Shown here in pieces: positions 1 to 64,000 of a stretch of DNA of 64,000 nt. Both the position numbers and the translations under genes were made by a program. The notes below the pieces were generated by a model. It saw only the letters and a list, made by a program, of their open reading frames with translations, made no database searches and was not told the origin of the DNA. Positions within the stretch are counted from its first letter, which is position 1. Each line of letters starts with the position of its first letter. The DNA is from Gammaproteobacteria bacterium. Lineage in GTDB: Bacteria; Pseudomonadota; Gammaproteobacteria; Steroidobacterales; Woeseiaceae. The stretch lies in the NCBI GenBank assembly GCA_029865385.1, contig JAOUGX010000005.1:25841-89840 (forward strand), written 5' to 3'.

Positions 1-480
1 GAAACGTCCCAGCGTCGAATAGGCGGGAACACCGCCGACCATTACGTCGAACCCCCTGGACGAGAGTTTTGCCGCCAGTTTTCTGGCTGAAGATTCTGAA
101 AAATAGCCACGATAAGCCACACAACCTGCGATCGGATAACACCACTGCTTTGGCTCGACGGAAAATTCCGGCGCGGCGATAACATTCCAGACGACGTAGT
201 CGCGCTCAAGGTCCGCGTAGCTGCGATAGCTTTCGTTGTCGGCCAGGTGCAACGCATCGACGGCGAATTGTCGCGCTTCAGTCACGGTCTTCAGGCGCTC
301 CCGCAAATTTTCCGGCGTATTTGCATCGGCGATCACTTCGGCAACCGGCCGCCGCCGATGCAACAGGTCCAGTTGCCCGCTAGCAGCCTGTACGTAATAG
401 CAGCCTTCGAGCAAAAGCAGCGCTGCAAGCAACAACGCTAACCCGGAACACCTGCTTCGTTTATCAGTGGTCAAATGCAA
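1..480 (-). CDS. Predicted aminopeptidase lipoprotein (PF10023 family), 3' part outside window
   Basis: Open minus-strand frame of 160 codons that runs off the left edge. Translation of the reverse complement gives a hydrophobic N-terminus ending in a lipobox (L-E-G-C at about residue 27), then a region with the motif WCYPIAGCVAYRGYFS, which I recognise as typical of the predicted zinc aminopeptidase family PF10023 (DUF2265). The HExxH metal site expected further on lies outside the window. A TAA stop is immediately upstream of TTG at 480, so translation starts at this TTG or at the in-frame TTG at 474; there is no ATG and no clear Shine-Dalgarno. It is divergent from cca with about 40 bp between starts. 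Product naming rests on the motif alone. Confidence 0.72.
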   Translation of the reverse strand, partial: MHLTTDKRSRCSGLALLLAALLLLEGCYYVQAASGQLDLLHRRRPVAEVIADANTPENLRERLKTVTEARQFAVDALHLADNESYRSYADLERDYVVWNVIAAPEFSVEPKQWCYPIAGCVAYRGYFSESSARKLAAKLSSRGFDVMVGGVPAYSTLGRF

Positions 481-520
481 TTATGTCGCTCGAATAGCGC
501 CGGAAAGCTAGAATGATTGC

Positions 521-1759
521 ATGAAAGTTTACCTCGTAGGTGGTGCGGTTCGTGACGAGCTGCTCGGCTTGTCCGTAAAGGAACGGGACTGGTGCGTCGT
601 TGGCGCCACGCCGGATGAGCTGGAGCAGAAGGGCTACCGTCGTGTCGGCAAGGATTTTCCGGTGTTCCTGCACCCGCAAACCAACGAGGAGTACGCCCTC
701 GCCAGAACAGAGCGGAAGACTGGCTCGGGTTATCACGGGTTTCAATTCGATACGTCGCCAAATATCAGCATCGAGGACGATCTCGGTCGTCGAGACCTGA
801 CCATCAACGCGATCGCTCGCGATCTCGATGGCCGGATCGTTGACCCGTATAACGGTCGCGCGGACCTGGAAGCACGGCTTTTGCGCCACGTGTCCGACGC
901 TTTTGCCGAGGATCCGGTACGCGTGTTGCGCGTGGCGAAATTCGCCGCCAGATTTGCCGACGCTGGTTTTCGTGTGGCCAGTGAAACCATGGCAAGGATG
1001 CGCGAAATGGTCGATGCCGGTGAGGTCGACGCCTTGGTCCCTGACCGCGTCTGGAAAGAAACGGAAGCGGCGCTGGCAGGCGCCAATCCTCAGGTCTATT
1101 TCAGGCTACTCCGGGAATGCGGCGCACTGAAAGTTGTATTTCCGGAAATCGATGCGCTTTTCGGCATTCCGCAACCGGCAAAGTGGCATCCGGAAATAGA
1201 CTGTGGTGTGCATACGATGATGGTCGTCGAACAGGCGGCAATTCTGAGTCAACAGGTGGATGTCCGATTTGCCGCATTGGTGCACGATCTCGGCAAAGCG
1301 GCGACTCCGGAGGCCCAATTACCCCAACACCCGGGCCATGAAAAACGCAGCGTCAGGCTGGTCAAGGCCTTCTGCAAACGACTTCCGGTGCCGGCTGCCC
1401 ATCGCGACCTTGGAATGCTCGTCGCGGAATTTCACGCGCATTGCCACCGGGCTTTCGAACTCAAGGCATCGACGATTCTTCGTTTGTTGCAACGCGTGGA
1501 TGCGTTCCGCCGTGCGGATCGTTTCGATCACTTCCTGCTTGCCTGCGAAGCGGACGCCCGTGGCCGCACGGGGTTCGAAACAAAGGATTATCCGCAAGCC
1601 CGCTACCTGCGTGATGCGTATGCAGCGGCAGCATCCGTCGAAGCGAGCAGGCTTGCCAGGCCGGATTTGAGTGGCCAGGAAATCGGCGCTCTCGTGAGTC
1701 GGGCTAGGCTCGAGGCAATCTCGAGCTTCAAGAAGGCAGCGCCTCAACCTCCGAAATAG
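521..1759 (+). CDS. cca: Multifunctional CCA-adding tRNA nucleotidyltransferase
   Basis: Adds or repairs the 3' CCA end of tRNAs from CTP and ATP. The N-terminus MKVYLVGGAVRDELLG is the class II nucleotidyltransferase signature. It is followed by the ERDWCVVG segment and, at residues 69-72, the EYALAR motif of the catalytic core. An HD domain follows at roughly residues 225-330 (HTMMVVEQA, LVHDLGKA), as in the enterobacterial enzyme that also has phosphodiesterase and phosphatase activities. The 412-aa length equals the E. coli enzyme. The gene is convergent with, and overlaps by 16 bp, the barrel gene on the other strand. Nothing in the sequence looks defective. Confidence 0.97.
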   Translation: MKVYLVGGAVRDELLGLSVKERDWCVVGATPDELEQKGYRRVGKDFPVFLHPQTNEEYALARTERKTGSGYHGFQFDTSPNISIEDDLGRRDLTINAIARDLDGRIVDPYNGRADLEARLLRHVSDAFAEDPVRVLRVAKFAARFADAGFRVASETMARMREMVDAGEVDALVPDRVWKETEAALAGANPQVYFRLLRECGALKVVFPEIDALFGIPQPAKWHPEIDCGVHTMMVVEQAAILSQQVDVRFAALVHDLGKAATPEAQLPQHPGHEKRSVRLVKAFCKRLPVPAAHRDLGMLVAEFHAHCHRAFELKASTILRLLQRVDAFRRADRFDHFLLACEADARGRTGFETKDYPQARYLRDAYAAAASVEASRLARPDLSGQEIGALVSRARLEAISSFKKAAPQPPK

Positions 1760-2595
1760 TAATAAAACACGGAAAAGGTCAACGTATCTCCGAAGTTGTC
1801 GGAACGATCGTAGGCGATACGAAATTCCATGTCGCTTTTTGTTCCGATCGGAGTCAGGATTCCGATTCCCATTGAATTGACGTAGCCCTGGTCAATGGCT
1901 GTCTGCCACCTCTCCAGTCGAATGTCGAGGGCACTCAGACCAAAGCTGTAATCGATACCGGCACTGACTCGATAATCGAGCAGGCTGTTCATCAACCCGA
2001 GTCTCGACGAGGAGAATATTCTCAAGATATCGATGTTTGGTTGCAGATTGATGTTTCGCGAGTAGTCGTACCTCATTCCGCCGAACGACACACCGACGAC
2101 CTCGCTCAACGGGAAACGTGCATTCAGACCGTAGCCATCGCCGTGAAATTCGACCGTTCTGGGCTCGGGAAGGAACGCGGCACCGAACGCGAAATCGAAC
2201 TGTCGCCGCTCGTAGTCCGCGGATACGGACAGCTCGTCATTCCTGAAGTAGATCGACGCACGCAAATCGTTCGAATCGAGAATTGTGTCATCACCCCAGT
2301 ATCCGCCTCCGAACCGGATACCCAGAGGCTCGAACCAGTAATCGACCCCCGCATCGACGTACCATGTTTCGAGGCCGCCAGCCTCCCCGCCGGTGCTGGT
2401 TCTGGCAATCAACGCAGATGCCCAGGTCTTCTCGGACAGGCTGATATCGCCGAACACCGTTGCGGCGCGGCCGCCGGCTGTATCCGACTCGCCGCCAAGA
2501 CCTGCGATGTATCCATCGCTTTCGGCGCTTGCGATCGCAGCCTGCAACAATAACGCTGCAACAGCGGCAACGACCCTGCTACAAGACGAGTACAT
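1744..2595 (-). CDS. Outer-membrane beta-barrel protein
   Basis: A 283-aa protein starting with a signal peptide (MYSSCSRVVAAVAALLLQ..., cleavage probably after ASA). The rest is alternating polar and aromatic strands such as SIYFRNDELSVSADYERR and ends in the hydrophobic/aromatic strand TFSVFYYYFGG, typical of a C-terminal beta-signal for the BAM machinery. I cannot assign a substrate. The chosen ATG at 2595 puts the signal peptide at the N-terminus; it lies 17 bp inside the 3' end of uppP, so translational coupling is likely. A longer frame starts at 2697, but its extra 34 residues are uppP sequence in another frame and lack signal character. Confidence 0.72.
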   Translation of the reverse strand: MYSSCSRVVAAVAALLLQAAIASAESDGYIAGLGGESDTAGGRAATVFGDISLSEKTWASALIARTSTGGEAGGLETWYVDAGVDYWFEPLGIRFGGGYWGDDTILDSNDLRASIYFRNDELSVSADYERRQFDFAFGAAFLPEPRTVEFHGDGYGLNARFPLSEVVGVSFGGMRYDYSRNINLQPNIDILRIFSSSRLGLMNSLLDYRVSAGIDYSFGLSALDIRLERWQTAIDQGYVNSMGIGILTPIGTKSDMEFRIAYDRSDNFGDTLTFSVFYYYFGG

Positions 2596-3379
2596 AACAA
2601 ATAACCGCAGCGAGTATGACCCTGTATATAGCAAACGGCACAAGGCCGATTGCGTTGACGAAACGCATGAAGAATTCGATGCTGAGATACGCGACAACAG
2701 CCGATATCAACGCGGCGAGCGTAAGTTCTCCCCACGCGACCGGCGCATTGGACATAATCAGAGTGGCGAATTCGTACATTGCTGCCAATAAAATGACCGG
2801 AACGGCCAACAGGAACGAGAATCTTGCGGCATCCTGCCTTCGAAATCCCAGTAACAACCCCGCCGTGATGGTTATTCCCGATCTCGACGTACCGGGCACC
2901 AGCGAGAGGGCCTGTGCGATGCCGATCACCAGTCCTTCCTTGAGGCCCACATCGGTAATGACACGCTGCTTCCGTCCGACAATGTCGGCGATTCCAAGCA
3001 GGATGCCATAGCCTGCCAATGTTGCTGCAACCACGGCCGGACTTCGCAGGTTTTCCTCTATCCACCCAGCCAGCGTGAGGCCCGCGATCGCAGCCGGTAC
3101 CGTGCCGATTGCCAAAACGAACACCATTTTCGTCCGCAGCGTATCGGTCCGGCCCTGCAGGATTTCCATTGCGCCTTTCAGCAGGCCGCCAATATCGTTT
3201 CGGAAGTAGACGACAACCGCCAGCAGCGAGCCGAAATGAACCGCGACATCAAATTCCAGACCCTGGTCGCTCCAGTTCAGCAGGCCCGGCACCAGCACCA
3301 GGTGACCCGAACTCGAAATCGGCAGGAATTCCGTCAGGCCCTGCACAACGGCGAGCACGATTATCTGGATCAGACTCAT
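2579..3379 (-). CDS. uppP: Undecaprenyl-diphosphatase UppP/BacA
   Basis: Integral membrane enzyme that dephosphorylates undecaprenyl diphosphate to recycle the lipid carrier for peptidoglycan and other envelope polymers; it confers bacitracin tolerance when abundant. The N-terminus contains the family signature GLTEFLPISSSGHL, and a second conserved segment LVPGTSRSG lies near residue 160. Length 266 aa and several hydrophobic helices fit the BacA family (E. coli 273 aa). The gene lies between a MidA-like methyltransferase (28 bp upstream) and the barrel gene it overlaps. Confidence 0.96.
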   Translation of the reverse strand: MSLIQIIVLAVVQGLTEFLPISSSGHLVLVPGLLNWSDQGLEFDVAVHFGSLLAVVVYFRNDIGGLLKGAMEILQGRTDTLRTKMVFVLAIGTVPAAIAGLTLAGWIEENLRSPAVVAATLAGYGILLGIADIVGRKQRVITDVGLKEGLVIGIAQALSLVPGTSRSGITITAGLLLGFRRQDAARFSFLLAVPVILLAAMYEFATLIMSNAPVAWGELTLAALISAVVAYLSIEFFMRFVNAIGLVPFAIYRVILAAVICYVLVL

Positions 3380-3407
3380 GGTTCGTCCCTGAAAACTGCC
3401 CTGTGTA

Positions 3408-4598
3408 TCAAAGGATGTGTGCCCGGTCCGACAATTCGAATACGGCCGGAGTATCTGTCAGGTTCTTGGCAAGACCGAGGCACTTGAAATTTTCGCCCAT
3501 TTCGCCAGGCAGCGTAAGTATTTTGATTTGCCGGGACAAATCGACCTGTTCACGAATCTGCAACTCCGAAAAATTGTCCAGTTCATCCTGAAGCCCGCCG
3601 TGCAACAGGAAATGTGCCTGGGTCACGTATCCGGATACCTGCATGCCCCGTTTTACGGCGGCCTCTGCGACCGCAGAAAAATCCACCCAGGCCGTGAGGT
3701 CCTGGATACCCGGCAGAATAAGCGGATTGTCGTGTGCCCGCTGACGAAAATGACATCTCAGCCAGCCTTGATCCCGCTCCGCAGCGTAGTACTCGCGGCG
3801 CGACAGCCCGTAGTCGAACAGGAATAGCATTCCCCGATCCACGCAGTCGGCCAGATCAGCAATCCATTGCGGAAGCGCGAGACAAACTTCCGACACATAA
3901 CCGTCCGGCAACCGGCTACCGATATCCTTTTCGATATTCCTGACAGCTTCGGCGAGACGCGTCGGCGCAATCCTCTCGCACCAATCGAAGCCGCTTCCGG
4001 CGCTGGTCACGCACAGCTCATTGACCGTGTCCTGTCGTTTGACGAACCTGGCAAAAGGCAGCGCATCGGCCACCTCATTGGCCAGCACGATGCCGACAAG
4101 ATTCGCCGGCCAGTCAGTAATCCACTCGACCCGACGTGCCAGATCCTCCGGCAGTTCGGCGACCCGGGATTTCTGGCGAGACTGAAGCTCTGCTGACGGC
4201 TCGAGGATGCGATAGCGTTCCGGCAACGCAGCGAGCTCCTGCAGTTTCGACAGGATCTGAACGGCGAGTGCGCCGCTGCCCGCTCCCAACTCCAGGATGT
4301 CGGCTCCCGGGATTTCACCGAGAATCGGTGCGCACTGTGCGCCCAGCACGCGACCGAACAACGGCGACACCTCCGGTGCAGTTACGAAGTCGCCGTCGGC
4401 TCCGAACTTGCGGGAACCGGCAACGTAGTAACCGAGGCCGGGCGCATACAGTGCGAGCTGCATGAATTCGGCGAAACTGATACTGCCTCCCGCCGACGCA
4501 ATCCGCGACCGCAAGCAGCCTGCAACGATTTCGCTGTGCGCCGCACTCGCCGGGTCGGCTGCCGGCAGTGAGGATTGCTGACCTGTCTGAACTTGCAT
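3408..4598 (-). CDS. MidA-family class I SAM-dependent methyltransferase
   Basis: Homologue of the PF02636 family, whose mitochondrial member NDUFAF7 methylates an arginine of a complex I subunit; the bacterial substrate is not established. The diagnostic N-terminal block is present (FAEFMQLALYAPGLGYY, then FVTAPEVSPLFG), followed by the SAM-binding glycine motif LELGAGSGALA at about residues 99-110. Length 396 aa is normal for the family. It is the first gene of the minus-strand group with uppP and starts 104 bp from the divergent pteridine reductase gene. Confidence 0.9.
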   Translation of the reverse strand: MQVQTGQQSSLPAADPASAAHSEIVAGCLRSRIASAGGSISFAEFMQLALYAPGLGYYVAGSRKFGADGDFVTAPEVSPLFGRVLGAQCAPILGEIPGADILELGAGSGALAVQILSKLQELAALPERYRILEPSAELQSRQKSRVAELPEDLARRVEWITDWPANLVGIVLANEVADALPFARFVKRQDTVNELCVTSAGSGFDWCERIAPTRLAEAVRNIEKDIGSRLPDGYVSEVCLALPQWIADLADCVDRGMLFLFDYGLSRREYYAAERDQGWLRCHFRQRAHDNPLILPGIQDLTAWVDFSAVAEAAVKRGMQVSGYVTQAHFLLHGGLQDELDNFSELQIREQVDLSRQIKILTLPGEMGENFKCLGLAKNLTDTPAVFELSDRAHIL

Positions 4599-4702
4599 TG
4601 GCGTTACATGTCTCGAACAATGCCAACAATGTATTGCGAGTGGCTGGCGATTGCCATGCGCGGCGCTTTTAATTCCACGAAACTTTATTGACAGGACAAG
4701 GC

Positions 4703-5461
4703 ATGTCTGAATTCTCCGGCCCGTCGCTTGCCGGCAAAACCGCCCTGATCACCGGTGCGGCCCGGCGTATCGGTGCGGCTATCGCCCGTCGCTTGCACAT
4801 CGCGGGAGCGGATGTCGCGATTCACTACCGCGGATCGGCGAAGGAAGCCGAAGAACTGGCGGACTCTTTCAATCAGTCCCGCGCAGCCTCCGCGCGGGTT
4901 TTTCAGTCGGATCTGCTGCGACATGACGCGCCTTCCGCACTTGTCGCAGCGGTCGTGGATTGGGCCGGCGGGCTGGACGTCCTGGTAAACAACGCATCGA
5001 GTTTTTATCCGACACCTGTAGGTGACATCACCGAAGAGCAATGGAATGACCTGATTGGCAGCAACCTGAAGGCGCCGCTCTTTCTCTCCCAGGCGGCCAG
5101 TCCGTATCTGAAAAAAGGACTGGGCTGCATAGTCAATATCGTCGATATCCATGCGCAGCGTCCGCTCAGGCATCACTCGGTCTATGGATCCGCGAAAGCC
5201 GGCCTGGCGATGCTGACTCGATCGCTGGCGAAGGATCTCGCCCCCGAAATCCGCGTCAACGGCGTATCGCCTGGTGCAATTCTGTGGCCCGAGGATGGGA
5301 TGAGCAACGAAACCAAGCAGCAGATCATTCGCCAGATTCCGCTGGCAAGACCGGGCAATCCGGATGACATTGCGGCTGCGGTCTTGTATCTCGTGCGTGA
5401 CGGGCAATACGTCACCGGGCAGATCATTGCGGTCGACGGGGGCCGATCGGTCGGCTGGTAA
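4703..5461 (+). CDS. SDR-family pteridine reductase
   Basis: Short-chain dehydrogenase of 252 aa, probably reducing dihydropterins or dihydrofolate with NADPH (PTR1/FolM-like). The Rossmann motif is TGAARRIG, with the arginines characteristic of pteridine reductases. NNAS at about residue 87, and YGSAK carrying the catalytic Tyr and Lys, complete the SDR active site. The ATG at 4703 is preferred because an AGGACA Shine-Dalgarno sits 8 nt upstream; a TTG at 4688 would add five residues. The neighbouring folK and folB on the opposite strand support a pterin substrate. The alternative is a generic SDR of unknown substrate. Confidence 0.85.
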   Translation: MSEFSGPSLAGKTALITGAARRIGAAIARRLHIAGADVAIHYRGSAKEAEELADSFNQSRAASARVFQSDLLRHDAPSALVAAVVDWAGGLDVLVNNASSFYPTPVGDITEEQWNDLIGSNLKAPLFLSQAASPYLKKGLGCIVNIVDIHAQRPLRHHSVYGSAKAGLAMLTRSLAKDLAPEIRVNGVSPGAILWPEDGMSNETKQQIIRQIPLARPGNPDDIAAAVLYLVRDGQYVTGQIIAVDGGRSVGW

Positions 5462-5512
5462 GCGTACTTCGAAGCGGCTGCACGGAGTACCGAAGCGCCG
5501 TGGAAACCACTG

Positions 5513-6028
5513 TCAATTCGACTCCGGAGAGTCAGCGCTCATGAACTCGAGCTCGCTGCGCACGAGCGGATAGCCATCACAGTCGAACTCTTGCCAGTGC
5601 TCGCCGATCGTCCGCCCGCTCAGCGGATGACGTAGATCCGCCGCCAGATCCGCCAGCGGCCGCAACACAAAGCCGTACTCCAGAATATCTTTCCGTGGCA
5701 CCCGAACCGGCGGCGCTTGGATGCATTGCTGGCCGTATAGCAACATATCGATATCGAGACGCCTCGAGAGGTATTTCTCACATCCGCGTTCGCGCCCGGC
5801 GAGAGCGTGAATATCCTCAAGTTGCCGATGAATCTCGGCAGGATCGATCACCGTCTCGATTTCGGCAACGAGATTCAGAAATTCAGGTCCGTCGAATCCG
5901 ACCGCCGCACTCCGATAGACAGGGGAAAGCCTCACGGCGCCAAAGCGTTTTCTCAGTTCGGCGATTGCCAGGCGCAGGTTGTCCTCCGGATCGATGTTGC
6001 TGCCAAGCCCGAGGTAAACGCGTGTCAT
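5513..6028 (-). CDS. folK: 6-hydroxymethyl-7,8-dihydropterin pyrophosphokinase
   Basis: Transfers pyrophosphate from ATP to 6-hydroxymethyldihydropterin in folate synthesis. The N-terminus VYLGLGSNIDPEDNL and the later block RRLDIDMLLYG carry the HPPK signature, including the paired aspartates that bind magnesium. Length 171 aa is normal. The start overlaps the folB stop by 4 nt (ATGA), so folB and folK are translationally coupled. It converges with the pteridine reductase gene with about 50 bp between ends. Confidence 0.95.
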   Translation of the reverse strand: MTRVYLGLGSNIDPEDNLRLAIAELRKRFGAVRLSPVYRSAAVGFDGPEFLNLVAEIETVIDPAEIHRQLEDIHALAGRERGCEKYLSRRLDIDMLLYGQQCIQAPPVRVPRKDILEYGFVLRPLADLAADLRHPLSGRTIGEHWQEFDCDGYPLVRSELEFMSADSPESN

Positions 6029-6405
6029 TGAATGTCGGCGCGTTCCCGCCGGATAAGTACGCCTACGTCACGTGAGCCGCGAATCGCGCCCGGCTTGTTT
6101 ACTCTGACGACAATCCATGGCACGTCGAATTCGCGCAGGACGATAGACGCGATATTTTCCGCCAACGTTTCGACCAGCCGGAAACTGGAGTCCTCGACAA
6201 ATTGCTGAACGCGCTTCGCAATCTGCTTGTAGTCCAGCGTGTCTTCAATCGTGTCTGTGCTTGCCGCCTTGCGAATATCCGCGCCCATTTCGAGATCGAT
6301 ACTGACTATCTGGCGAATTTTTCTTTCCCATTCCCAGATCCCGACAACTGCATTGATTCGCAGATCGTGCAGGAAAATTGTGTCTGCAACGGGTGAATCA
6401 CTCAT
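6025..6405 (-). CDS. folB: Dihydroneopterin aldolase
   Basis: Catalyses retro-aldol cleavage of dihydroneopterin to 6-hydroxymethyldihydropterin, the substrate of the adjacent FolK. The opening [18 protein letters not shown] matches the family, with the active-site glutamate in the GIWEWER-type segment; VETLAENIA and the C-terminal VRVNKPGA motif with its conserved lysine are also present. Length 126 aa. It overlaps tsaD by 8 nt upstream and folK by 4 nt downstream, giving a compact tsaD-folB-folK transcription unit. Confidence 0.94.
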
Positions 6406-7420
6406 CGATCATTCCTTCAGGCGGGCGCAGCGTGTCGAGGGACCATCGGGCCTGCGCACGGATTTCCGTTGCATCAACAGCTTCGGCCATGCGCAGCGCA
6501 CCTGCGACGGCGATCATGGCCCCGTTATCCGTGCAGTATTCCAGGCGCGGGTAGAAAACCCTGCCGTCGAATCTTGCCGCAAGTTCGCGACGAAGCAATA
6601 CGTTTGCGCCAACGCCGCCGGCGACGACGATGCGCTTCGCGGATACCTCTTTCGCGGCTTTCAGCGTGCGTCCAATGAGCGTGTCTATCGCCGCCCTCTG
6701 AAATGACGCCGCAATATCGGCGACAGCCGAATCGAGAACCCCATCGCTGGTCGCCTGCTTTACCTGCAGCATCACTGCGGTTTTGAGGCCACTGAAACTG
6801 AAGTCGAGGCCGGGATGATGCAGCATCGGCCGCGGGAATGCGTAAGCCGATTCGGACCCCTGCTCCGCCAGCCGCGCAAGCGCCGGCCCCCCCGGGTAGC
6901 CGAGACCCAGTAACTTTGCGCATTTGTCGAAGGCTTCGCCGACAGCATCGTCCTGGGTCGTTCCCAGGACCTGGTAATCACCGAGCGTCTTGCACAGTAC
7001 CAACATGGAATGGCCGCCCGACACGAGCAGGGCCAGGAACGGAAAATCCGGGGCATTTTCTTCCAGCATCGGCGCGAGCAGGTGACCCTCCATGTGATGG
7101 ATAGGAATGACGGGGCATTGCCAGCCCAGGCCGAGCCCGTTTGCCAGTCCGCCGCCCACCATCAATGCCCCTACAAGCCCGGGGCCGGCCGTATAGGCGA
7201 TCGCGTCCGGTCGCTGCACAGCCGCCTCCGCCAGCACCTGCCGGACAAGCGGCAAAAGGCAGCGCACATGGTCCCGCGAGGCGATTTCAGGCACCACGCC
7301 GCCGTAAGCAGCATGCAGGCGTACCTGGCTGTGCAGCGCTTGCGCCACAAGGCCCCGGCGGGTATCGAACAGCGCCACCCCGGTCTCGTCACAGCTCGTT
7401 TCCAGTCCCAGTACCTGCAT
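6398..7420 (-). CDS. tsaD: tRNA N6-threonylcarbamoyladenosine synthase subunit TsaD
   Basis: Universal Kae1/TsaD subunit that, with TsaB and TsaE, transfers threonylcarbamoyl to A37 of ANN-decoding tRNAs. The sequence starts [16 protein letters not shown], the ASKHA nucleotide-binding signature, and has the metal-binding HHMEGH motif near residue 110, GGHSML, and GGVGAN toward the C-terminus. Length 340 aa equals the usual size. The gene is divergent from rpsU with a 182-bp intergenic region, an arrangement common in gammaproteobacteria. Confidence 0.98.
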
Positions 7421-7512
7421 AGGCGGCGGATGATACCTGAGCGATCGCGGCGGCGGGCAGGGCTATCGCCCGGCCGGCGGCCACTCGCGGGCTCTGAAAA
7501 GGGCCAGAGCCT

Positions 7513-7541
7513 TTGCAAATGCCGGCAAGTCCCGATAATAT
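7513..7541 (+). promoter_or_regulatory. Sigma-70 type promoter of the rpsU-yqeY-dnaG-rpoD block
   Basis: A TTGCAA -35 hexamer (7513-7518) and a TAATAT -10 hexamer (7536-7541) are separated by 17 nt, the optimal spacing. A start site near 7548 would give a leader of about 55 nt before the rpsU ATG. Position and direction fit the macromolecular synthesis operon. This is read directly from sequence; activity is inferred. Confidence 0.6.
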
Positions 7542-7553
7542 GCGCGGTCTTGC

Positions 7554-7576
7554 CCCGGCCCAGCGCCGGGTTTCTT
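7554..7576 (+). terminator. Terminator-like hairpin in the rpsU leader (possible attenuator)
   Basis: Arms CCCGGC (7554-7559) and GCCGGG (7565-7570) with a 5-nt loop, directly followed by TTTCTT. It lies between the predicted promoter and the rpsU start codon, so it would act as an attenuator rather than an end-of-gene terminator. The stem is only 6 bp and the U-tract is short. Confidence 0.4.
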
Positions 7577-7602
7577 CGTATCTGAACCAAGAATGATTAC
7601 GT

Positions 7603-7818
7603 ATGCCGAGTGTCCGCCTAAAGGAAAACGAGTACTTTGACGCTGCCCTGCGTCGCTTCAAGCGCGCCTGTGAAAAAGCCGGCGTCTTGACCGAGCTTCG
7701 CCGTCGCGAGTTCTACGAGAAACCGACCCAGGAAAGAAAGCGCAAGAAAGCGGCGGCGGTAAAACGTCATCTGAAACGCACTTCTCGCGAAGCGGCACGG
7801 CGCAAGCGCCTGTTCTAA
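7603..7818 (+). CDS. rpsU: 30S ribosomal protein S21
   Basis: Small-subunit protein S21, needed for translation initiation near the anti-Shine-Dalgarno end of 16S rRNA. The 71-aa product has the expected start [20 protein letters not shown] and a very basic C-terminus ([25 protein letters not shown]), identical in design and length to E. coli S21. It is the first gene of the classical block leading to dnaG and rpoD. A strong Shine-Dalgarno is absent, which is also usual for this gene. Confidence 0.98.
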
Positions 7819-7897
7819 TTTGTCTTGGCGGGAACCTCGTGAACCCGTCAGCGCCCAAACCCTGATACCAGCAGCCCTCGATGGCAGGTGTCTCGCT

Positions 7898-8347
7898 ATG
7901 ACTTTGAAAAGCCAGATCCAGGACGACATGAAGACCGCGATGAAGGCCGGCGACAAAGACCGGCTGAAAGTGGTGCGGCTGTTGCTGGCGGCGATCAAAC
8001 AAGTGGAAGTCGACGAACGCATCGAATTGGACGATGCCGCCGTACTGTCCGTAATCAACAAGATGGTGAAACAGCGGCGGGATTCGGTTACCCAGTTCCA
8101 GGAAGGCGGTCGCAACGACCTCGCGGAGATAGAGACGGCCGAAATATCCGTGCTCGAGCAATACCTGCCCGAGCAGCTTTCGGATGCCGAAATCGATGAG
8201 CTGATCAACAAGGCCATAGCCGATGCAGGCGCCGAATCGATTCGTGACATGGGCAAAGTCATGGCCCGGATCAAGGAGAAAGCCCAGGGTCGCGCCGACA
8301 TGGGCCGGGTTGGTGCCATGGTCAAGGCGCGGCTTGCCGGAGACTGA
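7898..8347 (+). CDS. yqeY: GatB/YqeY domain protein
   Basis: A 149-aa protein of the YqeY family, related to the C-terminal tRNA-binding tail domain of GatB amidotransferase subunits; its free-standing role is not settled. Recognisable segments are KSQIQDDMKTAMKAGDKDRL, LEQYLPEQLSDAEI and the C-terminal GRADMGRVGAMVKARL. The ATG at 7898 is used because AGGTG lies 8-9 nt upstream and the family begins at this residue; the frame is open farther upstream but without homology. Its location between rpsU and dnaG is the normal gammaproteobacterial order. Confidence 0.93.
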   Translation: MTLKSQIQDDMKTAMKAGDKDRLKVVRLLLAAIKQVEVDERIELDDAAVLSVINKMVKQRRDSVTQFQEGGRNDLAEIETAEISVLEQYLPEQLSDAEIDELINKAIADAGAESIRDMGKVMARIKEKAQGRADMGRVGAMVKARLAGD

Positions 8348-8485
8348 AACGCCGGCGCTGGCTGGCAGCGGGCTTCGACTGGGCTATCCTTTGGAATATG
8401 GCCCGGCGCTGAACAAGAATAATAATGAAGGGGTTCAGAAGAACGCCAGCAACCCCGTGCCTGCGGAGCTACCGTTAAGAACCCT

Positions 8486-10246
8486 ATGAGCGGCTTGATT
8501 CCCCAACAATTCGTCGACGACCTGATCGCCCGCGCGGATATCGTCGAAGTGATCGGGCATCGCATTCAGCTGAAAAAAGCCGGGCGCGAATTCAAAGCCG
8601 TATGCCCGTTCCACGAGGAAAAATCCGCCTCGTTTACCGTCAGCCCGACAAAAGGTTTCTACCATTGCTTTGGTTGCGGAGCGCACGGGACCGCGCTCGG
8701 CTTCCTGATGGAATACGACCACATGAGTTTTGTCGAAGCTGTCGAAAGCCTGGCCCATTCGATGGGCATGGAGGTACCGCGCGAGGAAAGCCAGCGCCCG
8801 GCACGCCGCTACGACGAACTGTTTGAACTGATGCAGCAGATCGAGCGTTACTTCCAGGCGCAGCTGAAAGAGCATGGCGCTGCGGTTGATTACCTCAAGA
8901 ATCGAGGCATAGACGGAGCGACGGCAAAGCGCTTCGGTATCGGCCTTGCGCCAGCGGGCTGGAGCAATGTGCTGGACCGGTTCGGCAACTCCAATGAAGC
9001 GATCGAGCGATTGCTGGCAGTCGGTCTGATAATCCGCAAAGACAACGGCCAGCACTACGATCGCTTCCGCGATCGGATCATGTTCCCGATTCGCGACGGT
9101 CGCGGCCGCACGATCGGATTCGGCGGGCGCGTGATGGGCAACGACGAACCGAAATACCTGAATTCGCCGGAGACCGTATTGTTTCACAAGGGCCGTGAAC
9201 TCTACGGCTTGTACGAAGCGCGACAGGCATTACGCAACATCCAGCAGCTGGTTGTGGTCGAGGGCTACATGGATGTGGTCGGACTGGCGCGCCATGGAAT
9301 TGATTTCGCGGTAGCAACGCTGGGTACCGCTACGACCGTCGATCACCTGAATAATCTTTTTCGCCTGTGCGACGAAGTCTATTTCTCGTTCGACGGCGAC
9401 CGGGCCGGCCGGGCAGCGGCGTGGAAAGCGCTGGAGATTGCGCTTCCGCAGGTTCGCGAAGGGCGGCAAATCCGCTTCGTATTCCTGCCGGAAGGGCAGG
9501 ATCCGGATTCTTTCGTTCACCAGTACGGTGCCGGCGCTTTCGAAAAAGCGCTGGCCGGCGGCCAGCCCTTGTCGGATTTCCTGATCGATGAGCTGGCAAA
9601 CCAGGTCGATATGAATTCGGTTGACGGCCGTGCCCGCCTGGCCGAGCTGGCAAAGCCGCTTATCAACCGCATTCCGCAGGGTGTGTTTCGCGAATTGTTG
9701 ACAGCTCAGCTGGCAGAGAAGATCGGCTTGCCGGTTGCCAGGCTCGATTCCCTGATAACTGATCGGTCTGCTGCCCAGGCGCGCCGCGGGACCGGCGGCA
9801 CCGGCATGCGGCCGCGCCGGCGCGCCGTGGCCGGGTCGCCGTCCGTGGTTCGGCGCGCGATAGCACTCGTTTTGCATAATCCCCCTGCGGCTGCCGGTCT
9901 CGATGCGACGCTTCTTGACAAGGTATCCCGGCCGGGTACCGGCCTGCTCAAGGAAATCATTGAAATGGTGCAGGCGGAACCCGATATCACGACAGCGGGG
10001 CTGCTCGAGCGCTGGAGAAATCACGAGAAGGGCCAGCACCTTGGCAAGCTCGCAGCCCTGGAAATGCCGGATTTGGAGGACTTCGACGCTGGCGCAGAGC
10101 TGGCCGAATGCCTGCAGCAACTGGCCGTGTCCGGAGCCCGGCAAAGAGTCGAATTTCTTATTGAAAAACAGAGAGTTACGCCACTAACCGAGGCCGAAAG
10201 AAGCGAACTCCGGTCATTGGGTCGCGGCAGCGGTATGGTGGGATAA
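8486..10246 (+). CDS. dnaG: DNA primase
   Basis: Synthesises RNA primers for chromosomal replication. The N-terminal CHC2 zinc-binding domain is visible (CPFHEEKSASF then FYHCFGCGAHG, about residues 38-65). The Toprim catalytic core follows (VVVEGYMDV about residue 257, and FDGDRAGRAAAWKALE about residue 306). The C-terminal DnaB-interacting region runs from about residue 450. Length 586 aa is typical. An alanine/arginine-rich linker (RRGTGGTGMRPRRRA) separates core from C-terminal domain. It follows yqeY by 138 bp and precedes rpoD by 69 bp. Confidence 0.97.
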   Translation: MSGLIPQQFVDDLIARADIVEVIGHRIQLKKAGREFKAVCPFHEEKSASFTVSPTKGFYHCFGCGAHGTALGFLMEYDHMSFVEAVESLAHSMGMEVPREESQRPARRYDELFELMQQIERYFQAQLKEHGAAVDYLKNRGIDGATAKRFGIGLAPAGWSNVLDRFGNSNEAIERLLAVGLIIRKDNGQHYDRFRDRIMFPIRDGRGRTIGFGGRVMGNDEPKYLNSPETVLFHKGRELYGLYEARQALRNIQQLVVVEGYMDVVGLARHGIDFAVATLGTATTVDHLNNLFRLCDEVYFSFDGDRAGRAAAWKALEIALPQVREGRQIRFVFLPEGQDPDSFVHQYGAGAFEKALAGGQPLSDFLIDELANQVDMNSVDGRARLAELAKPLINRIPQGVFRELLTAQLAEKIGLPVARLDSLITDRSAAQARRGTGGTGMRPRRRAVAGSPSVVRRAIALVLHNPPAAAGLDATLLDKVSRPGTGLLKEIIEMVQAEPDITTAGLLERWRNHEKGQHLGKLAALEMPDLEDFDAGAELAECLQQLAVSGARQRVEFLIEKQRVTPLTEAERSELRSLGRGSGMVG

Positions 10247-10300
10247 ATATGGTATGGGCCCGGTCAAACGAGTACCATTGCCGGTTTGCGTTTTTAGCGT

Positions 10301-10318
10301 GGAGGTCGAGCCGTCTTG
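10301..10318 (+). promoter_or_regulatory. Shine-Dalgarno that fixes a TTG start for rpoD
   Basis: GGAGGT at 10301-10306 lies 9 nt before TTG at 10316. The downstream peptide ([17 protein letters not shown] when TTG is read as Met) matches the expected RpoD N-terminus, and no ATG lies in frame nearby. The housekeeping sigma factor therefore appears to start at TTG. Confidence 0.75.
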
Positions 10319-12151
10319 AGTGAGAAGCGCGCAGTATTCAAAGGAAACAAACAAGCGAAGCAGCTTAAGGAATTGATTGCCCGGGGCAAGGAGCAAGGCT
10401 ACCTCACCTATACGGAAGTCAACGACCATCTGCCGAGCGGTATTGTCGACCCGGAACAGATTGAAGATATCGTGAACATGATTAACGATATGGGCATCAC
10501 CGTGCACGAGAAAGCGCCGGATGCCGAATCGTTGTTGCTTTCCGATGCCGAGGTCTCGAACGACGACGAAGATGCCGCCGAAGAAGCTGAAGCGGCGCTT
10601 GCCAGTGTCGACGCGGAGTTCGGGCGCACGACCGATCCGGTGCGCATGTATATGCGCGAAATGGGTACCGTCGAGCTGCTGACACGTCAGGGCGAAATCG
10701 AGATTGCCAAACGCATTGAAGATGGCCTCAACCAGGTCAAGTATCACATGGCGCATTTTCCGCCGACCGTCGAGAAACTCCTCGAAGTGGGTGAAGCGGT
10801 TGCCGCCGCCGAGACGCGCTTGCAGGACCTGTTGGTAGGCTTCATTGATCCGAACGCGCCGGATGAAATCAAGTCACCTGTTTCCAAGGCCGATGGCGCG
10901 AGTAACGACAAAGAAGAGGAAGAAGTCGTCGATACGGGCCCTGATCCGGAAGAGGTCAAGGCGCGCATGAAGACGATCGGCAAGCTGTACAGCAAGACAC
11001 TGACCTCGCTCGAGAAACACGGTGCGAAAAACAGCAAGACCGTGAAAATCCAGAAGGAACTTGCCGATCAATTGATGGAGCTCAAACTGGCGCCGAAACT
11101 GTTCGACATGCTGGTTCGCAATCTGCGCGACTCAGTCGCGGTCATTCGTGCACAGGAACGCCAGGTCATGCAGATCTGCGTGCGCGATGCCGGCATGCCG
11201 AGGAAAGACTTTCTCGCCAGTTTCCCGAAGAGCGAAACGGATCTGACGTGGATCGACAAGCACATCCGCGCCAAACGCAAGCATTCGTCGACTCTCGGCA
11301 AGCTCAAGGACGACGTGCTGCGATCGCAGCGCAAGTTGCTGGCTGTGGAAACGCTGACGAACCTGAAGATTGCCGAGATCAAGGAGATCAATCGCCAGAT
11401 GTCCATTGGCGAAGCCAAGGCACGGCGTGCGAAAAAGGAAATGGTCGAGGCCAACCTGCGGCTGGTGATTTCCATCGCCAAGAAATACACGAATCGCGGA
11501 CTGCAATTCCTTGACCTGATCCAGGAAGGCAATATCGGGCTGATGAAGGCTGTCGACAAATTCGAGTATCGGCGCGGTTACAAGTTTTCGACTTACGCGA
11601 CCTGGTGGATCCGGCAAGCCATTACGCGCTCTATCGCGGACCAGGCCCGCACGATTCGTATTCCAGTACACATGATCGAAACCATCAACAAACTGAACCG
11701 AATTTCCCGACAGATGCTGCAGGAAATGGGCCGGGAACCCCTGCCTGACGAGCTGGCAGAGCGTATGGAAATGCCGGAGGACAAGGTGCGCAAAGTGCTG
11801 AAGATCGCGAAAGAGCCGATCTCGATGGAAACGCCGATAGGTGACGACGAAGACTCGCACCTGGGCGACTTCATCGAGGACCAGACGGTGCATTCGCCGG
11901 TGGATTCGGCGACTTCGGAAGGCCTGAAGGAAACGACTCATTCCGTTCTCGCCGGCCTGACGCCACGCGAAGCCAAGGTACTGCGCATGCGCTTCGGTAT
12001 CGATATGAATACCGACCACACGCTCGAAGAAGTAGGCAAACAGTTCGACGTTACTCGAGAGCGTATTCGTCAGATCGAAGCCAAGGCATTACGCAAGCTG
12101 CGTCACCCGACCCGCTCGGATCAGCTGCGCAGCTTCCTGGTCGAAGATTAG
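10316..12151 (+). CDS. rpoD: RNA polymerase sigma factor RpoD (sigma-70)
   Basis: Primary sigma factor of 611 aa. Region 1.1 is at the N-terminus ([24 protein letters not shown]). Region 1.2 follows ([22 protein letters not shown]), then the acidic non-conserved insert, region 2 ([47 protein letters not shown]), region 3 and region 4 with [22 protein letters not shown]. All core promoter-recognition segments are intact. It starts at TTG after a strong Shine-Dalgarno. It is the last protein gene of the rpsU block. Confidence 0.98.
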
Positions 12152-12156
12152 TGTCA

Positions 12157-12174
12157 GGCGGCCGTCAGGCCGCC
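12157..12174 (+). terminator. Hairpin after rpoD
   Basis: A perfect 7-bp stem GGCGGCC/GGCCGCC with a GTCA loop starts 6 nt after the rpoD stop codon. No uridine tract follows, so it may be a weak or Rho-assisted terminator or an mRNA-stabilising hairpin. Confidence 0.5.
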
Positions 12175-12213
12175 ATACTGTCGCAAACCGAACATAGGAA
12201 AATTGGTTTTTTT

Positions 12214-12290
12214 GGGCCTGTAGCTCAGTTGGTTAGAGCAGGAGACTCATAATCTCTTGGTCCCAGGTTCGAGTCCTGGCGGGCCCACCA
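12214..12290 (+). tRNA. tRNA with CAU anticodon, probably tRNA-Ile2 (lysidine type)
   Basis: A complete 77-nt cloverleaf including an encoded CCA: acceptor GGGCCTG/CGGGCCC, D-arm GCTC/GAGC, anticodon stem GGAGA/TCTCT around loop CTCATAA (anticodon CAT), T-arm CCAGG-TTCGAGT-CCTGG. The anticodon could be elongator Met, or Ile2, which TilS modifies to read AUA. The block CTCATAATCTCTTGGTC resembles E. coli tRNA-Ile2 more than elongator tRNA-Met, so Ile2 is preferred. It follows rpoD directly. Cloverleaf confidence is high; identity is less certain. Confidence 0.9.
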
Positions 12291-12343
12291 AATCCGCCTG
12301 CGGCGTTCGAAAGAGCGCCGACGGTCGCAGCGGATTTATCTTT
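12291..12343 (+). terminator. Terminator-like hairpin after the tRNA gene
   Basis: AATCCGCCTGCG pairs with CGCAGCGGATT with one bulge, enclosing a second short pairing (GGCG/CGCC), and is followed by TTTATCTTT. It begins right after the tRNA CCA end and is a plausible transcript end. Confidence 0.55.
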
Positions 12344-12827
12344 AGCGCTTTATTCGTACTTGCGACGTAGCGATGTCTACAGAACCTCGTGTCCCAGGAC
12401 TATTCCGGCCCTCGGCTTGTCTGCCTCGGGCGTTCGCCGGTATTTGCCATACGGTTTCTATGCGCGGTTCCCGCAAAAAACCGAAAAACCGGATTCAATC
12501 GCAGCTCAAAAACGAGAATTCGGTCAATTTTTCGCAAAATAATGAGTTGGTTAAATTCCCGGCCGGGACGCAGCGGTTTGCGATGCCGCCTTACAGCCCC
12601 GATGCTTGCGCGCCTTGACTTTCGCGACCTGCGCCGTCGCGGCTGGCCGCAGCTGACTGGAAGGCGCGGCGTTCGAGCGTTACCATCAGGTATACATACG
12701 GTGTGATGGCCTTGCCGTCCATTCGCGCCACAAAAAAACAAGTCAGGCGCCGGCTAGTGTACTGACGGCCAACGACCGCCCGGTTCGGTCCGGAAAAAGC
12801 TGAATAACAATGCAAGGGGGCATAGAC
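12344..12827 (+). other. Intergenic stretch without recognisable gene
   Basis: About 480 bp between the tRNA terminator and the next supported gene. Several short open frames exist in all three plus frames, but none has a Shine-Dalgarno, signal peptide or family resemblance, and they overlap each other. I see no RNA fold or repeat of note, only presumed promoter sequence for the gene at 12828. Confidence 0.5.
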
Positions 12828-13412
12828 ATGCACATACAACATCTGTGCACGAAACTGTTGTCGATACTGTTGCTAAGCTCGTTATTCGCCGCATCATCGT
12901 TTGCCGACGATATCACCCAGAGAATCCAGAGGGACCTCGTAACGCTTGGATACGATCCCGGCAATGTCGATGGCGAATCCTCGGATGCAACCATCGCCGC
13001 AATTGCACAGTTTCAGGCTGAACGAAACCTGGCCGTCACCGGCGAAGCCTCGCCGCTGCTGGCAGGTATCATTTCCGCCGAAGTTTCGAAAGCGGCTTCG
13101 GCAACGACGAGCGCGGAAAACCCGCCCGCCATGCCATCACCAGCCCAGGACCCTGCCGCAGTGCAGGCCGCACAACAGGCTTGCCTGCAGGAGAAAATGA
13201 ATGCGGCGCAAGCCAGCAACAAGAAAAAACGCGGTTTCGGCAGGTTGCTCAGTGCCGTGACACGGTCGGCGGCACAGTCCGGCAATTATGACCTGGCCAG
13301 AACGACAGGGGACATCTATTCTGCCAGCGCCACGGCGGATGATCTGTCGGCGGCGGCAAAGGACCTCGGCCTCACCGAAGACGAAATCGCGGAGTGCCGG
13401 AATCCGACCTGA
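12828..13412 (+). CDS. Exported peptidoglycan-binding-domain protein
   Basis: A 194-aa protein with a signal peptide (LLSILLLSSLFAASSFA) followed by one PG_binding_1-like module, IQRDLVTLGYDPGNVDGESS and TIAAIAQFQAERNL, at about residues 32-72. After an Ala/Pro-rich linker, the C-terminal half has no family I recognise; it holds two cysteines, one in QQACLQEK and one in AECRNP at the end. The ATG at 12828 is chosen over 12810 because AGGGGG lies 8 nt upstream. The role is probably cell-wall association in the periplasm; no catalytic domain is visible. Confidence 0.8.
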   Translation: MHIQHLCTKLLSILLLSSLFAASSFADDITQRIQRDLVTLGYDPGNVDGESSDATIAAIAQFQAERNLAVTGEASPLLAGIISAEVSKAASATTSAENPPAMPSPAQDPAAVQAAQQACLQEKMNAAQASNKKKRGFGRLLSAVTRSAAQSGNYDLARTTGDIYSASATADDLSAAAKDLGLTEDEIAECRNPT

Positions 13413-13430
13413 TATTCGCGGAGACAGCAG

Positions 13431-14483
13431 ATGATCGATCTGAATCGTACGTTTGAACTCGTCAAGGGCGCCCTTTTTGATTCGGAAGCAACGTGGCGTG
13501 CCTACCTTCCGCAAGCCGGTGACTGGAAAAAAACAGCGTTTCTGCTGACCGGTCCATTAATCGTAGCGTCGGTAGTCCTCGCCTACCTGACAGGCTTGAC
13601 CGGTAGCGGCATGTCCCTGTTCGGATTCCGGCCAACGATTGTGTCGTCGCTACTGAGCCTCGTCACCGGCGCCATCACCGCCGGCGTAGTGGCTTTTGTT
13701 TTCAGCTATTTCGGTGGAATTTTCGGCGGTAAATCGGCTTTTGCATTGGGACTGGCCGCTACGACACTGGCATTCGTGCCCGGTTACCTGGGCCAGGCTC
13801 TGTCCGGGTTGCCATGGATTGGCAGTTTGCTGGCAATTGGGCTCGGCATATACGGATTGGTCCTGCTCTGGCGGATCCTGCCGATTTACCTGGAAGTGCC
13901 CGATGCCAAGCGCACTGCACATTACGTCGTCTCACTTCTTGTATGCATAGTAGTCATGTTTGTTATCGGCTCGGTCTTAGGTCGGGCGCTGTACGGGTCT
14001 GTCGGCGGGCCGGGCATACCGGCGCTCTCCGGCAGCGGTTCGTCCACCGGCGTACTCGGCGGCATGGCGCGTCAGGCAGAGTTAATTGCCGCCGCGCAGG
14101 AAGACCGCTATTCACCACCCGCTGACGGCGAAGTAAGCGAGAAACAGGTGCAAACATTCATTCGAAATGTCGAAAGAGCGAGTGAATTGCAGGCTGAAAA
14201 GGAACAAAAATTCAGAGAACTTGCGGAGAAGGCGGACAAGAACGAAAGCATGTCCTTCAGCGATATGAGCCAGATAATGAGCGGCGTGACCGATTTCGCC
14301 GGTGTGCAAACCACGGAAATCGAAGTCGTAAAGTCGGCCGGGGGGAACTGGGCAGAACATCAGTGGGTGAGGGACTCTTTGCGCACGGCCTGGATGCAAA
14401 AGGATATCAGCGACGCAGTTGCGCACAACTACGCGCTTTATCGGAAATACGAAGAACAGCTGGCGGCCCACGTAAGCCGGTAA
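13431..14483 (+). CDS. Yip1-family membrane protein
   Basis: A 350-aa inner-membrane protein. After a short soluble N-terminus ([18 protein letters not shown]) there are about five hydrophobic helices up to residue 190 in the Yip1/DUF1282-like arrangement, with the family's [14 protein letters not shown] and LAFVPGYLG segments. A soluble C-terminal tail of about 150 residues is rich in charged residues ([21 protein letters not shown]), possibly a coiled coil. GCGGAGA about 10 nt upstream of the ATG is the ribosome site. It is 18 bp downstream of the peptidoglycan-binding gene and 5 bp upstream of acdS, so likely co-transcribed. The function is unknown. Confidence 0.75.
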
Positions 14484-14488
14484 ACCTC

Positions 14489-15502
14489 ATGCTACAGAAA
14501 TTCGAACGCTATCCCCTGACCTTCGGGCCGACCCCGATTGAAAAGCTCGCCCGGCTTTCGGCCCATCTCGGCGGCTCGATCGAGCTGTATGCCAAACGCG
14601 AAGACTGCAATTCGGGCCTCGCCTTTGGCGGCAACAAACTTCGCAAACTCGAATACATCATTCCCGACGCGATCGCCGCGGGCGCGGATACCCTGGTCAC
14701 CATCGGTGGAGTGCAATCCAATCACACGCGCCAGGTTGCCGCCGTTGCCGCGAAGATCGGTATGAAATGCCGCCTCGTGCAGGAAAGCTGGGTGCCATTC
14801 CAGGACGCCGTTTACGACCGCGTTGGCAATATCCTGATGTCGCGCGTCATGGGCGCCGAAGTCGAGCTGGTCGATGCAGGATTCGACATAGGCATACGCG
14901 AATCCTGGGAAAACGCGCTCGAAGACGTGAAAGATCGCGGCGGCGTGCCCTACCCGATTCCCGCCGGCGCATCGGTGCACAAGTTCGGCGGACTGGGGTT
15001 CGTCGGCTTTGCCGAGGAGCTTCGCGCGCAGGAAGCCGAGCTGGGATTTCGCTTTGACTTTATCGTCGTGTGCACGGTAACCGGCTCGACGCATGCCGGC
15101 ATGGTGGTCGGCTTCGCCAAAGACGGCCGGGCCAGGAAGGTCATCGGCATCGACGCTTCCGGCACGCCCGACCAGACGCACGCGCAGGTACTCGATATTG
15201 CGCAGAGAACGGCTGAGCTGGTAAAGCTCGGCAAGAGCATCGTGGCCGATGACATCGTGCTGGTCCGCGATTACGCTTACCCGGTCTATGGCGTGCCGTC
15301 CGAGGAAACCAACGAAGCGATTCGTCTGTGCGCGCGCCTCGAAGGCATGATGACCGACCCGGTTTACGAGGGTAAGTCGATGCAGGGCATGATCGACCTG
15401 GTCAGGAAGGAATATTTCCCGGCCGGCTCGAAGGTTCTGTACGCACACCTCGGCGGTGTGCCGGCAATCAATGCCTATAGCTACATCTATCGCAACGGCT
15501 AG
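14489..15502 (+). CDS. acdS: 1-aminocyclopropane-1-carboxylate (ACC) deaminase
   Basis: PLP enzyme that opens ACC to 2-oxobutyrate and ammonia. The 337-aa sequence follows the Pseudomonas enzyme closely: [19 protein letters not shown] at the start, then [20 protein letters not shown] with the PLP lysine, [17 protein letters not shown], and [17 protein letters not shown] deaminase is separated from the similar D-cysteine desulfhydrase by a Glu and a Leu near positions 295 and 322; here [13 protein letters not shown] and [13 protein letters not shown] retain both. The start at 14489 is 5 bp after the preceding stop. The frame is open farther upstream but without homology. The natural substrate may be ACC or another cyclopropanoid or D-amino acid. 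Confidence 0.9.
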
Positions 15503-15508
15503 TTGAGA

Positions 15509-15574
15509 GTCGCCTGCGATGCAGGCTCCTACAGGTCGGATAGCCGGTTTGTAGGAGCCTGCATCGCAGGCGAC
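15509..15574. repeat. REP-type palindromic pair, copy 1
   Basis: Two 25-nt arms (15509-15533 and 15550-15574) are perfect reverse complements separated by 16 nt. Each arm also has its own inner palindrome GCCTGC-GAT-GCAGGC. The same unit with small changes recurs at 30531-30596. This is the structure of REP/BIME elements. It lies between the convergent acdS and aminotransferase genes, where it could act as a bidirectional terminator or mRNA stabiliser. No REP-associated transposase is in the window. Confidence 0.88.
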
Positions 15575-15577
15575 TTG

Positions 15578-16705
15578 TTACTGGCCCGACTTTCTCATGA
15601 AGTTCTGCATCGCATTCAGTGCCTGCGACACCAGCGTGCGGCCGAGCCCGAGACGAAAATAATCCTGCGGAACGTCACCGACCTCCGATCGATACAGGCT
15701 GGAGGGCAGGAGCAGCACGCCTGCCTCCTCGACCAGTCGCCTGGTGAATTCCTCGACACCGTCCGCACCCTTGTACTTCACGAAACACACGCACCCGCCA
15801 TCCGGTGCTTCGAACTCGAACAGATCCCGGTGCGCGTCGAAGAAATGGCGCGCCGCCACAATGTTCTTGCGAATCAAGGCAACGTTCCGCTCCAGAATGG
15901 CTTTCCGTGATTTCAATGCAATCGTCGCCAGCAGTTCCGATGGACCGGAATTGCAGATCGACAGGTAATGTTTGTAGCGCTCCATGCGAGCCAATAACTC
16001 GCGATCGCGGCATGCTATCCAGCCAATACGCAACCCCGGCAAACCATACGCCTTGGACATGACGTTCAACGACAGTCCCTTCTCGTAGCTGTCGGCAATC
16101 TGTTGCACGCGCCGCGAGGGGTCGGTTTCGAGACCGCGATAGACCTCGTCACTGAAGAGCCACAGGTCGTTTTCGCGACAAAGATCGAGCAGCGCGTTCA
16201 TGGTTTCCTGCGTCGGAATGGCGCCGGTCGGATTGTTCGGGAAATTGATCGATACCAGTCGGGTACTCGGCCGGATGGCGGCGCCAATCCTGTCAACATC
16301 CAGCGACCAGCCGTTTGACTCATCGAGCGCAACACCGCTGACCTCACAGATCGTCAACGGGACCGTCTCGGCAGACTGGTAATTCGGCGTGATCACGACA
16401 GCGTGATCGCCGGCGCGCAGCAGCACCTGCATCGCAACGAAAATGCCCTCGCCTGCACCGGCGAAACACAGGACGTCCTCTGCGCCGATCGTGTCGTAAG
16501 TGCCGGCGATAGCTTCGCGCAGCGCCGGCGAACCGAAGGTTTCGGTGTAGCCAAGATGCAGATTTTCGAACGCGCTGCGCTCGTCGTCGGTGGCAAACGC
16601 GAGCAACTTCGAAATCGTCATGCTTTCCGCGTCGGAGCCTGTCAGGTTGTAGCGCGCCTTGAACTCCCACTTCGAAAAATGGACTTCGAGCGCGAAATCC
16701 CGCAT
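15578..16705 (-). CDS. Class I/II fold aminotransferase
   Basis: PLP fold-type I aminotransferase of 375 aa. Visible are the N-terminal LEVHFSKWEFKARYNLTGSD block, GAGEGIFVAMQVLL (PLP phosphate site), NFPNNPTGAIP, the cofactor-binding SDEVYRGLE, and the Schiff-base lysine in NVMSKAYGLPGLRIGW. The ATG at 16705 is preferred; GTG at 16717 would add four residues and would start 5 nt past the stop of the upstream lipoprotein gene. The substrate is not clear; similar enzymes accept various amino acids. The two genes are probably co-transcribed. Confidence 0.88.
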   Translation of the reverse strand: MRDFALEVHFSKWEFKARYNLTGSDAESMTISKLLAFATDDERSAFENLHLGYTETFGSPALREAIAGTYDTIGAEDVLCFAGAGEGIFVAMQVLLRAGDHAVVITPNYQSAETVPLTICEVSGVALDESNGWSLDVDRIGAAIRPSTRLVSINFPNNPTGAIPTQETMNALLDLCRENDLWLFSDEVYRGLETDPSRRVQQIADSYEKGLSLNVMSKAYGLPGLRIGWIACRDRELLARMERYKHYLSICNSGPSELLATIALKSRKAILERNVALIRKNIVAARHFFDAHRDLFEFEAPDGGCVCFVKYKGADGVEEFTRRLVEEAGVLLLPSSLYRSEVGDVPQDYFRLGLGRTLVSQALNAMQNFMRKSGQ

Positions 16706-16719
16706 CGGTTTTGCCACGA

Positions 16720-18846
16720 TCAATGCGCCAGCGGATCCGGGCGCATCTGGAAATGCACCACCAGCGGCTTCGTGCCTATGCCGCCTTCCATCAACCACGG
16801 AGTGCGATCGCCGCTGGGCACCCACAGGCCGCGCCCCTTCCACCCAGTGCCGGCGTCATCGATGCGCCCCTCGAATCCTTTCGAGTAGAAACCCAACGGA
16901 TACGGAATTCGCAGCGTCAGGAATTTTCCCTCGACCAGCGCGTGCACGCCGTCGAACAGGTTGCCGGTTGCAATCGGCACGTTTCTGCCCAGCCCCAAAG
17001 TGTCGTGCTGATCCACCCAGGTGTAATAACTCGATTCAACGCTGAAGCCGGGCAAGTCGGCGAACGACGGGCCGGGGAGATCGTGGAATGTCCATCCCTC
17101 GGCACAATGCTGCCCGGTAGCCGTGGGCCCGTTGAGCGGCCCTTTGCATTTGCGACGGTCGAATTCGCCGAGATGGCCGCTGCCCAATGACACCCAGACG
17201 ACGCCGTTACCGTCGATGTCCGCACCCCGGACGCCAAACCCCGGCAACGGTACTTCGTAGAGCTCGGACAACGTCGTCAATGGCGGATTGTCGCCAGGCA
17301 CCATGCGCACGATCGAGCCCGGATAGGAGAACGCATTCGAGCCCCAGACCGAATCGTCGATCGGACTCGGCATGACGGCATAAAATCCTTTCGGCACGCG
17401 CATGTCGAGCTCCGGATCCTGCTCCTCGCCGGGCTCGGTCCAATCGTCCAGCTTGCCGTTACCGTTCGTGTCGAGAACCACGGGTGCCCAGCCCTGCGAT
17501 GCGGCCGCGTCCCCGGTCTCGAGAAATTTCTTCGTATCGAGCCACCCCACCACGTTTCTGTCGCCGCTGGTCCATAATGTGTTGTTGTCGTCGTAAGCGA
17601 ACTGCAAATGGTGTGTGCTGAAACAGGTATCGATGAACGTGTACTCCATGTTCTTCGGGTCGATGACAGCAAGCTGACGGGACGCCTGCTCGGTCGGAAA
17701 CAGTTGTGCGGACGGATGGTCCGAACCCTTGCGGCAGAAACCCGGATTGCCAGGCGCGCGGATCCTTGCGGTCAGCCATACGCGTCCGTCCTGATCCAGC
17801 ATCGGGTTGTGAATATTCGCTTTGCTGTCCCAGATCGCCTCTTCGCCCCAGTAAGGTGACGATGCAACCACAGGGTCGTCGTTGGTTGTCGGCGTGTCCT
17901 CATCGCGAACCGGCACGTGAAAAATCGCCGCCATGTTTTTCACTGGATCGAGAATCGGCATCTCGTCCGTGCTGAGTTCCGGTGCGCCGAACAGCGGACC
18001 ATACGCATTGACCGTCGGATTGCGTCGATCGGTGCCGGACAGGTCGTGCATGTAGGCCTTCTCGTTCGACCAGTCGCGCACCGTGGCAACGACGTTGCGC
18101 TCGGCTCCACTCGGTCGCGATGGACGATTCGCCGGCAACTCACCGGCGGCTATGCGATCGGACCAGTCGGCCAGGTACCTGATCGGCACACCCTGCAGCA
18201 AATCGGCGGCGAGCCGGATCATGTTTCCACCGGCTTGTCCGGACGAGATGCGGCGCGCCCAGGCCTGTTCGGACGACTGGATCTGGCCGAACATCGCCGG
18301 CATCGAACGCGTCGACGCCTGTCCCATCTGGTGGCAGCCGACGCAGCCCATGTTCTTGATCCACATCAGGTAGTTGTTTATGCCTCCCGGGATCTCCGCT
18401 ACCTCGTCTTCAGCCGGTAGATCGAGCATCGCGTACCAGTAGGCGGCCGGATACACGCGCGCAGCCGCCGCGGCGTCCGCAGCCGCTTCAGCTATGAGAT
18501 CGATGCGATCACCGGGTGACGCAGGGACTCTTACCGAATCGACCAGCCCGTAGCCGCGCACCCACAGCTGGTATTCGGCATCCGGCAAATCGGGCACGAG
18601 GTAGCGGCCCTGGTCGTCCGTCACGACGATTCTTGCGAAGCGCGTTCCCAGTGACGCCGTTTCGGCAATGACCCACACGCCAGCTTCGGTGCCGGACACA
18701 CTGCGAACCACGCCCGCGATGTCGTCCGCATCGATCGGGATCGAAATATCGTCCTGCGAGGGCGGTTCCTGCCGGCAGCCCGTGAGCATGGCGCTCACCA
18801 GGACAGCTATGGATGCGCGGACGAACGTCGTGAGTACACTATTCAT
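16720..18846 (-). CDS. Lipoprotein with regulatory-like beta-sandwich, one haem c site and beta-propeller
   Basis: A 708-aa exported protein with lipobox LTGC (Cys24). Residues about 40-120 look like a carboxypeptidase regulatory-like beta-sandwich (DDQGRYLVPDLPDAEYQLWVRG). A single CVGCH haem c motif is at 168-172. The rest contains propeller-like repeats with Vgb/NHL character (DQDGRVWLTARI, DIDGNGVVWVSLGSGHLG) and an EF-hand-like DTNGNGKLDD. The combination suggests a periplasmic or surface quinoprotein-like or cytochrome-fused protein, but no catalytic activity can be named. It overlaps nothing and is divergent from the aspartic-protease lipoprotein. Confidence 0.75.
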   Translation of the reverse strand: MNSVLTTFVRASIAVLVSAMLTGCRQEPPSQDDISIPIDADDIAGVVRSVSGTEAGVWVIAETASLGTRFARIVVTDDQGRYLVPDLPDAEYQLWVRGYGLVDSVRVPASPGDRIDLIAEAAADAAAAARVYPAAYWYAMLDLPAEDEVAEIPGGINNYLMWIKNMGCVGCHQMGQASTRSMPAMFGQIQSSEQAWARRISSGQAGGNMIRLAADLLQGVPIRYLADWSDRIAAGELPANRPSRPSGAERNVVATVRDWSNEKAYMHDLSGTDRRNPTVNAYGPLFGAPELSTDEMPILDPVKNMAAIFHVPVRDEDTPTTNDDPVVASSPYWGEEAIWDSKANIHNPMLDQDGRVWLTARIRAPGNPGFCRKGSDHPSAQLFPTEQASRQLAVIDPKNMEYTFIDTCFSTHHLQFAYDDNNTLWTSGDRNVVGWLDTKKFLETGDAAASQGWAPVVLDTNGNGKLDDWTEPGEEQDPELDMRVPKGFYAVMPSPIDDSVWGSNAFSYPGSIVRMVPGDNPPLTTLSELYEVPLPGFGVRGADIDGNGVVWVSLGSGHLGEFDRRKCKGPLNGPTATGQHCAEGWTFHDLPGPSFADLPGFSVESSYYTWVDQHDTLGLGRNVPIATGNLFDGVHALVEGKFLTLRIPYPLGFYSKGFEGRIDDAGTGWKGRGLWVPSGDRTPWLMEGGIGTKPLVVHFQMRPDPLAH

Positions 18847-18935
18847 TTCGTTACCTTTGTCCCGTCAGTCTTCGAAGCCAGGTTATTTTACTTTTCAGCG
18901 GAACTCGGACGCCACTTTACGCCTCAACAAACTCA

Positions 18936-19895
18936 ATGTCAGAAGACCCCACTTTGCTGAATCGACAGTCGCTAACGGGATTGATCCTGATGCCCATGCT
19001 GTGCGCTTGCGCGAGCACATTCGATCAGGACAGCGCACTGGCCGTAACACCTTACACAATTGCCGATGGCGGTCAGCTGGTCGTCGAAACCACGTTGAAT
19101 GGTCAGGGGCCTTTTCGTTTTTCCCTGGATACGGGCGCGAGTATCTCTGTCGTTTTCGAGCGCTTGCGCGAATCGCTTTCGCTTGAACCGGTACCCGGAG
19201 CCAGCGTGACGGTTCACGGGGTCGTTGCTTCGCAGGCCTTTCCCCTGGTGGATATCGATCAAATGCGTCTCGGAGAGGAAATCTGGGCGAATCCGCGAAT
19301 GGTCCTGCTGCCCGACCAGGAGGCGGTCACTGCACAGATTGACGGCATTCTCGGTATCGATTTCCTGAGCGCTTATGCCGTCGGATTCTCGACCGCAGAT
19401 CGCCGCATGCGCCTCTATGCGGTGGATCGGGTCGCAAGCAACGCTTATCGCGGCTGGGCATCGATCCCGATGACGCTCGAGTCCATCAGCGACGGCACCG
19501 CGTCACTCTATTTATTCGAGATAGAAATCAACGGGCGGAAACTGCCTGCCCTGTTCGACCTGGGCGCCGGTTCGAACCTGATCAACTGGTCGGCCGCGCG
19601 AAGTCTCGGCCTCACGCCCGCATCCGCAAAATCGGGCGATCGTGTATCCGGCGCATTCGGCAGCCTGACGGACGTCGCGCGGCTCAATGTCGAAGAACTC
19701 TCGACCGAGGGCATAAGCTGGCGCAACGAGAAATTTTCGGTGGGTGACTTCGGGATATTCGAAATCTTCGAACTGGGAGATGGTCCCGCCGTCATTCTCG
19801 GTGCCGGACTTTTTTCTCAGCGCGATTTTGTCATCGATTTCGCGCGCGGCCGCGTACTGGTTAAAGTCGCGATGGATGACGAAGATTCACGATAG
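18936..19895 (+). CDS. Retropepsin-like aspartic protease, predicted lipoprotein
   Basis: A 319-aa protein with an N-terminal hydrophobic stretch ending MLCACAS, probably a lipobox at Cys25. Two pepsin/retropepsin-like halves follow: GPFRFSLDTGASISVV carries the catalytic DTGA, and LPALFDLGAGSNLINW carries a related but altered D-L-G-A in the second half. The ILGIDFL and VILGAGLF segments after each half are typical of gag-asp-type bacterial proteases. The second active-site motif lacks Thr after Asp, so activity may depend on dimerisation through the first half. The ATG at 18936 is taken; a later Met exists at 18990. Confidence 0.78.
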   Translation: MSEDPTLLNRQSLTGLILMPMLCACASTFDQDSALAVTPYTIADGGQLVVETTLNGQGPFRFSLDTGASISVVFERLRESLSLEPVPGASVTVHGVVASQAFPLVDIDQMRLGEEIWANPRMVLLPDQEAVTAQIDGILGIDFLSAYAVGFSTADRRMRLYAVDRVASNAYRGWASIPMTLESISDGTASLYLFEIEINGRKLPALFDLGAGSNLINWSAARSLGLTPASAKSGDRVSGAFGSLTDVARLNVEELSTEGISWRNEKFSVGDFGIFEIFELGDGPAVILGAGLFSQRDFVIDFARGRVLVKVAMDDEDSR

Positions 19896-19977
19896 CTGGT
19901 TTCGCCACGTCACCAGTCTGCGTCACCGCCAACGACATTGAACGACAACACTCTGTTATCTTTGGTTGGCGCGATCG

Positions 19978-20009
19978 GCAGGTCGTCGTCAATTGTGACG
20001 ACGACCTGC
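19978..20009. terminator. Perfect 14-bp hairpin between convergent genes
   Basis: GCAGGTCGTCGTCA (19978-19991) and its exact reverse complement (19996-20009) flank a 4-nt ATTG loop. It is placed between the ends of the plus-strand protease gene and the minus-strand lipoprotein gene, fitting a bidirectional terminator, although neither side has a long T-run. Confidence 0.6.
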
Positions 20010-20073
20010 GCCTCGGCGATCTGCGAAAGCCAAATCTCAACGCTGACCAACAACATGCGTAAGCTGCGTGTAA

Positions 20074-22080
20074 CTATGGCGATACGCACCAGTTGTCGCA
20101 GGTGCTGACATACAAGGCATTGCCCCTGTAAGCCTCAACCTGGTTTGCATCGCGCACCGTATAGGCAACATACGGATTGTTGTTTGGCCCGACCGTCATT
20201 CCGAAGTGACCGATGTTTGTTGCAGCAGGGTGTGGCGCTGGAACATCGACCCAGGCCAGCCCGTTCCAGACGCGCCCAGTGATCGTGGAAGATGCGCTCG
20301 AACCGGTCAGCCAGGCGACGCCAGGTGTATCGAGGGCAGTTTCGATTCGCAAATGCGGTGCCGAGCTGACCAAAGGACTTGTGGCAAGCAAATCGCCGCC
20401 GAGCGTGGTCCACGTTGCACCGTTCCACCGTCTTACAGTCATTGTTTGTGCTGCGCCTGAACTTCGGCTCACGAAGCCCAAGAACACCTCACCGGAATTG
20501 CCGACCGACAGACCGGCAGGCCCTATTTCATCTGCGATCACAGTGTTCGCCGGCCCGCCGCCTAACTCTGAAGTGAAGAAGCCGTCGTCCTGCGCGGCGC
20601 GGTAACGGACTGAGATCCAGTTTCTTAGTTCCGTGGGGTTGCCGCTCCCGTCCTGCGGTAGCGTAGACGGGGATCCGGCAACCAGAGCCGTACCATTGTT
20701 GCTAAGCGCGAACGCGAAGCTCGACTGGTTCGATGCCGCACAAGCTCTTAGACGATCGGGCTCCCACACACTGCCGATCAAGGCCCGGTAAACGATGCAG
20801 ATGCCTTCGGAGAAGACAACGTTGGGCTGGTTGGAGCCTGCCCCAAGCACCAGCAGCGGCGCGTAAGCTCCGGTGGAACCGCTCCAAATTCCGCTCGGTG
20901 CGCCGCCGAGCCTTTGCCAAGCAGAACTGGCCGCATCCCAGCTTTGTACGACGACCTCGTTGATAGAGGTGGCATTTAGCGTCCGATTGACCCACGCAAC
21001 TACAGGCACGCCGTCGCTGCCCACCTTGATGGATGGCCACTCCGGTGCTGTACCAATTCCATCATTCAGATCGTCGCCAAGTTGCTGCCAGCTCGTGCCA
21101 TTCCACCTGCTGACACGCAGCACGCCCTCAAGCCCGGCAATTCCGGAGCTGCGAATACCGTAAGCAACATAGATAGTGCCGTCACCTGCCACGGCGACCG
21201 ATGGATATCGGACCGGCGTTACAACACCGAGTACCGTCTCCGCGAACACTGCACCACCGATGCGGGTCCAGCCAGTCACCGCGTTCACGGTGAGCGTCGC
21301 CGCCTGGCTGGAAGTACTGCCGACACCATTACCCACAATTACCGTGAATTGGGCGCCGTTGTCGCCGGACGTTGCGCTAAGCAGCGTGTAACTCGCACTT
21401 GTCGCGCCAGGTATATCTACACCGTCTTTCTGCCACTGATATGAAAGAAAAGCTCCGCCGTTCTGTTCGGCCACCACACTGAATGTTGCGCTCTGCCCGG
21501 CGTCGACCGTTTGGTCCGCAGGCTGCGTAGTGATGGTCGGCACTGTCGCAATCAGCGCCGTCAGCCACCACGACAGGGTGTCTGTCGTCGCCGTCATGGC
21601 ATCACCGGACTCGGTCGCGCCGGGCACACTTTCCCAGCCGTCCTGCGCCGCGTTGGTCTTCACCAGTTGCACATCCCGACCGGCAGGCACCATGGCCGGA
21701 TTAATCGGCACCGTTACGGTCGCCGCAACGGCGAATGTCGTGCCGTGAGGAGTAATGGCGAAAACGCTGCCTGCTGCCTCGAGTCCAGAAGGCAGCGCTG
21801 GAGAACCCGCGCTCGATTGCGCTATGGCTATGGCGGTGTTTGCTGCAAGCGCATTGGCCGGCACGACGATGGACGAACCGCCAGGGCCGTTCACCGTGCC
21901 GCCGGCGGGACCGATTCCCGCTGGTGGCGGCGGCGGTGGTGGGACGGCTCCGCCGCCGGAATCGCTGCTGCTGTTGCAGCCAACCGCGAACAGCAACGTC
22001 AGGACCAGTGACAGCACGCCGAATTTGCGTGCTCGAGAAAAAGAGCTTTGTTCAACTGAAACGATGGACCGACGATTCAT
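20074..22080 (-). CDS. Large lipoprotein with ZU5-like and Ig-like domains and propeller-type repeats
   Basis: A 668-aa protein with lipobox AVGC (Cys35) followed by a Gly/Ser and poly-Pro linker. Residues about 55-165 resemble a ZU5-type beta domain (GPAGGTVNGPGG, VTVPINPAMVPAG). Residues about 175-262 form an Ig-like domain (TTQPADQTVDAGQSATFSV, SYQWQKDGVDIPGATS). The rest has at least five repeats with the core SVAVAGDGTIYVAY/SRWNGTSWQQLG. The repeats predict a surface beta-propeller that may bind polymers or other proteins. GGAGAG lies 6 nt upstream of the ATG. It lies 137 bp downstream of the hybrid two-component gene. Confidence 0.72.
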   Translation of the reverse strand: MNRRSIVSVEQSSFSRARKFGVLSLVLTLLFAVGCNSSSDSGGGAVPPPPPPPAGIGPAGGTVNGPGGSSIVVPANALAANTAIAIAQSSAGSPALPSGLEAAGSVFAITPHGTTFAVAATVTVPINPAMVPAGRDVQLVKTNAAQDGWESVPGATESGDAMTATTDTLSWWLTALIATVPTITTQPADQTVDAGQSATFSVVAEQNGGAFLSYQWQKDGVDIPGATSASYTLLSATSGDNGAQFTVIVGNGVGSTSSQAATLTVNAVTGWTRIGGAVFAETVLGVVTPVRYPSVAVAGDGTIYVAYGIRSSGIAGLEGVLRVSRWNGTSWQQLGDDLNDGIGTAPEWPSIKVGSDGVPVVAWVNRTLNATSINEVVVQSWDAASSAWQRLGGAPSGIWSGSTGAYAPLLVLGAGSNQPNVVFSEGICIVYRALIGSVWEPDRLRACAASNQSSFAFALSNNGTALVAGSPSTLPQDGSGNPTELRNWISVRYRAAQDDGFFTSELGGGPANTVIADEIGPAGLSVGNSGEVFLGFVSRSSGAAQTMTVRRWNGATWTTLGGDLLATSPLVSSAPHLRIETALDTPGVAWLTGSSASSTITGRVWNGLAWVDVPAPHPAATNIGHFGMTVGPNNNPYVAYTVRDANQVEAYRGNALYVSTCDNWCVSP

Positions 22081-22091
22081 GGCAACTCTCC

Positions 22092-22125
22092 ATTCCGGGC
22101 GAAGACTCGAGATCGAGCCCGGAAT
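22092..22125 (-). promoter_or_regulatory. Inverted repeat in the leader of the ZU5/Ig lipoprotein gene
   Basis: ATTCCGGGC (22092-22100) and GCCCGGAAT (22117-22125) are perfect 9-nt inverted repeats directly upstream of the Shine-Dalgarno of the gene starting at 22080. They could be an mRNA hairpin covering initiation or a protein operator. The role is inferred. Confidence 0.4.
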
Positions 22126-22217
22126 GTAGGGCTGCGCGACGGCGAGGCGCTGTCACGAAAGCGACAATCGCATGCAATATCGCGACGAACCGGGCAATCC
22201 CGCGCGGTCGGAGTTTG

Positions 22218-25200
22218 TTACGTTTTAGTGATATCGCTAGGGCGGATGCCGTAACGTGTTGAAAAACAACGGGCGAAATAGCCGGCAGTGGAAAAACCGC
22301 AATCCAGCGCTGCATTGGTGACGGTATCGCCCTCTTCAAGTTTCGCTTTTGCTTTCTGCAGGCGGAAATCGCGGAGATACATCGCCGGCGCGACATCCAG
22401 CAGCGCTTTCAGCTTGCGTTGCAACTGACGATGGCTCATGTGCATGGCATCGGCAAGATCGTTTGCATGGAATTCGGAATTGGCATAGCGCTCGTTGAGC
22501 ACGCGGCCGAGCCTATCGAGAAAAGCCTGGTCGCGTTTCGTCAGCCCGGAAATTTCCGCTGCACCATGGCCGTCGCCTGCCAGCAGCTGTTGCCGTGCGC
22601 GTTCGGCACGCAACTGACACAACTCAAGGAGATTACGCAACCGGTAGCGAAGCTCGTCCGGAAGGAATGGTTTCGCGAGGTAGTCGTCCGCCCGTTCCCT
22701 CAGGCCTTTCAGGCGGCTTGCCTCGTCGCCACGCGCAGTCAGCATGACGATAGGCACGTGCGACGTGTGCTCGTCGCTTCTAAGGCGTTGCAACACCTCG
22801 AAACCGTCGAGGCCCGGCATCATCACATCGCAAATGACGGCGTCCGGAATTCGCTCGATTGCCTGAGCCAGCCCGGTCGTGCCGTCATGCGCCTCGATGC
22901 AGCGATAATCCTCTTGCAACAATTCGACGATGAAGAGCCGCATGTCGTCGTTGTCGTCGATTATCAGGATTTCGGCAAGGTCTCTGTCAGTATCCGGCGT
23001 CGGCGTGTCCCTGAGAGACGGCCCCTGCATGTAGATTTCCGCATCGAGATCTGGCGGGATGAGCGTCGAGGGTGTCGTCCCTGCTTGCGGCACTACTGAT
23101 TTCAGCCTGACGGTGACGGTGGTGCCGGTACCGGGAATGCTGTCGATACCGATAATACCCTCGTGCGCGTCGATCAGTTCTTTGACCAGCGTAAGCCCGA
23201 TGCCCGTGCCAGGACCGGTGGCAGGACCCCGTTCGAACAGGTTGAACACGCCACCCAGGTGTTTCGCAGCGATACCGACTCCGCTGTCCGCAACCCTCAT
23301 AACGGCATCGCCGCCTTCGCGGGCAACCGAGACAGCTATGCTGCCACCGGCTTCCGTGTACTTGAGCGCATTCGATACAAGATTCACCAGAATGGTCTGC
23401 AGCGCATCCGCATTACTTTCTACCCAGACGTCATCGACAACATCGAGCGTAATTTCAATGCCCTTCTGCGCCGCTGCCGAGTTGAATTCAGCTACGATAA
23501 GACGCGCCACGGGCGCGAGCGCGATCGGCAGTCGCTCGACGTGTTGCTGGCCTCCATGTCTCGCGAGAGTCAGCAACTGATCGACAAGGTGCAGCAAGCG
23601 CTGTCCGTTGCGTTTCGCGAGTGCCAGTGACCGCTTTGCTGCGTCGGGTATGGCTTCGCGCAGGCTTTCATCGATCGGGCCCAGGATCAGCGTGATCGGC
23701 GTGCGGAACTCGTGTGACAAACGCGCGAAGAATCGGCTCTTGCTCTCCAGTGCGTCTTCGAGGTGCGCCGCCTGCCGCTCGATTGTATCTTTCTGCGCAA
23801 CGATCTTTGCCGTACGCTTTCGCACCTCGTCCGCAAGCTGCCGGGCGTGCACTCGCAAGACGCGCAGTCGCCACTGGACGAACAGCAACAAGCTCATCGC
23901 GGTAATCAATGCGAGCAGCGACTTCGCCCACCAGGTCAGCCACCATGGCGGTGCAATATGAATGCCTATCGCGGCGTCATTGACTGACCACACGCCGTCA
24001 CTGTTGGCCGCGCGGACGCGAAAAACATAATCGCCCGGATCGACGTTGGCATAGGAGGCAAATCGGCGACGAGCATCGGTCTCGGTCCAGCGATGGTCAA
24101 GTCCTTCAAGCAAGTAGGCATAGCGGTTGCGCTCCGGGCTGACAAAATGCAGCGCCGAAAACTCGAAACCGATGAAGTTCTGGTCGTAGCGTAGCTCGAG
24201 AGATGTTGTTTCCGAGATCGGCTTTTTCAGGATCGACGCCGGATCGTTTCGCGAAAAAGCGACTGGCGAATTGAACAGGCTGAAGTTGGTGATGACGACC
24301 TCGGGCGGCAATGGGTTACCAACGAGATCGGATGGATCAAAACGCGTAATACCACCGACGCCGCCAAAATAGATCTGCCCGGCACGCGTCCGCAGCGCCG
24401 CGCCACCGTTGAATTCGTTAGCCTGCAATCCGTCTTTGTACTCGTAATGACGTCCTTCGCGTTGGTGCACATCGTAACGCATCAGGCCGCGATTGCTGCT
24501 GAGCCACAACACACCGCTTTGTTCCGGGACGACGGCATAAATGACGCCCGGAATCAGTCCCTCGGACGAGGTGAATCGCTCGAACTCCCCGGATTCCTCG
24601 TCGTAACGGGCGATACCGCCTCCGGTCGCAATCCATATGCCGCCGTCCAGGTCCTCGTTGATGGCGCGAATATTGTTGTTATTGATCGTGTGACGATCGG
24701 TCGGGTCGTGCGCATGGCAACGAAAATTCTCGTCTTTGCGGGCAGCGACGCACAACCCCCGGCTCCAGGTGCCTGCCCAAAGCCGATCTTTACTGTCGTA
24801 GTAGAGCGCCGCGATATTGACGGGCCTTGTCAATTCGTCCCCGGCATTGAACAGCGCGAGGCGTCGGAACCCGGTGCCGCCGGCGGCCCGATGGACCAGC
24901 CCGCCGTCTACAAGGCCAGCGTAGAGGCCGCCTGCGCCGTCGCCGACAATTGCCGTGACAATTGCGCCCGGCAACGCGCCGGGCGAGTCGTTTGGCATGA
25001 AGCGCTGAACGCTGGCGGTTGCCGTCTCAAAACGATTCAGCCCGCCGCCCCAGGTGCCGACCCAGAGTACGCCACCGGGTTCGAGATACATGCCCCAGAT
25101 GCGATCACTCGAAAGCGACGAAGGATCGGCGGGATCCGCGCGATGGTGAATAAACCGGCTGCTGTTCGGCGCCAAATAGCTGAGGCCACCGCCGCTGCTG

Positions 25201-26369
25201 CCAACCCATACGCCGTTATTCTCATCCTCTGCAAACTCAATGACCATATTGTCGCTGAGACTGGAAGGATCGCCTGGCACGTGGCGAAAATGCGTAAAAC
25301 TGGCAGCACCGGCGACCGACCTGCTGAGACCCGCTTCCAGCGAGCCGACCCACAACACGCCGGATTTGTCCTCCAGCAACGAGTACGCCGTACTCGTGGG
25401 CAACGAATACGGATCGCTTGTCGAATGAACCACGTCGACGATCGTTTCGCCATTGTCCGTCAGGACTTTCAGACCGCCGCCGATCAGGCCGACCCAGATG
25501 CGACTGGCAGAATCTTGCAGAATGCTGCGGATCGAATATCGGCTGCCGCGTTCGGTGGACCGCACGGTAATACGGCCCAGCAAGGCTCCGTCCGGTGTAA
25601 AGCGTGAAATTACGCTGTTGCTGCCCGCCGCCCAGACTTGGCCGGACCGCAACACCTCGATGGTACGAACGTCTTCGTCGAGCAGGCTTGCGTTATCCGC
25701 ATCGAGCGGAATCAAAGTGCCGCCTTTGCTCAGATAGCGCCTCAGTCCCTGCGACGAGCCAACCCAAAGCTCATTACTTTGCACCTCTTTCAACACATTG
25801 ATGCTTTGTTCACGCACGGTGGTCAGCGGTTCGAACGTGCCAAGGCCATTATCGAAAAGGAATATTCCCTGCAGATCGGTGCCTATCCAGAACTTGCCGT
25901 CGCTGGTCTCGCAGATCTCGTGCACGTCCAGTGAAGTGTCCGCCGATCCAGCGTCCCTGCGCGAGCCGGTTATGCGAAATCTCTCGAAGTCATTCGAGTC
26001 ACGGTCATAGCGATGCACTGTACCGTCATTTGTGCCGACCCAGAGGATGCCTGCGCGGTCTTCGAATATCGTCGTTATGTTGTTGTTGGCAAGCGAACGC
26101 GGATCATCGGGATCGTAGCGCATGACGTCGAAGCGATATCCGTCATATCGATTCAGCCCGTCCTGAGTACCGACCCAGAGATAGCCGCGGCGGTCCTGCG
26201 CCAGGGCGTTGACAGAGCTTTGTGACAGGCCGTCATTGATGGTCAGGTGCTCGAACCGCATCGATTCGAGTTGCGCCGAAACGCATGCTGGCCAAGCGAG
26301 GCAAAAGGACAAAAAGAGAGTGCGGACGACGACGTCCAGTCTGGTAACCGGCCGACCCTGGCATTGCAT
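22218..26369 (-). CDS. Hybrid two-component system: propeller sensor, histidine kinase, receiver, AraC-type HTH
   Basis: A 1383-aa single-protein signalling system. A signal peptide (to about residue 33) leads to a periplasmic sensor with many two-component regulator propeller repeats of the form GYLWVGTQDGLNRYDG / GVLWVGTWGGGLNRF (about 40-680). A Y_Y_Y domain (VFRVRAANSDGVW) and one TM helix near residue 810 follow. The kinase has SHEFRTP with His at about 886 and VSNALKY with the ATP-site Asn near 1000. The receiver (about 1132-1255) has phosphoacceptor Asp about 1181 in ICDVMMPGLDG. The AraC-type HTH occupies 1279-1383. This architecture is common in Bacteroidetes polysaccharide regulation and less common in gammaproteobacteria. 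The likely target is the lipoprotein gene just downstream, which is inference. Confidence 0.93.
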   Translation of the reverse strand: MQCQGRPVTRLDVVVRTLFLSFCLAWPACVSAQLESMRFEHLTINDGLSQSSVNALAQDRRGYLWVGTQDGLNRYDGYRFDVMRYDPDDPRSLANNNITTIFEDRAGILWVGTNDGTVHRYDRDSNDFERFRITGSRRDAGSADTSLDVHEICETSDGKFWIGTDLQGIFLFDNGLGTFEPLTTVREQSINVLKEVQSNELWVGSSQGLRRYLSKGGTLIPLDADNASLLDEDVRTIEVLRSGQVWAAGSNSVISRFTPDGALLGRITVRSTERGSRYSIRSILQDSASRIWVGLIGGGLKVLTDNGETIVDVVHSTSDPYSLPTSTAYSLLEDKSGVLWVGSLEAGLSRSVAGAASFTHFRHVPGDPSSLSDNMVIEFAEDENNGVWVGSSGGGLSYLAPNSSRFIHHRADPADPSSLSSDRIWGMYLEPGGVLWVGTWGGGLNRFETATASVQRFMPNDSPGALPGAIVTAIVGDGAGGLYAGLVDGGLVHRAAGGTGFRRLALFNAGDELTRPVNIAALYYDSKDRLWAGTWSRGLCVAARKDENFRCHAHDPTDRHTINNNNIRAINEDLDGGIWIATGGGIARYDEESGEFERFTSSEGLIPGVIYAVVPEQSGVLWLSSNRGLMRYDVHQREGRHYEYKDGLQANEFNGGAALRTRAGQIYFGGVGGITRFDPSDLVGNPLPPEVVITNFSLFNSPVAFSRNDPASILKKPISETTSLELRYDQNFIGFEFSALHFVSPERNRYAYLLEGLDHRWTETDARRRFASYANVDPGDYVFRVRAANSDGVWSVNDAAIGIHIAPPWWLTWWAKSLLALITAMSLLLFVQWRLRVLRVHARQLADEVRKRTAKIVAQKDTIERQAAHLEDALESKSRFFARLSHEFRTPITLILGPIDESLREAIPDAAKRSLALAKRNGQRLLHLVDQLLTLARHGGQQHVERLPIALAPVARLIVAEFNSAAAQKGIEITLDVVDDVWVESNADALQTILVNLVSNALKYTEAGGSIAVSVAREGGDAVMRVADSGVGIAAKHLGGVFNLFERGPATGPGTGIGLTLVKELIDAHEGIIGIDSIPGTGTTVTVRLKSVVPQAGTTPSTLIPPDLDAEIYMQGPSLRDTPTPDTDRDLAEILIIDDNDDMRLFIVELLQEDYRCIEAHDGTTGLAQAIERIPDAVICDVMMPGLDGFEVLQRLRSDEHTSHVPIVMLTARGDEASRLKGLRERADDYLAKPFLPDELRYRLRNLLELCQLRAERARQQLLAGDGHGAAEISGLTKRDQAFLDRLGRVLNERYANSEFHANDLADAMHMSHRQLQRKLKALLDVAPAMYLRDFRLQKAKAKLEEGDTVTNAALDCGFSTAGYFARCFSTRYGIRPSDITKT

Positions 26370-26427
26370 GGCGCCATTATCTCAGAACAGCGAGCGGGCG
26401 ATAGGGTCCTTCTTGTACGAGACCAGG

Positions 26428-27033
26428 TCAGGAGCCGCGTTTTGACAGGGCGAGGCCCACGCTCGCACCAAACAGGAACACGGCCGTCAGCCTGTTGCGC
26501 AGGTGCCCGAATCTTGCAAGGCTACGACGCGCCGAAGTCGCGAACACCGCCCAAAGCAGGTCGCCAACCAGGATAACGGCGAGATAGATTCCGGCAACCA
26601 GGAGCAGCTGTAAGGTCGCGTCTCCGGTGGCACTGACGAATTGCGGCAGGAATGCGGCATTGAACAGCAACACCTTCGGATTGACGATGGCGAGCAACAA
26701 GCCGTGTCGAAAGACCCTGGGCCGACGCTCGGGTTGCACGCTGTGCAGATCTGGCGCCGGCCGACGCCATGTTGTTATCGCCAGTGCAAGCAGATAACAG
26801 ACACCGAGCCACTTGATCCACAACAGCGCCGATGCTGCTGCGTGAATAACAGCAGACAAACCGCCAGTTACCAAAACCAATTGCACAGCGATGCCGATCG
26901 TAGTGCCGATAACCGTTCTTACGCCGGCGCGCAAACCGTGCTGGAGTGTATTGGCGACGATCAGCGCGACATTCGGTCCGGGTATGAGAACCAGAACCGT
27001 TGTTGCTGCAATAAGGGCCAGGATGTTTTCCAT
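26428..27033 (-). CDS. LysE/RhtB-family amino-acid exporter
   Basis: A 201-aa inner-membrane protein of the LysE superfamily. The N-terminal TTVLVLIPGPNVALIVANTL carries the PGPN family motif, and later segments LLWIKWLGVCYLLALA and NPKVLLFNAAFLPQF are also diagnostic. Six hydrophobic helices are predicted. Members export homoserine, threonine, lysine or other small metabolites; the substrate here is unknown. It is upstream of the hybrid sensor gene on the same strand, 58 bp apart. Confidence 0.9.
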   Translation of the reverse strand: MENILALIAATTVLVLIPGPNVALIVANTLQHGLRAGVRTVIGTTIGIAVQLVLVTGGLSAVIHAAASALLWIKWLGVCYLLALAITTWRRPAPDLHSVQPERRPRVFRHGLLLAIVNPKVLLFNAAFLPQFVSATGDATLQLLLVAGIYLAVILVGDLLWAVFATSARRSLARFGHLRNRLTAVFLFGASVGLALSKRGS

Positions 27034-27046
27034 TGCGTTCGTTTCG

Positions 27047-27721
27047 CTAGTGCGGACGACGCGGTCGGCGCCAGTGTTGAATCAGCAGGAAACCGAACAA
27101 CATGCCGCCGAGGTGAGCAAAGTTTGCCACTCCCGGCGCGCGTCCGCTGACGCCGAGATACAGCTCGAATACGCCCGCCAGGATGACCAGGTACTTGGCT
27201 TTCATCGGAATCGGAGGAATCAGCAACATGACCATGCGATTGGGGAAGGCCATGCCGAATGCCAGCAAAATACCGAACACGCCGCCGGACGCGCCGACCG
27301 TGTTGTACTGTCCGTTCTGCAAATACGCGACGAGCAACTGCACGAGCCCTGCCCCGACGACGCAAGTCAGGTAGTAAGTAATGAACCGGCGCGGCCCCAT
27401 CAGTATCTCGATCTCGCGACCGAACATCCACAGCATCAACATGTTGAAGACAACGTGGCCTACACTGCCATGCAAAAATCCGTAAGTAACAATCTGCCAC
27501 GGATAGAACGAGCCACGAACGGCTTCGATAGGCCACAGCGAGAAAAAGTACTCGAGATAGTAGGGTGGAAACTGCTGCAGCGCGAACAGCAGCCCGTTCG
27601 CGACAAGCAGAAAGAAAATGACGTTGGGAATGGTACCGCTGTCCGCCGGTCGCCGCTGATATCTGATCTGATTCAAGTCGAATGTCTTTTTATGTGTATA
27701 TACAAGGAACAGACTCCGCAT
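27047..27721 (-). CDS. Rhomboid-family intramembrane serine protease
   Basis: A 224-aa multi-pass protein. The catalytic Ser lies in GASGGVFG (about residue 137) and the catalytic His in FAHLGGMLFG (about residue 204), the paired signatures of active rhomboids; HGSVGHVVFNMLMLWMFG in the L1/TM2 region is also conserved. The ATG at 27721 is selected because the upstream extension is low-complexity sequence antisense to the Gly-rich tail of the next gene. It follows the DUF2207 gene by 46 bp and is followed by the LysE gene after 13 bp, so the genes probably form one unit. The substrate is unknown. Confidence 0.9.
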   Translation of the reverse strand: MRSLFLVYTHKKTFDLNQIRYQRRPADSGTIPNVIFFLLVANGLLFALQQFPPYYLEYFFSLWPIEAVRGSFYPWQIVTYGFLHGSVGHVVFNMLMLWMFGREIEILMGPRRFITYYLTCVVGAGLVQLLVAYLQNGQYNTVGASGGVFGILLAFGMAFPNRMVMLLIPPIPMKAKYLVILAGVFELYLGVSGRAPGVANFAHLGGMLFGFLLIQHWRRPRRPH

Positions 27722-27767
27722 CGGCAGGACCGTTCCCGTGAGTCCCGCCGCAAAGAGGTTCGGATGA

Positions 27768-29468
27768 CTACCAGCCGCCGCCTCCGCCACCGCCCCCTCC
27801 GCCGCCGGACGAGCCGCCACCGCCACCGCCCGAAGAAGAACCCGGCGGGCTGACCGACGAGCTGATCGCCGTATCGAGGCCTCCGGACAGCCGCGACATA
27901 TTGGATCCGAGGTTCATGTTGTTCCAACTACCGCTGTACCAGGCCGGCTGGTAGCTGCTGTTGTCGGGGCCGCGCAGACTGGCGAAAACTTCCGTGAATT
28001 TTTCAGCCCATTTTTGCTCGACGCCCATTGCCAGCGCGAACGGCAAGAAACGCTCGAATAGCTCCGGGGTTTTCTCCGGCGGGTTTCGCAGGTTCATTTC
28101 GTCCTTCTCCGCGATCTCCAGGTAATCACGAAACCCCAGAATTTCGTCCAGAAGTTTTCGTCCCAGCCCGGTCGGCCGCTTCATGATGGCCGCAAACACG
28201 AAGAACGTGATGATCATGAGAACGATGACGCCGATAACGAATGGCGTAGGCCCTAGGCCGGTATTCAGGGCGACTATCGACGAGATTACAGCGATGATGA
28301 TCCCCGGGATGCTCAGCAGGCCGTTGGTCTTGAAGTAGCGTCCCGCGTAGTCGCGAACCAGGGCTTGCTTGTGTGCCGAGCGGGCCCCGCCGATTCTCTC
28401 GTGATTCTTGTCATCCAGCAGTAACGAGCTGCTGCTGGCGAACAGCTTCCCGTACAAGGCCTGCTCTCCGGCGGCCAGCGGCGGCGCTTTGCTTCCCGGG
28501 TCGGTTTTCACGAGCGTATGTTTCTTTTTTGACTTCTCGATCCGCAGGTAGCCCTTGACCGCCAGATTCAGCACCGCCGCGGTCATGACCTTGCTGTCGT
28601 AGTACATCTGCTGGATATAACGCAGAGAAGCCGGAGAAAAGTTTTCTGGCGGTTGATAGCGCGTGACAATCAGTCCCTCTTCCGGATCGCGGCCGTAGGC
28701 GCGCCATACCGGAATGAAATACGACAGCAATGCGATGAATCCGGCGATGGCGACGATCAGATTGAGGTTGTCTTTCAGCAGCCAGGCGATGCGTTGCGTC
28801 CTGTCAGGCTCATCGACAAAGCCCTTCGGCCAGCCGACCACGATCGTCAGGCCCTCATGAGGATACAAAGTGCGATCCGCAGCGAACACGACCCGGGCAA
28901 GATCTTCACGCCGCACCGTGTAATCCTTGCCTTTGGCGCCCATCGGGCCGGTGTAGGCGTCGACACTGTGTATCTGCGGTTCTCCGGAAAACTCCAGCGT
29001 GACGGTTGCGCTTGCCTTGTCGATCGGGAAAGCCCACTCGTTTCCGGTTGCGTTCCAGTAAAGCTCATCGTGGCTTTCGAAAAAGCCCAACATACGATTG
29101 GCGCGATAACGATAGGTGTAGGTGTGAACGCCGTTCTCCAGGTAGCGATCCGAACTGCCAAAATAGGTGCGCAAGCCATTGCTCAGTTTCTCCGAGTGAA
29201 ATGCTTCGGCTGCGTCGTTTCGCAAAACGGAAAGCGGTTCGTAGGCAACGATATGGCTGTTGCCATAGTTATCCTGGTACTCGGTCGGGAAGTCTCTGTA
29301 TATGCCACGGCGTATTCTCGCGCCCTCGGAGCGCACCGTGATTGTTTCGGTTACGTCAATCCAGCCGTCCTGCTGAACCCTGACATCACTGTGAAATTCG
29401 AGAATGCGCTCATCCGCCGCCGACAGCAGCGGAATCGATGCCAGTGCCAGCAGCAGAAATATTTTCAT
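27768..29468 (-). CDS. DUF2207 membrane protein with glycine-rich tail
   Basis: A 566-aa protein with a signal peptide ([17 protein letters not shown]). An extracytoplasmic DUF2207 domain (about 20-230) begins with [20 protein letters not shown] and contains [10 protein letters not shown] and EWAFPID. One TM helix lies near 240-260 and a TM hairpin near 390-440. The protein ends in a tail of Gly and Ser with a final Trp, as many DUF2207/YdbT-like relatives do. The first codon overlaps the lemA stop by 4 nt (ATGA). LemA-DUF2207 pairing is common, and the pair is presumed to act together at the membrane in an unknown role. Confidence 0.88.
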
Positions 29469-30022
29469 TCGATGCTGCCGAGTTTGACCAGTGGTACGTT
29501 CGCGGCGTCATCGGAACTTTTCTGGAAGTAGTCCTTTTGCTTGAAGCCGAACAAGCTGGCAATCATGTTATTTGGCACGGTCTCGATTCGGGTATTCAAT
29601 TCGCGCACCGACCCGTTGTAGTAGCGGCGCGCGAACTGCAGATAGTCTTCCGTTTCGACCAGTTCTTTCTGCAATTGGAGGAAATTTTCGTTTGCCTTGA
29701 GGTCCGGGTAGGCCTCGGCAATCGCCAGCAGGCGCTTGATACCGCTGCCGAGTTCTTCTTCGGTCTTGCCAAGTTCGGCGATGCTGCTGCTATGCATCGC
29801 CTGTTTCCGAAGCGTCGTTACAGCTTCGATCGTGGCTCTTTCGTAAGCTGCGTACTGCTCGACGGCTTTTACCAGTTGCGGTACCAGGTCGTGGCGCCGC
29901 TGCAGTTGCACATCGATATCGCTCCATGCCGCACTCGTGCGATTTCTGTCGCGAACCAGACGATTGTAAAGAATCGCCACCAACACGGCGATCAGGGCAA
30001 TGGTGAGCAGCAGGATGAACAT
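29465..30022 (-). CDS. LemA family protein
   Basis: A 185-aa protein with one N-terminal TM helix ([20 protein letters not shown]) and the helical LemA core: [21 protein letters not shown] then [17 protein letters not shown], ending with [18 protein letters not shown]. LemA proteins have an outside-facing helical bundle and often accompany DUF2207 or TPM-domain proteins. The ATG at 30022 shares one base with the MOSC stop (TGATG), so the three genes MOSC, LemA and DUF2207 are tightly coupled. The function of the family is not established. Confidence 0.93.
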
Positions 30023-30465
30023 CAGCGGTTTCCGGTATACAAAACGGTATCGCCGACGGATACTGGACCGCCACGCAGCACCCGGCAACAGACGCCGCCG
30101 CGCCAATCCGGTTTCAAGGCCGTGGTCAGACCAGCGCACTGCTCATCCATGCGGAAGCAGGGATCCGTCTCCCCGGTCACCTGCAGCCGGACCTCGCCAA
30201 TGCTTAACTCTCCGCCGATCTCTTTCGGCAATTCAACGCCTTCCACCAGCAGGTTGGCTCGACGCACGGTCCAGGGAACGGTCTTGCCGAGCTCTTTACA
30301 AACCTGCCGCCAGACATCGGCGGAGATTACCGTAACCTGGCGTTTGCCGGGCTTGCCGCGATAATCGAGCGCGACACCAGTCTCGTCCGTGATTTCAGCT
30401 TCTTGCAGCGTTTGCATCTCGCCGCGCTTCTTGTCGCGCCGCGCGATTCCGACCAACCGACCCAT
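30022..30465 (-). CDS. MOSC domain protein
   Basis: A 147-aa stand-alone MOSC (molybdenum cofactor sulfurase C-terminal-like) protein. Signature parts are LVGIARRDKKRGEM at the start, RRANLLVEGVELP and IGEVRLQVTGETDPC, in which the Cys after TDP is the sulfur or Mo-cofactor-binding cysteine of the fold; a second Cys-rich segment GGVCCRVLRGG follows. Related proteins such as YiiM and YcbX act in N-hydroxylated compound reduction or resistance; here only domain-level naming is safe. The ATG at 30465 has a G-rich ribosome site (GGGGGG) 5-6 nt upstream. Confidence 0.87.
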   Translation of the reverse strand: MGRLVGIARRDKKRGEMQTLQEAEITDETGVALDYRGKPGKRQVTVISADVWRQVCKELGKTVPWTVRRANLLVEGVELPKEIGGELSIGEVRLQVTGETDPCFRMDEQCAGLTTALKPDWRGGVCCRVLRGGPVSVGDTVLYTGNR

Positions 30466-30530
30466 GACAGCCCCCCCAAAATCGAATTTGGGAACATTGT
30501 ATCGAATCATTGCCGACAGCGATCGATGAT

Positions 30531-30596
30531 GTCGCCTGCGGTGCAGGCTCCTACGAGTCTTCTATTGCCGTTGTAGGAGCCTGCATTGCAGGCGAC
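30531..30596. repeat. REP-type palindromic pair, copy 2
   Basis: Arms at 30531-30554 and 30573-30596 are inverted copies of the same unit found at 15509-15574, differing from perfect complementarity at two bases inside the small apical loop. It lies between the MOSC gene and the end of the DUF3570 gene. The repeated occurrence in non-coding gaps supports a dispersed REP family. Confidence 0.85.
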
Positions 30597-30610
30597 CTGC
30601 GAACGCCAAA

Positions 30611-31747
30611 TCAGTACCAGAAAGAAAAGAAAAGCTGGAAGACGTTGGCTTTCAGGGAATAGAGGGGCTCTTCACCGACCGGTGCGGTGCTGGTCAGGTC
30701 GCGGAACTCATGGTAATCGACCATCAGGTGGTCTAGCGACGCCGTTACCGACCCTTTCTCGATGAAATTCCAGCCACGACTCAGGAACTCGTAGCTCGCC
30801 GAAAATCGCAGGGTGTGGCTGGTGAGGGGACTGAGCTCCTTGTCGCGACCACGGAAGTTGGTCGCTTCCGATCGGGAGAAAAGATCCCTGAAAAAATGTG
30901 CCCCGGTCTGATCGTGGTAACGGTATTTGCCGGTGAATGTCCACGGGCCCATCGGATGCACATAAGTAACTGCTGCGGTATGCGATGTGATGTCCCAGGT
31001 GTCGCCAAAAAAACGGTACTCACCCTGTAGCGCAGCACGCCATGGCATGTAATAACGCGCGCGAAGACCGACAGCGCTGGTTGTGCGTGTATGCGGATAA
31101 AGCTCGGGTTCGTACGCGTAACCGGCGGGACTGCCGGAATCGGCGTATCGCACAGACCGGTACGGATTGTTCAGAAAGCCTTCGTCAGTGATGACCTCGA
31201 AATTGACGCTGGTGATCAGGTTGCGCGTCATGATCTGCGTCAAACTCATGCCGTAATGCTGACGCGTGTTATCGCGGGAAAAAGCCGGATCGTCGGAACG
31301 ACCGACGATATCGTCGCCGAAAGCGTAACTCAGCGTCAGCGTCGTCAGGTCGCCGAACATGTCCTGGCTCACGCTCAAATTGTAGGTCGTCGCATCGAAA
31401 TCCGACTCCACGCTACTGGTATAGCCGGCTGACATTGTCGTGTTGCCGCGAAGGTAGTCCATCGACAGCGAGTACTGAGTGCGCTCTTCGGTATACGGGC
31501 TGGCCGTGGTGATGACATCAATCGATGCGGAGCTGACCATATCGACGTAGTAGTTGGCCGCAAACGAGACGCTCTTGCCGACCTGCTTTCGTACCAATAC
31601 GGACGGACCGTCAATAGTGACTCCACCGCCGGTGTATTGATGGTAGAGAATATCGGTGCGGTCCTCGGGCAATACGCCGGACACGGCCGAGCGATTGATC
31701 GCGAAGATCAGCAGCAGTACGGAATAGACGATACGTTGCAGTTTCAT
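30611..31747 (-). CDS. DUF3570 outer-membrane protein
   Basis: A 378-aa protein with a signal peptide (IVYSVLLLIFAINRSAVSG) and then almost continuous amphipathic beta-strands, opening with EDRTDILYHQYTGGGVTIDGPSVLV as in the DUF3570 family and ending in the aromatic strand FQLFFSFWY, a C-terminal beta-signal. It is last in the minus-strand operon after DUF4266, with which this family commonly occurs. From general knowledge, DUF4266/DUF3570 pairs often lie beside ApbE flavin transferases and thioredoxin-like proteins; neither is visible here. The ATG at 31747 starts the signal peptide; an earlier frame start at 31780 overlaps the DUF4266 end. Confidence 0.86.
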   Translation of the reverse strand: MKLQRIVYSVLLLIFAINRSAVSGVLPEDRTDILYHQYTGGGVTIDGPSVLVRKQVGKSVSFAANYYVDMVSSASIDVITTASPYTEERTQYSLSMDYLRGNTTMSAGYTSSVESDFDATTYNLSVSQDMFGDLTTLTLSYAFGDDIVGRSDDPAFSRDNTRQHYGMSLTQIMTRNLITSVNFEVITDEGFLNNPYRSVRYADSGSPAGYAYEPELYPHTRTTSAVGLRARYYMPWRAALQGEYRFFGDTWDITSHTAAVTYVHPMGPWTFTGKYRYHDQTGAHFFRDLFSRSEATNFRGRDKELSPLTSHTLRFSASYEFLSRGWNFIEKGSVTASLDHLMVDYHEFRDLTSTAPVGEEPLYSLKANVFQLFFSFWY

Positions 31748-31770
31748 GTCCTGTTTCGATAGGAAGTTTG

Positions 31771-32007
31771 CTAGTTGCAACCGCAGCCGCCGCCAGCGCT
31801 GCCTTCGGCGCCTCGCGCGCCTTCGCGTGCCTCGTAAACGTGCTGAATGTAGGAGGTCGATACCGGGTCAGCGTCGAGGAACATGATCGGATCCGCAAGG
31901 CGGTCACGCTCATATGGCTTTACCCAGGGTTCAATGCCCCCGCAGGCCGACAGCCCCAGCGTCAGCAGGACGGCGGCGCCAGTGCGCAAAATCGGATTTT
32001 TTCTCAT
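31771..32007 (-). CDS. DUF4266 small lipoprotein
   Basis: A 78-aa lipoprotein with lipobox LSAC (Cys22 from this start), the family core WVKPYERDRLADPIMFLD and the C-terminal Gly/Cys motif GGGCGCN that marks DUF4266. The two terminal cysteines could bind metal, carry thiol chemistry or anchor a cofactor; this is unproven. The ATG at 32007 is preferred because GGAG lies 7 nt upstream; ATG at 32013 is too close to it. It sits between a barrel lipoprotein and DUF3570 in the same operon. Confidence 0.88.
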   Translation of the reverse strand: MRKNPILRTGAAVLLTLGLSACGGIEPWVKPYERDRLADPIMFLDADPVSTSYIQHVYEAREGARGAEGSAGGGCGCN

Positions 32008-32060
32008 ATTCATACTCCAAGCTTATCCCGGGCGTTTGCACCGGAACCGTGAACCCTGCC

Positions 32061-32747
32061 TCAGAAGAACATGGTCACGCCCACGTGAGCCTCCAGGTTG
32101 TGCGTGGTCTTTTCCTCGCCGAGCAGGTCGATGTCGTAGAGGTGATCCCTGAAATCGAAATGAAAGGCGACCGAATCGTTGAATAGAAAGCGATAGCCGA
32201 CACCGAAATTGACGGTAAACCGGTCGTCGCCGGCAAAACGTGTCGAACCCAGCCCGCCGATCAGATACAGGGCGTTGTTGTAGGCACGACCCTCGCCGAT
32301 GAATACCTCACCTGGAAGGATGTTGTAGCCGAGGTTCAGGTTGTAATACGTGTACTGGCGGTCCGAGTCGGACAGCAAAGGCGCACCGCCGCTCAGGATT
32401 TCGAAACTGGTCAGCCCTGCTTTCGTCTGTCCGGCCGTGCCTTCAACGAAGAACCCTTCGGTAACGTGGTAGGCAATCCGGGCTCCGTAGACGAAATCGG
32501 AGCCAAAGTCCTCGATACTCAGAACACCGACAAACGCACCGATCTCGAAGTCCTCGGTATCGATCTTGGGCTCCTTGACCTTGCGACGCTCTACCTCGGG
32601 CTCGATCACCTGCCCCTGTGGCAGCTCCGCGGGCGGAGGTGCCGATTTGTCGCCGCGGCCGAACAGGCTCTTTGTAGCAGCACAGCCCGACAGCGTAAGC
32701 GCTATCATTGGCAGCACTAGAAAAAGAACGCGAAACCGGCTTTCCAT
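32061..32747 (-). CDS. Lipoprotein with outer-membrane beta-barrel domain
   Basis: A 228-aa protein with lipobox LSGC (Cys22) and a Pro/charged linker (about 30-60), then an 8-strand-like barrel domain: IGAFVGVLSIEDFGSDFVYG, LNLGYNILPGEVFIG, NFGVGYRFLFNDSVAFHFD, ending VGVTMFF. It resembles the barrel family expanded in myxobacteria (OMP_myx type). GAGGAAG upstream of the ATG is a good ribosome site. Its start overlaps the 3' end of the SH3-barrel gene by 31 nt. The adjacent gene encodes a related barrel, so the two may derive from duplication. Confidence 0.82.
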   Translation of the reverse strand: MESRFRVLFLVLPMIALTLSGCAATKSLFGRGDKSAPPPAELPQGQVIEPEVERRKVKEPKIDTEDFEIGAFVGVLSIEDFGSDFVYGARIAYHVTEGFFVEGTAGQTKAGLTSFEILSGGAPLLSDSDRQYTYYNLNLGYNILPGEVFIGEGRAYNNALYLIGGLGSTRFAGDDRFTVNFGVGYRFLFNDSVAFHFDFRDHLYDIDLLGEEKTTHNLEAHVGVTMFF

Positions 32748-33505
32748 TCTTCTACTTCCTCGTTGTCGTCACGGCTCGTGAATACCACGTAGCTTTTGTA
32801 CTCGGCTCTCAGGACGAAGCGCCGCGTCGCATATACGCGGAAGCCGGCTCCCACATGAGCAATCTGATCCGTTCGGTCCTCGCCCTGAATGATGGTCGAC
32901 TTCGGGCTGGTGTGAATCACACCGGTTCCCAGAGTGAAAAACGGCGAAATCCGCCAGTCAGGCCAAGTCTCGTGAACCACGTTAACACTGCCCATCCAGC
33001 CGTTCGAAAAATTTCCCAAAATCTGTGAACCCCATACCTCTATCGAGACATTGGGGTTGAGCGAGTACCCGCCGTATACGGAAATAATGTTCGCGCCGCC
33101 GAAATCACCGGCGACGAGACCGGCCTCCCATTTTGCGTCGGTGAAGTCCTGTTGATTGGCCTGCGCGAAGCGTGTGGTTTCGCCGTCGGGCTGCAGCGTT
33201 TGTTCCATCTGTGCCCTGTCGACCCAGCCTTCCTTGCCGTCCGGGCCGCGGACCTTGTACCAGTCCGTGCGCTGCGCCAAAACCTGGACGGTTTCGCCAC
33301 GATCAATGATGTGAAATATCGGGTAGCCGCGACCCGGTCCGGTACGCATTTCCAGATAGGGATCGGCGACCGCAACGGTCTTGTACTCGTCGGCCTGAAC
33401 AACTCCTGCGCTGATTGCCTGGGTCAGTACGACCAGGAGAGTCAGAAATGCAGATTTAATTGATCGGGACGTCGAAAGGATTGTTGTAATATTGCGCTCC
33501 GACAT
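32717..33505 (-). CDS. Exported SH3-like domain fused to outer-membrane barrel domain
   Basis: A 262-aa protein: signal peptide (about residues 15-38, ending VVQADE), a bacterial SH3-like domain (about 45-105: YLEMRTGPGRGYPIFHIIDRGE, WYKVRGPDGKEGWV), then a barrel with the strand order of the neighbouring lipoprotein (GLVAGDFGGANIISVYGGYS, SPFFTLGTGVIHT) ending WKAGFAFFF. SH3 domains of this type often bind peptidoglycan, so this may link wall and outer membrane. The ATG at 33505 overlaps the upstream HzsA-related gene by 50 nt; no later ATG precedes the signal peptide. Confidence 0.8.
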   Translation of the reverse strand: MSERNITTILSTSRSIKSAFLTLLVVLTQAISAGVVQADEYKTVAVADPYLEMRTGPGRGYPIFHIIDRGETVQVLAQRTDWYKVRGPDGKEGWVDRAQMEQTLQPDGETTRFAQANQQDFTDAKWEAGLVAGDFGGANIISVYGGYSLNPNVSIEVWGSQILGNFSNGWMGSVNVVHETWPDWRISPFFTLGTGVIHTSPKSTIIQGEDRTDQIAHVGAGFRVYATRRFVLRAEYKSYVVFTSRDDNEEVEEWKAGFAFFF

Positions 33506-36164
33506 CCAACCATTCCGCAATCAAGCGTTTCTCCGCGTCACTAAGATAACCATCGTGACTTTGACCCGCATTGAAGCGATTGAAGAATCGCCCCGATGCA
33601 TTAGCGCCCGCTGTCGACATCGACGGATTTACGGTAACGGTGACCAGAATCGGATCGCCATTGGCATCCACACCGTTTTGCACCAACCTGTCCTGCAGCG
33701 CGCCCATATTAAGCTCTTGTTCGTTATCGGGAAACAGCAATTCCCGATAAGAATTGAAGTGATCCGCCTCATCCGGCGAAATTCCATCCGTAAGATCCAG
33801 CTGACTCGCCGGCACCTGTGCCATGCCGGCGGCATCCAGCGGCGTATGACAGTTGGTGCAGTTGTTCGTAACCGGCAATCCGGTAACCGGGTCCAATACC
33901 GGCATTCCGGTCACCGGATCCAGTACCGTTCGATCTGCTCCCCACAACGGATGTATATGCATCTCGTAGTTGATGACGATTCGGCAGTTCGACGACCACG
34001 CCTGCGTAATGCAGTTAAGCGACGTGGGTGGCGGTGTCGTCAGATCCACGTAGGAATAGCGGAATGAAGTGTCTTTCAGACGGCCGGCAGCGACTTCCTC
34101 TGTCCAGACGTCATCGTATTCGATGTCCATCGACGGCTCGATGGAGGAGCACTGGTTGACGTTATCGGCACAGGTGATGCGAGCACGCACCTCAGCCATC
34201 GTCTCGCCGATCTCGCCCACAAACCACATCGGCTCGGTATTTGGAAACTCGACGCCGGCAGTCGGTGCGCCAGCGTAGGCCGAATCGAATGCATCGTAAC
34301 GGCCGTGGGAAACGCCACTCTGTGCCACGTGACAGCCGTTGCACTCGAGCAACTGTCCGGGGCGCAATTGAATCCAGTTCTGATGCCGGGCAGTGATACG
34401 CCGCCCGTTGCCATCGAGAACGCTGACCCACAGCGCGACGTTGGCCGGGACTTTCATCATGACCGAACCGTCCGGCTCGATCATCGAATAGCCGACGATC
34501 TCTTTCATGCCCTGGGCCAGATCGCGGCCGAACGCCGTATTGTCCAGGTCGAGCAGGTCCTCGTCGGGAAGCGACACGGCCTTTTCGACCCGCAGGAAAC
34601 GTGCCGGCCGCTGCGCAGCGGTCGTCTGGGCCGGGTCGGCCATCGTCGGAATGTCGACAATTGCTCCGCCGTCAAAATCGTACACGCTGCGAATGCTCAG
34701 AACGGCCGCGGCTTCCGCTGCCAGGTTCTGATCGGCGTCAAAGCGATTCTCGGTGTCGAGAATGACAGGAGGCGCCGGACGCGGATCGGCCGAAACGACT
34801 TCGGTGTACATGAAACCGACTTCGGGCGGCACGATGGGCAATTGCGTGTTGTCACGCGGGTCGTAAATCCAGATGCCGTAAGTCGGATCCGCTTCTTCGA
34901 GGAGCGGGTTTGCAAGGTTCGTAGCCGTGCACGGATAGTAAACTGCGGGCACCGGCGGCGCGTTCGGGTCGACGATGTCGGTCAAACTGCACTGCGTCCA
35001 GCTGACCATCATTCGGCCCGTGCCATCCTGTATCGGATAAACGGAGCTGTAACGACCACCCGGGGATGGCACACCAGGGACGGTCGACACGTTGACGATA
35101 GTCGCACGCTGCTGCGCCGGACCCGTCATGCCGGGATTGTCTTTGGTCGGCTGGGTGTTTTCCAGATACACCGGCGTGTCAATGACCATGATGTCGCCAC
35201 CGCCGCCGGTATCGGTGAATGGCCTTACCAGGGCCATGATGCGGCCGTCTTCGAGTTCGCGTGGTTGCACGAATTGAATAACCTGGCCGTTAGTGCCGGT
35301 ATTGTGACTGTTCTGACCGTACAGCATCTCCATCTGAGAACCGTCCGGATTCATGCGGTAGATGTTTACAGCGTTGTTCCTGGCGGCGTGATCCCAACGG
35401 CTGAAGACCACCTGGCCATTCGACAGGACCGACGCATCGAAGTCGTGCGACTGGTTGTAGGAAACCTGTTCAATGCTCGTGCCGTCCGAATTCATTACGT
35501 GCAGCACAAAGGCCGGCTCGTTCTGATCTTCATCCTCGGCGGGAAACTGCGGCTTGCCCTCGTCCAGCAATACGGCGTTCGAACGAAGCTGCCGCGTTGA
35601 TGAAAAAATGATACGGCCGTCTGGAAGGTACTTAGGCCCGATGTCGTGGCCGATTTCGGCAGTCAGATCCGACGCAATGACACGCCGCAACACGCCGGTT
35701 TCGAAGCTATATTCCCAGATGTTCCAGGTCGGCTGGCCGGGATCGTCCAGTGCAAGGCCCAGGTCGACCGGGCCGCGCATCGCAAACAGCAGCGTACTGC
35801 CATCATAGGCGATTTCCAGATCACGGACGGCTCCAAGTCCCTGGGTGATGGCTTCCGTAATATTGACATCAAGCGCGCTCGGCGAGGCGCGATCACGGAA
35901 ATAGACGTCTGCACCGAAGTTGAAAGTGACGAGTTCGCGAACGTCGGTTTGCATGAACTCACCCTGATCGTCTACAGGCAGCGGTGCCTTTACATAGGCG
36001 ATCGGGAAATCGATGATGACCGGGTCCGGCCGCTGGCCATTGCCGAGCTGCACGCCTTCTCCGCTTTCACAACCGGCAAACAGAAATAACGCAGCAATGA
36101 GTGCAAATATTCGCACGCCGCGTTGTTTCGATTCATCCATGATATTTTGCGATTGCATAGCCAT
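33456..36164 (-). CDS. HzsA-related lipoprotein with two haem c motifs
   Basis: A 902-aa exported protein. Lipobox FAGC at Cys32 is followed by a long WD/TolB-like propeller region with repeats such as YLPDGRIIFSSTRQ and VLSNGQVVFSRWDHAARNN. A CNGCH haem motif is at about 608-612, within LLECNGCHVAQSGVSHGR, and CTNCH is at about 769-773. A short tandem repeat LDPVTGMPVLDPVTGLPV precedes the second site. The layout resembles the alpha subunit of hydrazine synthase (propeller and middle domain with c haems), hence HzsA-related, but hydrazine synthesis is not implied: no beta/gamma subunits are present. The start at 36164 has GAGG 8 nt upstream. It is the first gene of the minus-strand operon. 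Confidence 0.82.
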   Translation of the reverse strand: MAMQSQNIMDESKQRGVRIFALIAALFLFAGCESGEGVQLGNGQRPDPVIIDFPIAYVKAPLPVDDQGEFMQTDVRELVTFNFGADVYFRDRASPSALDVNITEAITQGLGAVRDLEIAYDGSTLLFAMRGPVDLGLALDDPGQPTWNIWEYSFETGVLRRVIASDLTAEIGHDIGPKYLPDGRIIFSSTRQLRSNAVLLDEGKPQFPAEDEDQNEPAFVLHVMNSDGTSIEQVSYNQSHDFDASVLSNGQVVFSRWDHAARNNAVNIYRMNPDGSQMEMLYGQNSHNTGTNGQVIQFVQPRELEDGRIMALVRPFTDTGGGGDIMVIDTPVYLENTQPTKDNPGMTGPAQQRATIVNVSTVPGVPSPGGRYSSVYPIQDGTGRMMVSWTQCSLTDIVDPNAPPVPAVYYPCTATNLANPLLEEADPTYGIWIYDPRDNTQLPIVPPEVGFMYTEVVSADPRPAPPVILDTENRFDADQNLAAEAAAVLSIRSVYDFDGGAIVDIPTMADPAQTTAAQRPARFLRVEKAVSLPDEDLLDLDNTAFGRDLAQGMKEIVGYSMIEPDGSVMMKVPANVALWVSVLDGNGRRITARHQNWIQLRPGQLLECNGCHVAQSGVSHGRYDAFDSAYAGAPTAGVEFPNTEPMWFVGEIGETMAEVRARITCADNVNQCSSIEPSMDIEYDDVWTEEVAAGRLKDTSFRYSYVDLTTPPPTSLNCITQAWSSNCRIVINYEMHIHPLWGADRTVLDPVTGMPVLDPVTGLPVTNNCTNCHTPLDAAGMAQVPASQLDLTDGISPDEADHFNSYRELLFPDNEQELNMGALQDRLVQNGVDANGDPILVTVTVNPSMSTAGANASGRFFNRFNAGQSHDGYLSDAEKRLIAEWLDVGAQYYNNPFDVPIN

Positions 36165-36942
36165 TTCCATTACCTCGATACTCAAATGTGAGTGCGGATC
36201 AGTTCTCCGCAATCATCGAGCCAGCCTGAATCTCGCCGCGGCTTCCCTAACCGCTTTGATTTCAGGAATCGACGCGCACTACTCCGACATTTAAGTAATG
36301 TGTAATAGTGGACGCCGGGCACCCGACATACCGTTAACGCGATCACAAAAGGCCCGGCTTCCCGACACTTACGATTGGCAGGCCGTGACCAGCGTCACAT
36401 CGCGTAAGTCGCGCAGCGTGTCGAACACTTACTATTCGCCGACGATGGCTGCTAATAGGGCTGGAGTATAGGAAACCGAAACGATCAATGTAATGTCTCG
36501 AAAGTACGACAGTACGCAAAGTTAAGTTGTGAATTTGCATATTGCCGCTATGCGAGATGCTGCTCCTTTCGTTTCTATTTCTGAACCTATTCCTCTACAC
36601 GTATGACTTCGAGAAAAGGTTCCCTGACATTTTTTCTGCCGACAGCATCTGCAGAGAACGTTGTTGCGATTTCGTTTCGATGACGCAACAAAATTATCGA
36701 GGCGTTCCTTCAGCAGCTTCCGAAGATGTTGCAACACTGTCACGAGTTGACGTTTCTGTCTGCTATCGGCGACAGCGTCGCGACCCTTAATAATCAGCCG
36801 TTTGTGAATTGGGGTGTTCGCCTGTGTGCGGTTCGTACGACAGTCACTTGACATATAGTGATACACGACGGCTCGACGAATGAAACTGTATATGATTGTT
36901 TCTAAACAAGTAATTGGACGTTTTCGGACAACATCCGAATAC
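36165..36942. promoter_or_regulatory. Divergent intergenic regulatory region, left part
   Basis: This non-coding stretch looks less GC-rich than its flanks. It holds a perfect inverted repeat TGCGGA-N7-TCCGCA (36193-36211) in the leader of the HzsA-related gene. ACACTTACNATT occurs as a direct repeat at 36365-36376 and 36425-36436, exactly 60 bp apart. GTGAC-N4-GTCAC (36385-36398) lies between the two copies, and TCACT-N8-AGTGA is at 36844-36861. These look like regulator-binding sites. Short open frames here show no family features. Confidence 0.5.
36923..36939 (+). promoter_or_regulatory. Inverted repeat abutting the sigma-54 promoter
   Basis: TTCGGA-CAACA-TCCGAA is a perfect 6-bp inverted repeat ending 3 nt before the -24 element. 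A protein bound here would contact or block sigma-54 holoenzyme; enhancer sites normally lie farther upstream, so a repressor or architectural site is possible. Confidence 0.45.
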
Positions 36943-36958
36943 TGGCACAGCACTTGCT
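36943..36958 (+). promoter_or_regulatory. Sigma-54 (RpoN) -24/-12 promoter
   Basis: TGGCAC-AGCAC-TTGCT matches the sigma-54 consensus TGGCACrNNNNTTGCW, with GG at 36944-36945 and GC at 36956-36957 separated by exactly 10 nt. Transcription would start near 36969 and run toward the three-gene exported-haem operon, giving a leader of about 410 nt that contains the riboswitch. An AAA+ activator would be required; none is encoded in this window. Confidence 0.82.
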
Positions 36959-37119
36959 TCATACAGTGCAGATCGAGGGCAACGTTTGCCGCGAGCTTTG
37001 GACGAAACCAGGACTGTGAATGCATTCACGGTGATTTTTTCAAGACTCAGGCAAGATCTTTGATGTAAGTCCACCTGTCGACTGACAGATGTTCAAGGAA
37101 GAAACACGAACAACAGGGA

Positions 37120-37230
37120 CTTCTGAAAAGGGCAAGGTCTCACCGCTTATCTAAGGTGCGACCACGCAAAGCAACCGATCGTATGGCCGGCACATGATGT
37201 CGGTCAGATAGACAGCGGGGCTACCAGGAG
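37120..37230 (+). ncRNA. Cyclic-di-GMP-I (GEMM-I) riboswitch aptamer
   Basis: The RNA matches the Vc2 aptamer position by position. P1 is CUUCUG (37120-37125) with CAGGAG (37225-37230). Exactly six nucleotides then lead to GGGCAA, placing the equivalent of ligand-contacting G20 at 37132. A hairpin follows (37136-37163; GGUC-U-CACC with GGUG-C-GACC). The invariant ACGCAAAGC (37164-37172) places A47 at 37169. A variable hairpin occupies 37174-37204. AGCGGGG (37214-37220) and CUACC (37221-37225) end the core, with C92 at 37224. AGC (37170-37172) pairs with GCU (37220-37222), a covariant form of the Vc2 pairing. The GNRA tetraloop and its receptor are both absent, as in some family members. Retention of G20 favours c-di-GMP over cAMP-GMP. 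Confidence 0.85.
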
Positions 37231-37273
37231 AAAGGTGGACACGTCAGTAAGCTGACATTCAATCCTTCCCCCT
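37226..37273 (+). promoter_or_regulatory. Possible riboswitch expression platform
   Basis: AGGAGAAAGG (37226-37235), which includes the 3' strand of aptamer P1, can also pair with CCUUCCCCCU (37264-37273) at 8 of 10 positions, enclosing a small hairpin GUCAG-UAA-GCUGAC. The two pairings exclude each other, which is the logic of an expression platform. No U-tract follows, so Rho dependence or RNA stability is more likely than intrinsic termination. Confidence 0.45.
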
Positions 37274-37377
37274 AATAGTCCTCGTGATGACAAGTCGGCC
37301 CTTCGCTACTCGGGTTCGAGAACGTCTTCCGCTGTTTCGACATTGTTTTGATCGTATTGGTCATGAGCAGGAACGCT

Positions 37378-38607
37378 ATGAAATACATAACGTGGACAAG
37401 TCAGGAAATCATCAACGGCCAGAGCTGCGTCAATTGGCTCAGGGCGATGCCCCGGGTGTTGGTGATCGGATTGCTCTGTACGAGCGTCGCCACTACTGCA
37501 TTTGCGGGCCCGCGCGAGCAGGCTAAACAAATGCATGACCGGCTGGCTGGCGTACCGCCGACCGAAGCGGTGCTTCAGTCGATGGAGGCAGATATCGATC
37601 CGGGTCAGAACAACAACCCGCTTGCCGCTGCCAATACGGCAATGAGTAATCCCAACTTTTACAACGTGACATTGAAGAATTTCGTTGCGCCGTGGACCAA
37701 TCGCGACAGCAACGTTTTCGTGCCGCTGAACGATTACATCGCCACGGTGGTCGGCATGATTCGTGACGATGTCCCGTTCAATACGCTGCTGTCGGGCGAC
37801 ATCCTGTATGTCGCGAGCGGCGTTCCGGGACTGCCGGCCTACTCGAATACGAACAACAATCATTACGCACAGTTCGAAGCAGACGGTCACGACATGATGG
37901 CGCGATTGACGCAGACGACACAGTCTTCCGTTACCGGCCTGCCGAGTACGGCAACGGCCGGCATCATGACGACGCGCGCTGCGGCTGAGGCCTTCTTTAT
38001 CGCGGGTACAAACCGCGCGATGTTCCGCTTCACGATGCTGAATCACATGTGTAATGACATGGAGCAGGTGCACTACCTCGCGCTTCCGCCGGACCGCATC
38101 CGCCAGGACGTCAGCCGCAGCCCGGGTGGCGACAGCCGGCTGTTCCTGACGAACTGCGTCGGCTGCCACAACGGCATGGATCCGCTGGCCCAGGCCTTCG
38201 CGTATTACAACTTCAACGAAACGACCGGCAGCATCGAATACACGCAGGGCCAGGTGCAGCCGAAATACTTCAACAACGACGCCAACTTCCCTTACGGCTT
38301 CCGCACACCGGACGACGCATGGGAGAACCGCTGGCGCGTCGGCCAGAACGAGTTCCTCGGCTGGGACCAGAGCCTTCCTGGCAGCGGTAATGGCGCCAAG
38401 AGCATGGGGCAGGAACTGGCAAACAGCGATGCTTTTGCGTCCTGCCAGGTAAAGAAGGTGTTTCGTGCGGTTTGCCTCCGCGATCCCGAGGATGCAAGTG
38501 ATCGCTCCCAGGTAACGCAGATGGTGGACTCACTCAAGTTCGGCAGTCCTGCCTACAGCATGAAGCGGACGTTCGCGGAAGCGGCCGTCTACTGCATGGG
38601 CGACTAA
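37378..38607 (+). CDS. Exported monohaem c-type protein, first gene of the riboswitch operon
   Basis: A 409-aa protein with a signal peptide (PRVLVIGLLCTSVATTAFA, cleaved near residue 44). The mature part is largely helical and has one CVGCH haem c motif at 260-264 (LFLTNCVGCHNGMD). Additional cysteines occur in NHMCNDME, FASCQVKKVFRAVCLRDPE and YCMGD. The repeated PLNDYIATVVGMIRDDVPF style resembles the DUF1592/DUF1585-type cytochrome-like proteins of Planctomycetes and marine bacteria, but I cannot assign it firmly. The ATG at 37378 has AGGA 7 nt upstream. It stands 36 bp from the next gene and is controlled by the long leader described. Confidence 0.75.
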   Translation: MKYITWTSQEIINGQSCVNWLRAMPRVLVIGLLCTSVATTAFAGPREQAKQMHDRLAGVPPTEAVLQSMEADIDPGQNNNPLAAANTAMSNPNFYNVTLKNFVAPWTNRDSNVFVPLNDYIATVVGMIRDDVPFNTLLSGDILYVASGVPGLPAYSNTNNNHYAQFEADGHDMMARLTQTTQSSVTGLPSTATAGIMTTRAAAEAFFIAGTNRAMFRFTMLNHMCNDMEQVHYLALPPDRIRQDVSRSPGGDSRLFLTNCVGCHNGMDPLAQAFAYYNFNETTGSIEYTQGQVQPKYFNNDANFPYGFRTPDDAWENRWRVGQNEFLGWDQSLPGSGNGAKSMGQELANSDAFASCQVKKVFRAVCLRDPEDASDRSQVTQMVDSLKFGSPAYSMKRTFAEAAVYCMGD

Positions 38608-38643
38608 GGGGTGCTGACAATGAATAACGCAAGAGGAATTGCC

Positions 38644-41139
38644 ATGGGCATCGCGCAGAGCATGAACAAGGTTCGTACGCTCAAGTTGTTGTTGACAGTA
38701 GCATTATCTGCAACGCTGACGGCGTGCGGTGGTGGCGCACAGACTTCGGATAATCCGGTCACCAGCGTAACGCCGCCTTCGACCTACAATGGTCCGCCGC
38801 CGGCTACGGCCGAAGTTCAGGCATTCAAGCTGAATGTCTGGGACAACATACAAATGAGCAACCGCTGCGGCGGATGTCATACCGACGGCGTCGGCCAGAC
38901 TCCGATGTTCGCGCGGCACGACGACGTCAATATGGCTTTTGAAGCGGCGAACACGGTCGCCGACCTGAATCAGCCATCCGATTCACGGCTGGTCACCAAA
39001 GTTGGCAGTGGCCATAATTGCTGGCTGACCGACAACAACGCCTGCGCCGACATCATGACGACCTGGATCGAGGGCTGGGCCGGCGCTACATCCGGTGGCG
39101 GTCGACAGATTGTGCTGAATCCGCCCCCTGAAATTGATCCGGGCTCGAGCAAGAGCTACGCGAACGCGACGGTTGGGAACTTCGCCAACCTCGTGCACAC
39201 GCCGATCCTCAGACAGTACTGCGCGGGTTGCCACAGTTCACAGTCTGCTACTTCACAACAGCCGTATTTCGCGGAAACCGATGCAAACGTTGCTTTCGAT
39301 GCAGCGAAGTCGAAGATGGATCTCGACGATCCGTCCGCCTCGCGATTCGTCATCCGGCTGCGAAACGAATTCCATAACTGCTGGGACGACGGCTGCGCTT
39401 CGGCCGCTAACCAGACACAGGCCGCTATCCAGGCGTTTGCCGATACCGTGCCGTTGACCCAGCTCGATCCGACGCTGGTCAACAGCAAGGCGCTGCGGCT
39501 CGTGGACGGTACCATCGCGTCCGGCGGCAACCGTTTCGAGAATGCCCAGATCGCCCTTTGGGAGTTCAAGACCGGAACCGGCACTACAGCATTCGACACC
39601 AGCGGTGTCGAACCGGCGATCAACCTGACCATGTCCGGCGACACGAGCTGGTTCGGTGGATGGGGTATCACCATCGGTGCGGGCGGCGGCAAGGCCCAGG
39701 GTTCTACTTCATCGAGCAAGAAGCTGCACGACCTGATCAAGGCCACCGGCGAGTACTCGATCGAGGCCTGGGTCGTCCCGGCGAACGTTACCCAGGAAAT
39801 GGCACGTATCGTCACCTATTCGGCTGGCGACACGGCGCGCAATTTCACATTGCAGCAAACCCTGTATAACTACGACTTCCTGCATCGCAGCACGCAAACG
39901 AGTCTGAACGGCGATCCACAACTGTCGACACCGGACGCTGACGAAGTCCTGCAGGCCACGTTGCAGCATGTCGTCGCCACGAACAGCCCGGTCGACGGCC
40001 GCAGGATCTACGTCAACGGCATACTGGAGACGCAACTGGATCCTGTTGCGCCCGGCTCGCTGGTCGACTGGCAGGACACCTTCGCGTTCGTTCTCGGCAA
40101 TGAAGCATCGAACAGCGGATTGTGGCAAGGCACGTTCCGCCTGGTTGCCATCCATAATCGTGTTTTGACTCCGGAACAGATCGTGCAGAACTTCGATGTC
40201 GGCGTGGGAGAGAAATTCTTCCTGCTGTTCAGCATCGCTGACATCATCAATGTGCCGACCGCATACATTTTGTTCGAGGTTGCACAGTTCGACAGCTACG
40301 GCTACCTGTTCGCAGAACCGCACTTCATCACGCTTGATCCAACGCAGCAGCCCGAAGGCATACCGCTGCGTGGCTTGCGAGTCGGCATCAACGGCGCTGA
40401 AGCCAACGTTGGCCAGACTTATGCAACGATGGATCAGACCCTGTCTGCGTCGCTGTTCGGCGAACTCGGCCAGCCATTGTCCAGCCTGGGTGCTGTCCTG
40501 CCGCTGGAAAAGGGACCGGAGGACGACGAGTTCTTCCTGACTTTCGACCTGCTGGGTACACAGTCCTATGCCCGCACCTTCGACCCGCCGCTGGTCATAG
40601 TGCAGGGCGACCTGCCGGCGGCGCAGCGATTCGGCGTGCGCACATTCGACGAGATCAATGCCACGATGGCGGCGATCACGACCGTCAGCACGGAAGAGCC
40701 GAACGTCGACATCACTTTCCAGAGTCTCCGGCAGTCGTTGCCGGCTGTCGAAAGCCCCGAGGCCTTCCTGTCATCGCACCAGGTGGCAATAGCGCAGATG
40801 GCTATCGAGTACTGCAACGCACTGGTCGATGACAACGCGAAAGCAGCCGCCTACTTCCCGGGTTTCAATTTCAACCTGGCCCCGGGGACCGCTTACGCTG
40901 GAAATTCGCGAAACGCGATCATCGATCCGCTGATCGACAGAGCGATGGGCATTAGCATCCTGACGCAACCGGATTTCACGGAAGTCAGGAACGAACTTGG
41001 CTTTAGCTCCGCGAACGGCACCTACCCCGGCAACCTGATAGATCGCCTGCTGGTCAGTCCGGACAATCCGAACACGCGGGCAATCGCCAAGGCCGTATGT
41101 GCCTCGGTTATTGGCAGTGCAGTTACGCTGGTTCAGTAG
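38644..41139 (+). CDS. Dihaem lipoprotein with LamG-like domain
   Basis: An 831-aa lipoprotein (lipobox LTAC, Cys28). Two repeated N-terminal modules each hold a haem c site, CGGCH at 75-79 and CAGCH at 193-197, followed some 50-60 residues later by an HNCW...C motif (GHNCWLTDNNAC and FHNCWDDGC), so the module is internally duplicated. A concanavalin/LamG-like domain follows at about 260-520 (YSIEAWVVPANVTQEMARIV, RRIYVNGILETQ, GTFRLVAIHNRVLTPEQI). The C-terminal 300 residues are unfamiliar. LamG domains bind glycans or proteins. AGAGGA 6 nt upstream supports this ATG; ATG at 38620 is an alternative. Confidence 0.82.
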   Translation: MGIAQSMNKVRTLKLLLTVALSATLTACGGGAQTSDNPVTSVTPPSTYNGPPPATAEVQAFKLNVWDNIQMSNRCGGCHTDGVGQTPMFARHDDVNMAFEAANTVADLNQPSDSRLVTKVGSGHNCWLTDNNACADIMTTWIEGWAGATSGGGRQIVLNPPPEIDPGSSKSYANATVGNFANLVHTPILRQYCAGCHSSQSATSQQPYFAETDANVAFDAAKSKMDLDDPSASRFVIRLRNEFHNCWDDGCASAANQTQAAIQAFADTVPLTQLDPTLVNSKALRLVDGTIASGGNRFENAQIALWEFKTGTGTTAFDTSGVEPAINLTMSGDTSWFGGWGITIGAGGGKAQGSTSSSKKLHDLIKATGEYSIEAWVVPANVTQEMARIVTYSAGDTARNFTLQQTLYNYDFLHRSTQTSLNGDPQLSTPDADEVLQATLQHVVATNSPVDGRRIYVNGILETQLDPVAPGSLVDWQDTFAFVLGNEASNSGLWQGTFRLVAIHNRVLTPEQIVQNFDVGVGEKFFLLFSIADIINVPTAYILFEVAQFDSYGYLFAEPHFITLDPTQQPEGIPLRGLRVGINGAEANVGQTYATMDQTLSASLFGELGQPLSSLGAVLPLEKGPEDDEFFLTFDLLGTQSYARTFDPPLVIVQGDLPAAQRFGVRTFDEINATMAAITTVSTEEPNVDITFQSLRQSLPAVESPEAFLSSHQVAIAQMAIEYCNALVDDNAKAAAYFPGFNFNLAPGTAYAGNSRNAIIDPLIDRAMGISILTQPDFTEVRNELGFSSANGTYPGNLIDRLLVSPDNPNTRAIAKAVCASVIGSAVTLVQ

Positions 41140-41170
41140 ACAGAATAGATAGGATACGAGGCAAAACGTT

Positions 41171-42793
41171 ATGGCTAAGAAACGCAAAGTCCGAGACCTG
41201 GATGCTCCGCAGCTTCACGGCGATCATCCGCGTCCTGTTACGCGTCGCGAATTCGTCGCGCAGGGTTTCCTGTCAGGATCGGCATTCGCTGTAGGCGGCG
41301 GTGTCATGAGCCTGTTCTCGAACCCGCGCGAGGCATTCGCCGCGTTGTCCGGTGACTTGACGCCGTTACTGTCGAGCCCCTGCAATATCGCAACCGCAGG
41401 TGCCGGCAAGATTCCGTTTATCTGCTTCGACCTTGCGGGCGGCGCGAACATCGCTGGCTCCAATGTCCTGGTCGGCCAGGAGGGCGGACAGCTGGATTTC
41501 CTCAGCACCTCGGGTTACGAGAAGCTCGGCCTGCCCGGTGACATGGTTCCCGGACTGACCGATCCCGTAACCGGACCGTATGCCAACACCGATTTCGGGC
41601 TTGCCTTCCATTCGGACAGCGCATTTCGCCGCGGCATTCTGGGCAGCATGAATCCGGCCCGCGCAGCGAACCTGACCGGTGCCATCATTCCGGCGCGCTC
41701 GGATAACGACACATCCAACAACCCGCATAATCCGCTGTACGGCATAGCGCGTGCGGGCGCCAACGGATCGATCGTCAGGCTGGCCGGAACCGAAAACAGT
41801 GATTCCGGCGGCAACTCGATGATCCCGGCCATGATGATGAATCCGGAATTCCGGCCAACCAAGGTGGATCGTCCAAGTGACGTTACCGCCCTGGTCGACA
41901 CCGGCCAGCTGGTCGGTATCCTCGGCCCGAACGATGCCACCGCGGTCATGGAATCAATCTACCGTCTCAGTGACAAGAAAATGGGTACGGTCGACGCCGG
42001 CCAGCAGGTCACCGCCAGTGCTGTAGTCAAGGACATGGTGGGCTGCGGCTACCTGAAAGCCGCCGACATCGCCGATCGCTTCGGTGGCACGCCGCTGGAT
42101 CCGGGCCAGGATCCGATGATCGTAGGCCCCGGCGGCATCTTCAGCGACGCCGAATTCAATGACGGCGGTCGTGACGGCCAGGAATTCCGCAAGACGGCTT
42201 CGGTCATGAAGCTGGTCATGAACGGTTTTGCCGGTGCCGCCTGTATCGAAATGGGCGGCTACGACTACCACGGTGGTCAGCGTCGCGAAGGCGAGGTCAA
42301 GGACTTCCGTGCCGGCCGTTGCATGGGCGCCTGTATCGAATACGCAGCACGCATCGGCGTTCCGCTGATGATGTACGTATTCAGTGACGGTTCGCTCTCG
42401 AGCAACGGCGTCATCGACAACTCGATCGACGGTCGTGGCAAGGGTGAATGGGTCAGTGACAACTCGTCGACTGCCGCATCGTTCTTCATGGTATTCAATC
42501 CGAACGGCCGGGCTGTGCTCCGCGGTGCCAATGCCGCCGAGCAGGCAATGCATCAGCAGCTTGGTTACATGGACGCGGGTGCCAACGTAGCGCGTGCCGC
42601 GACGCCTGCCGCCAACAACGTCAACCTGCTGGTGAACACCGTGATCCTGAATTACATGGCATTGCACGGCGAGGAAGGCAATTTTGCCGGCCTGTTCCCG
42701 AACCATGGTCTCGGAGACTCGACCCTTCGCGACCGCATGACGGCATTCGACGCCATCGTGCAGGGACAGATCGGTCCGCTGAATCCCTCTTAA
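41171..42793 (+). CDS. Tat-exported DUF1501-like protein
   Basis: A 540-aa protein with a twin-arginine signal, TRREFVAQGFLSGSAFAVGGG (Arg25-Arg26 followed by a hydrophobic stretch), implying export in folded form. The mature part contains KIPFICFDLAGGANIAGSNVLVG and GGYDYHGGQRREGEVKDF, which resemble the DUF1501 family of sulfatase-like folds, in which Asp/His residues would bind metal. Such proteins are typically encoded beside DUF1585/DUF1592/DUF1800-type partners, as here beside haem proteins. No cofactor can be named with certainty. It is the last gene of the riboswitch operon and is followed by a strong hairpin. Confidence 0.78.
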   Translation: MAKKRKVRDLDAPQLHGDHPRPVTRREFVAQGFLSGSAFAVGGGVMSLFSNPREAFAALSGDLTPLLSSPCNIATAGAGKIPFICFDLAGGANIAGSNVLVGQEGGQLDFLSTSGYEKLGLPGDMVPGLTDPVTGPYANTDFGLAFHSDSAFRRGILGSMNPARAANLTGAIIPARSDNDTSNNPHNPLYGIARAGANGSIVRLAGTENSDSGGNSMIPAMMMNPEFRPTKVDRPSDVTALVDTGQLVGILGPNDATAVMESIYRLSDKKMGTVDAGQQVTASAVVKDMVGCGYLKAADIADRFGGTPLDPGQDPMIVGPGGIFSDAEFNDGGRDGQEFRKTASVMKLVMNGFAGAACIEMGGYDYHGGQRREGEVKDFRAGRCMGACIEYAARIGVPLMMYVFSDGSLSSNGVIDNSIDGRGKGEWVSDNSSTAASFFMVFNPNGRAVLRGANAAEQAMHQQLGYMDAGANVARAATPAANNVNLLVNTVILNYMALHGEEGNFAGLFPNHGLGDSTLRDRMTAFDAIVQGQIGPLNPS

Positions 42794-42817
42794 TATCCCA
42801 CTGTTGGGGTGTCAAAC

Positions 42818-42849
42818 GACGGCCAGTCGGATTCGTCCGGCTGGCCGTC
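42818..42849 (+). terminator. Strong hairpin ending the riboswitch operon
   Basis: GACGGCCAGTCGGA and TCCGGCTGGCCGTC pair over 14 positions (one G-T wobble) around a TTCG tetraloop, starting 25 nt after the DUF1501-like stop codon. Only a short A/T-rich tract follows, but the stem is very stable. Confidence 0.65.
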
Positions 42850-42878
42850 AATCGCTTAAAATACAGCCAGTCGGTTCC

Positions 42879-42935
42879 GAAAAAGGGGCCGGATACATTT
42901 CTTATCATCAAGAAAATGTATCCGGCCCCTTTTTC
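42879..42935. repeat. Large inverted repeat, MITE-like or palindromic element
   Basis: A 25-nt arm (42879-42903) and a 26-nt arm (42910-42935) are reverse complements except for one extra base, with a 6-nt loop ATCATC. Each arm begins or ends with GAAAAAGGGGCC/GGCCCCTTTTTC. The symmetrical poly-A/T-GGGGCC ends look like a mobile palindrome rather than an ordinary terminator, though its U-run could also terminate transcription in either direction. Confidence 0.7.
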
Positions 42936-42982
42936 GCTGCGCCATAATGCAGCCAGCATTGTTTCCAGAATGAGAGTTAAAA

Positions 42983-44359
42983 ATGCAGGATGCCAGTCGT
43001 CTCGATGAACTGCTCGCCTGCCCGCGCTGCGACAAAAGGCCGCTGGACAGGAAAGAAGATCGCTACCGATGTGGCGCATGCAAGACGGAATATCCAGACA
43101 TCGGCGGTATTCCGTGGCTTTTTGCCGATCCGGAATCATCGCTCGGTGAATGGCGAAACCGTCTGCACTACTCTCTGCAGCAGCTGTCTCACGAGTCGCA
43201 ACGGCTAAAGTCCGAACTGATCGCCGAGAACCGGCGCGAACTCACGCGCAAGCGTCTGGAACAACAACTGGCGGCCACAGACCGGCACAAGAAGACGTTG
43301 CGGCAATTGCTTTCACCGGTCGACGTCCAATCCATACAGGCGAGTTACGAGTCGCACCTCGCCATGCGCACACGCTTGCCATCAGACCAGGGGTTGAATA
43401 CCTATTATGCGAACGTACACAGGGACTGGGCATGGGGCGACGCAGAAAACGAAGCGTCCCTGGAACAGATTCGCAGTGTACTGACAGACAACGAATCGCT
43501 GGGTAATGTCCTGGTGCTCGGCGCCGGAGCCTGCCGACTCGCCTACGACCTGCACATGCAGCTTGCGCCTGATACGACCATTGCGATGGACTTCAATCCG
43601 CTGTTGCTTTTGATTGCGAAACAGCTTGTGGGCGGAGAGCAATTGCAACTCCATGAGTTTCCCATCGCGCCGAAATCGCTGGACGACTTTGCTGTCCTGA
43701 GAAAACTGGGCGCGCCGGAGCCGGTGCGCGACGGCTTCTTTCTGCTGCTGGGGGATGTGCTTCGTGCGCCGTTTGCCGGCGAAGTCTTCGACACTGTCAT
43801 TACGCCATGGCTTATCGACATCGTCGCGGAAGATCTGCCTGTTTTTAGTATAAGAATCAATAATTTGCTGAAACACGGCGGGCGCTGGATCAACTTCGGA
43901 TCTTTGGCTTTCGACAGCCCGGAACGCGCCAGACGTTACAGTCCGGAGGAAACGCTGATCATTGCCGGGGAATCGGGATTCGATGCGCCCGTGGTTCGAC
44001 AGGCAACCATTCCTTATATGTGTTCACCAGCCAGCCGTCATGCTCGCCAGGAGACCGTGTTTACCTTTTGCGCACATAAGCAGCAGGACGTCGATAGTCC
44101 GGGTCGCTACAAAGCGCTACCGGACTGGATCGTGACCGGTAAGGAGCCGGTACCTTTGCTGCAGTCGTTTCGCACCCAGGCGATGTCGACGCAGATCTAT
44201 TCGTTCATCATGTCGCTCATCGACGGCAAACGCTCTATCGGAGACATGGCAAAGATCCTCGAGCAGCAGAAACTCATGTCACGCAAAGAAGCGGAACCCG
44301 CTATCCGCAATTTTCTGACGCGAATGTACGACGACAGCCAGCGACAATCGGGATTCTGA
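42983..44359 (+). CDS. Methyltransferase with N-terminal Trm112-like zinc ribbon
   Basis: A 458-aa cytoplasmic protein. An N-terminal zinc ribbon, LLACPRCDKRPL then YRCGACKTEYP, resembles Trm112p-like domains that stabilise or activate methyltransferases. A charged helical segment follows (about 50-150). A SAM-binding core is marked by NVLVLGAGACRLAYDLH (about 173-190), AMDFNPLLLLIA and FDTVITPWLIDIVAEDL, similar to the carnosine N-methyltransferase/N2227-like family. The last 70 residues (IYSFIMSLIDGKRSIGDMAKIL) look like a winged-helix or PqqD-like tail. The substrate is unknown. It stands alone between the palindromic element and a convergent esterase gene. Confidence 0.78.
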   Translation: MQDASRLDELLACPRCDKRPLDRKEDRYRCGACKTEYPDIGGIPWLFADPESSLGEWRNRLHYSLQQLSHESQRLKSELIAENRRELTRKRLEQQLAATDRHKKTLRQLLSPVDVQSIQASYESHLAMRTRLPSDQGLNTYYANVHRDWAWGDAENEASLEQIRSVLTDNESLGNVLVLGAGACRLAYDLHMQLAPDTTIAMDFNPLLLLIAKQLVGGEQLQLHEFPIAPKSLDDFAVLRKLGAPEPVRDGFFLLLGDVLRAPFAGEVFDTVITPWLIDIVAEDLPVFSIRINNLLKHGGRWINFGSLAFDSPERARRYSPEETLIIAGESGFDAPVVRQATIPYMCSPASRHARQETVFTFCAHKQQDVDSPGRYKALPDWIVTGKEPVPLLQSFRTQAMSTQIYSFIMSLIDGKRSIGDMAKILEQQKLMSRKEAEPAIRNFLTRMYDDSQRQSGF

Positions 44360-44369
44360 TACGGGCCGA

Positions 44370-45266
44370 CTACCCCACGTGCTTGTTCAAGAAATCCGAG
44401 ATGTCCTCAATTGCACGCATGCTTTCCGGCATCTGGCCGACAAAATACTGGAAGACGTGCCACATATCGGGCCATACCTGCAGTGTGACTTTGCCGCCCG
44501 CGGCCGAAACGCGATCGGACAGGCGGGTTGAGTCACTCAGCAAGATCTCGTGATCGCCAACCTGGACCAGCATGGGCGGCAGTCCCGAAAGCTCACCGTA
44601 CAACGGCGATACCAGCGGGTTTTTCCGGTCTTCGTTGCCACAATAGCGGCGCACCATTTCCGACATATTGTCCGGATCGAACCAGGGATCCTGGTCCTTA
44701 CGCGTAACCAGCGATTCCCCTTGCGCCGCCAGGTCGAGCCAGGGCGACATCAGGAACGCGGCACCGGGCAGCGGAACGCCCTCGTCCTTCAGCGCGAGCA
44801 GGGTTGCCATCGTCAGCCCGCCGCCTGCAGAGTCGCCGCCGATGGCGATTTTTTCCGAGGCTATGCCTTGCTCCAGCATCTTCCGATAGATCAGTTTCGC
44901 ATCCTCGATAGCGGCTGGAAACGGATGCTCGGGTGCCAGCCGGTAATTCGGAATCAGCGCGCGCATGCCGGCCGTTTTCGCGACATAACTGACCAGGCGG
45001 CGATGCGTGGTTGCACTTCCCACCAGGTAGATGCCGCCATGCAGATACAGAATTGCCGGTGCTTCGTCGCACTTCTCGGGAACGAGCCATTCGCAGTGGA
45101 TATGGTCCACGATCGCTTCGCGGCGCCGCACACCGGATGCCGGCTTCAGTTTGCTGGCGATTTCATCCCAGGACTTGCGCAACTCGGCAACGTCGGTGTC
45201 CGGCGTTATACGCTTGAAGTACTGGTTGGACATGAAGCGCACGAATCGTGCGCGAAGACTGATCAA
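44370..45266 (-). CDS. Alpha/beta hydrolase of the hormone-sensitive lipase family
   Basis: A 298-aa esterase-like enzyme. The oxyanion-hole motif is YLHGGIYLVGSA and the nucleophile elbow GGDSAGGGLT (Ser about 160). The catalytic Asp is probably in VGDHEILLSD, and the His in WPDMWHVFQYF. These are HSL/bacterial HSL-esterase features, cutting short-chain or aromatic esters. A TTG at 45266 gives this length, with AGGCGA upstream and a start 9 nt after the fdxA stop; ATG at 45233 would be 11 residues shorter. It is co-oriented with fdxA. Confidence 0.88.
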   Translation of the reverse strand: MISLRARFVRFMSNQYFKRITPDTDVAELRKSWDEIASKLKPASGVRRREAIVDHIHCEWLVPEKCDEAPAILYLHGGIYLVGSATTHRRLVSYVAKTAGMRALIPNYRLAPEHPFPAAIEDAKLIYRKMLEQGIASEKIAIGGDSAGGGLTMATLLALKDEGVPLPGAAFLMSPWLDLAAQGESLVTRKDQDPWFDPDNMSEMVRRYCGNEDRKNPLVSPLYGELSGLPPMLVQVGDHEILLSDSTRLSDRVSAAGGKVTLQVWPDMWHVFQYFVGQMPESMRAIEDISDFLNKHVG

Positions 45267-45275
45267 TGCCGTCGC

Positions 45276-45599
45276 CTAACGTTCCAGGTACTGCAGTTTG
45301 TCCTTGACCTCGCGCCATTCGTCCGCGTCTTCCGGCGGATCTTTCATCTGCGTGATGACCGGCCACTCGCGCGACAGCTCGGTGTTGATGGCGAGAAATT
45401 GCTTTTGATCCTCCGGCAGTTCGTCTTCGGAAAAAATCGCTTCGACCGGACATTCCGGTTCACACAGGGTGCAGTCAATGCATTCGTCGGGATCGATGAC
45501 CAGCATGTTCGGGCCTTCGTGAAAACAGTCGACCGGGCAGACCTCGACGCAGTCTGTCAGTTTGCACTTGATACACGCCTCGGTTACAACGAAGGTCAT
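45276..45599 (-). CDS. fdxA: 7Fe-8S ferredoxin FdxA
   Basis: A 107-aa soluble electron carrier with one [3Fe-4S] and one [4Fe-4S] cluster. The sequence follows Azotobacter ferredoxin I: cysteines at 9, 17 and 50 for one cluster, and 21, 40, 43 and 46 for the other, with the free C12 and C25 also present. The C-terminal 50 residues ([14 protein letters not shown]) are the usual FdI extension. The partner is not evident; it precedes the esterase gene and is divergent from the imine-reductase-like gene. Confidence 0.96.
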
Positions 45600-45689
45600 T
45601 CTTCCGGTCCTGGCAAATCGGGCTGCCTACGCTATGCGAACTGCCGGGTCATATCAACCCCGCAAAAGGGTTTCGGCCGAGGGGTAACG

Positions 45690-46586
45690 ATGCAAAATGC
45701 CAAGCAAACAGCCGGGTCTTCGGTATCGGTCGTCGGGCTCGGCGCGATGGGTTCCGCCATCGCGAGGGCGTTCGTCGCCAGGGGACATAATGTCACGGTT
45801 TGGAATCGAAGCGCGGCACGAATGGCGCCATTTTCAGCCGATGGCATCGCCTGTGCAAAGGGCGTAGCAGACTGCATTGCCGCAAGCGCGGTCACCGTCA
45901 TCTGCATCGACGACTACGACGCCTGCAACACGCTGCTGCACACGAAGGCCGTGGAGTCTGCTGTCCGGGGAAAGACGCTGGTGCAGTTTTCGACCGGAAA
46001 ACCGCAGGAAGCGCGCGATGCGGAGCAATGGGCAAACTCCCACGCGGCGGCTTACCTCGACGGCGCTATCCTCGCGTACCCGCGCGAGGTCGGCCAGGAT
46101 GGTCTTATATTTTTATCTGGAAAATCAAAAGCTTATGAAAGCTCCAGAGGGATTCTTGACGCACTGACCAGCGACCTGCGCTATCTCGGCGAGCCAATCG
46201 GCGCGGCCGCCGGACTCGACGTCGCCATACTCTTTTATTACATCTGCACGCATCTCGGCCTGACCCAGGCGGCGCTGATCTGCGAGTCCGAGGGCGTGTC
46301 TGCCGAATTGCTGGCCTCGGTCATTGCCGATTCATCTCCAAGCGATGTCCAGGAAGTCCGGCATCTCGGTGCAGCCATTGCCAACAACGACTTTTCGAAA
46401 CCCGGCGCGTCGCTTGGCGTTTACAGCGGCATTCTCGATCGCGTGCTTTCGCAGGCCGAAGACGCGAATATCGACGACCAGATTCCGCAGTTTGCCAACA
46501 GAATCCTGAAGCGCGGCGTGCAAGCTGGGTTGGCGAACGAGGAAATCGTTTCGCTGATCAAGTTATTGCGAACCGGTTCCACCTAG
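45690..46586 (+). CDS. NAD(P)-binding imine-reductase/6PGDH-like oxidoreductase
   Basis: A 298-aa protein with an N-terminal Rossmann fold (VSVVGLGAMGSAIARAFVA, then VTVWNRSAAR, an NADPH-type loop) and a helical C-terminal domain. The pattern GKTLVQFSTGKPQEARDAEQWA, followed by a YLDGAILAYPREVG segment and EGVSAELL, matches the imine reductase / reductive aminase branch of the beta-hydroxyacid dehydrogenase superfamily. In ordinary 6PGDH-like enzymes a catalytic Lys would be expected near residue 170; here that region reads GEPIGAAAGLDVAILFYY without it, as in imine reductases. GAGGGG 6 nt upstream fixes the ATG at 45690. Confidence 0.85.
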   Translation: MQNAKQTAGSSVSVVGLGAMGSAIARAFVARGHNVTVWNRSAARMAPFSADGIACAKGVADCIAASAVTVICIDDYDACNTLLHTKAVESAVRGKTLVQFSTGKPQEARDAEQWANSHAAAYLDGAILAYPREVGQDGLIFLSGKSKAYESSRGILDALTSDLRYLGEPIGAAAGLDVAILFYYICTHLGLTQAALICESEGVSAELLASVIADSSPSDVQEVRHLGAAIANNDFSKPGASLGVYSGILDRVLSQAEDANIDDQIPQFANRILKRGVQAGLANEEIVSLIKLLRTGST

Positions 46587-46623
46587 ATTATGCATCTTAC
46601 CCGGTTGCAGCTGGCCGCGGCTT

Positions 46624-47457
46624 CTAGCCTTGCCGCCAGCGACCTTGGTCGTTTACCGCCCTTCCCTCATCCTTCAGTTTGATCAGGTGTGCAAGCAGCG
46701 AGCGCTCTGCCACCGGATAAAGCGCGCGGTCAACATCTTTGTAGACGACCGCAACGAGTTCCATCGAGGTCGAAGCCGGGTTCTTACGCAACGCTGCAAT
46801 CACCTTGCCCTCGCGTTCCAGTCGATGATCGATGATCCAGTCGATAACCTCATAGGGATTCGTGAACACTTCGCCGTGACCGGGCGCGATTGAAGCGATA
46901 TCGATGTCCTTCAGGCGTCGCAGCGATTCGATGTATTGCTGCATATTGCCGTCCGGCGGATCGATCACGACCGTCGAACCGTTAATGATGTGATCGCCTG
47001 TAAAAAGACAGCGATGTTTCCGCAGCAGGTAACAAACGTGATTCGACGCGTGTCCGGGCGTATGCACTGCCTGCAGTTCGAACTCGGCCGTCTTCAGCAC
47101 ATCAGCGTCGTCGAGGATCCGGTCGGGGTGGAACGTCCGGTCCTGATGCCGACCCTCGGGCGCCGGACGGCCGAGCACCTCGGCTCCCGTCATGGCCGCC
47201 AGTGCGCTGACCGCCGGGGAATGATCGGGATGCGTGTGCGTTGCCAGTATCCAGCGGACCGGCGCACCGGCACCTTCAGCTATGGCATCGATATGTGCGT
47301 CGATGCGCGGGCCAGGATCAATGACTGCAATGGCATCCCTTCCGAGCAGATAGGTGTTTGTTCCCGGCCCGGTCATCATACCGGGGTTCGGTGCAACGAG
47401 CCGCCTGACGCCCGTAGCGACTTCCTGCAGGATTCCTGCCCGAAGTTCGCTGCTCAT
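46624..47457 (-). CDS. MBL-fold metallohydrolase (LACTB2-like)
   Basis: A 277-aa metallo-beta-lactamase-fold hydrolase. The zinc-binding THTHPDHSPAVSAL motif, HTPGHASNHVCYLL, FTGDHI and GHGE supply the expected histidines and aspartates. The winged-helix tail (IAALRKNPASTSMELVAVVYKDV) is shared with LACTB2-like proteins, some of which are endoribonucleases. The ATG overlaps the Nudix stop codon by 4 nt (ATGA), so the two are coupled. The same frame is open farther upstream but reads Nudix sequence out of phase. Confidence 0.9.
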   Translation of the reverse strand: MSSELRAGILQEVATGVRRLVAPNPGMMTGPGTNTYLLGRDAIAVIDPGPRIDAHIDAIAEGAGAPVRWILATHTHPDHSPAVSALAAMTGAEVLGRPAPEGRHQDRTFHPDRILDDADVLKTAEFELQAVHTPGHASNHVCYLLRKHRCLFTGDHIINGSTVVIDPPDGNMQQYIESLRRLKDIDIASIAPGHGEVFTNPYEVIDWIIDHRLEREGKVIAALRKNPASTSMELVAVVYKDVDRALYPVAERSLLAHLIKLKDEGRAVNDQGRWRQG

Positions 47458-48251
47458 TCCTGTTCTTCCACCGGATAACGCGGATCGCCCGGCAGCACGA
47501 CCTTGTCCCTGCCGTCGATATCGACGATTGCGGGCAACACTCTCGCAACACCGCTGCGCTGACGCTCTACTGCCCAATCGATGACGTCGGTCACCGTCTT
47601 CTTGTTTACGATGTCCTTCAGCGTGCGATAGGTCGGATAGATCAGGCGCATTTGCCCTGCTCTCTGCGCTTCGAGTATGTCGGCGGCTGTCATCCAGCAA
47701 CTGTCGGTCAGTTCATGACCATCATGGCTCGCCTGCTGTCCCTCGGGCATCCTGGCCAGGAAGAACCGAGTTGAAAAACGTTTTGGTTCGCTGATCGGCG
47801 TAATCCAGTGCGCGAAATAATGCAGGTCTTGCGAGGACAGCGTCAGTTTTCGTAGCCGCAGGAATTCGTCCCACGAAACGTCGCCTTCGATCAGGCAGCG
47901 TCGATCGGCATCACAGGCAAAGCGCTGTGGGTCGGATGCCGTGGTGCAGTTTGCAAGCAGCACACCGGTTTCTTCGAAGACTTCGCGAACCGCGGCGCTG
48001 AAGTAGTCGAGCGCATCGTCAGTGCCAAGCAGGTCGGCCGCCTGCTCCCTGCCAATGGCGCCGCAACGATCGCCGGTGCAGCTGTCGCAGGCGTCCACTA
48101 CTCCACCCGGAAAGACGTACACTGCGCCGAATGCCGACTTCGCGTGGCGCTTGAGCATCAGCACTTCGGGCGTCGATTCGCCATCGCGAATCAGGAGGAC
48201 GGTCGACGACCGCCTGGGCCGCGGCGGATTGCCTGGTTGTGGACTGGCCAT
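47454..48251 (-). CDS. Nudix hydrolase (NUDT19-like)
   Basis: A 265-aa Nudix enzyme. The Nudix box is split by an insertion: GAVYVFPGGVVDACD, then about 25 residues later FSAAVREVFEETGVLL, which carries the catalytic REVFEETG. This insertion pattern matches NUDT7/NUDT19-type or large Nudix proteins acting on CoA derivatives. The C-terminal half (KRFSTRFFLARMPEGQQ) also fits. It is translationally coupled to the MBL-fold gene and may act with it on the same nucleotide or CoA-linked metabolite; that link is inference. Confidence 0.86.
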   Translation of the reverse strand: MASPQPGNPPRPRRSSTVLLIRDGESTPEVLMLKRHAKSAFGAVYVFPGGVVDACDSCTGDRCGAIGREQAADLLGTDDALDYFSAAVREVFEETGVLLANCTTASDPQRFACDADRRCLIEGDVSWDEFLRLRKLTLSSQDLHYFAHWITPISEPKRFSTRFFLARMPEGQQASHDGHELTDSCWMTAADILEAQRAGQMRLIYPTYRTLKDIVNKKTVTDVIDWAVERQRSGVARVLPAIVDIDGRDKVVLPGDPRYPVEEQE

Positions 48252-48268
48252 TTGGCGAACCGCGCCGG

Positions 48269-48811
48269 TTATTCGTCGCCGGAACCGGCTTCAACGAATG
48301 CCTTCAGTCGCGACATCTGTTCGACGAGTACCGCGTCGACACTTGACGCAATTGAGTTCAGGCCTCCATCCATGTATCCGCCCACTGCATAATTCAGTGT
48401 GACATCGGTACCTGCCTCTCCATCGTCGAACTCCCAGGTCATGTTGCCGTCTACACCCATCAGTCCGAGGGGACCGAGGCCTCCGGTCAGTTTGATCATT
48501 ACCAGCGGATTGACGAATGTGACTGTCATGTGCACAACGCCCGCGCCGTCGCCGAGCGTTTCGCAGAAACAGCCCAGCGGCCGGGCATCGATACTCATGT
48601 TCGCCGCTACACCGGACATGGTGTGATCGTCGCTCCACCACTTGCCGACGTCGTGCACGGCGGCGCGATATACATCCTCCCGGACTGCCGCGATGTTTAT
48701 TGTGTGTCGAACGGTGAAGCCATTGATATCGGCATCCGCGACCTCAGCATTGAGTGACAGAGGCAAGCAGGCGCAAAGCAGCATCGGGGCGGCAACCAGG
48801 AAATGCGACAT
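48269..48811 (-). CDS. Exported SRPBCC-fold protein
   Basis: A 180-aa protein with a signal peptide (LVAAPMLLCACLPLSLNA) and a START/SRPBCC-like fold: VRHTINIAAVREDVYRAAVHDVGKWWS, a Trp-rich helix and MTWEFDDGEAGTDVTLNYAVGG. The AHSA1/polyketide-cyclase subfamily binds hydrophobic small molecules. LLCAC could also be a lipobox, but the charge context is poor. It lies 17 bp upstream of the Nudix gene on the same strand and is probably co-transcribed with it. Confidence 0.75.
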   Translation of the reverse strand: MSHFLVAAPMLLCACLPLSLNAEVADADINGFTVRHTINIAAVREDVYRAAVHDVGKWWSDDHTMSGVAANMSIDARPLGCFCETLGDGAGVVHMTVTFVNPLVMIKLTGGLGPLGLMGVDGNMTWEFDDGEAGTDVTLNYAVGGYMDGGLNSIASSVDAVLVEQMSRLKAFVEAGSGDE

Positions 48812-48885
48812 GACGTAGACTCGCTGTTCGGCGAAAGCAGCAAGCTTAGCGCAATCGGCTGATCAGATCGGTATAAGCGCCGCGG

Positions 48886-48960
48886 TCAGAACAGCGAAAT
48901 CAGCAGAAATACTGCTGAAACCAGCGCAAGTCCGAAGTAGATTTTTCTGAAAATGGCCAT
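48886..48960 (-). CDS. Possible 24-aa single-pass membrane peptide
   Basis: ATG at 48960 opens a short frame coding MAIFRKIYFGLALVSAVFLL plus ISLF, ending in TGA. A basic N-terminus (RK) and one hydrophobic helix fit a small membrane protein. There is no strong Shine-Dalgarno (GAGA nearby), and the gap between the SRPBCC and sirtuin genes contains no other gene. This may be a real small protein or chance. Confidence 0.35.
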   Translation of the reverse strand: MAIFRKIYFGLALVSAVFLLISLF

Positions 48961-49079
48961 GTCTCTACAAGTCTGTGTTTCATGCTTCGAAGAAGATTAT
49001 GTTTCGCCGAAGCTGAATTGCGGCTGAAGGAAAGCGGCCAGAAGCCGGCCGCGACTTGTTTCACTAACTTATTGTTTTT

Positions 49080-49922
49080 ATGACTTTTTTTAAGATGTCA
49101 GACGAGCTTTTCCAATTCCTGAAGCCGCACCGGCGCCTCGCGGTACTGAGCGGTGCCGGTTGTAGCACCGATTCCGGCATTCCCGATTACCGCGACCGCG
49201 ACGGCAACTGGAAGCATGCTCAACCCGTGCAATACGGAGACTTTCGTCGTGACGCAGGGACACGCCGCCGCTACTGGGCGCGCAGTTTCGCCGGCTGGCA
49301 CCGCGTATCAGGCGCGACACCGAATGCCGCCCACCTGGCCCTGGCGAAAATGGAGACTGCCGGCCGGATCTCCTGCCTGATAACGCAGAACGTCGACAAC
49401 CTGCACCGCGCTGCAGGAAGTCGCAACGTGATCGATCTGCACGGACTTCTGCGAAAAGTTCGTTGCCTGGATTGCGGCGACGTCAGCTCCCGCGACCGGC
49501 TGCAGGAACGATTGGCGGCATTGAACCCGGATTGGAATTTTCCGGCGTCGCAATTCGCACCGGACGGCGATGCGCAACTGGAAGCCGCAGCCTCCGACAA
49601 GTTCGTGCCGGCGGATTGCACGGAATGCGGTGGCATACTCAAACCCGATGTCGTGTTCTTCGGCGAATCGGTGCCCGTCGAAAGAGTGCAGCAGGCTCAA
49701 CAGACCGTTTCCGAGTCCGATGCCATGCTGGTCATCGGTTCCTCGCTGATGGTCTGGTCCGGCTATCGGTTTGCGAGACTCGCGGCAGAATCGGGAAAAC
49801 CGCTTGTGATCATCAATCGCGGCAAGACCCGCGCAGACAATATCGCCTCTTTCAAAATGGATGGCGGATGCACGGAAATACTGGCGCAGATTCTTCCTGC
49901 GCTGCTGGATGACAGCACGTGA
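49080..49922 (+). CDS. NAD-dependent protein deacylase (sirtuin, class II-like)
   Basis: Removes acyl groups from protein lysines using NAD. A 280-aa protein with the signature GAGCSTDSGIPDYRDRDG, TQNVDNLHRAAGS, the catalytic His in IDLHGLLRKVRC, and zinc-binding CxxC pairs in CLDCG and CTECGG. The final NAD segment is VIGSSLMVWSGYRFA. The insert near ALNPDWNFPASQF fits SIRT4-like class II sirtuins. Start at 49080 or 49095; neither has a clear ribosome site. The stop overlaps the rhomboid gene start (GTGA). Confidence 0.94.
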   Translation: MTFFKMSDELFQFLKPHRRLAVLSGAGCSTDSGIPDYRDRDGNWKHAQPVQYGDFRRDAGTRRRYWARSFAGWHRVSGATPNAAHLALAKMETAGRISCLITQNVDNLHRAAGSRNVIDLHGLLRKVRCLDCGDVSSRDRLQERLAALNPDWNFPASQFAPDGDAQLEAAASDKFVPADCTECGGILKPDVVFFGESVPVERVQQAQQTVSESDAMLVIGSSLMVWSGYRFARLAAESGKPLVIINRGKTRADNIASFKMDGGCTEILAQILPALLDDST

Positions 49923-50797
49923 ACGGCGAACTGAGCGTGGTTTACGAAGCACGCAGCCCGCAGGCGGTATCCGATCGCGCACTGGTGCTGCACTCACTCG
50001 GCATACCCTGCGAAATCGTAAACGGAGACTTCGGCGCCGCATTGCTGGTTCCGGCAGAAGCGAGCGAGCGAGCGAAGTACGAAATCTGGCAATACGAACA
50101 GGAAAACCGGCCGTCGAAAACAAAGGCCGCGCCTGTGCCGCTACCAGGACACAAGGGCGGCCTCGTCGGCGTTTTTGTTTACATTGTCGTTTTGTGTGTC
50201 ATTGCGTGGCTTGCCGGCGAATTTGCATTCGGCAGGAACTGGTTCGCCGCTGGACGCGTGGACGGTGAACTCATCCGGCAAGGCGAGTGGTGGCGTGCGA
50301 CGACGGCGCTGACGTTGCACAGCGGCATCCGCCACTTGCTCGGCAATCTGGGTTTCGGTGCGTTGTTCGGCTTTTTCGCCGGTCGCCTGCTCGGCTCCGG
50401 CGTCGCCTGGTTTGCGATTATCTTGTCGGCGACCTGTGCCAACCTTCTAAACACGCTGTTACTGGAATCGGCGCACCGTTCCATAGGCGCATCGACCGCT
50501 GTATTTGCTGCACTCGGTTTGCTGGCGGGCTTCGTCTGGCGGTCGCGATTCATGATTCAGGATCGCTGGCCCTACCGACTAGGCCCCATAATCGGCGGAA
50601 TTGCATTGCTCGCCTACACCGGCACCGGAGATGAAATGACCGACGTCGGTGCTCACCTGACCGGATTTGCCTGTGGATTCGCCGGCGGATTAATTCTTAC
50701 GGTCCTGAAAACAAATCTGGAGAATCCCGCGATACAGAGACTGGCCGCGACGGCAACGGTGGTTTCACTGGCCCTGGCCTGGATCGTCGCACTGTAA
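49919..50797 (+). CDS. Rhomboid-family protein with N-terminal cytoplasmic domain
   Basis: A 292-aa protein. The N-terminal 75 residues are soluble (LSVVYEARSPQAVSDRALVL, then EIVNGDFGAALLVP), similar to the DUF2007-like nose of some rhomboids. Six or so TM helices follow, with catalytic Ser in SIGASTAVFAAL and catalytic His in VGAHLTGFACG. Both catalytic residues seem intact. GTG at 49919 overlaps the sirtuin stop by 4 nt, so it is translationally coupled. It is the second rhomboid in the window and is not a recent duplicate of the one at 27047. Confidence 0.88.
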   Translation: MNGELSVVYEARSPQAVSDRALVLHSLGIPCEIVNGDFGAALLVPAEASERAKYEIWQYEQENRPSKTKAAPVPLPGHKGGLVGVFVYIVVLCVIAWLAGEFAFGRNWFAAGRVDGELIRQGEWWRATTALTLHSGIRHLLGNLGFGALFGFFAGRLLGSGVAWFAIILSATCANLLNTLLLESAHRSIGASTAVFAALGLLAGFVWRSRFMIQDRWPYRLGPIIGGIALLAYTGTGDEMTDVGAHLTGFACGFAGGLILTVLKTNLENPAIQRLAATATVVSLALAWIVAL

Positions 50798-50864
50798 GGC
50801 CAAGACTGAGGCGCTGCGACATTGTAGAATCCGCGGTGCATTCTGTCAGGGGTAGTCCGGAGTC

Positions 50865-51989
50865 TTGAAAAGTTTCCTGCTTTTTATCGCAACCATCACG
50901 TTGCTCGGAGCCGCGATACTTCGATTCAGCTACGGCGGTGGCGAACCTTACCCCGATCTGTCAACGCCACCGATGCTGGACGAATCAGAACTCGAAGTCG
51001 TGTTGAGCTATGGCGAGCCCATTGGAAACGTCACCGTCAGTGGCGACGGCCGGATCTTTTTCACGGTGCATCCCGAATCGAGACCGCAAGGCAACAAACT
51101 TCTCGAATGGGTAAACGGGGCCGCCGTTCCCTACCCGAGCGGCACAGTACAGCCCTACTTGTTCAACACCGTTCTGGGCATTGTCGTCGACCGGCAAGAC
51201 CGGCTGTGGACCATGGATCACGGCAATCACGGATTTGGTACCGCGAGGCTGCTGGCATTCGATCTTGCCAGCGGGAAGATCGCCCACGACTTCCTGTTTC
51301 CTGCCGATAGCGCGCCGGCCGGCTCATTTCTACAGGACCTGCAGGTCAGTGCGGACGGTGAGTACGTTTTTGTCGCCGACGCAAGTTTCTGGCGCAAGAA
51401 ACCGGCAATCGTCGTGTACGAAGTCGAGGCTCGCCGTGCTCGCCGGGTACTGGAATCCCACGAGTCGGTACGCGCGGAAAACCACCTGATTCGCACGCCC
51501 TCGCGGGACATGACATTTCTGGGTGGCCTCATATCGCTGAAAGGCGGCGTTGATGGCATTGCGATCGATGCAGACAACAATTGGCTTTATTACGGGGCTA
51601 TCAATAACGACGAACTTTTCAGAATTCCGGTCAGTATCCTGAAAGATGCCTCCTTGCCGCCCCGGCAGCTCGAAAATGCCGTAGAGCACTTCAGCAGGAA
51701 GCCCCTCAGCGACGGTTTGAGCGCGGATATTGACGGCAATGTCTATATTACCGATATCGAGCACGGTTCCGTCATGATGGTCGGCCAGGACCGCGTGCTT
51801 CGAACGCTGATACAGTCGCGCCGAATCCGCTGGGCGGACGCGTTGTCGTTTGGTCCCGATGGCTGGCTCTACCTTGCTGACAGTGCTATCCAGGACCAGG
51901 TCTTGAAGAGCAAGGACCACATGATGATGAAGGCGCCATACTTCATTTATCGATTTCGCAGTGGCCACGAAGGCATCCCGGGCCATTGA
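50865..51989 (+). CDS. Yellow/MRJP-like beta-propeller protein
   Basis: A 374-aa exported or membrane-anchored protein with an N-terminal TM/signal (LLFIATITLLGAAILRF). The propeller contains segments typical of the Major Royal Jelly/Yellow family: VDRQDRLWTMDHGNHG, GVDGIAIDADNNWLYYGAIN, and LSADIDGNVYITDIEHGSV. Bacterial members are annotated as dopachrome-tautomerase-related, with uncertain chemistry. TTG at 50865 starts the protein; a CCGGAG ribosome site lies just upstream. Its end overlaps the open frame preceding mscS but not the chosen mscS start. Confidence 0.85.
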   Translation: MKSFLLFIATITLLGAAILRFSYGGGEPYPDLSTPPMLDESELEVVLSYGEPIGNVTVSGDGRIFFTVHPESRPQGNKLLEWVNGAAVPYPSGTVQPYLFNTVLGIVVDRQDRLWTMDHGNHGFGTARLLAFDLASGKIAHDFLFPADSAPAGSFLQDLQVSADGEYVFVADASFWRKKPAIVVYEVEARRARRVLESHESVRAENHLIRTPSRDMTFLGGLISLKGGVDGIAIDADNNWLYYGAINNDELFRIPVSILKDASLPPRQLENAVEHFSRKPLSDGLSADIDGNVYITDIEHGSVMMVGQDRVLRTLIQSRRIRWADALSFGPDGWLYLADSAIQDQVLKSKDHMMMKAPYFIYRFRSGHEGIPGH

Positions 51990-52065
51990 TAACTCCATCG
52001 CAGGCAAATTCCGCGATCCGTTTCAGCCAATCAGCAAGACCGAAGAGGAAAAAAGGAAAGATTTG

Positions 52066-52914
52066 ATGAATGACATAGCCATACCTGGCCTCGATATAGA
52101 CTGGGCCAAAATATTCAGCGATCTGCAATCAACAGGTCTCGACCTGGGCCTGAACCTGCTGGCAGCCATCGTCATCTTCTATGTCGGACGAACGGTCGCC
52201 CGCATGGTGACCAAGGGCGTTCGCAAGGTGCTGGCTGCGCAGTCTGTCGACCCGATCCTGATCAGCTTCGTTACAAGCCTCGTGCAATGGGCCCTGATGG
52301 CCTTCGTCATCATCGCGGCCATCACCAAACTCGGCGTGCAGACGGCGTCGCTGGTCGCTTTGATCGGTGCGGCCGGTCTGGCCGTCGGCCTGGCATTGCA
52401 GGGCTCTCTGGCGAACTTCGCTGCCGGTGTCCTTATAGTCCTGTTTCGCCCGTACAAGGTCGGCGACTATGTCGAGGCCGCGGGTGTTGGCGGTTCCGTC
52501 ATCCAGGTACAGGTTCTTACGACGATCCTGAGAACTCCGGATAACAAGGAGATCATCATTCCCAATGGTCAGATCATGAACAGCATCATCACAAACTACA
52601 ATGCGAACGAGACGCGGCGAATTGACCTGGTTGTCGGCGTAAGTTACAGCGACGATCTCGACAAAGTACGTGAAGCGATCAAGCAACAGGTAGCCGCAGA
52701 CGAGCGTGTGCTGAAAGATCCAGAGTGTCAGATCGCTGTATCAGAACTTGCGGACAGCAGCGTGAATTTTGTCGTGAGGCCGTGGGTAAAATCACAGGAT
52801 TACTGGGCAGTGAAATTCGATCTGACGGAAGCCGTCAAGAAACGCTTCGACAAGGAAGGAATTTCCATCCCGTTCCCGCAGCGCGACCTGCACATCTACC
52901 AGCAAAGCGCCTGA
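52066..52914 (+). CDS. mscS: Small-conductance mechanosensitive channel (MscS family)
   Basis: A 282-aa membrane channel that opens under membrane tension during hypo-osmotic shock. TM3 carries the Gly/Ala pore pattern SLVALIGAAGLAVGLALQGSLANFAAG, followed by the beta-domain FRPYKVGDYVEAAG and IIIPNGQIMNSIITNY. Size and TM1-TM2 arrangement match E. coli MscS (286 aa). The ATG at 52066 is selected because AAAGGAAAG lies about 6-10 nt upstream; the frame is open upstream into the end of the preceding gene. Confidence 0.95.
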   Translation: MNDIAIPGLDIDWAKIFSDLQSTGLDLGLNLLAAIVIFYVGRTVARMVTKGVRKVLAAQSVDPILISFVTSLVQWALMAFVIIAAITKLGVQTASLVALIGAAGLAVGLALQGSLANFAAGVLIVLFRPYKVGDYVEAAGVGGSVIQVQVLTTILRTPDNKEIIIPNGQIMNSIITNYNANETRRIDLVVGVSYSDDLDKVREAIKQQVAADERVLKDPECQIAVSELADSSVNFVVRPWVKSQDYWAVKFDLTEAVKKRFDKEGISIPFPQRDLHIYQQSA

Positions 52915-52956
52915 TTCAGCGCTTCGGATAACAGGGTGCCTGCCCGGGCGGCCTGT

Positions 52957-53871
52957 TCAATCCACGGTGTCGGGTTCGACGAAGCACCAGCGAAGTTCGG
53001 GGATGCGCATTTTCAGCTGCTCTTCCAGAACGTTTATCAGTGCGACCGCCGTGTCGATATCGAGACCCGCTTTCAGACGGATTTTTGCGGCCAGCATCGT
53101 ATCCGGACCGAACTGCAGCGTTATGGTGTTGAATATTTCTTCGATATCCGGTTGCTCGCGAATGACATCCGCGATGGCCTGTTGAATCAGCGGGTCCGCG
53201 GAGCGGCCAACCAGCAAGGACTGCACCCGGATAACGAGGAAAACCGAAATAACCAGCAGTACGATGCCAATACAGATCGAACCGATCGCATCGTAAACCG
53301 GGTTTCCGGTCAGCGCGGCGAGCGCCACAAAAACGAAAGCCAGCAGCAAACCGATGAGTGCAGCGATGTCCTCACCGAAAACGACGACCAATGCCGAATT
53401 CCGCGTGTTTCTCAGCCATTCGGCAAACGGCCTTTCGCCCCGGATGTGCCGGATTTCCCGCAGGCAGCCCATCAGCGACGACGCTTCCAGGACAACGGCA
53501 ATACCGAGAACCAGCAGCGCCACCCAGGCCATGCTGATCGGCTCGGGATGGTTCAGCTTGTGCACTCCTTCGTACACTGAAAACAGGCCGCCGACGCTGA
53601 ACAACAACATGGCGACGATGAAGCTCCAGAAGTAACTGAGCTTTCCGTAGCCCAAGGGGTGCTCACTGTCTGCCGCCCTGTCCGATTGCCGCAGCCCGAG
53701 ATACAGCAGAACCTGGTTGCCGGAATCCGCGTAGGAGTGAATGGCCTCGGCCAGCATACTGCCAGAGCCCGTCAGCCAGGCCGCCCAGGATTTCGCCAAC
53801 GCAATGCCAAGATTGGCGAGGAATGCATACAAAATGGCTCTTGCAGTCGAGGCCTGGGTCGAATTCGCCAT
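52957..53871 (-). CDS. Cation diffusion facilitator transporter (ZnT9-like)
   Basis: A 304-aa inner-membrane divalent cation antiporter. The TM2 metal motif appears as EAIHSYADSGNQVLLYLG (His and Asp) and the TM5 partner as VFGEDIAALIGL. EHPLGYGKLSYFWSF is the conserved cytoplasmic-loop signature. A C-terminal cytoplasmic ferredoxin-like domain follows (PDIEEIFNTITLQFG). The TM2/TM5 pattern is that of the SLC30A9 branch, so a substrate other than or in addition to zinc is possible. The ATG at 53871 removes an upstream open frame that lacks homology. Confidence 0.9.
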   Translation of the reverse strand: MANSTQASTARAILYAFLANLGIALAKSWAAWLTGSGSMLAEAIHSYADSGNQVLLYLGLRQSDRAADSEHPLGYGKLSYFWSFIVAMLLFSVGGLFSVYEGVHKLNHPEPISMAWVALLVLGIAVVLEASSLMGCLREIRHIRGERPFAEWLRNTRNSALVVVFGEDIAALIGLLLAFVFVALAALTGNPVYDAIGSICIGIVLLVISVFLVIRVQSLLVGRSADPLIQQAIADVIREQPDIEEIFNTITLQFGPDTMLAAKIRLKAGLDIDTAVALINVLEEQLKMRIPELRWCFVEPDTVD

Positions 53872-54040
53872 CGGTATCTCGCGGTGAGTCAACCGGCGGA
53901 GCGCCGGCGCGTTACATTGGGGGGCCTTTGTAGCCCATGAACGTGCCAATGCCAAGCTGGTCGGTCGCTATCGCGCCGGCCCGCGCCGCGGGACTGGTAG
54001 TATTGGTTGCGGCTGGAAAACGACTTAGACGGTGAGTGCA

Positions 54041-54403
54041 ATGATGGAATTCAAGGCAACGAATGGTGGTGGACTCCTGGCAGCGCTGATTTTGGCCGCC
54101 TGTTCGTCGCATCCTGAGCCGATTGTCGACACCAAGGGTGTCGATATGTCCTTATACGAGGCCGATCTCGCCGAATGCAGCGCGTACTCGGACCAGATCC
54201 GTACCGAAGAAGGCGTTGCCAAGGGCGCCGCCGGCGGCACCGTAATCGGAGCGGCGACCGGTGCTATCAGTGGCGATGCCGGCAAAGGCGCGGGTTACGG
54301 CAGTATATTGGGCGCAACGCGCTCGGGCCTCGACGCCGACCGTGACAAGCAACACGTGGTCAAGAACTGCATGCGCGGGCGCGGTTACAAGGTTCTCAAC
54401 TAG
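54041..54403 (+). CDS. Glycine-zipper lipoprotein
   Basis: A 120-aa lipoprotein with lipobox LAAC near residue 20 (ALILAACSSHPEP). A glycine-zipper stretch follows, GVAKGAAGGTVIGAATGAIS then DAGKGAGYGSILGA, of the kind found in the SlyB/Rick_17kDa-type family. A conserved N-terminal YEADLAECSAYS and a C-terminal CMRGRGYKVLN motif with paired cysteines complete it. Such proteins sit in the outer membrane or periplasm with structural roles. GGTGAG before the ATG at 54041 supports the start; GTG at 54032 is possible. Confidence 0.84.
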   Translation: MMEFKATNGGGLLAALILAACSSHPEPIVDTKGVDMSLYEADLAECSAYSDQIRTEEGVAKGAAGGTVIGAATGAISGDAGKGAGYGSILGATRSGLDADRDKQHVVKNCMRGRGYKVLN

Positions 54404-54450
54404 CGCCGGCCGCTTGCCAGCGGAGACTGTGATTATATACAGTATCCGGC

Positions 54451-55527
54451 ATGCCAGTTTCCGCCTACAAGGGTCGAGGTGCCGTTTCGCGGCTGGCAGG
54501 CCGATTCGATCGCCGGCCAGCCGAGCTGCTCGACGAATTCGCTGCGGAACTGCCGGCGCCGGAAACCGAATACCGGGCCATGACGGCCAAAAGCATCATC
54601 AGCAGCAACCGCTCCCCGGACGTTCCGTTCGACCGATCGATCAATCCCTACCAGGGATGTGAACACGGCTGCATATATTGCTATGCGCGACCGAGTCACA
54701 GCTACCTCGACCTGTCGCCGGGGCTGGATTTCGAAACGAAAATTTTCTACAAGCCGAATGCCGTCGAAAGACTGCTCGCGGCATGGGCGAAGCGCGACTA
54801 CGAGGTCCGGCCCATTACGATCGGCGCCAATACGGACCCCTATCAGCCGGCGGAAAAACGCTTCGGTATTACGCGCGGTCTGCTCGAGGCCTTCCTGGCT
54901 CACCGCCACCCGGTCAGCCTGATCACCAAGGGCAGCCTGTTGCGACGCGATATCGATCTGCTTTCAGCGCTGGCGGAAAAAAACCTGTGCTCCGTAGCCG
55001 TCAGCATACCGACCATGGACAGGGACCTTAAACGTCTCCTCGAGCCGCGAGTTCCTGCCGCGGAAGTGCGCCTTCGCCTGATGGACGATCTGAACAAGGC
55101 CGGCGTGCCGGTGAGTCTGTTGATGGCGCCTGTCATCCCGGCCGTCAATGACAGCGAGATAGAGTCGATCCTGGCCAACGTGGCAGCGCGAGGAGTGTCA
55201 CGCGCACATTACATATTTCTGCGGCTGCCGCACGAGGTAGGAACTCTTTTCCAGGAATGGCTCAACACACATATGCCCGACAGAACAGCTCATGTGATGA
55301 GCCTGGTGCGTCAGGCCAGCGGCGGAAAGGACTACGATGCCCGCTTCGCTGTCCGCCAGTCAGGACAGGGACCTTACGCACAGATGATTGCGCAGCGATT
55401 TGCAGCGGCCTGCCGGAAACTCGCCATGAGCAGCTCCGGAAATCAGCAAACTCTTGATTGCAGACAGTTTCAGGCACCCGGCCCCCGCCAGCAGGACTGG
55501 CTTCTCGAGCCCGGCGGCGGCGCCTGA
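54451..55527 (+). CDS. PA0069-family radical SAM protein
   Basis: A 358-aa radical SAM enzyme with the [4Fe-4S] motif CEHGCIYCYA near residue 70 and SINPYQGCEHG just before it. Later blocks (ITIGANTDPYQPAEKRFGITR, VSIPTMDRDLKRLLEPR, MAPVIPAVNDSEI) match the PA0069/SPL-like family. The chemistry is unknown; spore-photoproduct-lyase-like repair has been suggested for relatives, but the sequence does not decide. It stands alone on the plus strand. Confidence 0.9.
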   Translation: MPVSAYKGRGAVSRLAGRFDRRPAELLDEFAAELPAPETEYRAMTAKSIISSNRSPDVPFDRSINPYQGCEHGCIYCYARPSHSYLDLSPGLDFETKIFYKPNAVERLLAAWAKRDYEVRPITIGANTDPYQPAEKRFGITRGLLEAFLAHRHPVSLITKGSLLRRDIDLLSALAEKNLCSVAVSIPTMDRDLKRLLEPRVPAAEVRLRLMDDLNKAGVPVSLLMAPVIPAVNDSEIESILANVAARGVSRAHYIFLRLPHEVGTLFQEWLNTHMPDRTAHVMSLVRQASGGKDYDARFAVRQSGQGPYAQMIAQRFAAACRKLAMSSSGNQQTLDCRQFQAPGPRQQDWLLEPGGGA

Positions 55528-55672
55528 CCGGCGCCATCGAGACCGCCCGCGGTACCGACGTGCGCCCCGAATATGTATAGTATTTGCAGTCTGGCAGAGC
55601 CTTCATTTCAAGAACTATTTGGCCGTCAGGAAGTCAGATTGAATTGCGTCGATCAGGCACTTTCAGGACCCG

Positions 55673-57229
55673 ATGAATAAAAAAGCATTTCTCCAATCAG
55701 TCGTTTTGTTTGCCGGACTCGTTCTTACGGCGAGTAGCTTTGCACAGCAGGATGACGAAGATGAAGATATTCGCGATATCGTCTTCAGCGAGGAAGAACT
55801 TGCCGAAGAAGCAAGCGTGGAAACTATCGACGATGAAGAGGACGGTAGCGAAGGGCCCGGCATCATTACCGACTTTCGCAGCGAAGACCTCGACCGTGAC
55901 TGGGAAGAAGCGGAATCCGAGGAGGAAAGGGACCGTGCTGAACTCCTGCGTAGCTTTCAGTCGTACAAGTCTTCGATTGATAATCAAATGTACGATGAGG
56001 CCGACACACTCGCCAAACGTATTGTCGAATTGTCGATCAAACTATACGGCATCAACAGCCACGATTCGGCCAAGGCACTGACCAACCTCGGTACAGTCCA
56101 GTATCACAACAAGGAGTTCGAATCGGCGCAACTCAACTACAAAGCGGCGATCGAAATAATCGAACGTATCGAAGACCGCTTACATGCCGACCTGATCAAC
56201 CCGCTCAACGGGCTCGGAGCTGCGCAGCTCGCAGCCGGCCGTCCGGACCTGGCCAGGGACACCTTCGACCACTCCGTGCACATCAGTCACGTCAATGACG
56301 GCCCGCACAACCTGCGACAAATTGAAATGCTGGACGCACTGACCGAAACCTATCTTCTGGTCGGGGAAACGAGCGACGCACTCGACGTCCAGGAAAACGT
56401 CTACAACCTGCAGGTTCGCAACGTTGACCCGGACAGCGAGGACGTATTGCCGGCATTGGAGCGACAGGCCAACTGGATGCACCGGATGCAGCGGTACAAT
56501 TCGGAGAGAAACACCTACAGGCGCATTATCAGAATACTCGAGTCTTCGCGCGGGCGCGACGACCTTTCCCTGATCCCGCCGTTGACCGGCCTCGGTCGAT
56601 CCTATCTCTTTGTAGAACCGTACGATCCGGAATTCCAAACCTACACTCCGGCATCCGGCGGCGAAGTTTACTTGAAGCGCGCACTGCGCATTGCTGAAAA
56701 CAATCCCGAGTCGAATTGGGAAATTCAACATATAAGCCTGCTGGCGCTGGGCGACTTCTACACGCTGACGGAACGTGCCAACCGTGCTAAGAAAGTTTAT
56801 GAAGAGACCTGGGAACTGCTCTCGGCCGAAGAAGACAGAATACCGAGCAGGATAGAAACCATGGAGTCGCCGATAATCCTGCAAAGCATCAGCCCGACCC
56901 GCTATTACAACAGCACGCGACAGGACTTCGGACAAGCCAGGCCGGAAAATTTCGAACGGGGCACCATCGTCGTCGGATACTCCATCAGCAAGAGCGGCCA
57001 ATCGACGAATATCTCGTTAATTGAATCCGACCCGCCTGGCCTCGTCGAAATGGAAAACGATGTCCTGCGCAATGTAAGAGACCTGGTTTATCGTCCGCGA
57101 TTCAAGGACGGTGAAATCGTCACGGTGCCCGACCAGACCTATACGCACGAGTTCTTTTACCGACCATCCGACGTCGCGGCCCCGGCTGCGACAGGCGAAA
57201 TCGCGGGCCCGGCGGCAAGCAATCGATGA
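55673..57229 (+). CDS. Exported TPR protein with TonB-like C-terminal domain
   Basis: A 518-aa protein with a signal peptide (LVLTASSFA) and a strongly acidic stretch (QQDDEDEDIRDIVFSEEELAEEA). Several TPR units follow (about 95-380; AKALTNLGTVQYHNKEFESAQLNYKAA is the clearest). The last 120 residues (RGTIVVGYSISKSGQSTNISLIESDPPGL, VRDLVYRPRFKDGE) resemble a TonB C-terminal fold, but there is no N-terminal TonB TM/ExbB motif. It may link envelope complexes, and its stop overlaps the M23 peptidase start (ATGA). AGGA 4 nt before the ATG is the ribosome site. Confidence 0.82.
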   Translation: MNKKAFLQSVVLFAGLVLTASSFAQQDDEDEDIRDIVFSEEELAEEASVETIDDEEDGSEGPGIITDFRSEDLDRDWEEAESEEERDRAELLRSFQSYKSSIDNQMYDEADTLAKRIVELSIKLYGINSHDSAKALTNLGTVQYHNKEFESAQLNYKAAIEIIERIEDRLHADLINPLNGLGAAQLAAGRPDLARDTFDHSVHISHVNDGPHNLRQIEMLDALTETYLLVGETSDALDVQENVYNLQVRNVDPDSEDVLPALERQANWMHRMQRYNSERNTYRRIIRILESSRGRDDLSLIPPLTGLGRSYLFVEPYDPEFQTYTPASGGEVYLKRALRIAENNPESNWEIQHISLLALGDFYTLTERANRAKKVYEETWELLSAEEDRIPSRIETMESPIILQSISPTRYYNSTRQDFGQARPENFERGTIVVGYSISKSGQSTNISLIESDPPGLVEMENDVLRNVRDLVYRPRFKDGEIVTVPDQTYTHEFFYRPSDVAAPAATGEIAGPAASNR

Positions 57230-58134
57230 CAAGACCGGTTCTATCGGCCCTGCTTCTCGGTGCTGTACTGCTCGATCCGTTCGGCGAGGCTCGTGCAGCA
57301 TGCAGCTGCGAGTGGCTGTGCATCGAAGCGGCGGACAATGACGGCGCCATCGGTCTGCAGGCAATCAACTCAAGCCCGGTGCCACTGACTTTCTCCGTGC
57401 AGTTCAATACCGGATACTTCGACATCAATGGTCCGTCATCGCTTACCAGGACACTCGCATCCGGCGACTCACTCTTGTTGCCTGTGGTCGCGCGAGGCGA
57501 TGCGTGGCAAAGCAGGCGCCGCGCGTTGAGCTGCCAGTGGACGATCGGCAACATGCATGCGGAACACAATGAGCAACTGGTATACATGCTGCCCTATGAA
57601 AGCGGCAAGAGTTACCGTGTACTGCAGGGCTTCGGTTCACGATTCAGTCACACGGGGATCGAGCAGTTCGCAGTTGACTTCAAGATGGCAGAAGGTACGC
57701 CGGTTCATGCTGCGAGGAGCGGTATCGTGGCACGCACGGAATCGTCGAATTCATTAGGTTGCTGGAAGGACGAATGCGCGGGACGGGCAAACTACATCGT
57801 CATACTGCACGACGACGAAACGACCGGCGAGTACTACCACCTCGAGCAGGATGGTGTGCTGGTACAGGTCGGCGACAGGATTTCGGCCGGACAGCAAATC
57901 GGCCTGTCCGGAAACACCGGCCACTCGGCCCTGCCGCATCTGCACTTCGGCGTGTATCGGGCAATAGAATACGGCAAAGAACAGTCGATACCGTTTCGTT
58001 TCTTAAGCGCGGATGGCATAGTCGAACAGCCGCGCCGTGGTGGCATGTACGTCGCTATTGACCCCGAGCGCGCGGAGTCACTGGAACAGGCAAGGCAGGC
58101 TGGTCAGAACGGAACTGCATCAACGGGTTATTAG
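57226..58134 (+). CDS. M23-family metallopeptidase
   Basis: A 302-aa exported LytM/lysostaphin-type zinc peptidase. The signal peptide is at the N-terminus ([19 protein letters not shown]). The zinc ligands are [13 protein letters not shown] (His and Asp) and LPHLHFGV (HxH), all present, so cleavage of peptidoglycan crosslinks or glycyl bonds is predicted. The N-terminal half (about 30-130) is cysteine-bearing (CSCEWLC) and beta-rich, perhaps a substrate-binding domain. It is translationally coupled with the preceding TPR/TonB-like gene, suggesting a joint envelope function. Confidence 0.9.
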
Positions 58135-58165
58135 AATTATGTCTGGCAAAAGCAGGAGGACAACG

Positions 58166-58783
58166 ATGCCCGAACCGGGTCAGGCACTGGCCGGGCGCGG
58201 CGACGCCATGCCGGTTGCAGCCAAGCATTTTGTCAACGGCAACCCCATCAGGGGGCCGTTCCCGGAGGAATTGTGCACCGCCGTTTTCGGCATGGGCTGC
58301 TTCTGGGGAGCGGAACGGCTTTTCTGGGAAACAGAGGGTGTCTGGTCTACGGCGGTCGGCTACTCCGGAGGAGAAACGGCGAACGCGAATTACAAGGAAG
58401 TCTGCGGCGGAATGACCGGCCATGCGGAAGTCGTTCTGGTTGTATTCGATCCGAACAAGGTCAGCTACGACGAGCTGCTGAAGGTCTTCTGGGAAAACCA
58501 CGACCCGACTCAGGGGATGCGCCAGGGTAATGACATAGGCACCCAGTATCGTTCCGCGATCTACACGATGGACCCACGCCAGGCGCGCCTTGCACGTGCA
58601 TCGGCAGCAACATATCAGCATCAACTGAGTGAAGCCGGGCACGGCAACATCACGACGGAAATTGCTGCGCTCGGCGAATTTTATTACGCCGAGGACTACC
58701 ATCAGCAATATCTTGCAAAAAATCCGCAAGGCTACTGCGGCATCGCCGGTACCGGTGTCAGTTGTCCCGTCGGGCTGACCTGA
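58166..58783 (+). CDS. msrA: Peptide-methionine (S)-S-oxide reductase MsrA
   Basis: Repairs oxidised methionine in proteins. The catalytic [14 protein letters not shown] motif is near residue 48, followed by [23 protein letters not shown] and the C-terminal [15 protein letters not shown] with the recycling cysteines. Length 205 aa is close to E. coli MsrA (212). The ATG at 58166 has a perfect GGAGG 7 nt upstream, so it is preferred over the ATG at 58139. Confidence 0.95.
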
Positions 58784-58817
58784 ATAGCGGAAGCGGCCGA
58801 TACGGGGCTGATCGCCT

Positions 58818-59696
58818 GTGCCCGAGCTACCGGATATTGACGTATACATCGACAAGCTCGATGAACGCATCAATGGCAGGATACTGAAGCAGATTCGTGT
58901 TGCCACACCCTTTCTCTTGCGTAGCGTCGACCCTCCCTTGTCGCACGCGATCGACAAACGGGTCAGCGGCTTGCGGCGTGTCGGCAAGCGTATCGCCATC
59001 GGACTCGAGGGCGACTACTGGCTGATCCTGCACCTGATGATAGCCGGCCGCCTGCAGTGGCATGATATTCGGCCTGCGCTGAGCGGCCGCAACCGGCTCG
59101 CGTTGTTCGATTTCTCAAACGGATCTTTGTCTTTGACCGAAGCCGGGTCCAAACGCCGGGCATCACTATACCTGGTCCAGGGACGTGAGTCGCTGGACGC
59201 GCACGATCCCGGGGGCATCGAACCACTGATCTGCTCGTTTGAGGAATTTGCCTGGCAACTGACCATCGCGAATCGAACCCTGAAACGTGTACTCACGGAC
59301 CCGTCGCGGTTCTCCGGTATCGGCAATGCCTATTCGGATGAAATTCTGCATGCGGCGAGGCTTTCGCCGATCGCCCTTAGCTGCAAGCTGAACACGGCAG
59401 AACAGAAACGACTGTACGATGCGATGCGAACGGTCCTGCATCAATGGCGAGAACGCCTGCTGGCAGAGACCGGGAACAACTTCCCGTCGAAGGTCAGCGC
59501 ATTCCGCAATGGCATGTCGGTGCATGGACAGTTCGGCAAAGCCTGTCCGGTATGCGGTGCGACGGTACAACGAATTCGTTACAAAAATAATGAGACAAAT
59601 TACTGCCCGCGCTGCCAGACCGGCTCGAAACTGCTGGCTGACCGTGCATTGTCGCGGCTGCTCAAGGCGGACTGGCCGGACCGAATCGAGGACTGA
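58818..59696 (+). CDS. Fpg/Nei-family DNA glycosylase
   Basis: A 292-aa base-excision repair glycosylase/AP lyase. It starts PELPDIDVYIDKLDERI: after removal of the initiator residue, Pro1 and Glu2 are the catalytic pair, but the usual PELPEVE is PELPDID here. The VGKR lysine, HLMIAGRLQW, GIGNAYSDEIL and the zinc finger CPVCGATVQRIRYKNNETNY then CPRC are in place. These changes place it in a Fpg-like subfamily whose base preference is unclear. GTG at 58818 is the start. It lies 34 bp downstream of msrA, so both may belong to an oxidative-damage repair unit. Confidence 0.88.
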   Translation: MPELPDIDVYIDKLDERINGRILKQIRVATPFLLRSVDPPLSHAIDKRVSGLRRVGKRIAIGLEGDYWLILHLMIAGRLQWHDIRPALSGRNRLALFDFSNGSLSLTEAGSKRRASLYLVQGRESLDAHDPGGIEPLICSFEEFAWQLTIANRTLKRVLTDPSRFSGIGNAYSDEILHAARLSPIALSCKLNTAEQKRLYDAMRTVLHQWRERLLAETGNNFPSKVSAFRNGMSVHGQFGKACPVCGATVQRIRYKNNETNYCPRCQTGSKLLADRALSRLLKADWPDRIED

Positions 59697-59774
59697 CAGA
59701 AACTACAGTCGGCCGGTCAATGCAGGTAGTATTCGCCGGAGTCACGACGAATTCTCGCAATCAGGAATATCCAA

Positions 59775-60365
59775 TTGAAAAAAGAGAGCAGGCAAAAGCC
59801 CCGGCGTCCTGGCAGAAAACAGGCTGAGGAGGCAGTGCGCACCTTGCTGCTGTGGGCCGGCGAGGATCCGGCACGCGAAGGACTGACAGACACGCCGAAA
59901 CGCGTGGCCCTTGCATACGAAGACTGGTTCAGCGGCTACAAGGAGGATCCGGTCCGTTACCTGAAACGAACGTTCGAAGAAGTAGAGGGCTACGACGAAA
60001 TGATCGTCCTTCGCGACATCACGTTCGAATCGCACTGCGAACATCACATGGCGCCGATAATCGGCAAGGCACACGTGGGTTACCTGCCGAACGACAAGGT
60101 CGTCGGCATCAGCAAGCTGGCGCGTGTAGTTGAAGCATTCGCTCGGCGATTCCAGGTTCAGGAAAAAATGACCGCACAGATCGCCAATTGCATCAATGAC
60201 GTGCTGGTTCCCAGAGGCGTCGGCGTGGTTATCGAAGCCTCGCACCAGTGCATGACCACTCGTGGTGTGCACAAGTCCGGCGTTTCCATGGTAACCAGCC
60301 AGATGCTCGGCTTGTTTCGCAAGGACGCGCGAACACGTGCCGAATTCCTGCGCATGATCGGCTGA
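59775..60365 (+). CDS. folE: GTP cyclohydrolase I
   Basis: First enzyme of folate and tetrahydrobiopterin synthesis, converting GTP to dihydroneopterin triphosphate. A 196-aa protein with [22 protein letters not shown], then [20 protein letters not shown] (zinc Cys and His), [19 protein letters not shown] and [11 protein letters not shown] with the third zinc ligand. The start appears to be TTG at 59775. It is far from the folK-folB pair and the pteridine reductase in this same window. Confidence 0.96.
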
Positions 60366-60377
60366 TACGTTCCGACA

Positions 60378-61475
60378 ATGTTCAAACGAATCGGGCTCTT
60401 CGTTGCTGCCATATCAGTTCTGGTACTGGCCTATCTGTTGACATGGCCTGTTCCGGTATCGCCGGTCGCATGGGATGCACCGCAAGACCTCGGGCTCGTC
60501 GATCCCTTTGAAGCAAACGACCGGCTTGCGAAGGTCGTGCTCATCGACCTGGGCGAACATGAAAGTCCGGAGGACATTGCCGGACGTGACGGCTTCATCT
60601 ATGCCAGCACCCTCGGTGGAAAAGTCATTCGCATGCGAAACGACGGCAGTGGCCAACAGGTTTTTGCCGACACGGGCGGACGCCCCCTCGGGATCGAATT
60701 CGATCACAAGGGAAATCTTCTGGTTGCCAACGCCCGGCTGGGCCTGCAACAGGTAACAGCTGATGGCGCCGTAACCACACTGCTGGCCGAATCGTCGCCA
60801 GGCGAACCCGTGTATCCGAACGACGTGGCCGTAGCAATGGACGGCCGAATTTACTTCTCGGAATCGAGTAGCAAATTCAGCGGCGCAAAGTATGCAGACT
60901 CGTACGATGCCAGCCTGCTGGCGATCATCGAGCACGGCGGACACGGGCGAATTTTCGAGTTCGACCCGGAGAGCGGCCAGACCCGCGTCATCATGAGCGG
61001 GTTGAACTATGCCAACGGCGTTGCGATCAGCGACGATCAACAGTTTCTGCTGGTCAGTGAGACGGCCGGATACCGAATCTGGCGTCACGCGCTGCAGGGG
61101 CCCGATCGCGGTCAGAGCACCATCGTCCTCGACAACCTTCCGGGATTTCCAGACAACATCAACAACGGACTCAACGGTCGCTTCTGGATAGGTCTTGTTG
61201 CGCCCAGAAACGAACTTGTCGACAGACTATCCGACAAACCATGGGCGAGGAAAGTCATCTTGCGACTGCCGCAGGCCATTCGACCCGCGGCGAAAAAGTC
61301 TTCCCACATCATCGGAATCGACGGAAACGGCACGGTTCTGATGAATCTGCAGGATACGGCAGCAGTGTACCCGTCGATCACCGGCGTCTACGAAACGCGC
61401 GAGGCACTGTTCCTCAGTTCGCTGTTCGGCAACCGCATTGCGCGGCTCGACAAGACGTCACTCGCGGTTAAGTAG
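60378..61475 (+). CDS. SMP-30/strictosidine-synthase-like propeller protein
   Basis: A 365-aa membrane-anchored or exported six-bladed propeller. A hydrophobic N-terminus (IGLFVAAISVLVLAYLLTW) precedes blades with GRPLGIEFDHKGNLLVANA, YPNDVAVAMDGRIYFSESS and NYANGVAISDDQQFLLVSETAG. These match the strictosidine synthase-like/APMAP family (PF03088), whose bacterial members are lactonases or of unknown activity. The start is 12 bp downstream of folE. It converges with the DUF885 gene. Confidence 0.87.
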   Translation: MFKRIGLFVAAISVLVLAYLLTWPVPVSPVAWDAPQDLGLVDPFEANDRLAKVVLIDLGEHESPEDIAGRDGFIYASTLGGKVIRMRNDGSGQQVFADTGGRPLGIEFDHKGNLLVANARLGLQQVTADGAVTTLLAESSPGEPVYPNDVAVAMDGRIYFSESSSKFSGAKYADSYDASLLAIIEHGGHGRIFEFDPESGQTRVIMSGLNYANGVAISDDQQFLLVSETAGYRIWRHALQGPDRGQSTIVLDNLPGFPDNINNGLNGRFWIGLVAPRNELVDRLSDKPWARKVILRLPQAIRPAAKKSSHIIGIDGNGTVLMNLQDTAAVYPSITGVYETREALFLSSLFGNRIARLDKTSLAVK

Positions 61476-61481
61476 CGTAGT

Positions 61482-63209
61482 TTACGGCAATAGCCTGGAA
61501 TCGCCATCGTAGTCCGCTCCGAGCATCTCTTTGCGAATCAGCGGAATCGGCGGCGCGCCATAGCCGAGAAAGCGATCGTGAAACTCGCCCCAGACCTCGC
61601 GCCCGCCCCTGCCCCGAACCCAGTCTGCACGTAGCTTGTTGATCATCAGCTTGCCCAGTGTGTAATTGAGGTATCCGGGATCGTAGGTACCACGAAGCGA
61701 CTGCTGCGTAGCATTACCGAAATCCTGATATGCCTTGTCGATGAACATCTGCCGACTTTCATCTACTGACATGCCTTCGGCATGCAGCCCGATCGCGGAC
61801 AGGTAACGGACGTTTCGCAGCAACGCATTCAGCAACTGGCCGATTCGCACCTCCGGATCCCCGTCGCCGAGGCCGGCGTCCCACATCATCTGTTCCGTGT
61901 AATGCGCCCAACCCTCTGTGAAGGTGTAAGTGCCGAAATGTCGTCCGACGTTATTCTCCGTCCGGTTTGCGTGCAGGAACTGCAAGAAGTGTCCGGGCCA
62001 GACCTCGTGTACCGAAATCGCCAGCAATACGGTTTCGCCGGGCACGTAAGCGCGCTGATCTTCCTCGGACCATTGCGGATCTGCCGGAGCGATGAAATAG
62101 GTGCTCGGCAGGCCGGACTCGTAAGGCCCCGGAATGTTTATGTACGCTGCATTGAACCGTCGATGCGGCGGCGCTTCGTCGACCAACGCATCTTCCGTAC
62201 CCGGGATCGTCACCAACTGCTTGTCTTCGACGAACCTGCGTAAACCCGGTAGCTGCCGGCGTGCGCCTTCGACGGCGCCACCCTCCGGCTTTTTGTTCTG
62301 TACCTGCAGCACGCAGTCCCTGATCTCGCTGCCCGGCGCGTACTCTGCGCAGGCCACTTGCAACGCATCCAGGTTGGCCTGCAGATCGCGTTCGCCGGCC
62401 GCCTTCAGCTCGGCGATGCTCGTCTCCAGACCCTCTTTCGCGCGCAGCATCTCGAGGAAACGCTCGGCGCCCAGCGCATACGCGTCAGTTGCCGAATCCC
62501 GCTGGGAAGCCAGCCAGTCGGCCGACTGCTGCACGGCCGAAATTGCCGCATCATTCGCAGCCCTGAACTCGGCCTGCAGTTCGTCGTTGTCCACTGCTGC
62601 GAAAATTCCGGGCACCGTGTCACGCAGGTACACAATGTATCCGGACAGGATTCCGTGACCGACCTGAACGTACGGCGCCGGCAATGGCAATTGCAGGTTC
62701 AACTTCATCGTATCCAGAAACGCCGGAAGCTGGCTGATGTATTTGGTATACGCAGCAAGCCTCACCTCCAGGGGTGCATACTCCCGGTCTGTATAGACGC
62801 TGGTGCCCAGATGCCGGGAATAAAATATCGGATTGCTGCGAATGAATCCGGAGGTTTCGTAATCGAAAACTTCGCCGTCGATGGCTGCCAGCACGTAGTT
62901 GCGCTCGAAGGCCTGCGAGCCCTTTAGGCCGTCGTAGGCCCGCACTGCCTCACGCGTCTGCCGCAGCCAGCTGACATATGCGTCATTTGCCGCCAGGCTC
63001 ATGTCACGCATCCGGCCATCGTACTCGTGCAGTCCGGCGTTAACCGCAGACTCGGGGTTTCGCCGGTAATACTCGGCGATGGTCACGTTCGCAAATTCCG
63101 CCCATGGCTGTTGCGCCGATTTGGCGGGCTCATCCGTCGCGCGCGAACAGCCGGCAATGGCGCCGGCCGCCAGCACGGTTAACGACGCAATCCGAACGAA
63201 CGTTTTCAT
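61482..63209 (-). CDS. DUF885 metallopeptidase-like lipoprotein
   Basis: A 575-aa predicted lipoprotein (AGAIAGCSRAT, Cys21) of the DUF885 family, which resembles M32-type carboxypeptidases. The zinc-binding HEVWPGHFLQ motif starts at His401, with EGWAHYTEQMMWDAG about 40 residues later supplying the third ligand Glu. The first half is helical. It probably cleaves peptides in the periplasm. Its ATG overlaps the stop of the M49-like gene by 4 nt, so the two form a peptidase pair. Confidence 0.87.
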   Translation of the reverse strand: MKTFVRIASLTVLAAGAIAGCSRATDEPAKSAQQPWAEFANVTIAEYYRRNPESAVNAGLHEYDGRMRDMSLAANDAYVSWLRQTREAVRAYDGLKGSQAFERNYVLAAIDGEVFDYETSGFIRSNPIFYSRHLGTSVYTDREYAPLEVRLAAYTKYISQLPAFLDTMKLNLQLPLPAPYVQVGHGILSGYIVYLRDTVPGIFAAVDNDELQAEFRAANDAAISAVQQSADWLASQRDSATDAYALGAERFLEMLRAKEGLETSIAELKAAGERDLQANLDALQVACAEYAPGSEIRDCVLQVQNKKPEGGAVEGARRQLPGLRRFVEDKQLVTIPGTEDALVDEAPPHRRFNAAYINIPGPYESGLPSTYFIAPADPQWSEEDQRAYVPGETVLLAISVHEVWPGHFLQFLHANRTENNVGRHFGTYTFTEGWAHYTEQMMWDAGLGDGDPEVRIGQLLNALLRNVRYLSAIGLHAEGMSVDESRQMFIDKAYQDFGNATQQSLRGTYDPGYLNYTLGKLMINKLRADWVRGRGGREVWGEFHDRFLGYGAPPIPLIRKEMLGADYDGDSRLLP

Positions 63210-64000
63210 TGCCGTGTTTCTCCTGCCGGTTCGAGACCCAGTTCGGACACGCCCTGGCTAAATACGATGTCCACCGGAATATCCGCATCTGTCAGTCGAT
63301 CAAGGTCCGCCTGCAGGCCGGCACTGATCGTGCCCTTCTCCTTCATCAGCCGGCTTGCGCCCTCGTAGTCGCCGTTACCCTGTAGCGTCAGCAGCAATCT
63401 TGAAAGCGCGGCCATCGCCTCCTGCATACGTTCGAAATTGACGCTATACGTGCCTTTTTCTGCGTCCCGGACGAATGCGCCGTACTCCTCGAAAAAGTTG
63501 AATCGAACCATGTTCGCCTGGCCATGGGCACTGCTCGCACCGAAGCGAATCGAACGGAACAGGCCGGCCATGAAAGTGACGTAATTGTTTCGCAGATCGA
63601 TCTCGCCAAGCTCACCGGCCTCGTGCAGCCGCGTGATCATGTACAGGCCGAGGATATCTGCCTTGCCCTCCTCCATCGGAGATGCTGCATCGAGCAAGGC
63701 TTCGCGAACCGTGCCCTTGCCGTTGACCGTGTTCTTGATACCGAGGCCGTGCGCCACTTCATGAAACATCGTATTGGCGAAGAAAGAATCGAAGTCGACG
63801 TGCCGGCGTTGCGATTCGTCAATCAACACATCGGCTATTGGCTTCAGTATCTTGTCGAATTTCGCCTGCATCGCATTCTTCAGCTGTAAACGCCGCGTTC
63901 CTTTCTGCAACTGCACTTCTTCGTCATTCGGCAGATTGATGGCAATGGTCTTGGAACCCGCGTTGCTGTGCCCGGCGTAGTAGACGACGTCGTAGGCGTT
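63206..64000 (-). CDS. M49-like zinc metallopeptidase, 5' part outside window
   Basis: Open frame of 264 codons plus stop that extends beyond the right edge. The visible part starts within NAYDVVYYAGHSNAGSKTIA, holds the zinc motif FHEVAHGLGIKN, and PMEEGKADILGLYMI about 40 residues later, providing the second Glu. This spacing recalls dipeptidyl-peptidase III (M49)-type enzymes and relatives called Zn-dependent hydrolases. The true N-terminus with signal peptide is not visible. It is coupled to the DUF885 gene by a 4-nt overlap. Confidence 0.78.
   Translation of the reverse strand, partial: NAYDVVYYAGHSNAGSKTIAINLPNDEEVQLQKGTRRLQLKNAMQAKFDKILKPIADVLIDESQRRHVDFDSFFANTMFHEVAHGLGIKNTVNGKGTVREALLDAASPMEEGKADILGLYMITRLHEAGELGEIDLRNNYVTFMAGLFRSIRFGASSAHGQANMVRFNFFEEYGAFVRDAEKGTYSVNFERMQEAMAALSRLLLTLQGNGDYEGASRLMKEKGTISAGLQADLDRLTDADIPVDIVFSQGVSELGLEPAGETRQ

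Follow-up and report, generated by a model that had tools for sequence, protein, structure and literature searches.

The leader of a predicted exported haem/LamG operon in a sediment gammaproteobacterium of the family Woeseiaceae combines a divergent c-di-GMP-I (GEMM-I) aptamer with an upstream RNA domain that presents a predicted CsrA/RsmA-binding hairpin. We favor the reading that this leader responds to both c-di-GMP, via the aptamer, and CsrA, via the hairpin, and consider it somewhat better than an even call with the mechanism proposed below included. If true, it would join two global lifestyle signals on one RNA, as c-di-GMP and the Csr/Rsm system are both involved in the choice between a motile and a settled lifestyle. 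The analysis covers a stretch of 64,000 nucleotides of genomic DNA (the window); its leader, aptamer and genome are called the query in the following (Table 1). The original prediction for this DNA had recognized the aptamer and remains incomplete in having passed over the upstream Csr/Rsm-type domain, a competing outer helix and a sigma-54-type promoter, and also in not noting that sister genera have a decayed aptamer or none.

Table 1. Features of the query leader and operon, in window coordinates.
Feature	Position	Strand	Description or basis
Sigma-54-type promoter TGGCACAGCACTTGCTT	36943-36959	+	Exact string; inferred transcript start near 36969
Dyad TGTGAATGCATTCACGG (TGTGA-N6-TCACGG)	37015-37031	+	CRP/FNR-like half sites
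Upstream RNA domain	37067-37122	+	15-row alignment A2, covariance model R1, pair counts, consensus fold
Helix A, AAGUCC/GGACUU	within 37067-37122	+	Encloses hairpin B and the Csr-type hairpin
P0 5' strand GUCCACCU	37069-37076	+	GUCC common to helix A
Hairpin B	37075-37088	+	Inside helix A
Csr/Rsm-type hairpin UUC-AAGGAA-GAA, hexaloop ANGGAX	37092-37103	+	Consensus from PMC4005645 and PMC7652899
c-di-GMP-I (GEMM-I) aptamer	37120-37230	+	Rfam alignment, orthologs, RNAalifold
P1 of aptamer	37120-37125/37225-37230	+	
GGGCAA segment of aptamer	37130-37135	+	Contains G20 equivalent, 37132
P2 of aptamer	37136-37163	+	
ACGCAAAGC segment of aptamer	37164-37172	+	Contains A47 equivalent, 37169
P3 of aptamer	from 37170 to 37222	+	
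AGCGGGG segment of aptamer	37214-37220	+	
CUACC segment of aptamer	37221-37225	+	Contains C92 equivalent, 37224
P0 3' strand AGGUGGAC	37233-37240	+	Just 3' of the aptamer
Hairpin D, GUCAG-UAAG-CUGAC	37243-37256	+	After the aptamer; pyrimidine-rich stretch next
Gene 1	37378-38607	+	Predicted exported protein, one CxxCH, 409 aa
Gene 2	38611-41139	+	LamG protein, two CxxCH, 842 aa
Gene 3	41171-42793	+	Twin-arginine-like N-terminus (by eye), 540 aa

A divergent c-di-GMP-I aptamer and its orthologs

The segments on which the original prediction rested, namely P1, GGGCAA, ACGCAAAGC, AGCGGGG and CUACC, were each recovered at their predicted positions in a check of the sequence, as were the equivalents of the ligand-contact bases G20, A47 and C92 (G, A and C, respectively), which we take from the Vc2 numbering. 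At the curators' thresholds, Rfam reported only a single tRNA in the whole window, and not the aptamer. The RF01051 covariance search that had been suggested as a check, with a sub-threshold score to count as refutation, gave 30.3 bits at the aptamer (E 7.8e-4, whole 3.9-Mb genome) against a gathering score of 35 bits, so that by this rule the prediction formally falls. With the model RF03167 (c-di-GMP-I-GGC), the gathering score of which is 59 bits, the alignment spans the aptamer over its full length (37122-37229) and scores 28.7 bits (E 7.2e-5, permissive threshold, 401 bases searched). A loose core grammar, derived from the query copy itself, had its sole match in the window at the aptamer site (two overlapping starts) and none in 100 dinucleotide shuffles. 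Given this uniqueness, the empty shuffles and the existence of homologous leaders, the query aptamer is more than a chance likeness.

Leaders were collected by a DNA search of 60 relatives, nine of which (the query included) gave a match, and by protein searches with gene 1; all are from Woeseiaceae. Six of them have the long form: the query, G001 and G002 from a single genus, and G009, G010 and G006 (the G001 contig stops ahead of gene 1, with no start codon in view). Among the homologs, RF01051 scored G009 at 40.8 bits, above the cut-off of 35, and G001, G010 and G002 at 30.5, 30.1 and 28.5 bits; it returned no match at the G006 leader at E up to 1. The equivalents of G20, A47 and C92 are all kept in five of the six rows of alignment A1, including the query; G006 has U at the 47 equivalent and two broken P3 pairs. 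RNAalifold, run on the six rows without a preset structure, recovered the P1, P2 and P3 junction, with kept two-sided change in 10 of the 32 consensus pairs. On P1/P2/P3, 90.8% of the cells are paired in these rows, compared to at most 48.8% with slid partners. The core hardly varies over the six rows, and hence shuffled partners often equal the real ones: of 500 partner shuffles, 49 reached the covariation score, 113 the cells paired, 197 the two-sided cells, 391 the pairs so changed and 454 the pair types. The core and contact bases are intact in three genera (that of the query with three genomes, g8 and g9), with compensated changes in P2 and P3.

A GNRA tetraloop in P2 that docks into P3 is typical of c-di-GMP-I RNAs, without being strictly defining. 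The query P2 is closed by the 10-base loop GCUUAUCUAA and lacks such a tetraloop; by eye, only G001 among the six long-form rows has a GCAA loop in P2. The query resembles the Vc2-type RNAs in its GGGCA, ACGCAAAGC and AGCGG-G segments, the P1/P2/P3 junction and the equivalents of the three contact bases, but differs in its score under the cut-off, its 10-base P2 loop without evident tetraloop docking, its long and variable P3 hairpin, and its position inside an extra outer helix with a Csr-type domain ahead. While the query copy itself stays sub-threshold, orthology, the retained contact bases and one ortholog above the Rfam cut-off uphold the class originally assigned, and we are confident that this is a divergent, sub-threshold member of c-di-GMP-I, which, as predicted from its sequence, likely binds c-di-GMP. 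Such sub-threshold aptamers indicate that family cut-offs in Rfam can hide orthologs in the Woeseiaceae clade.

As to the c-di-GMP setting, the query genome has 22 GGDEF matches and, elsewhere, five c-di-GMP-I aptamers over the cut-off, and 97 of 107 genomes of the family have at least one over-threshold c-di-GMP-I match. At L005 (G000:C185), we observed a long c-di-GMP-I aptamer of 114 bases that is barely over the cut-off (35.3 bits); aptamers of 112-117 bases also occur in G009, G018, G021 and G027, perhaps as another divergent ortholog group. Another over-threshold aptamer (47.7 bits; L205 3241-3331, G024:C18) lies about 2 kb 3' of gene 3 of G024, directly ahead of what by eye are chaperone-usher pilus-like genes.

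An upstream domain with a predicted CsrA/RsmA site

Over 15 leaders, 91.4% of the cells of the upstream domain are paired on the named structure, as opposed to at most 46.4% with slid partners. Eight cells show two-sided change, compared to a mean of 2.0 in 500 shuffles, none of which reached this number; two of the five pair-count measures were less extreme (two-sided pairs were reached by 57 of the 500 shuffles and pair types by 47), and all such shuffle counts overstate independence, as the leader rows are related by descent. A consensus fold of the 15 leaders yielded the hexaloop hairpin unprompted, and all three helices except for the outermost pair of helix A. The model R1 scores 67.2 bits at the query domain, whose row is part of the model. 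Taken alone, the 5' domain is no more stable than shuffles (z -0.27).

As described in PMC4005645, the hexaloop ANGGAX of a high-affinity Csr/Rsm site sits immediately on its stem, the closing pair of which is C-G and the next U-A. The query hairpin, UUC-AAGGAA-GAA, has this very form, and UUC-ANGGAA-GAA is near the CsrA SELEX consensus RUACARGGAUGU reported in PMC7652899. The closing pair is C-G in 13 of the 15 leaders and the next pair U-A in 14; within the loop, N varies between A, G and C, with the A, GG and A positions invariant or nearly so. The stem itself reads GUUC/GAAC in six leaders, while G004 and G014 have CAUC/GAUG. A strict pattern for such hairpins matched 12 times in 59 leaders (again with related rows), whereas 50 shuffled sets gave 1.5 matches on average and never more than 4. 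Ten of these 12 matches are in the 13 domain-bearing leaders scanned, a set from which G001 and G063 were left out and in which the pattern misses G009, G010 and G061; the remaining two are elsewhere (L049 and L059). In L049, a leader that lacks the upstream domain, the hairpin GACC-AGGGAA-GGTT sits 117 bases ahead of the gene 1 start as projected and is possibly an independent CsrA site.

In its tight form, the query stem has just three pairs, and RNAfold favors a wider hairpin around the same loop. We set this wide form aside: over the 15 leaders its helix pairs 80% of cells versus 88.3% for the tight form, with a covariation score of 0.091 versus 0.160. The genome has two CsrA-family genes, the main one of which keeps L4 and R44, given as RNA-binding residues of CsrA in PMC7652899. 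The query GCAGGAAC precedes the ATG of gene 1, and a GGA is found near the start in 13 of 13 leaders and, as AUGGAU, also in G063; it may be Shine-Dalgarno or codons. The Csr hairpin lies 286 bases from the gene 1 start in the query. Judged from projected starts, this distance is about 190-200 bases where the core is excised (five leaders) and 111-113 in the two leaders that lack the aptamer. Taken together, we regard the hairpin at 37092-37103 as a probable CsrA/RsmA site.

A strand common to two predicted helices

The strand GUCCACCU is the reverse complement of AGGUGGAC, and the outer helix P0 that they can form has at least eight pairs in 10 of 13 leaders; it is degraded to 6, 6 and 5 pairs in G024, G061 and G063, respectively. 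In G009, P0 has nine pairs with changes in both strands. Over the 13 leaders, pairing with the own partner was beaten or matched by swapped partners in 197 of 20,000 permutations. As both P0 and helix A need the GUCC strand, they are mutually exclusive. For a transcript ending before the 3' strand of P0 (37050-37232), the lowest-energy fold contains helix A (-53.5 kcal/mol); for 37050-37242, P0 is preferred (-63.9 versus -55.7). Over the leader 36969-37385, the unconstrained optimum is the A fold at -125.8, with the P0 fold nearly equal at -125.4, and with the aptamer helices enforced, P0 with a six-pair P1 is favored (-120.8 versus -116.7). By these secondary-structure energies, which leave out tertiary contacts, a bound ligand should shift the leader toward P0. 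Several folds also paired the AGGUGG strand with a CCUCACC-like segment further downstream; this third possible partner was dropped, being absent from the query leader.

Proposed mechanism and its alternatives

In the mechanism we propose, GUCC at 37069-37072 would have two exclusive partners. Without ligand, it would pair locally with GGAC in helix A, with the Csr hairpin held in a closed three-helix domain. c-di-GMP would fold the aptamer with its full six-pair P1, whereby helix A would lose its outer three pairs; GUCCACCU would then pair with AGGUGGAC 3' of the aptamer, and the resulting P0 would enclose hairpin and aptamer as one unit. This exchange would alter the repression of gene 1 by CsrA, bound both at the hairpin and at a GGA that overlaps or neighbors the ribosome-binding site. 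Such a two-input switch, in which the aptamer trades the common strand between local and outer helix and thereby governs how the hairpin is presented to CsrA, is put forward tentatively; to a joint c-di-GMP/CsrA mechanism in general we give somewhat less than, or at most, an even chance. That c-di-GMP switches the operon, as had been proposed originally, we continue to infer.

The alternatives concern either the aptamer or its neighbor. The query aptamer might be decaying, having kept the look of its class and lost useful c-di-GMP binding, a fate that has likely befallen G006 and the excised forms. Its sub-threshold score and missing tetraloop would fit, as would the state of G006 (A47 equivalent replaced by U, two P3 pairs broken) and the excision of the core in seven leaders; nevertheless, G20, A47, C92 and the core persist in three genera with compensated P2/P3 changes, making decay rather improbable. 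There is still less reason to expect an aptamer for another cyclic dinucleotide, of the cAMP-GMP or the c-di-GMP-I-GGC type. Although RF03167 is the best clan match by E-value, RF01051 gives slightly more bits (30.3 versus 28.7, the latter to be set against the 59 of RF03167), and the RF03167 consensus has ACGCGAAGC where the query has ACGCAAAGC. The variant positions likewise keep their c-di-GMP identities. The cAMP-GMP variant of GEMM-I is marked by A at position 20, where the query has G (37132), and we read the GGC in the name of the other class as bases 20/47/92, hence G at 47, where the query has A. The bases that set ligand preference are thus, on our assumption, of the c-di-GMP type.

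With respect to the neighbor, the riboswitch alone might be regulatory, acting through a downstream platform of hairpin D and the pyrimidine-rich stretch, perhaps Rho-dependent, with the upstream domain as mere structural support. The aptamer scores, the orthologs and the RNAalifold junction would all fit, and hairpin D has 74.7% of its cells paired on the given structure (1 of 500 shuffles as high) and 10 two-sided cells, albeit 12 when partners are slid one column. However, the upstream domain persists in seven core-excised and two aptamer-less leaders and is hence not merely a support for the aptamer; each position of the loop agrees with the Csr consensus; and C exceeds G over the 70 bases after the aptamer in only six of 13 leaders. 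We therefore judge this reading unlikely, if the most serious of the alternatives. Finally, the AAGGAA loop might be the Shine-Dalgarno sequence of a leader peptide or pair with the pyrimidine-rich tail: the loop is AAGGA-like and the query tail has CUUCC, but by eye the query leader has no start codon at ribosome distance, and the tails of the leaders compared do not conserve UUCC, so that we give this very little credence. The reading of the loop as a CsrA/RsmA site remains preferred.

Comparison with known leaders

We take glgC to be the gene of the two-site CsrA leader, with a hairpin and a Shine-Dalgarno site. In a CsrA-controlled leader of this kind, a high-affinity hairpin site is combined with a weaker site over the Shine-Dalgarno sequence, according to PMC7652899; the query likewise has a predicted hairpin site upstream and a GGA in or near the Shine-Dalgarno sequence, but its aptamer sits between the two. 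With the RsmE-type single-hexaloop target, as described in PMC4005645, the query shares the ANGGAX hexaloop and the closing C-G then U-A, whereas its tight stem has just three pairs and competes with the wider hairpin. A further parallel is the Escherichia coli moaA leader, in which a riboswitch aptamer and CsrA sites occur together and which the authors of a CsrA review call, to their knowledge, the first riboswitch aptamer also under the control of an RNA-binding protein (PMC7652899). The moaA aptamer senses Moco and is itself bound by CsrA, whereas in the query an aptamer of the c-di-GMP class has the predicted CsrA site outside it, in a domain of its own. Judged by the titles and abstract openings of the papers listed, a literature search for CsrA and c-di-GMP riboswitches gave no paper describing both in one leader, and one for Woeseiaceae and riboswitches found no paper. 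The new element here is the neighboring Csr/Rsm-type domain together with the strand common to both domains.

Distribution and history of the leader forms

R1 detects the upstream domain in 15 of the 107 genomes of the family, in each case within the gene 1 leader (gene 1 is in view in 14). Of 246 genomes sampled from the order, family members among them, six have the domain; all six are within the family, and both searches used strict filters. The idea of a module also used elsewhere was dropped, the R1 matches being confined to the gene 1 leader bar a weak extra match in G062 (27.1 bits). Gene 1 is present in 83 of the 107 genomes, and in 69 of these R1 finds no domain; hence, the domain belongs to part of the family. 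Among the 15 domain-bearing leaders, the aptamer is intact in five, decayed in one, reduced by excision of its core in seven (G018, G021, G024, G027, G061, G062 and G063) and lacking in two (G004 and G014).

A midpoint-rooted tree of gene 1, built from 40 proteins chosen from the fetched loci (G001 and G063 absent; the G002 row a fragment on a long branch), showed the long forms to be scattered rather than united in one group. Near the base of the family clade come G006, G009 and the query genus, in no supported order; G010 groups as sister (83/85) with the large set of leaders that have neither aptamer nor domain. The six excised leaders in the tree form one group (98/89), which adjoins the aptamer-less g3/g2 group (96/92 together). 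Most simply, a single old aptamer was lost several times, being excised in g12, decayed in g5, and gone in g3/g2, g6 and g10; repeated gain is also conceivable. The relatives thus constitute a natural series, from intact through decayed and excised to absent aptamers, while the predicted protein-sensing partner stays, and they allow the loss of a riboswitch to be tested within one gene family. At L088 (G002:C151), gene 1 is in two pieces with TGA stops, which may be an assembly error or a pseudogene.

The operon, its promoter and the region 3' of the aptamer

The original description of an exported haem/LamG/DUF1501 operon holds for the CxxCH motifs of genes 1 and 2 and for the LamG domain of gene 2 (PF13385, E 4.9e-18), but DUF1501 in gene 3 was not borne out: for this gene Pfam lists no family at an E limit of 10, with filters that drop most matches above about 0.1. 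Its GGYDYHGGQ stretch is, to our eye, reminiscent of DUF1501 proteins. Among the 120 homologs of gene 3 listed, those named are hypothetical or, oddly, GspF; its best sequence match in the PDB has E 0.45, which indicates no relative there, and its AlphaFold model, with a mean pLDDT of 45.3, was set aside. Gene 1 has weak DUF1588/DUF1585 similarity (E 0.14/0.16, under the Pfam cut-offs), and none of the five proteins scanned with NCBIfam matched a family above its cut-off. The leader offers a lead to the role of this haem/LamG operon.

We read TGGCACAGCACTTGCTT as a sigma-54 promoter; the pattern TGGCAC-N5-TTGC was recovered upstream of many orthologs. The half sites of the dyad presumably resemble CRP/FNR sites. 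Promoter and dyad (the latter by eye) are strongly conserved and recur in relatives with and without the aptamer. The dyad lies 3' of the inferred start, an unusual place for an activator site. Beyond the aptamer, the region of hairpin D has a mean folding z of -1.46 over 13 leaders, and RNAalifold returned no pairs on its alignment (A4). The query leader has no clear terminator or Shine-Dalgarno-masking platform: an intrinsic terminator was rejected, as by eye no U-run follows hairpin D, and a Rho-dependent platform was kept as a possibility only, with C over G in six of the 13 leaders, equal in three and under G in four. Across the leader region from the operon lies a divergently transcribed gene (33456-36212, minus strand), the 918-aa product of which has two CxxCH motifs and a hydrazine-synthase-alpha middle domain (PF18582, E 4.1e-13). 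Also on the minus strand, 22218-26369 codes for a large hybrid two-component protein with a Reg_prop propeller, a kinase, a receiver and an AraC-type HTH.
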